Assembly (NCBI GenBank): GCA_036874045.1 | Contig: JAZBRI010000011.1 | Coordinates: 14,712,001-14,776,000, forward strand | Direction: 5' to 3' | DNA from: Cymodocea nodosa | Taxonomy: Eukaryota > Streptophyta > Magnoliopsida > Alismatales > Cymodoceaceae | DNA: 64,000 nucleotides | Part shown: piece after piece, positions 1 through 64,000 of the stretch | How positions within the stretch are numbered: position 1 is the stretch's first letter | Layout: each line of letters begins with the position of its first letter | The notes under the pieces: model-generated | The model's input: only the letters and a program-made list of their open reading frames with translations | The model's database searches: none | What the model was told of the DNA's origin: nothing | Made by a program: the position numbers and the translations under genes

Positions 1-926
1 TTTTAAGTGTAGCTTGGACTTCCTATTTATAGTTGTTAAATTGGAGGTGCACATTCATCCACTTTTACCATTTTCCCATGATCTCACATCCTTTTAAATT
101 TCGAATTATTCACATTTTTCATGTTATTACATGATTCTCATGTTCTCTTGTCTTAGATCCATTGAGAATACACTTCTAGAGAATCATAGAGTTTTTCACT
201 TAAGTCATCGTTTTTGTCAAATGGTTAACTTGCAATACTTATAAAAACTTAAACATTTATTTGATAATTATTTGAATTTTTCACTTGTAAAACATGTGAC
301 ATAAATAACTCAACATAAAGTTAGTTACTTGTAAAATCTGAATAATTATTTGAATCAATGTGTAAAAACTTGAACAATTATCTAACTATTTAATTTTTTA
401 AAACAAATACATAAAAAACATGTGAGAAACTTAAGTCTTTTAAAACACACGTACAAAAGACTATGACTATACAAATTTTTAAAATAACTATTCGACTTTC
501 TCAAAACGTTAATCGATAATTATACAAATTTTCAAAATATGTTAACACATAACTATATGATTAAGGTAAATACTTATATTTATTTAAACCTATTTTCAAA
601 CTAAGTCAAATATTCATCATCAAAACAAAAGTTCTAACACTAGTTTTGTATATGTTGGACCTCATGTAGATGAATAGGACCCTTGTACCATCGCTTTCGA
701 TGCTACTTCGACAATTGATGTCAACATCTTCAACATGTGTATCTCTTCATCTTCTACCGACGAGCACCTTCACTATTATACTAACACATGCAACATGGAA
801 TACAACAAAACTAATAAGGATTAGCTTGGTTCAAATGCTCAAATGACCCCTCTCAAGCATATTATATCTACTAACACTCACTCCATGTAAATGTGAAGAA
901 AATTTGGCATATTCAAGAAACGTATT
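1..926. other. AT-rich intergenic DNA upstream of copia remnant
   Basis: No gene can be supported here. The stretch is AT-rich with scattered stops in all frames. The part from about 600 onward may be decayed copia polyprotein spacer, because it runs directly into the reverse-transcriptase remnant, but no motif confirms this. Confidence 0.5.
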
Positions 927-1970
927 TTGTGTGTTGTCATGTATGATCTAGAAGACCTCTACATGCCAGAATCATACACTCAAGCATCCAAATCTACTGC
1001 TTGGCGAAAAGTAATGAATATAACTCTCTTATCAAGCAAGACACTTTGGGAGCTTGTTTCACAAGAATCAGGTATGAATATTGTTCACTGTAGATGGGTT
1101 TACAAACTCAAATGCAATCTCAATGGATCCATTTGTAGACACAAGGTGTGCCTTGTCGCTAAAGGATATCTACAACAACCTAAGGTTGACTTGTTTGAGA
1201 CCTTTAGTCCAGTTCTCAAACACACTACCATTCACATTGTTCTATCTATTACCACTAGTAAACACTAGTTCTTGAGACAACTTGATATTGAATGTGTCTT
1301 CCTTCATGAAGATCTAAAGGAAGATATATTTATGAGACAACCTTCTGAATATAGAGATAAAAATTTCTACAATCATGTCTGTAAAATGAAGAAGGCCATC
1401 TACAGTCTAAGGCAAGCTCCTAGAATGTGGTATGGAAAATTTGCTTTTGTGATGAATGAAGTGGGTTTTGTTACTTGCATTTCAGATATTTCTTTATTTA
1501 TTTACAATGAGAATGACATTATAGCCTATGTTTTGATCTACATCGATGATATTATTATTATTACTAGCTTCAATTAAGATTTTAATCAATTTGTTATTGA
1601 AAGTTTGAGCTCCTTGTTTCATGTAAAGGACCTCGATAAGCTCTCTCAATTCCTTGGTTTATCTATTACTTATCAAGATGATACTTTTCTTTTAAATCAA
1701 ACACATTATATCATGTCTCTCCTTGAGAAAGTGAATCTATACGAAAGCAAACTTGTGAAGGTCGACTATCAGTTATATCAATTAGATCTTTCATGCTCAA
1801 TCCAAACATTTGAAGGTCGACGACTATCATCAGTTTGTGCATGTGAAGGTTGTTAATTTCGATGATCAAGTTGTCAATATTTTTACAAAAGGATTGTATC
1901 CTCGACGCCATCAGATGTTGTCGATTGATCTTTCCCTTTGTTCTTTAACCAATACGTTTTCTTAAATGAT
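927..1970 (+). mobile_element. Ty1/copia retrotransposon pol remnant (reverse transcriptase to RNase H end)
   Basis: Broken open frames keep the order of a copia reverse transcriptase. First comes a segment with AWRKVM, then WVYKLK and LVAKGYLQQ (927-1268). After a stop and frame change come QLDIECVFLHEDLKEDIFM, a SLRQAPRMWY motif and a YIDD catalytic box (1272-1577). A further frame (1605-1856) holds FLGLSITYQDD. The sequence near 1857-1930 reads as the usual end of copia RNase H (VVNIFTKGLYPRRHQ). Most of RNase H between about 1750 and 1850 is missing. Several in-frame stops and frame changes make it non-functional. I saw no flanking LTR pair, so it is a truncated relic and the ends given are approximate. 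Confidence 0.85.
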
Positions 1971-2554
1971 GTAATCCTTCTTATTTCCAAAACAGTGAAA
2001 AGGTTCGATGTTCTTATTCTTTCACCCTTTCTTCCTCCGTACACTCTCACTCTAGTACGCCTTCTCGACTAATTAATCATTGGAGAAGATGAGTAGACAC
2101 CGTTATCTAGATCGTTTTAAAGTTGAGGAATATTAATTCGATGGTTAACTAATATAATACGGCACCAGTACAATATATATATATATATGCCGGTAATTGC
2201 TTATCCTGGAAGCTGCACGCACGTCGTTAATGCATCGAAGATTGGGATGGGGGATTGGTCTTTGCTGTTTGTGAAACTGTTAATAGCTGTTCGTGTAACT
2301 GGTCAATGTCTTATCGGGGACGTGATCGATATGACGCTGATGGAATGAGTACCTGTGAGTATTTTACATATACTTTTGTCCAAAACTGCACAAATTAGTG
2401 GCTGGCCGGGCTGATCCATCCGTCAACAAACATTATTTTTTGGGGCCATGATTGATGACAGACACACAAGAGACATCCACGTTGTGATAATTGCGACAGG
2501 GTTTTGTCAAACCTTTGGTATGTGGGCAGTCAGGATGCAGGATATATGATACAA

Positions 2555-2602
2555 GGAAGTGGAAGTGGAAGTGGAAGTGGAAGTGGAAGTGGAAGTGGAA
2601 GG
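2555..2602. repeat. (GGAAGT)n microsatellite
   Basis: About eight head-to-tail copies of the hexamer GGAAGT. In one forward frame it would read as a Gly-Ser run and on the other strand as a Phe-His run. Neither frame has other support as a gene, so these are by-products of the repeat. Confidence 0.95.
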
Positions 2603-4830
2603 ATCGATGACGGTACAAAATCTGTGTTGTGTAAATTGGATGGACACCATGTGGACAATGCAGTCGGACTAATAGACCTAGCTTATACACTGTTGTTATA
2701 ATTTTACGAATAGAATAATGCTCAGCGATGAATGAATATATGATTACCGCCGGTAGTTGTTGGACAGACTTGTGAAGCAATGTCGATCTTATCACGGAAA
2801 ACCTTCCTTTTATCTAACCACGTCCTGTCTTTTTTTGAGACAGGCGACAAAACTGACGCTGGTTTTTGTCAAATCGGACGATGACCGAAAGAAAAGGAAG
2901 CGCGAATTATGGTGTGCAAGTCGTCGTCGGTGACGTCAAGCTACATGGCGGCACCATGTCGGCCTCACTGCCGGCGCCAATTTCTAATATTGCTCATGTC
3001 ACCTCTTTTGTGATCACGTGCTGTCAATCTTCCACCGTTACATTGGTTTAATCTCCCTTTCGGATGTTGTTTGATTGATTTGAATCTGAATCTGTATATA
3101 TTTAAATTTACCTTCTTTTAACAGTGAAAATATCATGTGGAAGGGATTTCTCTTATGGAGTTAAATCTACGGTTGGTTGGCATACCTATGTTCTAGAACG
3201 TATGTATGAAAAAGCCATTTAGGTGAAATAATATATTTAGAAATAAAAAATCGTATTTTGGTGTTTTCACCTATTCGTGTAGCCCATAAAATAGATGGTT
3301 AAGATTAAATTAATTATTCTTTCATCTAATATTTACCTCCTCCTTTAGTTGTCTCTCTCTCTCTCTCTTGTTTACACGTTGATCTCTCCTTTAAGACATC
3401 AATCTCTTTTCTCTTGGACATCAACTTCTTCTTCTTCTTCTTTTTACTTAGACGTATGTTTTTTTCTTTTCGAACATTTATTTGTCTTCCCTTAAATCAG
3501 ACGTCTGTTCTAGAAAAAGAAGAAAAAATATATTAATCACATTATCACTTATTATGAAACACCCATATTTATGTACGTAGTCACTTAACATATACAATCC
3601 TTATTTAGAAATAAGTTTGTGATCACTGTAATGTAATTTTACGTATACATAACTTTTCATGAATTATCATTACCAAAAAAGATTTTTCATGGATTAACAA
3701 ACTATTTTTCTCTCTCTCGAAAATAAAAATAAATAAATCCTAAAACCTGTTTTTTCTTTTCCTCTTTAGGAAAAGATTAAGTCTTGGGGACGACGATCAC
3801 GGAAGCGACGCCTCTTGATCGAATAAAAAATGATTTCTACGAAACTTTTTTGTAGAAGAATTTTACGAAAATAAGTGAATTTTGGGTTTTATATATTTTG
3901 GACTTAAAGAGTTGGGACGTCAAGCATGTGCTTGGTTATTGGGTTACATCTTAAGACGAACTTAGGCATAAGGAGAAAATATTAAAATTATAAAATAACG
4001 TTTTAGTTAATATTTAACCTATGTTATATTTAAATGAGTAAAGAAGGATAAAAGGCATTATCCATTTCTTACATTTAAAAATATACGAAAAACTTTTTAT
4101 CAGCAAGTGATCAAATATAACGATACTCATAATCTTCTTTAAAATTTGAATATTGAAGAACGTAATAATATGAACCAAAGTGATAAAACCCTGTACTTCT
4201 TTTTTCATTTCATTAATATGAACATGCAGAGTCTCATTATTAAATATCAGTTAAAAAAAAAAACATTACAATACAACTACCATTATCAAAGGAAAATAAA
4301 TATAATATCATTTCTTTTTTGTAAGTATTTATTTTAAATACAGTATCCATCGTTAATATATTTAAATTATAAAATAAATATATACAGCCAATTTTAACTA
4401 ATTTTCATAAAAAATGTTAATTATCTCGTCTCTTGCTTTCACACTGGAAAACCTTTTAACTATTAGCGGATTACCATTTTTATCGTTCATCGGGCACTAA
4501 AATCACCAGGGATGATCGTTAATTTATAATTCAAGGATGCGTCTCCGTGGTAGAGTAAATTTCCACAACGTTTGTTTCTTTTATTGTCTGTTAATAATTG
4601 GATTAAAATTTCAACTGTGGAAAAGGATGTCTATTTCACTGTGTCTACGGTACAGTGCGCCATGTAATGCATGTTTGTCTATAATACGTACTTCTCATGA
4701 ATTTTTTTAAGAACATTACAATTTTATTTTTATAACCGCATTACCAAAAAAAAAAGAAAACTATTAAATTTCTTTTTTAAACTATATATACATATATATT
4801 ATTTAAGACCTCTTCTTGTCCTGCTCGCTG
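2603..4830. other. Intergenic DNA, no gene seen
   Basis: AT-rich DNA with short CT and TTC runs near 3353 and 3430. Open frames here are under 65 codons and show no domain. I see nothing supportable. Confidence 0.6.
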
Positions 4831-4944
4831 GTATATTATTTGAAGTTTGTTTTTACGATATAAGATATTTCATCTCGATCGCGTGAAAAAGAAGAAGCTT
4901 TGATTCCATCAGCAGGTTTATAAAAATCTGAAGAAAGTCTGATA

Positions 4945-5223
4945 TTGTATGTATGTTTCTGTAGATCCGAACGAGAAACGATAGCCGGTCGTCTACTTGC
5001 GGTGGAGTGCAATTGCGCAGCCGTGGGGATTCCAGAATCGGAATCTATGAAAGAAAAACCCTTCAAGGATCTCATCTCGTCTCCTGGAGATGATGAATGG
5101 ATGCCATCACTTTATCAGTTATTTGAAAGCTTAGATGCATTAAAGGAAGGGGATTTAATAAAGTCCCCAGAACAGAACTGCTGTCTATGGATGGTGCTAA
5201 TCTTGGATTTACTGATCTTTTGA
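4945..5223 (+). other. Unrecognised 92-codon open frame
   Basis: The frame is open from an ATG at 4945 to a stop at 5221-5223. Its middle part is acidic and looks compositionally protein-like (GDDEWMPSLYQLFESLDALK). A pyrimidine-rich tract and AG just before 4966 could be a splice acceptor, so this might be an internal exon or a gene fragment. I do not recognise the family, and the hydrophobic tail after EQNCC looks like read-through. It could equally be chance. It lies 2 kb upstream of the histidine kinase start, on the same strand. Confidence 0.2.
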
Positions 5224-5280
5224 GTCACTTCCGTAAAAGAAAAAGTAGCCGAACTGCCGAAGGCGGAAATTTGTGAAGGA

Positions 5281-5316
5281 AAAAAAGAAAAGAAAAGAAA
5301 AGAAAAGAAAAGAAAA
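5281..5316. repeat. (AAAAG)n microsatellite
   Basis: About seven copies of AAAAG run directly into a GC-rich block. It marks the boundary between AT-rich DNA and the putative promoter/leader region of the downstream histidine kinase. Confidence 0.9.
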
Positions 5317-5329
5317 ACACTTCACGTCA

Positions 5330-5830
5330 CGTGGAAAGAAAGCAAGGACAAAAGGCCATTCAAAACCCCCCTCCCCACAAGTTCTACAGTGGTACCTCCA
5401 CCACCGTCGATTAGCTGCTGCCGCTGCTCATCTCAGACCCCACCCACTTGCCCAGTCCTTCACGGGGACCAACCCCAGTGTTTCTGCGAAACCAAACAGA
5501 AGCCATCTGTCTGTCCCCTCCATCCGGCACCCCGTTCCCATTCATCCTCCCGAGCCCTTTCCGGATCGAGTGGCGACTGGAATGAGAAAGGTGGCACCTT
5601 TGCCTTTGGATGGTGATGAAAGAAACAGGGAGGATGGCACTTGCGTGTAGGACTCTTCCAGTTACCTTGATTGGGACGGGGGAAGCGAAAAGGGTGGCGA
5701 TGATCTGCGCCGGTAGTGGCTGGTGGACGACGACGACGGCCGCTGCCGCTGGTGGTGGTGGGGGTACTACCGATCATTGATTGGTTTTCGTGTACCTTTT
5801 TCCTTCTTACCAAGCTCCAGTACTCCGTTG
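5330..5830 (+). promoter_or_regulatory. GC-rich block, possible distal promoter or leader exon of the histidine kinase gene
   Basis: This roughly 500-bp block is clearly richer in G and C than its surroundings, with many CpG steps, and ends in a poly-T run at 5827-5850. Open frames exist on both strands (for example 5460-5813 on -) but none shows a domain. The most economical reading is a promoter or non-coding leader exon of the kinase gene that begins 2 kb downstream. This is inference from composition only. Confidence 0.3.
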
Positions 5831-6489
5831 GGTTTTTTTTTTTTTTTTTTTCATTCTTAATTTATCACCGCTGAAAAGCACGGGAAAGCGATTTACATTA
5901 ATAAAATGGACAAAAATTTCTATGCGAGAATTGTGACTTAATTAGTTACGATTTCTTATTTGTAATTGCAAATTTAATTACACATGTGTGTTTATATCAA
6001 CGGCTGAGATTTAAAATTAATGTCTAACTGTACCCTTAAAAACATCGTTTCTAGTTATCTCTTTATAATCTAAACTCATTTTCATATTTATAAGAGTAAT
6101 TAGCATTTAATGCTTGGTACAAATTAAATCGTATTTCGCACTCGGTGTTAGGAAAATATTTTTCTTTTAATGAAAGGGTAGACTTAAATTCATAAATAAT
6201 ATTTGTAACTGTTTTCTGTCAGAATGTAAATCTGGTTGATTTCACCGTAAAATTTTTATCTAGTATTTGAAAGAAAAGTATTCTCTTTTCCTTTTTCACA
6301 GGGGACTTATTTTTTCTTTAATTATTTTAACTACGTATTTTTCCTCTCTCTCTTTTTTAACATGGCACAAATACCTCGAGAGTTCTCCATGTATTGTAGA
6401 TGACGGTATATTTATTCATTATTGCCACCTTTGGATTTTCTGGTCCATCCTTTCGCTCCGTTTAATTTTAGTTATAATCTCTCGAATTT

Positions 6490-7289
6490 AATGGTGTAAG
6501 ATAAGATGATTTATTCTTCTGGAAGTGGGCATTTGTGATTTCTCACCACCACGCTCCCTTCTCCCTAAGGAATCTGCTTTCATACAGGCCATGAGCCAGG
6601 AGGACTCTCCTCCATCGCAACCACCATCACCATCAGCATCTGCTTCTTTCTTCTCTGCTTCTTCTTCTTCTCCCTGTTCGCGACAAACGCAAAATACCCA
6701 CACGTTGCGTCCCTTTCCTTTTTGAGTTCCTGGACAGGACAGAGTCCTCCCCCTCCCTGCACACGACCTGAGGTTTGAGGTCCCAGTTCTGCTATTGGTT
6801 CTCATTATTTTGGTCAGTTTTTCTTCTCGCGTTCCTTGTTCCCAAAGCTATAAGATTGTTGTCAGTGATTGTGCTCTTTTCCTCACTCTCCATCCCACCT
6901 ACTTACCCGAGTGATTCTGAGATTTGGGTATTCATGGAAGTTGATCTGGCGTTTTGAATTTTATTGGGTAGATACGGATTTGTGAATTTCCTCCCTTTCT
7001 ACGCACTTTCCACCAGAAGCAGAGTTCTGTTTCAACTTGAGTTGGAAACTTTCTATATAGATCCTCTCTATCGTTGGCGTATTTATTATTACCTAACCCA
7101 TGGTCGACTTCATTGCGAGCTTGAAAGCTCTTTGCATATAACTCGGAAAGTCCACTGTGACAAGCCCGAGCTCCCCTTCTCTTTCTTTGAGTTCTTGTCT
7201 AGTTATCTACTGTTGATACTTGTGTTCTTCTGATGTAGAAAATCTTATATGATTTTGATGTTCTTTCGCTAATAATCCATGAGATTCGA
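6490..7289 (+). promoter_or_regulatory. Probable 5' leader of the histidine kinase gene, with upstream ORFs
   Basis: The pyrimidine-rich 800 bp before the kinase start carries several ATGs. One opens a Ser/Pro-rich frame of 66 codons (6525-6725; inner ATG at 6591) and further short ones follow (6775-6957, 6964-7233). Cytokinin-receptor kinase mRNAs commonly have long leaders, so these would be upstream ORFs that could lower translation. No TATA box or leader intron could be fixed with confidence. Confidence 0.35.
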
Positions 7290-10200
7290 ATGAATTGGTT
7301 CCTTAATGGTGAGAAAATGGAGAGGAAGACCCATTTTGTCGGCAATCTCATCAATGTTTGGTTTGAATGGCGGAGGAAATTCTCATTGGGGGATTGGATG
7401 AATCGTCTGTACAATCACTATTTTGTGTCAAAGAAGGTCAGGGAGAGATGGTGGAGAAAGCTGCTGTGCTTGTGGGTGGTTGGATGGTTTCTGGGGTCTC
7501 TATGGATTTTCTGGTTTATGAATTCTCAGCTCACACAGAAAAGGAGGGAATCCCTGGCAGGCATGTGTGATGAGCGTGCAAGAATGCTTCAAGATCAGTT
7601 CAATGTGAGCATGAATCACGTCCAGGCCCTGGCAATACTTGTTTCAACCTTTCACCATGCGAAAAGTCCCTCTTCCATTGATCAGGTGAGCCAAACATCT
7701 ATTATTTTCTCAGCTTTTGCCATGGATTAGAAGATAAAAGGTGGTATAACCCTTTTCGTTGTCCATCACGTCCAATCCAATTTAGTTGATTTGGTGATAT
7801 AATTTCTTTTTACAATTGCTTAGTGTAGAAATTTTTGTCAGTACCTTTGAAGAGATTTGGTACTTGTAACCTTAATTTGCAATTTCATGTATGTACATTA
7901 TAAAGAACTTGATGACATTTTCTATATGAACTTAGTTGGGGACAGTTATTCTATTATGCTAATGTATTGATTGTCCGTCAACAAATTTGAAATGCTTGAG
8001 AACAGATGACGTTTGCAAGGTATACAGAGAGAACTGCTTTCGAAAGACCATTAACAAGTTGGGTGGCTTACGCTGTTAAGGTTTTGCATTCTGAAAGAGC
8101 AGAATTTGAGCAACAGCAAGGGTGGACCATCAAAAGAATGTACCCCCAAAAAAATACTCCAGCTCACAAAGATGACTCTAACATTGAAATTCAGGAAATC
8201 TCCCCAAATCAATATGAGTATGCTCCAGTCATATTTGCACAAGACACTATAAAGCATATTATATCATATGATTTGTTGACAGGAAAGGTACATTCTTTAT
8301 TGCTTTACGAACCTTTTCCCTATTATCCTGGAATTTTTAATGTGAATTATTATACTAGATAAATTCAAACGGTTGCATGCAAACATCTTAATGACATATT
8401 CTGTGTACTCTTGATTTAATAAATTAATTTATGTCTTGGTGCATGTCATGGATGTTGCATTCCTTATGGGAGTAATTTGTTTGGTTTGATGGAATAAGTT
8501 TCATTTCTTTATATTGTCTTGATATTTGGACATTGTATGAGATCCATGAAGCGTGATGTTTTATATCATAGATGTGGATAAATGCTTAGCATGTTGAGTA
8601 TACTTTTTTCACTTAGATGGTAATGAACCATTATCTTTAAGAATTGCCTCAATGCCTTGTAGCTTTTGAGAAAAATTGTTTTTGACAGGAAGATCGGGAG
8701 AATATATTAAGAGCAAGGGAATCAGGAAAAGGAGTTCTTACTGCTCCATTTAGATTATTGAAAACCAATCGTCTTGGAGTTATCCTAACTTTTGCCGTTT
8801 ATAATTCAGAACTTGCTTCAAATGCAACACCAGATGAACGGGTAAAGGCAGCCATTGGGTGAGATGAATACAATGGTTTATTGGAAACAATACAAGTTGT
8901 TTAACAGTTTTCTCTGTAGTTTGATTCTGCAATATCTATCAAATGTGTAGGTACTTGGGTGGAGTTTTTGACATTGAAGCTCTGGTGGATAAGCTGCTCC
9001 ATCAGCTGGCTTGTAAGCAGTCAATCTTGGTAAATGTGTACGATACAACTAACCATTTAGAACCAATCAGTATGTATGGCTCAAATGCGACTGGGAACCG
9101 AATATATCATAACAGCAGTCTTAACTTTGGCGACCCATATAGAAGGCATGAGATGCATTGCAGGTAATTAATAAATTTCTCGGTATTATTTTTTTTCCCG
9201 CTATCTTTTCTGGATACTTTATGTGAAGCTGTTAATGTATATTTTGTCAAAAGGTTTACCAATAAACCCCCTTTGCCTTGGCTTGCAATAACAACATCCA
9301 TTGGAACTCTCGTGATTGCTTTATTGGTTGGCTACATATTTCATGCCACTGTTAACCGCATTGCAAAAGTGGAGGATGATTATCGAGAGATGATGGAGCT
9401 TAAAAAGAGGGCAGAAACAGCAGATGTTGCAAAATCCCAGGTATGTAGCTTTATAGACACATTTCAGAACTTTAGTCTTTCCATATTTTATTATAGTTTT
9501 CTATCCCCATTTTCCAAAGCTATATCTCATTTTTTATTTTGCAGTTTTTGGCTACTGTTTCCCACGAGATCAGGACACCAATGAATGGTGTTTTAGGTGA
9601 ATCTTTTTCTATTTGTAATCTAGAAATATGAATTTCAGTTTATATATTGTGTCTCCTTTAGCATCATCATGCTATTAAGATGTTGTCAACTCACATACCA
9701 TATGGAAAATCAATTCTGCGTGTTTTCAGGAATGCTGCAAATGCTAATGGACACTGCATTGGACACTACACAACAAGATTATGTGAGTACAGCTCAAGCT
9801 AGTGGGAAGGCTTTGGTTTCACTTATAAATGAAGTTCTTGATCAGGCAAAGATTGAATCTGGTAAACTTGAGCTTGAGGCTGTCCAATTTGATCTGCGAG
9901 CTGTCTTGGATGATGTATTGTCTCTTTTCTCTGTGAAGTCTCAAGAGAAAGGGCTCGAGGTAATTATATCTTGATTAAGCCCTTTGTTTGAACCCATATA
10001 ATGTGTCTTAGGTGTTGTGGTCATTGTTATTCTTATTTTATCTGATCCATGTGATTCTCTTCTTCAAACCTTTATGAATAGCTAGCAGTGTATGTCTCTG
10101 ATCAAGTTCCTGAAAGCTTTGTTGGTGACCCTGGACGATTTCGGCAAATCATCACCAATCTCATGGGCAACTCTATTAAGGTAAGCAGAAATATCTGTAT

Positions 10201-11880
10201 CTGCAAAATAACTGTGTGCATTTTATGACATGTATTGGATGTTGTAAACTTGCAGTTCGCAGAAAAAGGCCACATATTTGTCACTGTCCATCTTGTTGAG
10301 GAGGTAATGAACTTGATACAGGCAGAAATTGGATTTGATTCCAAGAATACTTTGAGTGGCTTACCTGTTGTAAATGGAAGGCAAAGCTGGGAACAACTCA
10401 ACATTTTCAATCAAGGCTTTGTGCCTCAGAACCCAGTCTCCCTAACTTCTGATCAAATCAGGTTGATCATATCTGTTGAAGATACTGGGATTGGAATCCC
10501 ACGAGAAGCCCAGTCTCGAATATTCACACCCTTTATGCAGGTTGGACCCTCTGTTGCTCGCATTCATGGAGGTACTGGAATTGGGTTGAGTATTAGCAAG
10601 TGCTTGGTTAGCCTGATGAAAGGGGAGATTACAGTTGCGAGTGAACCACATATTGGTTCCACATTCACTTTTACTGTTGTCCTTGATAAGGGGCACACCA
10701 ACTCAAATGCTTATAGATCTCTGGAATTTCAAGGAATGAGAGCAATTGTGGTTGACCCAAGATTGGCTCGTTCATTAGTAACAAAATATCACCTCCAAAG
10801 ACTTGGAATTTCTGTAGAAATATTTACCCTTACCGATGAAGCCCTTTCTTACTTAACAAGTGGTAAATATGTTGTAAATATGGTACTTGTCGAGAAGGAT
10901 GTATGGTTCACAGATGTTACACTATGGTCCTCATTTTTTAGCAAGTTGAGGATGTTGGAAGGAACAAATCATCCTAAACCTTTTCTTCTGACCAACCCTG
11001 GCAGCTCTGCAAAGATTAATGCTGCAGATTCACTGGGTTTTTTCCCAACAGTAATTATGAAACCCCTTAGAGTAAGCATGTTGGCAGCATGTCTACAACG
11101 GGCTATGGGTGTTGGAGATAAGGTAAATCATGTCCATGAAGGGCTTCCTCTTTTATCCTTGCGCAGTCTTTTGAAAGGGAGGCATATTTTGGTTGTGGAT
11201 GACAACATAGTGAATTTAAGAGTGGCCGCTGGTGCTTTGAAGAAATATGGAGCTGAAGTTGCTTGCACTGACAGTGGGAAAAGGGCAATTGCAATGCTCG
11301 AACCACCACACATGTTTGATGCTTGTTTCATGGATATTCAGATGCCTGAAATGGATGGGTATGTGACATAACAACTACAAGCAAATTCTAATATTAGATT
11401 CTTAATATTTGCAAAAGACCACATGTTTGTTTTATTCTAGAATTTCTGAAATATGCATGTATCTTTTATGCTAGTTTAGAAACAATCTGTCGTTCCTTGT
11501 AATCTGTACCTGGTTGAGAGTTCCAAGTACTTCAGTAATTTTCCTTTTCTATATTGTGTTTCAAGTATTCCTTGTTCTGTTTATCTCTTGGTCTTACCAG
11601 ATTGTGTAAAATTCCTTTCAGTTTTCAAGCTACTAAAATCATACGTGAGATGGAAAGTAACGCAAATGAATGTAGAAAACACAGTGAAGTCTCATCTCAA
11701 TGTGGGAGTACCGCTCACTGGCACACTCCCATTTTGGCCATGACGGCTGATGTAATTCAAGCTACTCATGAAGAATGCCTTAAATGTGGGATGGATGGGT
11801 ATGTCTCCAAACCATTTGAAGGAGAACAGTTGTACAGGGAAGTGGCAAGATTTTTTTCTGCAACCAAGAAAACTCAATAG
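7290..11880 (+). CDS. HK3: Cytokinin receptor histidine kinase, HK3 class (ten coding exons)
   Basis: Hybrid sensor kinase: cytokinin binds the CHASE domain and phosphate passes to HPt proteins and response regulators; membrane (ER/plasma membrane) protein. Coding exons by my splicing: 7290-7685, 8006-8287, 8689-8858, 8951-9163, 9254-9440, 9545-9596, 9730-9959, 10082-10180, 10256-11358, 11622-11880. All introns obey GT/AG and phases agree, giving 996 residues, close to Arabidopsis AHK3 (about 1036). Order: membrane segment about 57-77; CHASE about 80-350; second membrane segment about 363-384; phospho-acceptor H423 in [11 protein letters not shown] box with N536 and N540; DTGIG at 619; GGTGIG at 648; degenerate receiver-like region about 703-825; true receiver with D858/D859, phospho-acceptor D903 ([11 protein letters not shown]), T952 and K974. 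All catalytic residues are present. Start ATG is the first in frame before the membrane segment. Oddity: W151 where relatives have Gly (PLTSGVAYA). Confidence 0.95.
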
Positions 11881-13340
11881 GATCATTAAGCTGGTTTTTA
11901 ATGGTAAAGACACCTAAAACCTAGGAAACAGATGGAAGTGCAGATTGCAATTCTTCCTTTTTGTACCATCAGGAAATTAAACATTGTTGGCACAGTTGAG
12001 CGCCAGCTCAGCAGCTTCCTTTCCTATGCAGCATCCAGATGTGGAAAAATCTACATGCTGTAGGTAAGCAACCTTTTTATGTGTGCCCACTTTTGACCAC
12101 TTTTATTTTTCACACATGCTAGACTTTATACTAATAAAGCTTGATATTTTTTGTGTTTGTGCATGCAAGATAATCATGAGATTCGATTATTAATATAAGA
12201 GATACCAGTAAACAATAATCTACAAAATGTTTTTCGTGGTGCTGCATTTTCCTGGAGGCACCAATGTTTTTTTTAAATTATTTTATTTCTAAAAATAAAA
12301 TCTATTTAATCAGTTAATCTATGGTATGATCTACTTTGATAAAGTTTCAGATTAATTTGAATCATGTTCGTGGTTACCTTTTCATTTAAATATCAATGGT
12401 TAAAATTTCACAAAAGTTCATGAATTTTTAAACTTTTAGACTGAAGATCAATACTCTTATTTAAGTAAAAATTTTATCATGTATTTATAGTCACTGAATG
12501 ATAAAATTTATGCGGTTGCTTTCACACTTTTGGGAAAGAATTAAACATTGAAAAATAATGTATGCATGCGCATTGGTTCATTACCGTTGAGAAGATACTG
12601 ATTAGATTTCCACATGGAACATCGCGAAGCACAAAAATTATGTCAGCCGTTCACTCATTTGGGTTTCTAGGAGTGAACTTTCTGTTCAAGCGTGAAGATT
12701 GACATAAAATCAATTGATTATGAGTAGAGAAATTTATTTATATATTTATCCATATTTTATCTTAAATTTGATCAATGTAGATTGTTTCATCTCTGTTCCT
12801 TGTAACATTCTTTAGATTTTACAATTATTTTTTTTATCGGTAGATATGTATAGGCTGGCTTGGAATTTTCTTATTCTAGTATCATATTGAAATGTAGACA
12901 TCTAACTTAAAATTAATTGATTATGAGTAGAGAAATCCATTGATGTATTAATCTATAATTTATTTTAAGTTTAAACAATGTAAGTCTATTCCATCCCTTT
13001 TTTAATCTATCTGATGATCTTCCAGGGAAGAAGACTGGGTGGGAACACTTCGCTTGATCTGTTGTTACCGCTGGACTTCAAGACTTTTAAGTGGAGGACA
13101 ATATAGAAGGAAGTCTTGCATAATTATTTCGTTTATGAAAACCGTGATTGCCATAGACTGACTCTGTCTGCTACGGATGATGTTACGGCTTTTCTATAAA
13201 TATCAAGTAATAATGTAGAAGCTTGGGAGTGGTTATTTCCCTTCTCACTTTGCAAGGACAGTTTGTACAGTTTATCCATGTTCTGTGTTCTATTCCAGCC
13301 ATGCCCGTTTTGTTGTAACATCCACTTCCTGTATCAATGA
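11881..13340 (+). other. Histidine kinase 3' region, possible 3'-UTR intron
   Basis: After the stop, a plausible donor (TAG|GTAAGC, intron from 12064) and acceptor (CTTCCAG, ending 13025) would splice out about 960 bp and join a non-coding terminal exon around 13026-13340. This is inference from splice signals. The same stretch contains two copies of a dispersed repeat (see 12708 and 12896). The minus-strand frame at 13183-13533 has no domain and is probably chance. Confidence 0.3.
12700..12995 (+). repeat. Two copies of a dispersed repeat (core TTGATTATGAGTAGAGA)
   Basis: Near-identical stretches begin around 12700 and 12896. Both share ATTGATTATGAGTAGAGAAA and are followed by a TATA/ATTTAT-rich tail and a weaker shared part (GATCAATGTAG / AAACAATGTAAG). 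Diverged relatives in the same orientation occur at about 25288, 26582 and 48726. The family is probably an old LTR or solo-LTR fragment, unidentified. Confidence 0.6.
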
Positions 13341-13791
13341 AGTAGCCTGAGGTAAAGGGCAGTTCAGATGGACATTCTTCAGAAAACGAATGTTCCACCT
13401 TGATATTTTTTGCTCCTGTGTCTATTAGTCTTATTTTCTTAACCACTGCTTTGAAAACAAGGTCTGGATTTCTGCGTCTTGTATAAATTGAAATTTTTGG
13501 TAAACCAGAATGTTTCATACAGCCACAAGCCAAAACTCTCCTGTTTCATTTTCTTTCATAATGCCTTTTATGCTGCATTTTGGCAAGCAAAAATCCTATT
13601 TTTAATGGGTTTTACCATACCGTATTGTCACGTATGTCACCGTAAAATACTTAATTTATCAGTATTACTTTTCAAAATCTTGCTTCTGCCTAAAATGTTG
13701 AATTTGACCATGTTGGTCGATGACATGGTCCGATTCAATGAATCATGTTGGGTTGAGCATGGGCCAACGACGAATATCTATGATCGAATAT

Positions 13792-15060
13792 AGGGTGCCA
13801 ACTAAGGCTATGGGTTTGGGTGGGGTCCCTGGGCCTTCAACCTTTGAGTGGATTGGGCTCAACAGCTCTAAGTGGGTTGGGTGGAGAGTAGAGTCCATGG
13901 ACCGATTTGGGTTGGGTGTTTTTGGACAAGCGACAGGTGGAAATTCCGTGGCTCGACCGGCACATTTGGGGGGTGGTAGACTCTTCAAATGAGATGACGA
14001 TGAGTGGAGTGGTGTATGATAATAATAACCTGGAAGTAATGAGCATGCGCGCTAGGCTGAAAAAGAAGAAGAAGAAGAAGAAGAAGATCAAATCAATAAA
14101 TCACGTTATAAACATCCCTTCACCCTACTTTCTTCTCCTTGCTTATCTCTAATTCTCTAAATTACAACTTTCCAGTCTCAACTCTGTCAAAACTCTTCTC
14201 CCCTAATTTTTAAATTCTCACAAGTTTTTTCTCAAATTTCAATCTTTCCACGGTAAATAATTCTGATTTCAACTTCAACAATGAAAGTCAAGAATTCGAA
14301 TATCTATTGAAAATGACGCAATCTATGCAAACTGTGAGATCAACATTAATCGAAACATCTTCATCGATTGTTGCTAAGTTTCGAAGGAGACCTTCCATAT
14401 GAAAATTATAGAAAACAGTATTATAACAGAGAGAACCTACTAACATCAATTGTAATACGGATTTCTCCTGTAAAAGTTCACACAAGACATTTAGTTACTT
14501 ATAAAGTTAAATCTATAAGAAATAATAAAGATAAAATAATTCAAATATAACTTAATTTTATTCTTAAAGGTAGTGTTTTTATGTTACATTATAATCATAA
14601 AAAAGCTAAGAAACTTTATCTTAAATTTATTGCTGTAAATAATTTACTTATTAATTTTGGGGATAATTCATATTTTGAAGAATATATTTCATAAACTGAT
14701 TCTTTATAATATAAATATATTTCTAGAAATACTACTAGATAAGATATTATTAATCAATTTCACATTATCAGAAATAAACTTATTAACATTATGAATTCTA
14801 TAAATCCTTACATTGCTTATATTTTTGGCATTTGAAAGAGTAGAACTAAAGTAAGATATATTATTATTGCTTATTTTATAGATAATAATTAGATTTTACA
14901 AAAAAGATTAATTATCTTTTTGCATTCCGTTGAAAATATTTTTTCTATAACTATGAAATTTTTTGAATTAGTTTGTATTAAAGATAAAGTAATTAATATT
15001 ATTTTTTATAATACTTCAAATAATATTGTTAGTATTTTTATGTTTAGAAATATGTAGTTT
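13792..15060 (+). mobile_element. Decayed hAT-superfamily DNA transposon
   Basis: The clearest part is at about 14820-15035. There a frame with one TAG in place of the usual Trp reads KVRYIIIIAYFIDNN, then LQKRLIIF, HSVENI and DKVINIIFYNTSNNIVSI. This matches the conserved hAT transposase run (AHFIDDNW, LQKRI, HTGENI, LDNASNN). Upstream, 14574-14820 keeps weaker similarity, including ISRNTTR before a DI..F helix. The block starting TAGGGTGCCAAC near 13792, rich in GGGTTGGG, resembles the 5' end of plant hAT elements that begin TAGGG/CAGGG. No matching 3' terminal inverted repeat or 8-bp target duplication was found, so the ends are estimates. Multiple stops make it dead. Confidence 0.7.
14061..14088. 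repeat. (GAA)n microsatellite
   Basis: About nine GAA/AAG units lie inside the hAT remnant, between its GGG-rich end and its transposase relic. Confidence 0.9.
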
Positions 15061-16600
15061 TATTAACTAGTTTCATTTTATTTCGTATAATTAATCTTCT
15101 AAGTTAGTATTATAAAAATAAAAAATTTTATTAAAAATGTCAAATCTGCATTATCTTATATTATAAGTTGACAACAAGAATTTGATTATATTTGTAAATT
15201 ATTTTATTATGTCTCGTGGAAATCATGCTTCGATTTGCTAGTTATTAGGTCGTGCCTTTTAGTCTTCTAAAATCTAACAGCTCGGATAGCAATTCCACTT
15301 TCTTTTCAAAGACATTTCTGGGAAAACACAGAAGCTGAAGAAATTCGATACTGGTTGGCATGAATCTAGGGTCAACCATACAACATCGTTCAATAAAGTA
15401 GACCTCATCATCCTAATTACTCCTGCGTTATATCATAAACTAATAGGATCAGGACATCTGTTTCGAAGCCACCTGCAAATCATAAGATTTCGATATCTGC
15501 CTTTTAACAAAAGGTTTCTTCTTTTATTTCTAGTGTCACAATTACTGTGCGATGCAAGAAGGGCTGAAGTGCGTGTGTCAATAAATGTACAACAGCGTCC
15601 TAAATATACAAAGAATATCACTTTATTAAATAAACATTACTTTTAAATTTTAACTTTGTTTTCGTCGAAGCTGTTTTCTCAAAACACCAGTTATAATATA
15701 AGATCACTTTTACGGAAGCCCGAATCAAACGCACTCTTCGTGGTTCAACAGTACGAACCGTACTTTCGAAGGCTTTTAGTAAACGTTTTCAAGCTTCTTG
15801 CATCAGCTTGTTGATATCAATATCTAAAACGGAGAGACAAAAAAAAAAAAACCATGAAACGGTACATTGAATCGCCAAGGGTCTAATATTATTAAAGCAG
15901 AAAAGACAAACAGGTGGTAAAACAAAGACCCGCCCAAGAAAATCACAAGTATAAAACACCGAGACCGGTCTACAAGTAAACAACAACACAAGAATTCCAC
16001 GACAAGAAGCAGACGCCTCAGCGTCAACAACTTGTTGATCAGACAACTGCCACAAATTTCTTTCATGGATCGAAATCGAACTCACCAAACTCTATTAATA
16101 TTTTGGCTGCTGGAACCTAAAGTTTATGGTCTTCCTTTGTTTTTATTTGTAATTTATATATAGTGAATTTGTAGTACATGTAAGACGAATTTAAGTTATT
16201 TTATAAAAATTGAGTTATAATTATTAAATTTCTTTAATAGGTATCTTAACCTTGTAATGAATGTTAAAAAAAAAAAAAAATGCATATTATTTATAAATAT
16301 AAATGGGTACATAATTGATGCCTACTTTATCAGCAAGAACGTATGCCCCCAAACGGATGACTGCTGATTCCTCCCCAAATGCCGCCTCCAGAGTCCGAAC
16401 TCCGAAGTGGTGGAGTGCAGGAACAAGCCCGCGTCCGACGCAACTGCTGGAGGTAAGAAGAGGAAGAAAACCAAAAACAAAGGGCAGTGGGCTTTTGTTT
16501 GGCAGAAATCGAACGGAAACGGTATCGACACCAATCTATAACCATAGATAACAAACAAACAAAAAATTTCACACAAATACATCGTTCCCTATTTTTTTAA
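15061..16600. other. Intergenic DNA with an unassigned short frame
   Basis: Mostly AT-rich DNA. A GC-richer patch at 16315-16551 (+) has a 78-codon frame with basic residues and no domain, and a donor-like GAGGTAAGAAG at 16449. A minus-strand frame at 15789-16088 is Cys-rich but unsupported. I see no convincing gene. Confidence 0.5.
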
Positions 16601-16616
16601 AATCCGTCTTCCTTTT

Positions 16617-16745
16617 TATAATAGCCATTTACCTAGCCAAAAAATATGAACATTGAATTTTGTGAGATGGTAAGTGGTGTGCTTGGTCACAACCAAATTT
16701 CGCGAGGTACGCCATGAAGCCGAAACCATCAGCGGGCAGCAGACG
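16617..16745 (-). pseudogene. Partial duplicate of the CBS-PB1 gene's terminal exon and 3' end
   Basis: Read on -, this stretch encodes GFGFMAYLAKFGC, matching the real C-terminus GFGFMAYLKKSGS encoded about 300 bp away at 16998-17040. The similarity continues beyond the stop into the 3' flank: both copies share TGGTGTGCTTG, AATTTTGTGAGA and a CCTAGC.AAAAATATGAA stretch on +. The duplicate has lost the stop at the matching position and has no preceding part of the exon. It is best read as an old tandem duplication of the gene's 3' end, possibly still inside the transcript. Confidence 0.7.
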
Positions 16746-16997
16746 CACCTACCACAGAATCAAGTATAACTTGCAAATCGAAATCATCATTTAATTTTAC
16801 ACATGGAAGCCTATAAACTCTGCCTCTGCAACTCCACTGGGTTTTACTTTGAGAGCATCTTCCTATTTACCTTTTTTATTTCTCTTTTCTATCTGCTGCC
16901 ATTGTTAGTTTAGAATTAATTTTATAGGCATTTTCCTAGCTACAAAATATGAATATTAAATTTTGTGAGAATCGGTAACTGGTGTGCTTGATCGCTC

Positions 16998-19900
16998 CTA
17001 AGAACCTGATTTCTTGAGGTATGCCATGAAACCAAAGCCAGCAACAAGAGCCGCGCCAGCTGCAACTGTTTTGTATGCAGATGCCCATGCATCTCTCTGA
17101 GCAAATTCCGTGCCGCCAGTTTCTGAACGTCTACGATGACCACCAGATCCTGTGTAGTCTAAGTACAGCTTCAACCCCTGTTGGAATATCAACATACAAT
17201 GTCAAATTACGTCAAGAATTTTATGTACCAAGAAATGCAAGATAGTGACCCAAGAACATTCATTAAAAAGTTGCATTGTAAATAAAGCTAATAATGAGAT
17301 GATAAGCATCCACCACTACCACCATCAGCACGATAAATAATGTCAACGGATAATTATAAAAGTTAAGTTAGAAGTTTTTTTCTCTTCATTGAGGATTTCG
17401 AGAAAGCAATTAAGCTGGAGCTCAAGTGCAAAACAGACATAAGATCAATTTCTCTGTCATCAACATTATTACAATAGAATTTTGATCCTACCCCTAGGCT
17501 AAGTGCTCCTCAATAGCTTCTCCAATCCCACTTTAAATAAATGTTCTCGAGTTTTCCCTTTCATTTAGGAACCAATAATCTTATAACAGATTTTCTTATG
17601 GAGATCTCCATTAGTTTATCTTTGAAATTGCATTGGACCACCTCACAATTGAAGCTTAAGGAGTTTTCTTCAAAATAAAATACTTACGAGGGTATTAGAG
17701 TCGTTTGAGAGTTTTAAAAGCCCCTGTGGCAACTTTGAATAGGACTTCTTTATGAAGTTTCTTTCAAAATAAAATACTTGCAAAGGGCACTAGGCATCCT
17801 AGTATTTAAAGGGCTTCAAGGTGTTATTAATTGTGTATACAATAAAATGTTCTTGGTAATGGAATTTGTTAGAATAATTGCACATTGATAAAAGAAAGGA
17901 TAGATCTTGTGGTTATATATAGAATTGTTCTATCCATAGTCAACTGATTTCAAATTAGATAAACACATTTCAAATGTGATATTAAAGTAAAAGAGACCCA
18001 AATGTCCCTAAATCCATACACATCTATATGTTCTGAAATAGAAACTTAGGACTTAAAACGAAAACTACAAGAGAAAGGAAATGTTAAATTAAGTCATACA
18101 TTGAGCAAATTGAGGATAAAACTTATAGTCACATAAAAAAGAATCTTCCCACTTATAAACAATTGATTTTATTTGGATATCCACATTTTAACATTACTTC
18201 TCTAACCTTCACAAGTGATTGTGCATGAAGGATCAGTACCAATATTTTTATTCAAAAGTGTATATAGTAATCTATGGTGAGAAGGTATGATTTCTCACAA
18301 GTGTATATAGTAATTCACAAGTGATTATATTGTGGCTAGATACTGAAGGTTCAAATTGTAAAAATAATCTCTTCCCATGGAGATAAGGTTGCAAGCAAGT
18401 AAAACCTCACTAGACCCAAAATGCATAGGTTGCATCAAGTTTGCCTTTATTTCAGTTTTAAAAGTCATTTTTGAATATCCATGGCATAAAAAATTTAAAA
18501 TTGGCAGTGCATAGTATGCAACAAAAGCTTGAATTTGCCTACTAGTTGGACAACTTGACTAATCGTAGATGCACAAGATGATGGAACAAAGTGATCACTG
18601 AAAATTGGAAAAAATAATTACAAATTATTACATCTATTTCTACAACCATCCCATGACAAATAATCCTAACGATTCAAGTTCCTTTAGGTGAGTGGAGAGC
18701 AAGATACCCATGAAGCTGACTTACAGACTTATTCTGGAGTGTGTGGAATGGGTAGCTTCTTCCACCTGATGGGGAAACCCTAGACTGATTTCTTCTAAGT
18801 TTGTCAACAAACACCTTTTTTCATTGCAGTGATATCTCTTACAGGAATCACTTTCTAACTCCAATTATACTGCTCGCAAATTCTCTTAAACGACCTTTCA
18901 ATGTGCTGAAGTCAAGGCCTAAAAAAGGACAAACTAGTATATGAGGATCCCACTGAGAACCCTATGATATGTTCCTAAACAAGAGGTTCATTTCCTTCTC
19001 ATTGTCGATATGCGTGAAAATCCCAATCCATGGTGGGCCAACCTTGCACGCACGCACACACGCGTACACACACAAATGAATATTGATAGGGGGAACTCAC
19101 CTTCACATTAGTCTGTTTATACAACATGATGGTGCAATATGATTAGATTACAAAATCATGACAACTGTACCCATGACCTAAGAGGTACATTCACTTGCAA
19201 GCTTTTAGTGGGAACCATTAGACAACATTGCCACAACGACCATTCAACCTAAACTGCTACCATTTTATTTGTGTAACTGACTTCTAGACACCATAGTTTC
19301 ATGCCAATATGATTGGATTACATAATCATGATACTAACTGTACCAATGACCTAAGAGGTACTCACATTCACTTGCAAGCTTTTAGTGGGAACCATCAGAC
19401 AACATTGCCACAACGTACAGTCAAGTTAAACTGCTACCATTTTCTTCGTATAACCAACTTCTAGACACCAGAGTTTCACTGAAACGCATGCCCATTGACT
19501 TTTCCAATATCATCCGCAGCCAACTACAATGGCATGAATCATCCTGATTCCTGAATATGATACCATGGTACTCACTTTTGTATGACATCTTTTTTCCATC
19601 CTCAACTGACATCTCAATCTCTTAAGAATGTACTTCACATTTCTACTTGTAGATGAATATCCTGTATCTCAGTATTCTTGATTATAATGTCTATTACTCA
19701 TCCTAATCCTTTCTTTTTGTGGGGAATGAGGGAGCTTCACACCTACTTCACAGATTTCAAACTTTGATTCTTCTTGGTAAACACGTTAAGGTGCCAAGGC
19801 AACCAAGCAGTAAAATCTAAACCCCAGATGTTGCCTACAAACCAATTAAAAATTTTAAAAAATATTTTTTTGATATTATTATTAACTACTTTATGTCTTT

Positions 19901-22900
19901 ATATATTCATTTTTAACTCAAATAACATTGAAATATAAATTGAAATAACATCCCAAGTTCCCAACATCAAAATAAATGCTGACACTATAGCTTCTAAACA
20001 AGTTAAAGCTAATAAAATAACTTTCAATAAGTCTTAATAAAACAAAATTAATACAATATAATAATAATAATAATGTCTTGTACTGTTATTCCTTTAATTA
20101 AACAAAAATGCAAAATGTGAAATTAAACTAATAAACATATAAAAACAATGAAAAACAGACTATAAAAAAAACATTTTAATGAAAAAACAAAAAAGATAAT
20201 TGAATAAATCTTAAATAAACATAAAAAAAAGTCAATAAAAATAGTCTAGCCATCAAAAGATCATTTATTAAATTAGATTACACACCTAGCCATCAAAAAC
20301 TGCAGGGGTACCTAGGCGCCCACCTGAAAAAGACTGTTGTATTGATAATTATCGTATTGATTCTTGCTCAATTTTAAAGAATGGAAAATATTTGTGTCCA
20401 AAGAATTGAATTCCTACATCCATAGGACATATAGGCTTTTGAAGAATGCATTTTAGATCTAAGCATTGTATTCATAGTGTTGCATGTTTGACATGCGCCC
20501 ATCATCAAAATGGTGAATCAGAACAATAGCAATATATGATGCAATTGATATTGGCTTCCCCTTTTTAGTCCAATCCCATGTTTCATTGTCCTACTGTGAT
20601 ATAACATTTTAACTTGATTTTTGCAGCTCTAATGAATTACCAGAAAATTGTTGTTTTCTTGTTGACCTGTGAAGTTTGATTCAGTTTATCACCTAATTAA
20701 TCTTTATAAAAGACACTTGCATTGTCAAGGGCTGTTAGCCGTGTATAGCATGTCAGGCTTTCAATTTATTTTTTTATGAATTCTTTTCATTGAGCCAGAA
20801 AATTGTTAAAACTTGTATTTGAAAATGGTGTAATCTCCTGTAATAATTAATAATAACTGCAGATAAAATTGATTTCTCTCCTTTTGAGAGTAACAAATTT
20901 GGCTTAGATTGTGTAGATAGAATGGTAATAAGAGCAGTGTATGCAACAACAAAATTTACCGTCCAACCAGCAAGCCTAGCATGCTCAACAGCTGCTGCTA
21001 AATCATCATCTGATGCAAGAATAACTTTATCATGATCTTCGTCTTCATACTACAAAATAAAGCAGCAATCTCATGAGGAACCGTAAGAGAAAAGTGTACT
21101 GTGAATATTTCCAGTCAATATATATACAGCTACCAATATTTGTGGCAAATGATCCCGATCAATGTCATTTCCCACCCTCTGAAGAATGGACGTTACAACT
21201 TCAGTCAAACTCCCAGCATCTGACCAAGAGGAGATAATATCAGTCTCAAATGAATAAGAAATAAATTAAAAAATAAACAAAACAAAAGGAAACATGATAT
21301 GCATACCACAGATAAATCTGTGCATTCTTCCCCTATTATCCATAAGTTTAAAGTTAAATGCGTTGGGCGTAAGAGAAGACTGATAAGCAGATCTCCCTAA
21401 CTCAGTCCCTTCAGATGCTAATTTGAAAGATCCCTCACTGAAATAAATTCCAACAACACTGTGAGTAAAAATACACTCTTTTTAAAACTGGTAAGCAGTT
21501 CTGAAAATGAAACAAAACATCAGCTACAAGGTTAATAAGTCAGATGATATTGCATAACCTTTGTACTGAATCGCCATCATCGTCTGTGGGCCCAAGTGTT
21601 AGAGCTGAATCCCAAAAGTTCTGCATCATAGTGCTAGCTGCTTCATTTCCGATTCCAACACTGCTTCCAACCTGAATAGATGTAAAATTATATTCTATAA
21701 AATAGATGCATTCAATAAAATCTAAAATGACATTGAGGCATGTTATCAAGAAACTTGAAATATTAACCCATATTTCTCAACTACAGAAAAGTTATGCCTT
21801 TCAAATGGCAGAAGGAGAATGCTCAATTGAAGCATCACAAAAACTTAGGGGCGGCAGATAAAAAAAATGGCACTTTTATGAGGGTACTTTTTTGTGGGTT
21901 GTGGGGGGATGTTGGGGGTGGAGGTTGAGTGAATAGAATGAATCTCACTCAGTGTAAAGTTCATTCAGTCAAAAAGAGGACCAACGTAATAAAGTTCTAT
22001 GAGGTTGTTGACCATGACTTGAAGCCACACGCACTTACAGTGCATTGTGTCCCTGCTGAAGCCTAGCACATGCACGAACCTCACATAAAGGCAGAAGCTA
22101 TCCTCCTAAGCGGAATACCCATGCATCGCATGAGTCATACTCCCATCAGTTGTCAATGCCATGTCATCAAACACCACTCTTCAATATTACATTGCCATAG
22201 GCAACCTTACATGATCTACACACTCTCTTAAGTGTTACATATAATAAAAATCACCGCTTATCTGGTTTCAAGATAGTGTGATTATTGATTACTAGTTTCA
22301 TGTAAAAATATTTAATTAGAATCAAATCATCCTTTCTTCAAAAAATGTATCTTGCAATGGTACTTTATTCAAAGAGGGTGAGCCTTGCATGATGATGGTA
22401 AGGTTGCTCCATTATAACTTAAAGATCATGAGTTCAAATCTAGGAAATAGTTTCTCCATTTATGAAGGTAAAAATGCATGCAATTGTTCCCTCCTCTAAC
22501 CTTACGTTGGTGGGAACCTGCAGTATTATGTTTGCCTTTTTACTTTTTTTCAGCAGTTTATTCAAGAAAATCCAAGGAATCCAACTTTGTTTTTATGTTG
22601 GACTTTGGTGGTTTTAAAAACACACAAGTCCACCATAAATGGACAAAAAACTTTGAAATTCTCTATCAAAATTTAGGACAAGATAAATTAAGATATTGTG
22701 TACATCTGGGAATAACTAAAACAAATTTCAGATATTTATATGGACCCTTATGTTATTTATTATGTTTCATGCACGTCAAGTATGTGTTTACTTGTAGGAT
22801 AAGTATATGCTCTCTTGCATATCACAGATTGTGCTCATTATCCTCTCACAATTATTGTATCAAAATATGTCATGCGGTTATATTTTTCCCAAAAACATTA

Positions 22901-25900
22901 TGAATATAGGGGATTGCACTCAATATCATCTCACAGTCATTGTATCCTATTTTATTCATAGCCTTCTCATGATGTGATTAAAGAACAGATTGACTGCTGC
23001 TTTTATTTTATATCCCTTGTCCATATCAAATGCCAAAATCCATGATTGAGTCCATTTCCATGCTTCTAGCATAGATGTTGAGGTGGGTACCTAGTCAACA
23101 AGGTATTTTCTGTGCAATACCCAGGCACACACAACACTTTGTAAGAATTAACGAGATCCTTGTTGGATGCAGTTAAGGATCCAAGAAAAAACTAAAACTC
23201 TGTAAGGTATATTGCATATGATGTAGGATCATGGGCTCCCACCACCTCAGACAAGGTTATTAGATTGCATGTGCAATGGCATGAATATGGCTTTGATCAT
23301 CCCTCACAGCACAAGAATCCTCTGAAAAAGAAACAAAATTAATGAACTTTGATGTCTTTCTTCTTAGTTCATTATTGAGTGAATGCTTCCATTCTAGCAA
23401 AACTCATACACTAATACCAATAATAAGGAATAGCCAACCAGCTTGGATTGAATGAATTATTTGAATTATCGTGCTATATGACAGCTCTTGCCTCAATAGT
23501 CTTCAATCCTACAACCAATTATATGATAGAAGCTGATTCCACAGTATTTCGTATTAGAAGATATGTATGGTGCTTCTCCAATGGCAGTCTTGTTTAAATA
23601 AACATTGTTCTACAATACAAGTAAACACACAAGGTAGCAGCAAACAACCAAAGAATAAGGCGAACCATACAAATAGGGGCTCATTGAAAGCCCAAAGAGG
23701 AGCAAAAGCAAGCGGCAAACCCCATAGCAGAGTTTGCCACTTCTTTAACAATGGGGTGAAGGTGTGGAATCATTCTTGGCACAACTTTCATTTCTTTTCT
23801 TTGCTTTTAGGGTCAGGGGGAATGGAGGGGGGTTCAAAAAGAATGCAAGTGTGCTAGTGCTTCATGTTTTTCATCTGGTTTTCCAACAAAGATCTTTTCA
23901 TTTTAATATCATTTAGACTTTGGACCTCTTATTTTATTATTTTGTATCGCCTTTAACCATAGGTTAATTTACAACTCATGATTTTTAGTCATCATGTTAT
24001 TGTTTGTTGTTTAAATATGTTTATAATTTAATATAAACTATTTATTTATTTTTTATTATAGATATAAATACATACAACCAAAGAGAGAGAAATATGAATT
24101 AATATGGGGGATTAAATGCTGCCTAGGCAGGCGCCTTGACACCTTAATAACCTTGCTTCCTAGTTACCTTTATGGATTTTCTTAGAAATACTCCATTGAT
24201 CATTATGGTTCCTCTAGTTGCTGTGTAGAGCTCGTGGAAACCCTCTAAAACAGGATTTTATTTTTCTTAAATCAAACAACCCACATAAATAAAAGAAACT
24301 GCCTTTTTGTATTCTTTAATGCTAATATTATTGTAATGAATAAGAAGACAATAACAACATTAATGAGAAGGAGATTTGATCATGGTGTCATGCCATCTTG
24401 GTTTAGAGAATCCTGCCAATTTATAGTTGACAAACACAGGGGAAGAAACTATTCTATATGCTTGACATTTTGACTCATTCCAGCAAATTTACTTAACATA
24501 CATTAACATCATTATATGCTTTCTCAACATAGCAAGACATTCTTGTAAGCAAAGGACACTCCAATAAGAGACTTATGGTTTCAAATAACAACAATGGCAG
24601 AGTAATTTGATGAGTAAACAAATTGATCTTTTGACAACACTCTTCAACCAACTGATTTTTTTAGATTGTCTGAATGCTATTGTATTAGTCAAAAAATCAT
24701 GATTTTTGTTTGATAGTTTTGGAAAAGAAATTTTAAAAAAATTCTGTCAAAATATGCTTTAAAAGTAGCAACACTCAAAGCCACAGGGCCATGTTAATAT
24801 TCCAAAAGAAAAATAGAAATTTAAGTGTACGAAGAACATGGCACCACATAAATGTTGCATTGTACCAAAATATCTTACAGTGGCAACTGCAGCCTGTGTG
24901 ATATGGATCACATCAACAACAAACACAATGCTGCCATCTGCCACAAAGAAAATTCACAAAAGTGACCATATTAAAAAAGTGCTATTAATTGACATGATAG
25001 ATATGAAAGAAATAAGTTCATGTCACATTATTGTTAGTATGTGAAAGATGTTTTCTTGGAGCACAAACCTCTATCAACAACAGGAAGGTGTAAAAATTTC
25101 CCAGTATGCATTGTATGCAAAGCATCCACAATTGGTGTATCGGTTGTTGTACATTGTGGGTTTGAAGTCATTGCCTGAATAGCAATAACTTAACATTCAG
25201 AAATCAGACAATGTTATGTGTGACATCAGTATTAGCATTTAAATTAGTAGACCAAACATGTCAAATTGTTTATACATTTGAATAGTGTAGAAATGTGAGA
25301 CATTTAACTCAAAACTAATTGATTATGAGTAAAGAGTCTCTTATCATATAAATGTGCAAGTCGTGCTTCCATTTTCAATATAGAATTATTTCAACGTCTC
25401 ACTCACTTGTGATCTTTCTACAGGTTCTACAAGTATTCTTTATAAATAGAGGTTACCTTGAAAGGATTATTATATGGTAGATGATGTGGGATTAATATTC
25501 ACTATTATTATATAACTCTATTACGGAAAATTGGCTAATTGTAGTAAGCATGGGAAAAGCAAGACATGTAAAAGTTGTAATTAGTAGTAGTGCAAACAAC
25601 AGTAAATCACATTGACTACACACACAAATAATGGCCAATCACATTGACCATACAAGAAATAAGGATGAATGTTATTTAACACACTACAACATTCAATATT
25701 TGCACAACAAAGGTTGCAACTACACTTCCACATATAACAATACAAATATGTTCTTGTAGAACATGAACATTTCACTTGTTTCGCCACCTTCCAATTTTAA
25801 AAAATAATTTTTTTTTCTCTCTATAGACTTCTTTTATAACCACATAGCTTTCCTTTTTAAACCTTTTAAAATCCACATCCCCTTTTTCAGCAATTACAAA

Positions 25901-28900
25901 AGAAACACACAAACTCACCTCAAAAATCTCTCACGCAAAATCAACCCTGTCTAACTTTTTGGTTCATGTTGGTCATCAACTCTTTCCATCTTCTTCATTG
26001 TCATCACCCTCCTAAAACCCTTACTGATGGTGACATTGGGAGGAAAGGGGATGAGGCCTTGACAACAACGAGGCAATGAGGTTAAACATACAAAGCAAAA
26101 GATGAATAGTGAAAACAATAAGAAGTGGTGGAGGCATTGGGGTGGGTGGATAAGGGTTGGCAACAGCACAAGAAAGCCCCTTGTTGGTTGGTGATGGTGA
26201 TGGGAGACCTAGAAAGGACAAAGATTCTTGGAGTTGATGGCAATGACTGGCATTTTAGAACCATAGCCTATCAATGGATGATGTCAGAGGATATGACTAG
26301 TCTTCTCGCCTAAGTCCCAAGGGAACTAATGACCCTTGACATGGAGTGAGCCAGCAAGGCCTTGTGACACAAATACACTATAGTTTACCTTGCTTCAGAA
26401 TGGTAGGTCTAACATCACAAAGAACAACTCCGACAACAATGAGGTTGGAGATGGAGGAGAAGAATAACAAACATGAGAAGGGTGATTTAGGATCCATCAT
26501 TACCACCGCAACAAAAGGTGATGACAACTAAGGTTTCCCTTATTTCCTTTTTTCTCAAAAACATTAGCTCTAATATCATTTAGGAATATGAGTCATCTAA
26601 TTTAAAGCCAATTACTTACAAGTGAAGAGATCCATTCATATAAGGATGCAGGTCCTATTCCTACTTGCAATATAAGACTATTCAAACAAAGAAAATACAC
26701 ATTAATTCTAGAAAGCTTGATCGGGAAACCAAAATTTTTTGATGCTTTGTTAACCATTACACTACAAAAAATGATGAAGCAAAATATGCATTAATAATTG
26801 TATCTCAAATACTCAACCCTTCTCCCATTATAGATCCATTTGGGAAACCATAGATCTCACTCACAACTAGCATATGCAAATAAGTCTTTATAAAAAACAC
26901 TATGATCATCAGAAAAATGTTTTGTAAAACATTAAAGAATCTAAGTACACTAAAAAAAGCTTATTTTAAGGAGGAAACACCTTTTCCACAAGGGTTGATT
27001 CAGGAGGAAGATTTTGTGCAATCACACGCATCAGAATGTCCCTTGATCTGATCAAGATATAATAAAAAGGAGTCAGACCACAGATACAAGAGATGCAAAT
27101 TTGTATTTTGTTAGAGCATTTTCCATCTCAATAAAAAGACTTATACTGCTAATCAGAAACATACGTCAAAATCCCTTGGGGTTTGTTCTCAACTGCTACA
27201 ACTACAGAACTTAGACGAAGTTCTAGCATTTTCTTTGTTGCAACTAATATAGAGTCCGTTGGTGAGACCGTAGCAACTCTGGAGAATATGGATCATCAGC
27301 ACATCTGTACAGTCTCAGAACTTTAAAGCAATTTTAGCATGATGTAATACAAAGAATATTACCTACTTTGGATTCTCTGGGACAATAGTGGACAAGGATG
27401 GCTTAAAAATACGCTCACGAAGAGTTTCAATGAAGGTATTGGTACCTGAATAAACATAAAAGAAATAAAGCTATCAAAATCTGACCTTGGTATGCATCTA
27501 CCACAAAAGTTCTTCATCTAGCATCTAATACAGACCATGAAAGCGACCAACTTGTCATGCAAAATCTCCAAGGGATGACTTTTACTTGATACTACACAAT
27601 ATAATATTTGGAAATACACACACACCAGATACAGATGTGCCCCATTGCTTCTCTACACCTTCAACAGCTGCTGCAATGGCTTTACCTTTCTCAGCAGCCC
27701 TTTCCATCCGTGCAATAGCATCATACAGACATTTTGCTATGTCTAATATTGCAATAACCTCGCCGTTCTCCACAACAGGTAAATGTCTAAACTTCCCTGT
27801 TAACAGAATAAGGTAAACCGTTGGTAAAAAGGAAGATCAAAGATAAGGTGTAAGTTACAAGATAGAAAACCCCACAGAATTCTTGAACCTTGGACCATCT
27901 TTTGCAATGCTTCCACAGCCAATGTGTCTGAAAGAACAAAAATAGGATTTCTTGTCATCACTTTAGAAACAGGAGTTTCCTCTAGCGGCAATTCACGGGC
28001 AGTGACCCTCATTGCTATATCCTTCAAATGAGAGGGAAAGCAAAATTCATCAGATGCAAAAAACAAACAAATCAATGTCTAGATTTTTTTTTGCAATAAG
28101 GACGTTCTCCAACCTTAGCCGTTAAGATCCCACAAAGCAAAGCGTTCGAGTCTGTTAGCAGCACTGCATCAACCCGTCGAGCGGCCATTCTACGGCATGC
28201 ATCATTTAACATTGTATTATCAGGTATTGTTAATGCCTTTGATAAGCGCAATCGCTTTACCGTCCTTTCGGCAGGTGGAAGCCTGTTTCCAACGTAGAGA
28301 AAGCATGTGGGTGGCCATTGTGCAGTTAATTAAAACCAAAACGTCCCAGTTTAAATGGCAGGTAAAGTAACCATGTGCAAGTGACAAAATGAAGGACGAC
28401 CGGACGAGTAGGCATGGAGTAAAAGACTAAGCAAAACTGCAACACCAATTGAAATAATAAAGTAGCACAGAAATACACCACATGACTCCGAGGACGAAAA
28501 TCGAAATTTTGTTGCTCAAGATTTTCTTGAAAAAACACAGTGATGATGGAACAAACCAACAGCTTCACCAAAACAGGAAGTCACTTCCCAGTGCAAGGAA
28601 GAGACTATATTACATCAATGAGCGAATCCAGTTGTGGAGGAGGGTGTATAGATGGGCCTTGATTGAACCGAAATTCCATTAGTATGTATCCGTTTCCTTG
28701 AAGAAATCCTCAAAACAAAACATGACTAATACAATAGTTCTTCCCTTTTTGTTTCTTCTCCCATTTCTCTTCTGCTCCAATAACGCGCATCAAAAAATCG
28801 AAATCAAAGCGAAATCCTTACACGGAGCGAGAAGACACGGACGACATGGACCTCCGCATCGAAGCGTTGTTACTCCCAGGGTCGGCTTCCTTCCTCCTCC

Positions 28901-28958
28901 CCGCCATGGACGCGCTGGTGGACATCATCCTCCTCCTGGACGAGGTCGACCCTTCCAT
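16998..28958 (-). CDS. CBSCBSPB: CBS-CBS-PB1 domain protein with C-terminal membrane anchor (fourteen coding exons)
   Basis: Four CBS motifs (usually adenosine-nucleotide sensing in this fold) plus a PB1 interaction domain; exact role in plants unsettled. Coding exons on -, from the start: 28958-28822, 28282-28114, 28021-27889, 27796-27626, 27445-27367, 27278-27165, 27047-26981, 25174-25069, 24937-24879, 21671-21559, 21437-21307, 21219-21134, 21049-20960, 17177-16998. Every junction is GT/AG, phases agree, total 544 residues, close to Arabidopsis relatives (about 550). Landmarks: Ser/Arg-rich N-terminus; VKRLRLSKALTIP; DACRRMAARRVDAVLLTD; SKVMTRNPIFV; MVQGKFRHLPVVENGEVIA; MQNFWDSALTL about 361; PB1 about 409-498; membrane segment about 519-538 and basic tail LKKSGS. 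Start chosen as MEGSTSSRRR; in-frame ATGs exist upstream. Long introns (1.8, 3.2 and 3.8 kb) carry repeats. The fourth CBS motif begins EKAMTSNP where relatives have EKVMTPNP. Confidence 0.92.
19135..19480. repeat. 170-bp tandem duplication in intron 13 of the CBS-PB1 gene
   Basis: Two head-to-tail copies start at CAATATGATTRGATTA (19135 and 19305), so the period is 170 bp. They share GACCTAAGAGGTAC, CACTTGCAAGCTTTTAGTGG and ACAACATTGCCACAACG. Divergence is modest, so the duplication is fairly recent compared with other repeats here. No coding content. Confidence 0.85.
22382..22552 (+). mobile_element. Au-like SINE in a CBS-PB1 intron
   Basis: The stretch has the layout of a plant tRNA-derived SINE of the Au type. 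A box-A-like TGGTAAGGTTGCT lies near 22396. A box B, AGTTCAAATC (GTTCAANNC form), lies at 22431-22440. Next comes AGGAAATAGTTTCTCC. The 3' part has CCTTACGTTGGTGGGAACCT, then TTTGCC and a T run. It sits inside intron 9 of the minus-strand gene in opposite orientation. The target-site duplication was not resolved, so the ends are approximate. The 141-codon frame starting at 22478 overlaps it and is a by-product. Confidence 0.6.
25285..25435 (+). repeat. Dispersed repeat copy (TTGATTATGAGTAAAGA)
   Basis: Shares AACTAATTGATTATGAGTA with the copies near 12700 and 12896 and extends to a CACTTGTGATCTTTCTACAGG tail. A more diverged relative lies at about 26582-26695 (AATTACTTACAAGTGAAGAGATCC). Both are intronic in the CBS-PB1 gene. 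Confidence 0.5.
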
Positions 28959-29646
28959 CCCCACCTTCAGCAGATCTCCCTCTCCCTCTCCCTCTCCCTC
29001 TACGTGTGGAGTTGAATGAATAGAATCTGGGGAGTTGCCGGCAACGCGAATCGAGGCAGAGCGGTTGAGAGGCGGAGGATTCTTCTTCGGCAGCCGTCGC
29101 CCTGTCAACCTTATTCCTTATTTTATTCTCTCTGTGGCCTTGGGTTTGCGTTGCGGTGCCTCCTGCTCTCCCGGTTGGATGGAAATGGCAGGCCAATCTC
29201 CACCGCTCTCTCCCACGTCCCCCACTCGTGTCAGCGTCGTTTTTTCAAATTCTCCCCTTCCAATAATCAATTTTCTCGTCAAACTCTCTTTTTATCCTAT
29301 CACATAAATATTTTAATAATAATAATAATAATAATGTGGTCTGGTGTGACCGATCCCATTCTCGTGGTTTTGAGTTGGACTCGTGAGCGAGGTGGTTACG
29401 TGGCATGCGTCGCCTTTCGTCTCATGTCCGCGGCGTCTGTGATACGGCAAAAACAAAAACAAAAACAAAAGCAAAAGGGGTGAGACCACGCCGGAAACCA
29501 CCGCGCACAACAACTCCACTTCCCATCGTCACTCCCACCCATCCCATCATCTGCTCCACCATCTCCATCCACGTCAGTTCCACGGCGCATGCCCTTGTAT
29601 ATTACTTCAATCCACCACCCTCTGCTCCAATCTAACGAGAGAGCTG
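28959..29646. promoter_or_regulatory. Shared divergent upstream region of the CBS-PB1 and first DUF3339 genes
   Basis: The two coding starts face away from each other across 688 bp. On the CBS-PB1 side a (CCCTCT)n tract (28977-29001 on +) lies within about 45 bp of its ATG and would be in its leader. A (TAA)n tract (29314-29335) and an (AAAAAC)n tract (29449-29478) lie in the middle. No clear TATA box was found, so this may be a bidirectional promoter; that is inference from geometry. Confidence 0.45.
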
Positions 29647-29862
29647 ATGGCTGCAGACTGGGCGCCGATGGTGGTAGGGGTGGTCCTCTTCATTCTGCTC
29701 TCACCAGGGCTGCTGTTCCAGGCGCCGGGGAAGGGCAAGCTCGTGGAGTTGGGGAGCATGCAGACCAGCGGCGAGGCCATCTTGGTCCACGCCGTCGTCT
29801 TCTTCGGCCTCATGTCCGTCTTCCTCGTCGTCCTCGACATCCACATGTACGTCAACTCCTGA
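29647..29862 (+). CDS. DUF3339 small membrane protein, copy 1
   Basis: A 71-residue single-exon frame starts MAADWAPMVVGVVLF and contains LLSPGLLFQAPG, then GSMQTSG, then a second hydrophobic stretch. That is the exact layout of the plant-only DUF3339 family (about 68-72 residues, two membrane segments at about 7-26 and 46-66). Function is unknown. The coding part is very GC-rich, unlike the flanks. It is the first of a tandem pair with the gene at 31587 (about 60% similar by eye). Residue 26 is Ala where most relatives and the second copy have Leu (FQLPG). Confidence 0.9.
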   Translation: MAADWAPMVVGVVLFILLSPGLLFQAPGKGKLVELGSMQTSGEAILVHAVVFFGLMSVFLVVLDIHMYVNS

Positions 29863-31586
29863 TCACATAATCATACCCGCCGCTTTCGGGTCGGGGTCGG
29901 GGTCGTTCCCGGCCGGCGGACTTTCCGATCGACCGGCATTTACGTTGCTTGTTGGATCGCAAATCTCTGAACACCCATCTCATCCAACAAATGAGAATTT
30001 GTGTTTGTTGGTGATTTGTGGGAATTCATGGTTTCCGTGGCAGCTACCAAGGTGTTTTTTGTATAAATAAAACTCCTGGTACTTATAATATGAAGTTCTA
30101 ATCAGTCATAGGAAATTAACATATATCAATCCAATCCATGTTTAGAGACTATTTTTAACATTTTCTTTTATTTTTATATTTACAAATATCTACACAAACT
30201 CTAATATTATATATATTTTAACTCAAATTTTATTTTTATAAAAAATAAAATAAGAATATATTAATTTAAAAGAAAGTGCATGAAGACACTAAAAAATGGA
30301 CATCTGCTGCGACGTCATTCCATGATGAGAATTGAATATACGTACCTACCTGTACACAAAACACACCTTCCGGTCATTTCGCACATATCACTCGGATCGA
30401 TGTGATGATATGCTCCTGAATTATATAATGGAATAAATTTGTTAAAAAAAGAAGAAGATTCCGTGCTCCCATGAGACCTCAAAGAATCCATCCCCTTTTA
30501 AATAAATAAAAACAGTTACTGACCTTTTTCTCACAACTTGTAGAACAATTATTTCCAGGCGTCACCGTCAAATCAAAAAGAATCGAATGGGAAAAAAAAG
30601 AAAAGGTTGAATAACGTCGGGAAATTGACGAACGAACACCAGCCTTCATCCAATCGATCGTCCTTCCGAAGCGAAGCGCCTTGTCATTTTTCCTATAAAT
30701 GATTGAATAATAATATATTACATGATTTTAAAATCTCTTTCGTCGTTGGTAGAAAGTGTAGTTCCAGCCGTTAGTTGGCATCGTTAGGTATAAATTACAA
30801 GCATCATCGTCGCTATCCAGAGGCGTCAGTTGACGTTATTTTTAAAAAAAATAGTTTGTAAAAAATAATTATTGTTTGTAAGCTTTTGTTATTTTTTTAA
30901 TAAATATTACAAAAATAAATGTATTATACTGAAAATGTAGGATTATATTTTCATAACTTTTTATAAACTAGCTCTCATCGATTTTTTTTTAAAGTATTGA
31001 ATTTAAATTGAAATGTAGAATATGTATTACCATAAAAGTTGAAATAAATGGTACAATTGGAAATACGCTTAGAAAACTTTTCTGAAAATTGAATTGTAAA
31101 TTTTAGAAGGCCATCGATAATTTGGTGTACCAAACCAAAATCAAGCGTAACTTATCCAAATGCCCTTGCAAACCAAAATTTAGCATACGTTTCCAAAGAA
31201 AGGAAAATTACAAGTTTTTATGAACAAAGTTTCGGTAAAAAAAAAAAAGTTCCCTGAAAATCCTTCGGTAGAACAGCAGCTGTAAATGCAGTCGAGGTGC
31301 GTTAAAAAGTCTCGTGTTTTGAAACTGGTAAGAAGATACCAACACTAGAATCAAACACTTTTAGAAAATAAAGATAAAAAAATCGCATATTAATGGGCAC
31401 AAAGAGCATCTAATTCGATTATACTGTTGGGCCTATTGATTTCTGAGCCTCCTTCGGTTCCCATGCGGAGCCCAATGGCCACAGACTGTTTATTCCGCGT
31501 CGGCTCCAGCCCATTCTTTTCGTTTCCATCTGATTTGCATCTCTGTGGAGGAGCCCGAAACTTGAGGGAAGGTAAACTTGGGAAAG
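29863..31586. other. Intergenic DNA between the DUF3339 copies
   Basis: AT-rich spacer with GC-richer 3' flank near 29880-29950. Sequences around 31430-31586 just before the second copy are GC-richer and probably its promoter/leader. No gene or RNA seen. Confidence 0.55.
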
Positions 31587-31796
31587 ATGGCGGACTGGGC
31601 GCCGGTGGTGGTCGGGGTGGTGTTGTTCGTACTGCTGTCCCCAGGGCTTCTGTTCCAGCTGCCGGGGAACAGCCGGCACGTGGAGTTCGGGAGCATGCAG
31701 ACCAACGGCAAGTCTATCGCCGCCCATGGCGTCATCTTCTTCGCCGTCTTCACCATCCTCATCGTAGCTCTCGACCTCCACATCTATACCGGGTAA
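31587..31796 (+). CDS. DUF3339 small membrane protein, copy 2
   Basis: A 69-residue frame, MADWAPVVVGVVLFVLLSPG, then FQLPG, then FGSMQTNGKSIAAHGVIFF and an ending DLHIYTG. It matches the DUF3339 consensus more closely than copy 1. The ATG at 31587 is preferred over one three codons upstream because relatives start MADWAP. Two membrane segments are predicted. Plants often carry this family in several copies; here two sit 1.7 kb apart on the same strand, pointing to local duplication. The stop follows the family's usual end directly. Confidence 0.92.
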   Translation: MADWAPVVVGVVLFVLLSPGLLFQLPGNSRHVEFGSMQTNGKSIAAHGVIFFAVFTILIVALDLHIYTG

Positions 31797-33752
31797 ATGG
31801 TCACCATCCACTCTTCTCCGTTGCCGAGGCTTTCCCTGGTGGGTCGACGATACGTACTTGCAAATCTTACCACTGGAAGAAAGGACAAGGTATGAAGTAG
31901 AAGCTTTGGCTACTAAAGATGGCGGTGCTAGTAATACGTGTAGGGTTCATTCGTCGATTCGGTAGAGTTCATTCTTTTGAAATTTCCCTCAACTGGTGGT
32001 CTCTCAACGATCAAAGAACTTTCTTTTGTTGAATCTGTTATTCTCCGTCCTTAGAAACATCAGATATTGCGGTAGTAAGAGATGAACTAAAACTAGGGCA
32101 TAATGTTTTCATCTGACCGTACAAGAATTTTTTTAGGGCTAATGAACAGAAAGAAAACTGTCATCCCTACCAAAAATAATAATAATAAGACCTGTCGTCG
32201 CTACATAATCTCCATTCTCTACAAGGAGGTCTTGTATATGTTGTTCAGAATGTACAATGTCAGATCAGATTCTCCATTTTAGATCCACAGGTAAGGAAAA
32301 ACATAAAACGGAAGAAAAGCACAATGGAGCCGGTGGGCAACAACAATTTCCCGGGTTTGACAGCTTAATTCAATTGCAGCTGGTATTATAGATCCAACAG
32401 CGTGCAAAGCAAGATCTCCGTCCACGAAACTTTTGCCGTAGATGTCCACATCAACCGCAGCAAACCTCCCCTTTTCACATCTAGGTAAGTTTCGAAAGAT
32501 ATTGACCTGAAGATGAACGTAATGTAGCCAGCATTAGTATCTCATGTTAGCAACATTGATATGACTCCTAAGAAAATGATCTCTCTCTTTCTGTAACTAA
32601 AATAGGGTACATTTGAGGTATGTACAAGGAAAAAACCACATCTGTTCTTGAGCACACGTTTGGATGAAAAAGACAGAAACCCTCGGACATCAATACCAAA
32701 TAATGGAAAAGCAGAAAAGAATTACAGGAGATCTCGAGAACTTAAAAATGAATTCTGTGAATAAAAGCATTGTACACTTTATGAAAGCCATTAAAAGTTG
32801 CAAGTGGATATACAAAGGAAAAGCATTCCCTTCATAAAGCCTAACGATCATGTCTATCGATCTTTGTGAGGAATATTATGACAATGTATAATTTCAAAGC
32901 TCAGATAAAAATACAAAATGAACTCGGAGATTACTACACCATTTCCATGTGAAACCCCGATTTACGAAAGAGGATATATACTTGAAATTAAGCGAGATAG
33001 CTAATGGCCAATTCTACCCAAGTCGACCCAAAGCCTGTGGCACAAATATTGGCAATAATCTGTAGGTTATGTGCCGAGATGCAGTTGAGAAACAAGAAAT
33101 CTCAATAGACAAATGGCAATATAGGAGTTACCGCTAGATAAACGAACTATCCTGAAGTGCACACAACAAATATGCAAGAAAATTCTGCCTGAGATCAAGG
33201 AGAGATTCAACGAAGACTAAAGTTTTATGAATTCAATCAAAAACCAAACTGCTCCTTGCTCTATCAGCGAAACATAAAGAAGGACTTTTGACAAATTAGG
33301 ATAATAAATTAACTTCGACCAAGCAGGCCAGGTTGTACAATTATGAAAAAGGAGCAGAGGTGAAGGGGTCGGTCATACGGGCGGTGTTGTATCACCCCAT
33401 AAGTTTTTTCTAATTCCCTAACTATTGAAAAAGAAAAAGCAATCGAGGTTCGGATCCTAGCATCAACATTAACGATATTTGGAATCTAACAACTTTAGCT
33501 GCCTGCTAACCATAATCTTTAGATAAAACACCTCTAATTATCTGAGTTGGCTAGGATCATGTAGATTCATCTTTTTCACAAGAGTTCAAATCATAGTGAT
33601 TTACACTACAATAGGATCTTCACTCATTATCCAATTATTTAGGAGATATCTCTCCTCGTTCGTAGCATGATGGAATTGCATCTGATTGAAATGCTATCCT
33701 CTTAAATGGTGATACTTTGGGTGCTGAAGAGCCGGTGTTGCTCCTCTTGTGA
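31797..33752. other. Intergenic or UTR DNA with one odd minus-strand open stretch
   Basis: On -, from an acceptor-like CATCTTCAG at about 32515-32507 to a stop at 32281-32279, a 75-codon stretch stays open and has balanced composition (RCEKGRFAAVDVDIYGKSFV). It lacks its own ATG and I do not recognise it. The remainder is unremarkable. A candidate short last exon of the gene at 34270 lies near 33757. Confidence 0.3.
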
Positions 33753-33966
33753 TCAAGCTGTACAACACAGCAAATAATTGCCGTGATAAGGACGTCCCAT
33801 TGCTCGATTTCAAATGTGTTCACGCATTATCTCCTCGACAATTAAGAAGCACCGTCAAAAAACACGACAGAGATTGTTTCTATTGAATTTTCCTATGCCA
33901 ATCCAACTAAAATGGGGGAAAAAAACCTCAAAACGTCCCAGTACGAACAAAAAACACCGAACTTAC

Positions 33967-34270
33967 TAGGCATATCCTTGGGAGGCCGAGGCGACGCTGT
34001 GATCAGTACAGGATCAGAAGAACGGACAAGGATCGATCTTCCTAACCCGGAAAAGTTCATCACCATCCCGATGAAGTAGAGCACCATTAACATCCCAACC
34101 ACCCACGGCATGAGGAAGAATCCGATCATGAACGTCACCGACCCGCACAGCATCAGCGTCAGCGACACCCCCAGCAACAGCGCCGCGATTTCCGATGCAG
34201 AAGGTTTCTGCGGCTGACTCCTTGGCCAAGGTGACAGGTTCTCGAACTGAAGGTGATCCCTGGCCTCCAT
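33967..34270 (-). CDS. Two-helix membrane protein of unknown function, first coding exon
   Basis: The frame starts MEARDHLQFENLSPWPRSQP and has two hydrophobic segments (about 26-48 and 52-72; ALLLGVSLTLMLCGSVTFM and MPWVVGMLMVLYFIGMVM). It ends at PPKDMP followed by a perfect donor, A|GTAAGT, at 33967. The frame is open further upstream to an ATG at 34366, but the MEARDH start looks natural. The last exon is not certain: an acceptor at 33758 (TGTTGTACAG) would add one residue and a stop at 33755-33753, giving about 102 residues. I recall similar uncharacterised plant proteins with the GFxLMPWV core but cannot name a function. A promoter lies toward 34400-34550. Confidence 0.65.
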
Positions 34271-34559
34271 GACGGAGATGGAGAAGGGCGGGGATCGAAA
34301 AACGGAGAAGACGAGGGAGCAGAGTTCATTGATCGTCCGGAACTGCTGTTGGTCTTGGCACCTCATCCCTGAAACCGAGGAAGGGTGAAAGCCCTAACCC
34401 TGCAAGAAAAAATTGGAGAAGGATTGGGGATTCGCCGGAGGAAGGATGAGAATTAGGAATTGGGAAGCACCGGGTGGGGGTAGGGGAAGGAGGTAGTTGA
34501 GGGGATTATTATTTATAGTTTGTTATTATTTATCCGGAGGGTGGAAATTCCAGGGTGAT

Positions 34560-36909
34560 CAATGATTTAGGAGATATGACTTGTGCTCTTTTTTTAATAG
34601 AATTTATTTATGCTCCAACTCTAACCTGACTCATTTAATAGATTGATTGGTAATAACTACACAAATTTAACTCATTTATAGATGGATATAAATAATTATA
34701 TCTCTAGAGAAAAATTTAACTCATTTAAATCCCTACACAAATTATATACACACGTGAGAGGTGAGGGAAAATAATGGAGGTCAAAAATAAAAAGTTGTCA
34801 GGTTCACAATCTTATCCATTTCTAATGGTACGACAAGAAATGGATTTTCATTGTCGACGCTCTCGCCGAGAAGCACGTGCGCCATCGGTCGCCAAACGAT
34901 TAAACGAAGAAAGAGAGATTGAGAAAGCACGTGTTCTTCACGGGGACAGTGATTTTTAGTGAATTTCATGGACGACAAAGTAAACATTATGATTGTATTT
35001 TAAAACAGTTTTAATTTTAAGATCTAAAATTATAAATTATGATTCTTTACAAGGAAATTAATGTAATTTTTAAAAATTTTCTTGAAAGAGCTAGAACATT
35101 GTTTAAGAAATATTGAAGATAGAGCTTGATTTTAATTAATATTTTTAATAATATCTTTCAACAAAAAAAAATATTGGTTGAATTTTTTAAAATGAATCTA
35201 ATTTGGCCATGATTTAATTGGAATATTGAAAATAATTACGTGTCGTTGAAAATTATTGTATTTACACAAATGTCCTGCTTCAGTTTACACATACAAGTAG
35301 GTGTGTGTGTGACATATATCATTAAAAATTAATTTAAATTCATTTAGTTATTTAATCAGATATCAAGATATTAGATTTATTACTTTATTTGTAAATATAT
35401 TATTTATCGTTATAATTTTTACATTTTTATTCATAATTTATAAATAAAAATGATCGTATTGAGATTCAAATGTGTTAGTTCGTATATTAGAATAAAGTTT
35501 TTACGTTATAGCTTATCAAAGTCAAATAATTATGTTCAAATTCAACTTTTAGATTTGGATATTTCAAGTTTTCTAAGATTCAAATATTTTCAAATTTACA
35601 TTTTTGGATAATCACGCCGTTCGAGTTTAGATTTAGATTTAGGATTTTATAATTAGTATTGTAGTTGTTTATGTTAGCCGAAAGAGTAGTAACTTGAAGA
35701 GTTGTTTATTTTATAGAGTAATATTATGTGTTTTTCTAAAAATTTATTTTCCTTTTATTTTGACTTTTTATCGTATAATATGGTTGTATTTGGTGAGTTT
35801 TTTAATATTTATTGGAATATTTTGAAATAGCAAATGATTTTACATGATTAAATGATTTTTTAAAATAATATTTTCAATAAATATGCAGAAATTAATTTTA
35901 AATAATTTATTTACATAATCTTTAGATAGAATAAATAATGTTTTAAATTTCATAATAAAATATATTACGTTAAAACGTAATATGTTTACGTTAGAAATTA
36001 TTACGTTAAAATATAATACATTTCAATAATTTACGTAATATTTTAAATTACATAATATGTTGTTAAGATTATTATATTAAAACATAATAAATCAGTTACG
36101 TAATTTAACTTATACACAGTCTGAAAATAACACGCGAAGAATTTTTCAATAATCTTTCACACAAAAAAAAACTTTGAGAATAATTTTATTTTTTCACATT
36201 CTAAGATCAATTAAGAATTCATTGAACAACCTTAAAATTACTTCTCGAACTTTTACATTTTCCATTAGTACCGAAGTAATTCAAACCGACAAAGAATAGA
36301 TATGTATGTTGAACTTTTGATTGTTATTCATCTGAATGAAAAACATTCAAGTATTTAACAAACACATCTTACGTCGATTTCAACATAAGTTAGCTCTAGT
36401 TGTTAGCAATAAAATGAGTTGAAGTTTAAATCTAAATGCAACCTATGTGAGATGAAAAGGACAACTCAATTTTACGATTAATAACTTATTTTAAAAATTA
36501 AAAAATATTACATATTTAGTTAATCTATCGTATTGTTTACAATGTCTTAAATTTCCATAATAATTTGAAGTATAGTTTTTATTATATATTCCCTTAAAAA
36601 TCAGCGGTTAATTATAACAAAAAGTTGCGAATTTTTAAGACCTTTCGATCAAGGTTGATGTTTTTTCAATTTAGATAAGATTATATCAGGTATTTCTATC
36701 ATTTAGTAATAAAACCTATGTATTACTTATACCTTTTCATGTATTTATAAAAAATTGAAGTACCACTACATCTATTTCAAATGCCATCAGACTAACTTGG
36801 AAGACACCATCTATTTGAAATCAGAATCCACGGCCCAGGCCTTTTTCTGTAATAAAATATTGGTCCAGCCCATGTTTCTGAACATGAAAGGCAAAAAATT
36901 AAAAGGAGC
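34560..36909. other. AT-rich intergenic DNA
   Basis: Very AT-rich with frequent stops in all frames. ACGT/TTACGTTA-type words recur at 35960-36110 in a short imperfect repeat, consistent with decayed low-complexity DNA. No gene or RNA seen. Confidence 0.6.
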
Positions 36910-36982
36910 TTCCGTTGCCGGGACTCGAACCCGGGTCTTTCGGGTGAGAGCCGAATATCCTAACCAACTAGACTACAACGGA
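36910..36982 (-). tRNA. tRNA-Glu (CTC anticodon)
   Basis: The reverse strand folds as a complete 73-nt tRNA: acceptor TCCGTTG paired with CAACGGA plus discriminator A; D arm with AGTTGGTTAGGAT; anticodon stem TTCGG/CCGAA around loop CTCTCAC, anticodon CTC; T arm CCCGG GTTCGAGT CCGGG type with the box B GGTTCGAGTCC. No intron. A T run follows shortly downstream of the 3' end on the minus strand. The gene looks intact and nuclear in type. Confidence 0.96.
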
Positions 36983-39900
36983 TTGTTGTGGATATTGCAA
37001 AAAGTTATTTTATTATAATTACAATATTTGTTGCCCATATGGCATACACGTCAATTTTTACATCAGAAACCTATTGTAAACCGAGGGCAGCATTTAATTC
37101 GACTCGACTTTCCTTTTGTTCCTGTCACGATTCACGTTCACATGGACGCGCACATTCGTTGGAATCTATCTTTTCAGGTGTTTGGCGCATTCCGCAAAGT
37201 TGGCGTGACGGTTAATTCAAGGACAAGCACACTCAATTGCGTGTCGTACATGTCATATCAATCCACGGAAAAGGAAATATCTTCGATTCGGAAAAAACAC
37301 TACCGCTGGCCGGAGAGCTTCACATTTTTCAAAATCTTTTATTTATGGTTGGAGAGTATATGTATACTGTTCTTCTATTTCATTCCAACGTTAAAAGAGA
37401 AAAAGTCCAAAGCTACAATTTGCGAAAAATACACTGCACGCCATTATTCAAACAATGTTTTCCATATGTGGAGTAAGAAATCAAGAAAAAATGTTACGCG
37501 GAAAAAGGAAAGTTAATATGGGCGTGATGACACGTTGTTTCTCAGATACAATCGCAATTCATGAACGACTGTGTGTGTGGTATCGTCGAAACACATACAC
37601 CTGACATGTCTTAAAGGAAGGTAGATAGATGCATATATAGAGCTGGAAGATAATTTTTAGCTTTGATAATATGTTTGGAATGCATGATATCACCTTAAGA
37701 TGTCCCCTCTTTATGTATATAATCAACATGCATGTTCTCTCGGATCATTCTTACGTTTTATTTTTATTCACACGTCATTTTATTTTATTTTGTTTATACA
37801 TTATCTTCCTTATCTCTCTTTTCTCTTCTCTTTATTTTCTCTCTCTATCATCCAGATTTGCCTTTTTCTCTCTCTTCTTTTCCATTCTCAATCTTAAATA
37901 ACCATGTTCTGAATTTAGATGGGAATAATCAAAATTTTTGAACCAAATATCGACGGGGGTCCATGCATGGTTCCTTCCCGGCTAAATATACAAAACGGAT
38001 GTGCAAATCATATCCTTACCTTTAACGTGCGATTTTTCCAGGTCAAAATAACCATAATTTGATATCCTTTTTTATTTTTATTTTTTTTAAATACACATGT
38101 TTTAACCAAAAACAAAATTATGTAAAGAACTCATAATAAACAGCCCACCGTGGACTTCAACCACATGTGTAGCCTTTTTTTTTTGCCTTGTGTGCACTGC
38201 ACTAGATGAAAATAACTTATTATCAAAAGGGAAAATGACAATTATCGTAATATTAAAAAGAAAAAAAATATATAAATAAAATTTTAACATATAAAAGTTT
38301 TTTTTTCTTTAATATTACAAAATCGATATTTACTAAAAGAGATGTAACAAAAAGCACGTAACAGACATCTTAATTTCGAGCAACTCAGTCACGTAAAGAA
38401 GAATTCAAAAGCAATCGTGTGCGGTGGTTTATGTGTATCAATCCATATATATGCTTAAAAGATGTACATGTGAGGCCCTCGTCTCAAGACGATCACAAGA
38501 GGAAACGATTGGTGTGAAGCCAACCAGCATATCGGCCTGCCCGCTAAGTTACAAGAGGGAAAAGGAAAGGTCAAAGGAAAAAGAAAATGGTACTGTTGAC
38601 GGAATACCATTTAAATATACACACCTAAATGGAATATCTGCTCCTACAAGAACAGAACAGGCTAAATGCAGACAAAATAAAAGGAATAAGCTTGTCGCAA
38701 ACAAGATTGATTCGGTGACAGAAATGGATTGATCTAAACATATATAGGCACAAGCAAGTCCAAAGGATTCAATTTCAGGTCAAGAGAAATTTACTTAATT
38801 TCCCAGTCAGAGGAAGGATGGTTTGCTGGTTTTGCAGACAATGCATTCCTCCATATATAGAAATTAACAAAAGGGGATTCGGACATGGGAGAATATCTAC
38901 GAATACATCATGTTTAAAGTGTTATTTTCACCGGTGGATATTTTTATTTTTTGAATTACAACCCCACGAAGGTACATATATAGAGCTATTAAATTAAAGA
39001 TTACGGAATATCCACAGGTAAAATTTGGGTCTGCTTTCAAAAGCCATCCTAATGAGCAAGCATGCAAGTTCGGAGAATCTAGACTGGGATTGACCAATGG
39101 ATAATAGAATCTATGCTTTTGGTACGTAGGGCCCATTTATTGGGCACTTTTTTGGATTTTTTTTTTTCTTTCTGATACACACCCAAAACAGCGCTATTTA
39201 TAACCAATTAAGCTATTTCAATTGGTTAATGCTGATCATTAGGTTTAAACAGGTAAAGCCAGTAAACTCGTCTTTATTCCTTTTCAGAAAATGACGTTGA
39301 TTTTATCTACAAGGTGGTTGTGTGTCCATCGACAAGGGAATCCATGCTTTTACCCCTCGGGGCCCATTCATACATCGGGCACCTTTCACAACATTCGTGT
39401 AATCTTATCTATCACCAATTTTTGATGCTCGTTAAGATTCAAAATTGTAAGTTAGCCACTCTTAACTAATTCAGATATTTCAATTGATTAGCATCGATCA
39501 CATTTAAATATGCAAAGTATATGATCTGCAAGGTATTTATTTATCCATCGCATCTAGCTGTCTGCTTGCTTCGACGGAGATCGAGTTAGCTATGATGAAA
39601 TTTGATATGATTCCCCCAAATCTATTTAGTCGGATTTCACTGAAAAGCTGAGATCAGAGACGTCTGTGGCTACGCTCGTAATTATGGTTAAATTGCAAGA
39701 CATATCTTTACAATTTTTTCATAAGATGATTATCAACAGTTCTTTAATTAAAATACAAAAAATTGTGTTTCCCAAGAAAACAATAACATATATGTTCCAA
39801 ATTACCGCTCGGATGCATATCGTATAAAAAACTGCAGTCAAAACTGCATTCTGTTGATCGATATTGGCTTAGAAGTGGATTCTAATATGATAGGTTATTC

Positions 39901-40170
39901 CTCAATTATAGTAATAAATCAATAATATCCAGGTTTTATAGAAATTTTTCGATTACAGCATCGTCTCAAGACAAAAAGTCAATAATACAATGGTACAAGT
40001 ACAAAATACCCAAGCAGCTAAAGACTAGCGACGCCCCTGGCCCAGAATATTCTGCAAACCTGCAAATCATCACTCCCAGGACTATTTATCCATCATTTCG
40101 ATCGATCATAATAAACCGATCACCTAAAGCATCGAAAATACATCTCCATTTCCATTAATTGCACCACTAC
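36983..40170. other. Intergenic DNA with unassigned frames
   Basis: A 162-codon + frame at 37028-37516 is the longest here. It is basic with no domain, in AT-rich surroundings, and overlaps another frame, so it is probably chance. A CT-rich tract lies at 37770-37900. A 102-codon frame at 38424-38732 is also unsupported. Imperfect repeats of GGAATC..ATGCTTTT near 39100 and 39330 are seen. No gene can be supported. Confidence 0.5.
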
Positions 40171-40173
40171 TAC

Positions 40174-40181
40174 TATAAATA
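40174..40181 (+). promoter_or_regulatory. TATA box
   Basis: TATAAATA within CTACTATAAATAGCAC lies 84 bp before the ATG at 40258. That is an ideal distance for a TATA box plus a short leader, and supports the downstream frame as a real transcribed gene. Confidence 0.75.
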
Positions 40182-40257
40182 GCACACAGATCACAGTACA
40201 GGATGCACCACACCACACACCATCACCGCCTGCAGATAACTCTCCAAAGCCCAAGCC

Positions 40258-40665
40258 ATGGAATCGAGTGGCGGTCGCGGGAGAAAAGGAATGAAGGGGA
40301 GGCTGGCGAGGACCCTCCACAAGACGCCCAAACCAGCCACCTCACCCCTCACGCAGTACTACGGCAGCAAGGTGGTCAACGTCCCGGCCACCGCCGCCCT
40401 CTGCTACGTGGTCGACGACAGCAGCCACGCCAACAACATTAACAGCGGTAGCAGCAGCACGGCCTACGTCTCCGCGGCACCAGTTCCGAAGCACTGCAAG
40501 CCGCCTAATTCTCTGGTGAAGTTGGACGTGGTCCGTGTCGCCGCCCGTGCTCCCGACGGCGGAGACCACGTCGGCGACGACAACATCGACATGCGGGCCG
40601 CTCTGTACATATCCAGCACGCGGGAAAGGTTCCGGCTCTCCCAGATCGACCATGAATGGAGGTAG
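40258..40665 (+). CDS. Small plant protein of unknown function with RERFRL C-terminal motif
   Basis: A 135-residue single-exon frame, GC-rich against AT-rich flanks, with a TATA box at the right distance. The N-terminus is basic (GRGRKGMKGRLARTLHK). The middle is low-complexity with Asn/Ser runs and an ALCYVVDD patch. The C-terminal end, DMRAALYISSTRERFRL, resembles the conserved tail of small uncharacterised plant proteins I remember (pattern D.RAA.YIS..RERFRL). No membrane segment or signal peptide. Antisense frames over the same region are shadows produced by GC-rich codons. Function unknown. Confidence 0.75.
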   Translation: MESSGGRGRKGMKGRLARTLHKTPKPATSPLTQYYGSKVVNVPATAALCYVVDDSSHANNINSGSSSTAYVSAAPVPKHCKPPNSLVKLDVVRVAARAPDGGDHVGDDNIDMRAALYISSTRERFRLSQIDHEWR

Positions 40666-41987
40666 CCATCCAGGGATGATCCACATCGATCCACCAACAC
40701 ATATATATGATCTATATATCATCAGTCATCAGACGTCGGTGGTGGCCGGTAGTCATGCACATATATATATGTACTCATGTTTGTTGTATATGGTGAAGTT
40801 GATGAATGGTGTATAAATAATAATATCAGCTCTTCAGAATGATTAAGCTGCAAGTGATCGACACAAATTTCAGAAGTTTTGATTTATAGCAATGATATTT
40901 GTAATCTATTTCATGATTTAAATCTTAATCAAAGGACACAAAATCATATAATTCTCAGAAAATTAAGCTGCAAGTTCCGGGTAATATATATATACGACGC
41001 TATCCTTTTCAGGCATCTTCACAGGATTATTTTAAAAGAAAGTCATTCCCCTTCCTTTGCAGGATATATAAACAAGAAGCCTTCTCAGATCTTGAGGTTG
41101 CATAGAAACCTTAAAGGCCATTCATCCTTTTCTTTTCTCCATGGTATTACCATAAGGCCATTCGATCATTGATTTTAAATGAAACAATAACAATGAATAT
41201 TTCTTAGAATAACTTGAAATTTTAATACATGATAAATTGCATTATAGATTAAATAATTTTTAGGCTTGATAATAAAATAATTTTATAAATTAGTTTCCAC
41301 TATACAATTTCCCTAAAAGCACCAGCAAAAACACTCTACTGTTTGTATATAAAGTGATGCATATAATAATTCCGATGCATATGTAAACTCCTTTCATAAA
41401 TTCAAACCCAAAGCTAAATTGAAAAGTTTCCGATTTTGGTTCAAAGTAATATTGGTTTAAATCATTGGAACTGATAATGATGTCATCATATAACGTCATT
41501 ATTTATTGAACTAGTCAAATATCAAATCAATTAATTTAAAATTCAGAAATGTTACAGTCACTGTCTGAATACGTCGAATCGATCGGCTTCAGCACAATCG
41601 TCCATTAAGGGGTTTATCTTCCATGTCACAAGTTCGGTTACCAGCATCACAAGAAGAAAAATATCTATCATCTTATTCTTACCAAGAAATTAGATTCTGC
41701 AAGTGCGACTGACTACATTAAGACTATGGCTCATCGAATAAAAAAAATATCCGGTTCAACTGAGTCAATACGCGGCGGCCCAACAAGCTGTCCGATTTTT
41801 TTACGCAAAAACCGATTTTCCAACCAACGCAGGTTCAATCCGAGTCATCAGTTTTCAAAACACTGGTTTCAAGGCCGTCCCAGCCCATAATTCACCGTCA
41901 CCCGGTCCAGGCCCAGTGCCCCTCCCTCATCCACACGACCGAACAGGGAAGGGTAACGGCGAAGCGAGACGCGACGGCAGAACTCGA
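40666..41987. other. Intergenic DNA
   Basis: AT-rich until about 41760, then GC-rich DNA leading into the gamma-CA-like gene, presumably its promoter and leader. No gene or RNA recognised. Confidence 0.6.
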
Positions 41988-44143
41988 ATGGCGACTGCCG
42001 CGATCCGTTTCGCCAGAAGAACCCCAAAACCAGCCACCTCCCTATCCCAGCTTCTCGTTCCCCACTCTCACCCACGCCACGCCTCCACCGGCCCAACCCC
42101 GCCGACGGCCCCGTCCCCGCACCGTCTCAACTGGGACTACCGCGGTCAGAGGAAGATCATCCCGCTTGGGCAGTGGCTCCCCAAGATCGCCGTCGATGCG
42201 TATGTCGCCCCAAACGTCGTGCTCGCCGGCCAGGTCACCGTTTGGGACGGGTCGTCCGTGTGGAATGGGTGCGTACTTAGGGGAGATCTCAATAAAATCA
42301 CGATTGGATTCTGCTCAAATGTGCAGGAGAGGTGCGTGCTGCACGCCGCGTGGTCTTCCCCCACGGGTTAGAATAACTCCTTTGTCATTTGGACTTTTTT
42401 GGTATTTTTTTTGGTTGTTGATTGTAGTAGTTGTTTTCGTTCGGTTGTCTTATTGCTTATTTTATAACCCTGCTAGTTGGATGTATGACTATGGCGATTT
42501 TCTGAAATTTTCTTTAAAGCTCGTGAAACGTGTAGACACCAGAGAAAATCTATAGCTGTTATTTTAGCGACAGTCCATTATTCCGTCGTGGTTGCAGTAA
42601 GATAGCATTCTTGGAAATTCATTTATTGAAGTCTAGATTTATAAACTCGGGTGAAAAATCTATAAATATTATTTGGTCATCTTCTGGGTTTATGATAGAT
42701 GTAGATATCTGGAAGTTTAGCATCTTAGTATTTATTTAGAAAAAATTCCTTCTTTGCAAAGTTAGAATTTCACAGTCTATTAATTATATAGCATATGTGT
42801 AGAGCCTGAACATTCATTATATGTTGCAAACTGCATCGTGGTATAGCAAAATTGTTATGGCGCCTAAATTGCCCAGGCGATGCCTAGGGACACATGTAAA
42901 TAATAGTCTTTTATGTGTGCGTGTGTTATTTTCCATCACAGCATTTGCATGTCAAGATTTCGTCCATTCAGATACACAACGAAACACCTTTAATATGAGG
43001 TAATCGCCATCATGCACTGAGCTCTGGAAGATTCTACCATTCTTCTTTAACCAGAAATGCCATCAGACTGCATGAGAATGGTAATCCACAAGTTGCTTCC
43101 GTTCTTGTCTTGTCCCCTTTTGGTCATCCGAAGCTCCCAAAGGGATTTGATGTCTAGATCATGAATTATGTTCAAGTCCATCCATGCATCCCACTATTTG
43201 CCAATCAATGAGCACGCAAAGAACAAATGTCACAGGCCTTCCACATGGTTTCTATAAAATTTATATATGTTGGCCAATGAGGAGCCCCTTCTTTGTATAG
43301 ACGTTCAGTAGGGACCCCTTCGAGCAATACTGTGTTTCAGCTTTAATTTTGTTAACTATGTCATTACTGATAGAGCTACATCTTGAGAAATTTCAGTGCA
43401 GGGTTCCTTAAGATTATAGCAACTTATTATGTTTTAAAATAGTTGTATTTCGGTCTCTTAACATGCTGCCACATTACTGCTCATTCGTCCACACATGTGG
43501 CAAACTTTTGGACATCGAATTTTTTGATGTATCTATTATCATCAATTTTGCATCAGGTGAATAAGTCTCACCTTTATCCCATTAAAAAAAAACATTTGCA
43601 TGATGTGATAAGATAGTATGATTGTTTTTATGCAACCACCGAAGCAACAAACATGGGTGTGATCTAAGCGGTCACAAGGTACATGCGTTAAAGATGCCAT
43701 TCTTTCTTAGCCATTGTACTTTCAAGAATAAGCTGTTAAACTCTTACTTTAGTGTATGCTTTTCAGGACTTCCAGCTGAGACATCTATTGAGCGATATGT
43801 GACGGTTGGTGCCTGCAGTCTTTTGCGGTCCTGTACAATTGAGCCGGAGTGTATAATTGGACAGCGGTCAATCCTCATGGAAGGTTCACTGGTTGAAACG
43901 AACTCCGTGCTGAAGGCAGGGTCTGTGCTCCCTCCTGGTCGGAGGATTCCAACTGGTGAACTTTGGGGTGGGAATCCGGCAAGATTTGAGAGGAAGCTTT
44001 CAAACGAAGAAATTCTTGAGATTCCCAAGCTTGCTGTCGCCATTAATGATCTCATGCAGCGTCATTTCTCAGAGTTCCTTCCATATTCCACGGTTTATCT
44101 AGAGGTGGAGAAGATGAAAAAAGCTCTTTCCATTCCTCTGTAG
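41988..44143 (+). CDS. GAMMACAL2: Gamma-carbonic-anhydrase-like subunit of mitochondrial complex I (two exons)
   Basis: Exons 41988-42366 and 43767-44143 (GG|GTTAGA donor, TTTCAG acceptor, phase 1) give 251 residues, close to the Arabidopsis gamma-CAL proteins (about 256). The first 50 residues are Arg/Ser/Ala-rich, as in a mitochondrial presequence. The rest is a left-handed beta-helix: RLNWDYRGQRKIIPLGQWLP, VAPNVVLAGQVTVWDGSSVW, RGDLNKI, CTIEPECIIGQRSILMEGSL, then the C-terminal helix SEFLPYSTVYLEVEKMKKAL. It keeps H119 but has A142 and R147 where true gamma-CAs have the other two zinc-ligand histidines, as is typical for the CAL class, so it is probably structural rather than catalytic in the membrane-arm carbonic anhydrase domain. 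Exon 1 is strikingly GC-rich, exon 2 is not. Confidence 0.95.
43020..43340 (-). mobile_element. LINE remnant (zinc-binding RT tail) in the gamma-CAL intron
   Basis: Read on -, with frame changes and stops, this stretch gives ERLYKEGAPHWPTYI, then HVEGL followed by HLFFACSLIG, WDAWMDLN and KSLWELRMTKRGQDKNGSNL. The HVE..xHLFF.C...W core is the zinc-binding segment near the end of plant LINE reverse transcriptases. It is short, broken and antisense to the host gene. No poly-A tail or target duplication found; ends approximate. Confidence 0.55.
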
Positions 44144-45712
44144 GAAGTGTGTATTACAATTCAGTGGATCCTCCGAAGGAAAAATAAGCAGCTACATGGG
44201 GGATTTAGCCACCCATGACTTGTCATTTTATGTTCGTGTCATACGCAGCATGTTGCTCGGGGAAATTCGTTCAATTTCAAGGGTGTTACGTGTGTTCTCG
44301 TCTCACAGCAACTTCGTTGTTGTTGGATTAGCAGAAACCATGACGAATTCAGCTACACTTGCTGTATCTTGAATGAAGGATATGTTAAAGGCTCCTGCTC
44401 TGGAATAAGTAGGGGGACAAAGAAGTCCTTAATTTAAAGTCTCTTTTTCACCAATGGTGAAATTAATTATCTATCAGTCTTAGATTTAATATTTGCATTA
44501 TCAACGTGAAATTACTGAAATATTCTTCTTCTGTATATCTTATATTTATGAGTGTTTTTTTAACTTTAATAAAGGATGTGTATAAACATATTTTAATATT
44601 ACGTAAAATTTTAATTCACAATCAATTGACATTAATTAAAAAGTATCATTACTATCAGGTCTAGCCTTTACATTAAATATGTAGGATTATTCTAACACTG
44701 AGCTGCAAAAATTTGAAAGTGGAATGGATTTGAGAAAGATACGTGAGATCGACAAAAATGCAAATAAATGAGAATGAATTATTTAATTTTTTTCAGGAAT
44801 GGATAACAATCTAAGACAAACGGTATCATCCGCTTCTGATAAGAATGATGTGCTAGAGGCTGGTCCATGTTTGTTTACGTGTTACCCTCTGATTTGTGAA
44901 CTTGTAACTTATCTCCAAAAGGACGATAAATGCATATTATTACCTTTGCTGCAGATACCTCAAATCTTATCCAGAACTTAATCACCCTCATGTTTTATTC
45001 GTCATCGTTTTTTTTATTTATTATTAAAATAATAAAATTCAACCACAAAGATACACCTTCCAAGTGTGTTTTATTCATCATTGTTACTTTTGCTTTGTCT
45101 TTTATTATAGGATAAAACGATGACTCGTTCGGTCTGAGTCAATCATCGTATCCACGCCTGAACCAGGAGGAGCCAAGTCAAAGGTGCAACACCAAGCCGA
45201 ACATCACGCGCTTCTTGCTGATAATTTTTCTCGTAGATGTGTGTATACATATTTCTCTCTTGCTTTATTTTTCTTTTCTTCGGAACTCTTCTCAGTTGTG
45301 ACCCGGAGAATTTATCTTGATCTAATCTTTCCCATGTTGTAAGAAAAATCAATTGAAGTAGTACACGTTTTGAGTTTACGGTGTTTTGACATTTAAAATT
45401 CCACCCGTGGAAATGAGATTTCCGTCGAAGATCGTGACAATCGAATTTTTAAAACGAAAGGAGGGAAAGAACAAGAGAAGTTCTTGTTGCGTCGACCAAA
45501 TGAAAAGCCGTTTCATTTTCGAACTTCTTCTGGTCCCAACAAGCCAAGGCGACATGAACTTCCATCATTGGTCAACTATAAGCCAATGAACAACGAGTAG
45601 GTGCACCTAAAAGAATCTTTTCAATAGTCCTGTGCTTAAAGACATGGCAAATGGAATCTGTAAATCCAAAGATATCGACAGATAGCAGTTGTACAGAGTC
45701 AAATCATCACCA
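44144..45712. other. Convergent intergenic region
   Basis: Holds the 3' flank of the gamma-CAL gene (+) and of the SPL gene (-), which converge. Only short unsupported frames; AT-rich in the middle. Nothing else seen. Confidence 0.6.
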
Positions 45713-48700
45713 CTACCATGAGAAGGGAAGGATACCGGAGGATCCATTATTGGACGAACCTCCACCACCCGCATGAAAAATACCCGGGCACTGAAGGTGG
45801 GAATCAGTGGCAGCCGCAGGAGCATCATGGGGGACTAGGATGGTGCCGCTCACTTGCTCACCGTCCATTCCCGTGCAAGAGAAGCCAGTTGTTGAGATGA
45901 CGTTGTTGTTGTTGGACTGCGATGGAGAGTACCTGCCCAAACACCCTCCTTGATGTTGCAGGCCTTGGGTCAGAGTCTGGGCGACTGGGATCCTGTCGAC
46001 GGTCACCATGTGGCTGCTGATTGAAGCCATGCAAGCTGGTGATGACAGAAGAGAGAGAGCACAATCAGAGTCGAGGACGCGAGACAATGTGCTATTGTTG
46101 TTGCTGCTTCTTGAGAAGGATACGGTGCTTGTCTCAGGTGTCCTGCTGCTGATGGTTGTGCCGTTGTTGTCGTCGTCTTGGAGTCCAAAAGGAAATCGCT
46201 GCTGCTTTGCGTCTCCACGACGATGAGAATATAAGTCGGAGAAATGGAGTTGTCTGTCAACCAAACGTGGAGGATGGAGCCCGTGCATCTCCTCCTCGTT
46301 CTTGACTGCAGTGTTCCAGGTAGCAGGAGGATCTGTTGTAGAGGTCGGGTACAGATGAGAATACAGCGAGAATCTGGGACCTGTATCATAAGGTCAACGT
46401 GTAAAATAAAGGTTAAGTATATCTAAAACAGAGTACATGATGTGGTAAGCCTGCTGCTCTATTGTGATGGAAGAAATGTTAGGTTCAATTATGGATAATG
46501 GCACTACTAACAATATATGGTGAAGCAATGGATGTTATAAATTTAAAAAAACCATCAATCTGACTGACACAAAAGTGTAGGAATTCATTTTCAGATCAGA
46601 ATTTTGGTGAATATGACCGATAACATTAGAAAATTTTGTATAGAATATCATTAAGTAGAGCCTACGCAGTGGCAGACGGGGTAACACACAGGACACATGA
46701 CTTGGGACAATTTCGGAAAAAAAATTATGTATATAATAAATTTGTGACTTGTCTATGTTTTAGATATCTATCCATCTATATTTTTGCAAAAAATATTTCA
46801 ATTTTTTACAAGGTAAAATTAAATTGTCTTACAATATCAAATGTATTAGTGAACATTTTCTTAAAAAAATGGAAAGCAAGAAAGAGTTCATTTCTTGGTC
46901 TACTAATGCTTGAAGCTAAAATTGCTTTTCTAGTTTTTTTTTTTTTTTTTTGAAATGTGCTTTTACCAGTTCTTACTGCTACTATCTACTTGAGAATATG
47001 AAAAAGAATCACTTGCAAATTGAGGATGGGTTTAACGAATATTGGATTATCCATAATAGTGAAATGCATGTACAAAATGCACCTTAAGTAATATCGTTTA
47101 AATATTAATATTTAAATAAGAAAATGATCATCTGTTTATAATATAATATAAACACAAGATGCACCTTAACTGTAGAATGTTTATATTATAGAAAACACTT
47201 TGAAACCAAATGATGTGTTTTTACATGTACAACTACACTACATACTCCTAAATATGATTCAAAAAAATCCCAACTCCACCACCAAATACATGAGATTTGT
47301 ATTATATGTTACACCTAAGAGGTTTGTAAATCATTAAATTTAGTGCATCGGACAAGCTTGATGAATTTCGGGAGAATCTAAAGAGGCCTAAATGACCCAT
47401 CAGCTATTCTAGTCAATTGTCTGAAAGTTAGGGGACCAGGACAAAAAAGTGCAGTTCACAGATAATTGGTGGAAGGTTGAATACAATTCCAAACCTTGGA
47501 AATTAAGATGAAAGCTTCCAGTATTCATTGGTTCTGGTTGAGGCTTCCTGCGACGCCTGTTGTGTCCATCAAGACGTTTCCTACAGCTTCGTTTGACTTC
47601 ATCAAATTCCATCAGTAAATGAAATCTGGTGATGTCAACAAATAAATAACATTCATAAAAGAGAAACAATGATTTGAGAAAAAGCAAAGATTTCTAGTTT
47701 TTAGTAGGTCGTTTGTGTTCATTGAAACATCCAATCTCATGGTGACCCTACTACTATCTCTGTTGATCATCATGAGCTTCAATTTTGGTACTTAATAGGT
47801 ATCTACACATGTTCTATTACCAGAGGGACTGTGCATGATTATATTTTACTCTCTTATGATATGTTCATGAGTTATCTTACTTGTGGGTTTTCCGTGAATT
47901 ATCTTTGTACTAGAATTGTAATTTTACCTATGATCTTTTAAGAAAAGATAGCAGGATTAATAAGAGACCTCTCTTTTTGAGAGTTCCGTGAGAGATGTTT
48001 GGAGAATTTTACAAGATCAATTCTTTGTTTCAATGAAGCTATGCTGCTTAGATGGTGGCCTCTCTTTCCACCTAATTTTGTCTTTGAGTTTAGCTCCATG
48101 AACTACTTTTCTTGAAGCTTGCACCTTAGGATTCCACCATAATCTCAAATACTCATTTGCTATGACGGAATCAACTAGCCTAATCCTATTAAATTGAGAT
48201 TTGTTATCATTTTTTATGTCTATCAAATATTCTAGCAGGTACAATTCTCTCAGTTTATGACTAATCATACAATCTATTATATGAATGGGTAAATGTTCCT
48301 TTTTATGTAAGCTATGACCCTATTACGATAATTCTATAATATTCCAATGACTGTCATAAAGAATGCCACCATGAATCTTGTAGAATTAATAACAATCAAC
48401 GTCATAGGTGATGTCTTAGTACTATCTAGGTGTGAAAATCCCAAAATGATTACAATGGGACCATTCCTAGACTTTTAAAATGTGACCATCTAACTCAAAA
48501 TAAAAGTCATAAGATGCTTCTTCATGTATGTATTTATGTATGCGTGTCTATAGAAGCACACACACATACATACAAAAGTCATGTTGTAAATTTTCTAATA
48601 TGGAACAATTCCAATTTCATCTTGACTTGTGACATTCTTTAAGTCAAGTACCTTTATTTTTGAATCAGATATATATGTGCAAAACATGGGTTCATTAGGC

Positions 48701-50277
48701 TTTTGCACTTTAATAACTTCTTAAAATGTTAACACCCAACTTAAAATAATTGACCATAAGTAGATAGATCTTTCCTTATATATGTGTGTGTGCGTGTGTA
48801 TGCTTGTAAGTCCTATCCTCAATCTTATCAATGTTCTAATCAAACCCTAAAATAGAAAAGAAGTAGCTCAATGTAAATCACTTACTAAAACCAACCTTTG
48901 TCTTGCTTCTCGTTGGAAGCTCATGTTTCTTAACAAAAAGGAATGTCAAATACTGAAATAGATCAAATGACCTAAAACTTAGGCAATGAAAAGTTTTCGC
49001 AAAATACTAGAAACAAGATGTAGATATTTCAAACTTTTTATCCTTAAAATTGGCATTTTGTTAAAGTTCGAAATTGGCAAGTTGAGTTGGTCCACCAATA
49101 TTAGTCTTTTGCACATTAATGAAGGTCTTGCTCTAATATCAAGCTAACGCAGTCTTCTATTCTATTGTAAGGAAAAAATCTTGAGTTCAAACTCAAACGT
49201 CATTATCAAAGCATTCTAAAGTCTTGGTCTTCAATGAAAAGATGGAGGAATAATAAAAAAAGAATGACAAGATAAGGGAGAAGGCTCATCAGAGTATAAA
49301 TTATACAACATGATAAGTCTACCAACAAGAGAACAAGATTGATCTTTCACTCTACCATGACGAGGAGACGTTGAGTTCAAACTAAAGAAGATAAAAACAG
49401 TACCATTGTCAAAAAAAGACCATAACCGAGAAAAATAACTAAGAAGGGTTCGGTTGCGATGGGGGATGGACTCCAGCTAGTGAAAACGATGTAATAATGA
49501 ACACAAAAGTTCCAGCTGGTAGCTGCTGCAGAAAACAGACCGACCATCAAAACGATAAAAACAGGAAGCTCACACTTGTGTTGCAGACCGCATAGTCTAG
49601 TATTCAAAAGGAAAATATAAATCAACATATCAAGAACAGCTACAGAAGCCGCAAAAGCATCCTAAAAATCTTAGAAAGAAAAAACTATAAGAAATTAAGG
49701 AGAAGTATTTCTACACAAAAACACTACCAATATCAGAAGAAGAAAAAAATCTAAGAAAAGAGTTCTTTAGATGAAACAACATTTTTTTAAAAATCAATAA
49801 CAACGAATCCAGAAGCCGAATCTGATCAAAATCATTGACAACAATGCATTACCTACTACACTGCTGACAGAACCTCTGCTCCTGGCCGCCGACCAACACA
49901 ATCGGAGTCTTGGAGTGGGCCTCGCAGACCTTGTGCCGGCGGTGGTATTCCCTGCAGCTGCTGAGATCAGATTGACATCCGTCGACGAGACACGACACGT
50001 TCTGACTCCCGTTGCTCGGTGTCCGGGCCCTCTTCGACGTGCCCGACGGAGGCACCGCCAGCGTCGCCGAGGACCTCACTTGCTCCTTCCACTTGCTCGT
50101 GGAGCCTAGGTCACCTAGTCCACCGAGCTTGAGGTCGAAATCGAGTCCACTCGTCTGGCCCCGGAGGTTACCACTGCTGGAAGCGGCTACCATCGAGCCA
50201 ATGTTGGGTTCGGGCCCTTCGGGGAGATGGTCCAATTCTGAGAGATCCCACGCTGGAAGCTTCGTTCCCCAATCCAT
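45713..50277 (-). CDS. SPL: SBP-box transcription factor, SPL13/SPL16 type (three coding exons)
   Basis: Exons on -: 50277-49853, 47625-47495, 46380-45713, all GT/AG with matching phases; 407 residues. The N-terminus [15 protein letters not shown] and the motif FDLKLGG are typical of the SPL13/SPL16 branch. SBP domain about 94-171: first zinc site C96, C101, C118, H121; second zinc site C137, C140, H144, C156; overlapping nuclear signal [17 protein letters not shown]. The first intron falls inside the SBP domain after CQQCSR, as in the family. The last exon has the [11 protein letters not shown] peptide, encoded by the miR156 site, and ends GILPFSW like relatives (PFHWE). Expected role: nuclear DNA binding to GTAC elements, controlling phase change, inflorescence or grain/fruit shape. 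Introns are 2.2 and 1.1 kb. All zinc ligands are intact. Confidence 0.94.
46043..46062 (-). promoter_or_regulatory. miR156/157 target site in the SPL coding sequence
   Basis: The minus strand reads GTGCTCTCTCTCTTCTGTCA, the canonical SPL target sequence. It pairs with miR156 with a single mismatch, as in most SPL genes. It sits in exon 3 and encodes ALSLLSS. It predicts that the mRNA is cut in juvenile tissue and accumulates with age. Confidence 0.95.
48490..48835 (+). repeat. Dispersed repeat copies in SPL intron 1
   Basis: AACACCCAACTTAAAATAAT followed by TGACCATAAGTAGATAGATC (48729-48768) is a diverged member of the same family as the copies near 12700 and 25285. A second, weaker piece starts near 48487 (ATCTAACTCAAAATAAAAG). 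The second copy is followed by a TATATGTGTGTGTG tract. Confidence 0.45.
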
Positions 50278-51095
50278 GGAAGAAGACCCACTTAAATTCT
50301 TCCTTCGAAAAAACCCTACCCTTCCCCTACCAGTGCTGCCGTTTCTTCTCGTAAGTTTCGCACTTGTTCTTCTCTCTCACTTCCACTGTTCACAATAGTC
50401 CATGATATGCATCTGAAATGAAATCAAATCCCCCATTTACCGTCCACAGCCTTTGAAGAGAGCGACGATAAAGTGAAATCCAGAATTCAGGTAAGTACAG
50501 AGCTATGACAGAGAGAAAACCGTCAAAATCAAAATGGTACAGAGGAGATGGGCAAAGAGCGAAGGACAGATGGAAATGACGAGGAAACCAGATGTCCGGT
50601 AGTGGAACATTAAAAGTCCAAATCAAAGTTCAAGAAAAACCACACGGAGGCAACAGAAGGAAAAGAACTGAACTTCTACGGGCACATCGAAGTTACAACA
50701 GAAATCAACAGAGAGTGGTGGGGAAGAAACAGGGGAAGACCAGGAAAATCCAAAACAAGAGATGGGTATCTGGACAACACCCTCCACACAAATTCAGGGG
50801 AACCTCTCACCCTGGCCTGGGGAGATCATAAGCAAAAAGAAGGTAGGGGAAAGGAAGGGGGAAGGGTGAGAAAAGCCGGCGAAGGGCAGGGCTTGGCTTG
50901 CAGAAAGCTGCAGCTTCAACCAACAGCTGCAGAAAGCCTGCTCCGCCTCCTCGCCAACCATTCAATTCCCGAGATGGACGCAACAATAGATTTATAGAGA
51001 GGAAGGAGGAGAAGGGAGGGAAGGGAAGAGAGGGTAGGAAAATGCTGGATGGAGGGCCTGAATCATCAGTGTTGGTCACCACCAGGAACAACTAA
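50278..51095 (-). promoter_or_regulatory. Probable leader and promoter of the SPL gene
   Basis: The region upstream of the SPL start is GC-rich and purine-rich on + (CT-rich on the gene strand), as in plant leaders. A possible leader intron ends at an acceptor ATTTCATTTCAG near 50416 on -. Open frames on both strands here have no domains and are put down to composition. Confidence 0.4.
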
Positions 51096-51099
51096 TCCC

Positions 51100-53990
51100 T
51101 CCAATCATTAACAGATACTATAACTCTAATCTGAGAAGAATAATTTTCTTTAGTATTAAACTAAGAAATTAATCATTATATAATTTTTTGCACATAAATA
51201 TGTCGGAAGTTTTTTAATATTACTAAGTACACCTTTAGATATTGTTTGAGACAAAGAACAAGATATATATTTGGAAGTCCGAAAGAATAAGATTGGTTCG
51301 AGATCTATTTATAAACTTTTGAATTTTATATAGTTATGATTTACAAAAAATAAAAATAAAAATTCATAAATATTATTGATACGATAGATTTCTAAAAAAT
51401 TTGAAAATCATTTTATTATTTAGGTGTGTATTTTATGTTATGATTTATTTGTTTACACACGAGAATGACGCCTTTATTCCTCGTAATATTTAACCTTTTT
51501 GTTTATCTTGTGATATTTCTTTCATTCAACCACAAAAGGCTTTGCAGTCTTCCGTTCGATTAGCCTAATAACAGGTGTGCGATCGGTAAATACGGAAAGT
51601 AACAGTAGCCGACCGTAGCAAAGATCAGGAAGACTTGGGTATGACCATTAACGTGTGTTTTTGACACTGTAAAACGTTCAAGTTACTGTCGTGAGAGTGA
51701 TATTGGAAATCTTTTTCGCCGTTACAAATAAACACCACACAGGTTATTATTTAAAATCTATTTATACACCTAGAAAGTAACGTAAAAGAACAGAAAGATT
51801 CACAAAAAATAAAATTACAAAAGGTTAACAGAAATATAGGTATAGGTATTTTTGTACAGTAAGGAATATGATTGAAAATAATAAAAAGTGGTAAAATACG
51901 ACTGTTAAACGTTTATTACGAGTTTATAGATAAAATATGATTTTTATTATTTATAATGAATTTTATGATAAAAGATGTTAAAGGTGTCTTGATTGCAAGC
52001 AAACATAATGTATATAGTGATGGTTGACCAAAATCGAACCTTCTTTTGTTCTTGATTTTACAATTCTTTCGAAAATTTTCATGTCCAACATATTTAAAAA
52101 ATCAATTAAAAAGCGACTTAAACGATCCATCCGACAAAATTTGCAGTATTCCATAAAATATAATAAGATGCTCGATGTACTGCAACGTGGACAAGTATCT
52201 CAAAACAATTCCTCTTGCCATCGCTGCCAGGGAATAGGGATGATCTAAAAGAAGACTACAAAGGGATTTAAAATCAAAAGTCTGATCCCTAAACCCTAAA
52301 TAACCAATTATTGTTAACCTTTAACTTCAGCGGAACATCTTTTGTACACACATACATGCACACACAAAAGCTGCCAAATTCGAGGAGACCACCCTTCTGT
52401 GGGAAACTTAAGCCTATGACGTAGGCAATAAAACCAGTTTATATTTTTACATTCTTTAATATTTAAATCTAAATAAATAAATAAAACTATGACTATCATC
52501 TTTATTTCTAATCCAGCCAGCTTGTCACTGTTTCTTGCACTCCCTGTTGGTAGGGATTAGATCAGAGGACATTACAGATTAACGATGATAAGTACCGACG
52601 ACCATTGAGGAGGAGGAGGAGGAGGAGGAAATCATAATGTGTGCACCTTCGCAGGAATCTCCGGTTTTACTGGATAAATATTAGCTTCTACATGTGTATG
52701 TCACAGTACTTGGGGGAACAATCATACACGACTGTTATTAATTTTTGACTTCGTTATACGAAGAGATATTTAATAATAAAAGACAGAACATTTAAAAGTC
52801 ATAACTGTAATTGGAATTTTCTACAATCGGTCAGCTACACATTGTCACATGTCTCGACCGTCGAAGCACTTAATTAGACCATACGCAAATGATTAAGCTA
52901 TCGTAAATATTAAATAGCTGTTTGTTGATTATAGTTATTCAAACGAAATTTGGATTTTCTAGATTCTTTGTTTTACCTCTCAAATGCGTTACACTTCAAT
53001 TTTTCTACGCTTGTGTTGCCACCTTCTTGTTTTCACTTTCTTTTGAATCATTTAGTATAACAGAAATAATTTAATTTTTTATCGTTTTATTTGAAGCATC
53101 CTGTCGACGTGTCACAATATATCGGATTTAACTACTTTTTAGTTTTTTATTTTATTTTTAAGTAATAGGAGAATAACAAACATTAAAAAAAAGTATTCAT
53201 AATTATGGAACCACGATTAAGAGGAAAAAGATACATAAAGTTTAGAATTAAAGTTACAGAGACCAAAAAAAAAAAAGCAACAGAAGAACAAAAAGGAAAA
53301 AGATCAAAAGATTAATTTACTCCTTTTCCTTCGATGATGCCAACTTAAGTCTTAGAGAGGTTGATGTGTGGTATTACAGCTATCAATAGAAACATCACTC
53401 GAATTACTAACTAAAATTGTAAGATGTATTCTCTAATTTAATTGAATTTCTTTTAATGTTTCAAACCTAAAACTTGAAGTTCAATTATTTAGCCAAAAGG
53501 AAAAAAAAAAAAAAGATTAAAAATGTTATTAACAATAAGAAGGGAGATCCAAACAAGTTTACAAATTAAATAAAGAGTGATTAGAAAAATCTTTTTTTAA
53601 AAAAAATTATCATCGAGTAAGATGCGGGATAATGTAATCTACATAGAGGTATTTGTTAGTATCCATGGTTAAGTTACAAAGAGAAGATATTGGATTACAT
53701 TGTCTGTCTTTATTAATTAGGTTTTTCTGGGTAAGCAATTTATTATTTATGGCTAGTTAAATTAAAACTTTTAGTTTGAGGAGAGCTTCGGCTTTCCAAA
53801 CGTGTCCATAACCATAATACGCTCCTCCATTCATGAGGTGGTCGTAGCTTGATATAACAAATAAGCATCATGAGATTGTTGCAACTACTTTTTAATGGAA
53901 AAACCTTCCTTTTTAAGTAAGAGTGTGTATAAAATAAATGAAGTTCAATTAAATTAGAGGTTTCGATAGTAATTACTTTACGGAACTAAT
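51100..53990. other. AT-rich intergenic DNA
   Basis: No gene supported. A (GGA)n tract lies at 52607-52629. A short frame at 52024-52248 ends SCHRCQGIGMI, with one CxxCxGxG half-motif of the DnaJ zinc-finger type. One copy alone is too little to call a gene. Confidence 0.5.
52607..52629. repeat. (GGA)n microsatellite
   Basis: About eight GGA/GAG units in otherwise AT-rich intergenic DNA. Confidence 0.9.
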
Positions 53991-53993
53991 ATT

Positions 53994-54215
53994 TCAATAA
54001 GATAGGTGGATGACGAAGGAGATGACATACCGTGGCGTGTCTTTCTCGACTAATCCCTTGCGTACCTCTATTACTTTGTTGGATGGTATTTTTGCTTGTG
54101 TCGACCATTTCCAATACTCAAAAAAATTACCTACATGATGCAACGTAGAATGATAAATTTGAATCTGCTTCTCCCACAGACCTTGTACGTTGGGGTCACC
54201 CCACAGTGATCTCAC
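53994..54215 (-). pseudogene. Possible fragment resembling a G-protein alpha subunit helical domain
   Basis: The frame begins MRSLWGDPNVQGLWEKQIQI and later has IPSNKVIEVRKGLVEKDT. The pattern LW.DP.VQ followed, about 30 residues on, by IP....V...R recalls the helical domain of G-alpha proteins (LW.DP.IQ...YIPT..DVL..R). No GTPase motif is nearby, the spacing is loose and the rest of the gene is absent. At best it is an old gene fragment; it may be chance. Confidence 0.2.
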
Positions 54216-57200
54216 AGTTAACTTTCATTGAAAATTTTATTTTAAAAAGGAACAAGTTCACTATGATTAACTTATTTGATTATGATATCCAACACGAATC
54301 AGACTCATAATCCATGGGTGATAAGAAAAACCCAAGTGGGCCCATTCTTTTCCGTGATAATTACAGTCTGATAATGTCATTCTTTTTTTCATATTTAATG
54401 TTTGACAGTGACATGCATTAAATTTTTTTTTTTTTTAAAAAAAAAAAAAACATGACAGAAGCCGCACCTGCATGACGAAAAGTACATACATGTAGTAACG
54501 CAGACGATAAGGTGTAAATAATAAACTAACCATACATCACTGCCAAAAAATAAATTAACTGCGTACCGATAAATTGGCCATACAAAAAATATTCCTGTAT
54601 TTGTCCAACCCGAACAGAAGCGTCGCTAAAAGGAGCAAAAGATAAATGTCCTTGTTGGTTGTCTAGGATCAACCACCGAGAAATGAGCATAAACACAATA
54701 ACATAAATGATCTTCCGTCGACTTATAAAAAACTTTAAATTAAATAAAAAAGTTCTAGATTCAGACTTATGCAAAAATACTTAAAGAAGTGAAAAAAGAG
54801 AGAGCCGATCATAAGAAACGATACGATACACCGAACACGCTGGTTATTGGACGGTAAATAAATAGATGGTTGAGGCATCGCTTTCTCTGTTAGGTCGTGG
54901 ACGGTGCTTACTCCTATTGGTTGTGTGTCGTGAGATTCTCATTGGCGACGTGGGGTCTCCGTTCTTTGATGCATCCGAGGATTGCCATTGGTCGCTGGGA
55001 ACTTCAAAAATAAAATATGGATTAATGGAGAGTTTTATGGTATTTAGATTGTGCGTGATAATTTAATAACTAACTACTCGTTGGTGATTACAGACTTTAC
55101 CACTTATAGTTTGAATCCATGGTTACGGTTTTAAAAATTTTGATACTTATATGTAGACAGACATTCTTATGTTAACATATGGATGGATAATCCCTCTCTT
55201 TGTCGTCCTCAACATGTTATCGAAAGATAAAAATACCCTCGGGTCCTTACATTTACGTCTATTGGTTAAAAAATAAAAATAACAAATTGTAGGACCTAAA
55301 AAAGATGAATCCAAATCTTTTATAGGTCGACGAAAAATGATATTTTATGCAATTGGTTAAATTCCATAAAAATAAATATCGATTTAGATCTGTAGGATCG
55401 TAACTTGAAACCAACGAATACATCAGGAGAAAAAAAAATCAGTCGTCGGAGAGATCCGCTCCAACCAATAATGGTATTGGTTTTTATTATTATTAATGTA
55501 TATTACGAGATCCGTCACTGAATTCATTTGCATTACAGCGAAAGCACTGCAAATTTTTTTATTATTGATCTCAATCGTGGGGATTTTGCGTTGAACGCTC
55601 GTTTCGCACGAAAGTGACAGTTTTTATTTTTGAAAAAAAAAAAACCGAATCACCGTTGGTGGACGAACGAAGTCGAGTAAATGACTTCTCGTCTGCATCT
55701 TCGTCATCATCGACGCGGATTTGCATTGCACTTGGAAATAATCAGTCCAACTTTTTTATCGTTACGTTATTTATTAAGATGGTTGAATAGTATTTTAAAG
55801 TTTTTTTAAGATAAAAATAATAATTTTTGATTATGTCGTCAACCAAAACCATAAGACCATAAGAGAGAAGAAAAAAAAAGTTTACAGGAAATAGATCATA
55901 AGATACAAAAGTTTATCTAAATCAAAAGAAGTAAAAATCTCAACAAGGTACAAGTTCAAAAAAAGCATTTCAATACAATATGGAACGAAAAATAATAGAA
56001 GGAAGTTACCGTTGGAAAAATGACGTTTTTTTAATTCCTAAATCTCAAACGTTTAAAGTTAGCGTTGTGGTTAGTATTGCTTATTTCAATAAGAACTTAA
56101 AAGAAGGTAATATGTTAATCTCAAATAAATTAAACCTTATTTTAATTATCAGCAGCTGCATTTGTAGGAAAATTTATTTAAGTAAAAAGAATTAAGGAAA
56201 AGGGACCTCATTGAATGTTGATATTCTCAAGTTAACCAAAAAAAAAAAAAAAAGCAGATATGAGACGTCCTTTTTTTTCCCTTGTCAATTCGTGGATTGC
56301 GTGGGTTCTACTTGATCTTGATGTTCGCGATAGTTCGAATTTCAAGCCTGCACTTACAATGAATTTTCTAACTCATTATTAAAAAAAAAAAAATGGACTT
56401 AAGAAATGATGTGTGAGTATAAAATGCAAATGTGGAAAACTTGAACGTCAAAAGGTGCAAAAAGAAGGATATCGATACAAATTACCCATCACTTTCAAAT
56501 GCAATCGCGTAGCCGCAGTTTCCGTGAAGACGAGATTATCAATAAGTTGGATCCATCAGAAACCGCGTCACGAAGAAGTACCAATAGCTGGCAGGATTGT
56601 AAGGTCAGAGCTTTTAAATTTAAATCCAAATAAAAATATTTATTATTGCAAAAAAAAAATCACTGAAAGTGGAATAGCACATTTTATTTTCTATTATTTT
56701 GATTATCTATGATCTACATATAATGGAATTATATTCGTTAATTTATTATAATATTTAGATTTTGAAGATTTATTTTTTCATAAAACTAACGATCTACATT
56801 CAGAAAATAACGATTCTTCTCGTTGATAATAACGTAGTTGACGATATTTGTAATTATTGTTAAAGTTGAGAACGTTATTAAAAAAAAAGGGTTAAAGGTG
56901 GGGAAGATGTGGTGCATTGGGAAACGATACATATAGGATGCAGACCTAGGAGTGACAGGTCTAGTGCGAGCGTGGAAATGGGTGCCCACCGAACTCGGAA
57001 GAGAGGGCATTTGATTTGACGGGATCTTTTTCCCTTCCAACCGACCACCGCCTCACATGCAAGTGACTCTTTATATATATATTAAAAAAAAACATTCAAA
57101 AGAATAAAAATGAAGCAATGCAAGAGAGTTGTCTGTCTTTTATCTACGATTAATCTGTGTTATCGTAGATTTTACTAAAATAATTCTCGGTCTGTGGGTT

Positions 57201-59177
57201 CGCCTTGGATGCACGGATGATGCCGTCATGTGCAGTAGGTCGATGGCGCTGCCGGCGTCGGCGTCGGCGTCGGAGACTCGGAGAGTAATGGACCGACATT
57301 TTAGTCTGGGATTTAGCAAAAGGTATCATCGGCTCGAGGGATTGGGGTTTTTTATTTTTTATTTTTTTTACTCTCTGTAATTTCTCATAATAAATGGTAA
57401 TTTTTACATCACATTTTTTTAAAAAGTTAAAATTTATTTCAGAATTTTAAATTTTTTTTCTAAGAGTTTTAAATTTACAATTAAAAAAATGCTGAAAGGC
57501 TTTTTAATTTTCTTAAAAATCAAGATTCGAAGAAATCTTAACATTAAAAAAAATATCACTTTTTAAAAAAAAAAATGATCTACACCGATTTCTATATACA
57601 AGTGAAGAAGACCTAATGATAAATAACATTTAACATTAAGAAAATTAATAATGATGAATCCATAAAATATGACATTTAATCTTATTTCTACATTTATTAG
57701 GGTTGTTAGAAATGTAGTAAAAATTGTAAATGTTATTGCTTTTGGCTAACTGAATTATTGTAGTTATTATTATTTTCTAATAAGGTTACGATGTCATTGT
57801 CAGTACGAGTAAGAAATTGCCAAGGAAACAGTGACCAATGAAAATTAATCAAATAAATAACTTCAAAAGCACGCGCATCTAATAAACTCGATCCAAAAAA
57901 TGTTTCTTTTAAATTCCATTACCAAATTTCTGAGATTACTGTAAATTTAATACTTTTATGTTTACGTTTAGAATCTTTCACCCTAAGGAAAATCAAGAAT
58001 TAGATTGGACGGACTCTACAAAAATGCCTAAGCCTTATTATACATTGACATGATCCGAAGTTAACGTAATTTTGCGATCAAGCGAAAGTCACCAAACGAT
58101 AATCACTTAGTATTTATTCGTAGTTTGTTAGAAAAAGAAAAGAAAACTTAAGATTACGATGGTTCAAAAATCTTGAAAAAGAAGAAGATGGTTGTTGGAG
58201 GCGTTCACAGCAAAGGGAAAAATATACGATTAGTACAAGAAAGACCGTGAATTGCAAACAGAATACCTCAAGCTCCAATAATTTAGGCGTTTGGCGGCTG
58301 CAGCAGTGCATTAATGTCATTGTATTCGCTGGGATTGCGTATCCATGTATATATAATCATCGCCAAATAATTAATTACCATACGGTGGAAAACAGTGAAA
58401 GTCCATGATCGATGATGATCTGAAAGGAACTGTACATCGATCATGTCATGTTGAGAGGGCCCACTCACAGGATGGATTACTATTCAAAACAAAAAAAAAA
58501 AATTCTAGATAACTCATTTGCCATTAGAATTGCTAAAAAAAAAAAATAGGACTGTTATCAAAAAGAAAAGGCATGCAATTGCTGGTAGCTAAATAAGCTG
58601 GTGCGCACCGATAACTAACTTTAAATAGTTGATTCGATCAAAAATCATGTAGTTTTGCAGGTGTATTTTTCGCTGAACTAATAGTGGAATCGTGTAGTTG
58701 CAAGGATAGAGAGCTTGCATTTATTACTTAAGCTAAAGGTATTGTGATTGTAAAAGAATATTTTTCCGTAAGATTCAACACCTGCCCAGTCGAAAATCAA
58801 GCAAGCCGAGCCTTTAGTTTCCTTCCTTCAGGTCATGCGAAAGAACTCAAGATGGGCCTGTTTCTTTATTCGGTTGAAATTTGTACGATGGGCCTTTTCT
58901 CTTGCTGCCGGCGGGTCTTCATGCTCACTTCACGGGTGCTGTTGATTTTTTTACCTGAGTTTTCATATTTTTCGTTTTCTAATTTTTTGACTCCCTTATG
59001 TACACAAACCTATATAATCATTTCCATGGTAATATTGATGCTGAGAAAATGAGAGCATGAATGCTCACCTTATTTTGTGTTGTTCGGTCAAGGTTGGCCG
59101 TCCTACCTGATCAACCATTCACCATAGAGTATTGATTAGGTAAAATTGATCATAAACCAAAACGTTTTACACTGGAC
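54216..59177. other. Gene-poor AT-rich region
   Basis: Nearly 5 kb of AT-rich DNA with many homopolymer runs (for example a T14/A14 palindrome-like run at about 54424-54450). Frames such as 56413-56712 (99 codons, basic) and 57129-57380 (with a GCGTCG repeat at 57255-57271) have no domain. I see nothing supportable. Confidence 0.55.
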
Positions 59178-59330
59178 ATGGTGAGGAGCCCCTCCAACTC
59201 CGGCGTCGACGCCGGCATCGTTCTCCCTCTCCAACCGCTCAATCCCGATTCTCGCGACCACACACCGCCGCAGCCGATCGACCTCCTCCGCGTCCGGTGG
59301 TTCTGTCGCCGCACCGGTGGGCGTCGTTAA
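59178..59330 (+). other. Short GC-rich open frame in AT-rich surroundings
   Basis: A 50-codon frame starting MVRSPSNSGVDAGIVLPLQP and ending at TAA 59328-59330 occupies an isolated GC-rich island. Composition is like the first exons of genuine genes in this window. A donor-like CCG|GTGGGC lies at its end. I recognise no domain and found no second exon. It could be a gene fragment captured from elsewhere, a small ORF, or part of the promoter of the phytocyanin-like gene 740 bp downstream. Confidence 0.2.
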
Positions 59331-60067
59331 GGACCTGGTTTAATTTATCAGAAAACCATCGGAAGAGGTTGTGATGTTCAGAAAATTAAGAGTCGTCAAA
59401 AATGCGCTTCGAAAAAGATCGATCACCACCTGTCTCGTTGCCATTTTTTCTACCACCTTTTCGTTTCGTTAATTTGTACATTTAAACATGACTCCCGTAG
59501 AATCAAACTAGCTATAATGGTATGTAACATAATTGCTTGGTACGTAACAACGAATGCGTCGTGCAGTTTTCTCAAATTCAAAATCACATGAACCAATAAT
59601 GGTATGCATCTTGGAATGACATAATGGTCACCTGCAATCGTACTTCTCTTCTCTTGTATAATATTTGTTTTCGAGAAAGTTCTATTATTATTATTATTGA
59701 ATTAAATAGGTTTTCGAGAACGTTGAGTTTCTTCAGATCGATGGGAAGATTTTATGCAATGTCTTAGGATTTTAGATTTGCTTCTTGCACGATAAATAAC
59801 AAGAAGCGATCATGATCGATATAAATGGCAAATGCATTAAGAAATGGCATATTAGTTTTCAAAAAATTAATGTCACTTGTCCGCTTCCAAGTCCCAGTCT
59901 GACTAGGTGAAAGAATGGCTTTAGCTTTGACATCTCCTTCGCACCAATCCTCCTCCTCCTCCTCCCTCTAGAATCCATTGCTTATTATTAAATCACCCTT
60001 ATTCCTATTTTACGTGATTGAACAAACACACTCCTTTAATTTGGGCATTCCCTCCCACCGCCCCGCC

Positions 60068-60799
60068 ATGGCATATACGCCACCTTCCCACCTCCTCCTC
60101 CAACTCCTTCCTTTCCTCCTTCCCCTCTTCTCCACCACATCCGTCGCCACCAACTACACCGTGGGCGGCGACGCCGGTTGGGTCTTCTCCGCCTCGACCA
60201 ACGCCTCCGCCACCGACTACACCGCATGGGCTGCTGCCTCTCTTACATTCCACCTCGGCGATTTCCTGAGTACGCGTTCTAGCAACCTGTCTCCAACACC
60301 CAATTCTCTTCTTTAGTGCCCTTTCCCCCCTCCCTTTTTCTTGGTTTTGTCGTTTGTGCCTACATGATGGGTGGAAGCCTTGACGTGGACTACAGTATTC
60401 AACAAGGGCGCGAATTCGACGGTGATCCAGACGTACAACGCGACGACGTACAGGTTGTGTAGCCTTGAACAGGACTACGGGAACCTGACGTCGCAGTTCG
60501 GCGTCGACGACGTCGAGGAAGACGGAGGAGCCGGTGGGATACCGGTGTCGCTGGTGAGGGAAGGGGATAATTACTTCTTCTCCTCCGCCGAGGAAGGCTT
60601 CCAGTGTAGGAGAGGGATGAGATTCCAGATCAAGGTTCGGCATGGAAACGTCCTCCCTCCCCCTTCCGCTCTTCCGCCGACGGTGTTCACTCCGGAGGGG
60701 GGTCATGTGGCGTTCGACGCCGGCAGGGGCGGCGTGGTAGGAGGTTGGAAGTGGTGGTGGGGAATCACTTCGTGTGTGGTGCTGGTGTGGTCCGTGTGA
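60068..60799 (+). CDS. Phytocyanin-like (early-nodulin-like) GPI-anchored protein lacking copper ligands (two exons)
   Basis: Exons 60068-60269 and 60396-60799 with a 126-bp intron (CTGA|GTACGC, ACTACAG|TATTC) give 201 residues. Residues 1-28 form a signal peptide. The mature part starts TNYTVGGDAGWVFS, the usual plastocyanin-like start, then YTAWAAASLTFHLGDFLIFN and TYNATTYRLC. C89 and C138 can form the conserved disulfide. The copper ligands are absent: Ser75 replaces the first His (usual HNV), Ser/Ala at 130-132 the Cys, and Gln137 the second His; M142 remains. This defines the non-copper early-nodulin-like group. Several N-glycosylation sites (N29, N45, N74, N82, N97) and a hydrophobic C-terminal tail from about 180 suggest a GPI anchor. 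An acidic Gly-rich insertion lies at about 104-116. The start at 60068 is preferred over an in-frame ATG at 59978. Confidence 0.88.
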
Positions 60800-61957
60800 T
60801 GGCCACCGACGCATTTGGTGGCGTATCTTCCGCATCTTCTTCTGATGTTGACCTTTTTCTAATTTATTATTTTCGCTACATTTCTTTCTTTCTTTTCCCT
60901 TCTACTACATCATTTCTTTCTTTCTTTCTTTCTTGGTTGGGCTTATTCATTGTTATACATATCTCTATGGACAGCAATTACAGGCATCATTTGATTTGTT
61001 TTATTTTTTGCGAGCGACTTTGCTTATCAAATTTCATGATTGAAATCAAAAAACTTCAAATAAAAAAATACTAGAATTATAAAAAAAATCCAAAGCCGTA
61101 CTGTGAGTCATACACATCATCGTCGATCTTTTTTTCCCAGAAATGTTCATGGAATATTAATTCCTTTTGCAAATAAAAAAGCGTACGTAAATAAAAATAA
61201 ATGACCTCAATTATATACGAAAAATACATCTGTGCATGGTACGTTTTTGGAGAAAGAAGTTTCAGTCTTTCAGAAGATAAAAAAAACAACAATTTCGCCT
61301 AGCAAGAGATACAGAAGAGGCAGACAATCACAAACGAAGCAATTAGTTTTCGATGGGATTTGAATTCTTATATATTCTCCTCCATTCTAATAATTCGATT
61401 ATGGCGTGCATGCGTTGTCATTTCATGATCAATTGCCTGTGAATCCGCACGTTCATTTTGTGGCGATCAATTTTCCATATATCATATACTTCAGATTTAT
61501 CGGTTATCTTAGCGTTTCAATTTTAAACATTTAAATTTTATTTTTTTATGATGGTGAGTTTTTGCTTAAATTCAAACGTAGGGTTTCTTCTCACGTGATG
61601 GAATGAAAAATCAACTATAACATCTGATTATACGTTGGTCAATAAGATTAAATTAAAAAAAGAAAGAATCTGTAACTATAAAAAGGTGGGTATTTCTTTA
61701 TATACGAAGGAGACATGGATCGATGTTATGAGAATTTTTCTTGATTTTCTGGTGTGTTGTAATCCGGTTGGCATTTTTCTTTGAGAATATATGACTTCTC
61801 GGTTAAACTGGTCTCACGAGACCCTTTTATTGAGTTTAAGTTGGGTGGGGTTGATGGTGAAGTTTGACCCACTTCCACCTCCTTGGTCCCTTGCCCTCGT
61901 TAACTTCTACTTGTCAACATGAGTTCTTGAAAGGATTAGGAAGTTATTTTTGTTTCT
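60800..61957. other. Intergenic DNA
   Basis: 3' flank of the phytocyanin-like gene with a (CTTT)n tract at 60914-60934, then AT-rich DNA. No gene seen. Confidence 0.6.
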
Positions 61958-62066
61958 TGTTGGGTGTCCAACATGTGTTGGTTGGTGACAAGGAGACATG
62001 ATTGAAAACTAGGGGCTTAATGCTTAGGATTATACTTGAACTCGTAGACTTAAGTGCTGCTAACCT

Positions 62067-62266
62067 TTTAAGAGGAGTTGATGAATCTTTACTATCACTT
62101 CGGACCTTTAAGAGGAGTTGATGAACCTTTACCATCACTTTGAGCATTTAGGAGGAGTTGATGAACATTTACCATCACTTTGAGCCTTTAAGAGGAGTTG
62201 ATGAACATTTACCATCACTTTGAGCCTTTAAGAGGAGACGATGAACCTTTACTATCACTTTAGGGT
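62067..62266 (+). repeat. Five 40-bp tandem repeats inside the TRIM 5' LTR
   Basis: Units start with TTTAAGAGGAGTTGATGAAC at 62067, 62107, 62147, 62187 and 62227, each exactly 40 bp, differing at a few bases. The 3' LTR holds a single, more diverged unit (about 62537-62575). The array therefore expanded in one LTR only, most simply after insertion. Confidence 0.92.
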
Positions 62267-62299
62267 TTTGACACTGTGACAGTACTCGATCCTAATAAG

Positions 62300-62312
62300 T
62301 GGTGTCAGATTT
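62300..62312 (+). other. Primer binding site of the TRIM element
   Basis: TGGTGTCAGATTT, two bases inside the 5' LTR end, differs by one base in its first ten from TGGTATCAGA, the complement of the 3' end of initiator tRNA-Met, the usual plant LTR-retrotransposon primer. Confidence 0.75.
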
Positions 62313-62363
62313 GGGAGTCATGGGTTAGAGTCTTAGCGAGCACATTTGTATATACGTGTATTT

Positions 62364-62373
62364 GAGGGGGGAT
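62364..62373 (+). other. Polypurine tract of the TRIM element
   Basis: GAGGGGGGA directly abuts the 3' LTR start TGTTGGG at 62374, the expected place for plus-strand priming. Confidence 0.8.
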
Positions 62374-62673
62374 TGTTGGGTGTTCAACATGTGTTGGTAG
62401 TGCGTGTGTTCCAATTAAGTCACCTATGTTAGAGGAGGTGTCTCATGCTATACCATAACAAAGGGATTTGATTGAAAGCTAGCGATTGAATGACTATGGT
62501 CACACTTGAACTTGTGGACTTAGGTGCTGTTGATCCATTAAGAAGAGTTGAGAAACCTTTACCATTATCTTAGAATTTTGACAAGGTGGTAGCACCTGAT
62601 CCTAACATTTCTTAAAAGTGATTAGGTGGTCCTATTGTGTTTTCTAAACTTAAAACTTTTGAGTTGTGGGATG

Positions 62674-62698
62674 GATATATATATATATATATATATAT
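62674..62698. repeat. (AT)n microsatellite
   Basis: About twelve AT units, 67 bp beyond the TRIM element. Confidence 0.95.
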
Positions 62699-64000
62699 GC
62701 TACACATGATGTGGCTTAATTGGTGAGGGGATATCTAAGGATTGTAACAAAGGGTCTTAACCATAACAAGATTGTGATAAGATTGCATTAGGGGAATCTT
62801 GGTTTGTAACAAGACTAGTGATGACAAAAGAAAATCATGAGAAGAGTTCTCAAAGATTAATGAACTAGATAGGTTGGCTTAATGGAACCATTATAAATTT
62901 TTGATATTTCTCCGTGGTTGTCAACCTCTTCCAATTTGAATACTTGTATTTTAGACATAAATCCTTATATTATTGTGGTTGAACTAGATAAGTTGTGATT
63001 ATCATTTAGATCCTAGAAAATCTTAAATTTTTCTAATCATTTCTCTCTAGAGAATCCCTAAGATCTCAATTCAAGTGGATTATTTTCATACATTCGTATA
63101 ACTCATTTAACTTCATTAACGAATCAATAAAAAACGATATGCATTAACTGTTCAAAGAAAAAAAAAATTAAAGTTTATTAATTTAAAATAATTCTACTAA
63201 TTAGGTTGGGTGGCTAATTGTTAAATGAATTGAATTGAGCTATCCATCATTTGACCCGAATTTAATCGAATTGGATATTAAGGGACCCTATTCGGATTAG
63301 ATAGTGAATAATCGTGGATAACATGTAATCTACACAGACCTATTAAGGGGAGTACGCTACTCAATTTGAAGAGTATATCAATTTAAGTTCAATAAATTGG
63401 AAAAATATTCACCCAATCTCATGACGGGGGCAAACAGTTCACAGGAGCCTCGAAAGACGTCGAACAGTCCACGGAGGGGAATGGAGAGTGGAGGAAACGT
63501 CAAAGAAGGTGTCGCGGCTGTGGAGAAATTGAACACATGATATTTCTGAAAGAGGTGGGTGAACGGAGGTGAATTGGCATGAGGGCGAAATCCGACACCG
63601 ATGCGGAGAAGACGCTCGGGAAAGGGAGAAATTCAGCGCTCTTCAAAAGAGGAGGGAGAATAATACGAGCATTCGTTGAACATATATATTTAGGGTTTTG
63701 GGTGATATTTGCTTTCTTTCGTTTTTCACATGCATGCACGAAAAATTATATATTTTTCTTTACATTCCTTGTATATAAAACCCCCCTATGCAATAGAGGC
63801 TAAGTAAGGTGGAGAAGGTTCTTGAGAGGAGAAATAAGGATTGAGTAATTGGCAACCAGAATATTACAAGTGATGACATCAAGAATACACACACAGACCT
63901 CTTGTTTCTGCGAAAAGTTGAAACTGAATTTACTGTAAAAACTATCCATTTACTTTGAACCTAAATGCTATATCTTGGACAAGTGTTCTCAATCGGAGGT
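62699..64000. other. Terminal region, no gene identified
   Basis: AT-rich DNA, then a GC-richer patch at 63420-63680 with unsupported frames on both strands. A TTTAGGGTTTT (telo-box-like word) lies at about 63690 and a TATATAAAAC at 63772. These could belong to a promoter of a gene outside the window; I cannot assign one. Confidence 0.4.

Follow-up and report, generated by a model that had tools for sequence, protein, structure and literature searches.

A 650-bp element at positions 61958-62607 of the window, the 64-kb stretch of Cymodocea nodosa DNA analysed here, is an old TRIM of the ordinary plant type. It is almost certainly a copy of a non-autonomous LTR retrotransposon in a plant genome, and decayed Ty1-copia elements elsewhere in that genome carry LTRs of the same type. 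The kind is well known and the element adds no new kind to it. Taken as a whole, an account in which a TRIM with a copia mobiliser inserted long ago, decayed and underwent expansion of a 40-bp unit is very probable.

Structure of the element

The element is bounded by direct terminal repeats (TGTTGGG...CCTAAYA) of 340 and 234 bp, and its features are as follows.

61953-61957, no strand: left copy of the target site duplication (TSD), TTTCT, by direct reading
61958-62297, plus strand: left (5') LTR, 340 bp, TGTTGGG...CCTAATA, by direct reading and LTR-versus-LTR alignment
62067-62261, plus strand: 40-bp unit repeated 4.9 times within the left LTR, with a single unit in the right LTR
62298-62373, plus strand: 76-bp non-coding interior that includes a degenerate B-box-like stretch GGTTAGAGTCT
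62300-62309, plus strand: primer binding site (PBS) TGGTGTCAGA, initiator-Met type, one change from TGGTATCAGA
62364-62372, plus strand: polypurine tract (PPT) GAGGGGGGA, by direct reading
62374-62607, plus strand: right (3') LTR, 234 bp, TGTTGGG...CCTAACA, by direct reading
62608-62612, no strand: right copy of the TSD, TTTCT, by direct reading

The terminal repeats, the TTTCT on both sides, the PBS and the polypurine tract were all read where an earlier note on this DNA had placed them. Two bases, AG, separate the left LTR from the PBS, and a single T lies between the polypurine tract and the right LTR. The PBS form TGGTATCAGA was seen in other copies, TGGTGTCAGA being its one-mismatch version, and we take the initiator tRNA-Met to be the corresponding primer. 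The left LTR ends in TA, as against the TG...CA-type norm, and the right LTR ends in CA. At this base composition, two given places would agree over 5 bp by chance with a probability of about 0.0014. The element was also found to be devoid of coding capacity, as had been claimed, the longest stop-free frame in it being 63 aa.

The left LTR is long partly because of the 4.9 copies of the 40-bp unit, while a stretch of about 59 bp found in the right LTR is missing from it; therefore, the two LTRs differ by large indels besides substitutions. Alignment of one LTR with the other gave mainly three blocks without gaps (108, 76 and 25 bp), with 74, 74 and 96% identity, respectively (best E 7e-17). 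With the tandem array left out, the pair was 76% identical over 175 ungapped columns, and the changes were strongly transition-biased (33 transitions, 9 transversions; K2P = 0.31). The element is called old, in agreement with the earlier note, because its LTRs are only 76% identical. No further copies were detected within the 64-kb window, the remaining BLAST rows being internal repeats and one 14-bp match (E 0.42).

A B-box-like stretch is present at 62322-62332 of the window and in the interiors of relatives, about 12 bases after the PBS. When scored against GGTTCGANTCC, which we take to be the B-box consensus, 17 of 22 interiors fitted at 9 or more of the 11 positions, compared to 2% of shuffles. 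A tRNA-derived interior was nevertheless rejected, as ARAGORN reported no tRNA in nine loci in spite of the B-box-like motif; nor did the stretch give a match in Rfam. Within the 40-bp array (62112-62231), six weak matches to C/D-box snoRNAs were obtained, the best with E 0.04 and all below the gathering score, and these are probably due to chance.

Elsewhere in the window we observed parts of a cytokinin receptor gene of the CRE1 type (10235-11371), a 177-bp unit present as two tandem copies, 87% alike (19135-19478), a tRNA-Glu gene (36910-36982) and, on the minus strand, a piece of an SBP-box gene (49849-50277). The receptor and SBP genes mark the host as a plant. Two open frames at 60072-60799 end about 1.2 kb upstream of the element; they presumably resemble a phytocyanin gene, the second frame being without a Pfam match.

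Copies in the genome

The earlier note, which named the element a TRIM, looked to other genomic copies with coincident ends, and the genome-wide search (374.6 Mb in 28 contigs) revealed many, with the termini TGTTGGG/CCTAACA and several with exact 5-bp TSDs of their own. With the element as query at least 64 matches were obtained (40 of 82 first-look candidates were scored), and the signature of PBS plus interior occurred at 65 places in the genome as compared to none in the control. Twenty regions were fetched, and these contained 21 locus/strand LTR groups besides that of the window, of which 15 comprised at least two LTRs and 6 a single LTR. LTR length was 230-235 bp in 23 of the 37 LTRs of the fetched regions, and the interior was 74-79 bp in 13 of the 15 multi-LTR groups, the two exceptions being L028, with an interior of 61 bp, and L015, with an overlapping placement. 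Where two LTRs were complete or nearly so, the relatives measured about 500-611 bp.

Exact 5-bp TSDs at the outer ends were found in five of the 15 multi-LTR groups (L015, L016, L018, L021 and L024; chance about 0.0014 each), that of L015 being a simple AT stretch. The TSD had one mismatch in two groups (L011 and L017) and differed at 2 to 5 positions in the other eight, through decay or misplaced outer ends. None of the six single-LTR groups had an exact TSD. L014 carries three LTRs in tandem, and at L010 two TRIM copies adjoin each other in inverted orientation. The element is thus identified as a TRIM because it has many genome copies with interiors of 74-79 bp and with their own 5-bp target duplications at the same ends; it possesses two LTRs, PBS, PPT and TSD, is gene-less, and belongs to a multicopy family with the same ends. 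Its 650 bp, like the sizes of its relatives, is well below 1-1.5 kb, and its 5-bp TSD falls in the 4-6 bp range expected of TRIMs.

Judged by its sequences, the family is a star of old copies. LTR pairs within elements of the fetched regions were 59-83% identical, the median between elements being 70%, and in only 8 of 33 cases did an LTR lie closest to its sister; the pairing of LTRs therefore rests on geometry and TSDs and not on sequence. Younger copies were obtained as well. The LTR of one of them, L041, gave at least 67 matches when used as query, the best besides the query itself being 85-93% identical (40 of 68 candidates scored). The LTR pair of L041 was 92% identical with TSDs TGAAT/TGAAC, and that of L044 was 90% identical with TSDs TTTGT/TTTGT; among the younger copies the TSD was exact in L044, L039 and L046.

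A second TRIM-like family (TGTTGAG...CCTAACA), with an LTR of about 226 bp and an interior of about 80 bp, was noticed at L039:1285-1816 and L046:1285-2541, where the TSDs were exact (ACTTG in L039 and AACAT in L046). In L046 the whole second-family element lies inside a tandem duplication of about 726 bp, and L043 and L045 hold partial copies of this family.

Tandem arrays are known for Cassandra, which is likewise gene-less. Cassandra was rejected here, as no 5S rRNA match was found in the window element (matches up to E 5) or in a young copy. As regards a known family, a literature text search for short LTR/PBS strings retrieved no paper, such strings being seldom printed. The plant TRIM survey of Gao et al. 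2016 (PMC4717578) gives 156 families with an average size of 685 bp and 5-bp TSDs. Its TRIMs resemble the present element in size, two LTRs, PBS, PPT, 5-bp TSD, absence of genes, tandem arrays and near-gene setting, a likeness taken from the described features; the window copy differs by the 40-bp array in one LTR.

Larger Ty1-copia relatives

We infer that the element was mobilised by another element. The larger partner sharing LTR ends that the earlier note had envisaged was found in part: large, decayed Ty1-copia relatives do exist, but an intact one was not found. Among the matches listed, same-strand LTR pairs were spaced 5.3, 5.3 and 7.9 kb apart (twice on C23 and once on C7), where about 0.05 pairs 1-10 kb apart are expected. 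The piece between the first C23 pair (L049) codes for parts of a Ty1-copia reverse transcriptase (RT; RVT_2, E 1.1e-28 and 6e-6) in interrupted frames; no solved structures were found for this RT piece. The C23 LTRs showed 86-90% identity with those of young TRIMs, 80% with L016 and 75-76% with the right LTR of the window.

These large relatives are decayed Ty1-copia elements of about 5.5 kb, in which TRIM-type LTRs are linked to a gag leader and to reverse transcriptase, the 5' LTR running into the PBS and then into the gag leader. The junction of LTR and gag leader was present at at least ten places including the query's own, and at eight of them the LTR was complete or almost so (40 of 359 candidates scored). 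C23, C7, C15 and C3 agreed in the distance between the start of the LTR and the RT, which was 2647/2656 bases to the L049 match and 3000/3003/3011 bases to the RT frame. The copia body itself had at least 39 further long matches at 87-91% identity (40 scored of 1208 candidates).

All the partner features (LTR, PBS, PPT-side interior and coding sequence) occurred together only at C23:1117653-1123200, a copy with broken frames, and parts of them elsewhere. An intact partner was not seen, since among the 150 RT matches that were scored no open frame exceeded 676 aa, which is about half of a copia polyprotein. All evidence for the partner stems from copies that are decayed or were seen in part, and a single segmental duplication may account for the two on C23. 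Decayed gene-carrying relatives with the same ends hint at the origin of the TRIM or at its former mobiliser, and Ty1-copia probably was that mobiliser.

L029-L035 contained a large, abundant Ty1-copia whose LTRs measure about 1.8 kb (termini TGTTAGAACCCGAGTA...GATCCTAACA, PBS AATTGGTATCAGAGC), with gag and RVT_2 found in L034. It was rejected as the partner, as L029-L036 gave no TRIM match at E 1e-4 and only the termini, TGTTRG...GATCCTAACA, and the PBS are common to it and the TRIM.

A second LTR-end/PBS motif and the origin of the TRIM

An LTR end followed by PBS and TRIM interior was found a second time, 82-95 bases before the 3' LTR, at six places with coding sequence or gag leader upstream (C23 twice, C7:17286964, C5:7025644, C13:9340629 and C1:15617809), the spacing to RT at C5 being about 1 kb too long. 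The same signature is also present at the expected 3' position of the C7:9656494 copy, the 3' LTR of which was absent among the matches listed. No full 234-bp LTR was seen before the second PBS among the matches listed, which fits a short remnant. Deletion between the first and the second PBS would leave exactly LTR-PBS-interior-PPT-LTR. At C13:9339193-9340712, where LTR and gag leader are present, the distance from the start of the 5' LTR to the second PBS is only about 1.4 kb; the locus resembles a deletion intermediate that lies half-way between coding element and TRIM.

We propose that RNA of the element would be transcribed from its LTR, that reverse transcription would be primed by initiator tRNA-Met, and that the RNA would be copied and integrated by Ty1-copia proteins. 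The copia elements of about 5.5 kb with TRIM-type LTRs are candidate relatives, from which loss between the two LTR-end/PBS copies may have given rise to the TRIM; we lean towards this deletion rather than the reverse course. The window copy would have been inserted long ago, then decayed, and the 40-bp unit in its left LTR would have expanded thereafter.

A comparable case is known from rice. In the available part of the survey, a larger relative is given for only 11 of 289 TRIM subfamilies, and a duplicated LTR-end/PBS motif is described only for the rice OsajLTRA10 elements, in which a 25-bp motif, CGATCCTA(C/T)AA(G/T)TGGTATCAGAGCC, flanks the breakpoint on both sides and from which TRIM origin by internal deletion was inferred (PMC4717578). 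OsajRetroS10/OsajLTRA10 likewise pairs a small element with a Ty1-copia relative having a common LTR and interior, and the large element holds two copies of the motif, as it does here (PMC4717578). The printed rice motif is nearly the same as CGATCCTAACAAGTGGTATCAGAG of the young copies, the comparison being limited to the motif. The rice LTR measures 115 bp and the TRIM 408 bp, as against 234 and about 543 bp here, and the rice partner encodes a full protein, whereas no intact partner was seen in the present case (PMC4717578).

Alternative explanations

The large copia elements could instead be recombinants and not ancestors of the TRIM, an abundant copia body having been captured between the TRIM LTR end and the PBS, perhaps in tandem arrays. 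The gag leader occurs at 248 sites (3 or fewer mismatches) and the body in the long matches described above, compared to at least ten places with TRIM LTR and leader. In L042 and L017, which are ordinary copies of the copia body, another LTR precedes the gag leader, and thus that copia does not usually bear the TRIM LTR. With 90% identity to the C7 copy that has the TRIM LTR, the C23 body stands no nearer to it than to other copies. Moreover, TRIM-type interior lies directly upstream of the 5' LTR in four of the eight coding copies with whole LTRs (C23 twice, C13:9339193 and C3:20166921), so that tandem TRIM-copia arrays are involved. The other LTRs on L042 and L017, the 248 sites as compared to ten, and the tandem arrays make capture a serious rival. 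However, the same arrangement in rice was read as TRIM origin by internal deletion (PMC4717578). C23 and C7 also share the geometry of 5' LTR, leader, body and second PBS, as expected of one element transposed as a unit, and at 120 sites the leader is preceded by an LTR end that departs from the TRIM type by no more than 3 mismatches, so such ends may be commoner than ten places suggest. On balance we regard capture as a credible but less probable course.

Copia pieces are indeed found nested within TRIM LTRs (L042 and L048), and the large elements could accordingly be TRIMs interrupted by copia insertions unrelated to TRIM mobility. Nesting would not, however, bring the LTR end straight into a same-strand gag leader, with the PBS after the normal gap of two bases, at ten or more places, nor is agreement of the LTR-to-RT spacing at four loci expected from it, and we consider this explanation improbable. 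Chance placement of two diverged repeats around a fortuitous 5-bp match, for which the low identity and large indels of the window LTRs might speak, is refuted by the E value of the repeat alone (7e-17), by numerous copies that agree in ends and interior, and by the 65 signature sites against none in the control.

Significance

A further case with both a larger relative and a duplicated motif makes the origin of TRIMs, or their regain of genes, open to a tree-based test. More speculatively, and in our view with a low chance of being right, the LTR-end/PBS duplicate might serve this lineage of plant elements as a two-way recombination cassette: deletion between the copies would yield a TRIM, and a TRIM would regain genes by taking up a foreign copia body between LTR end and PBS. 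If so, an abundant copia whose normal LTRs are different would have acquired those of the TRIM in this genome, and the motif would be common to rice and the host plant because it is old. TRIMs would then be donors of LTRs and not only dead ends.
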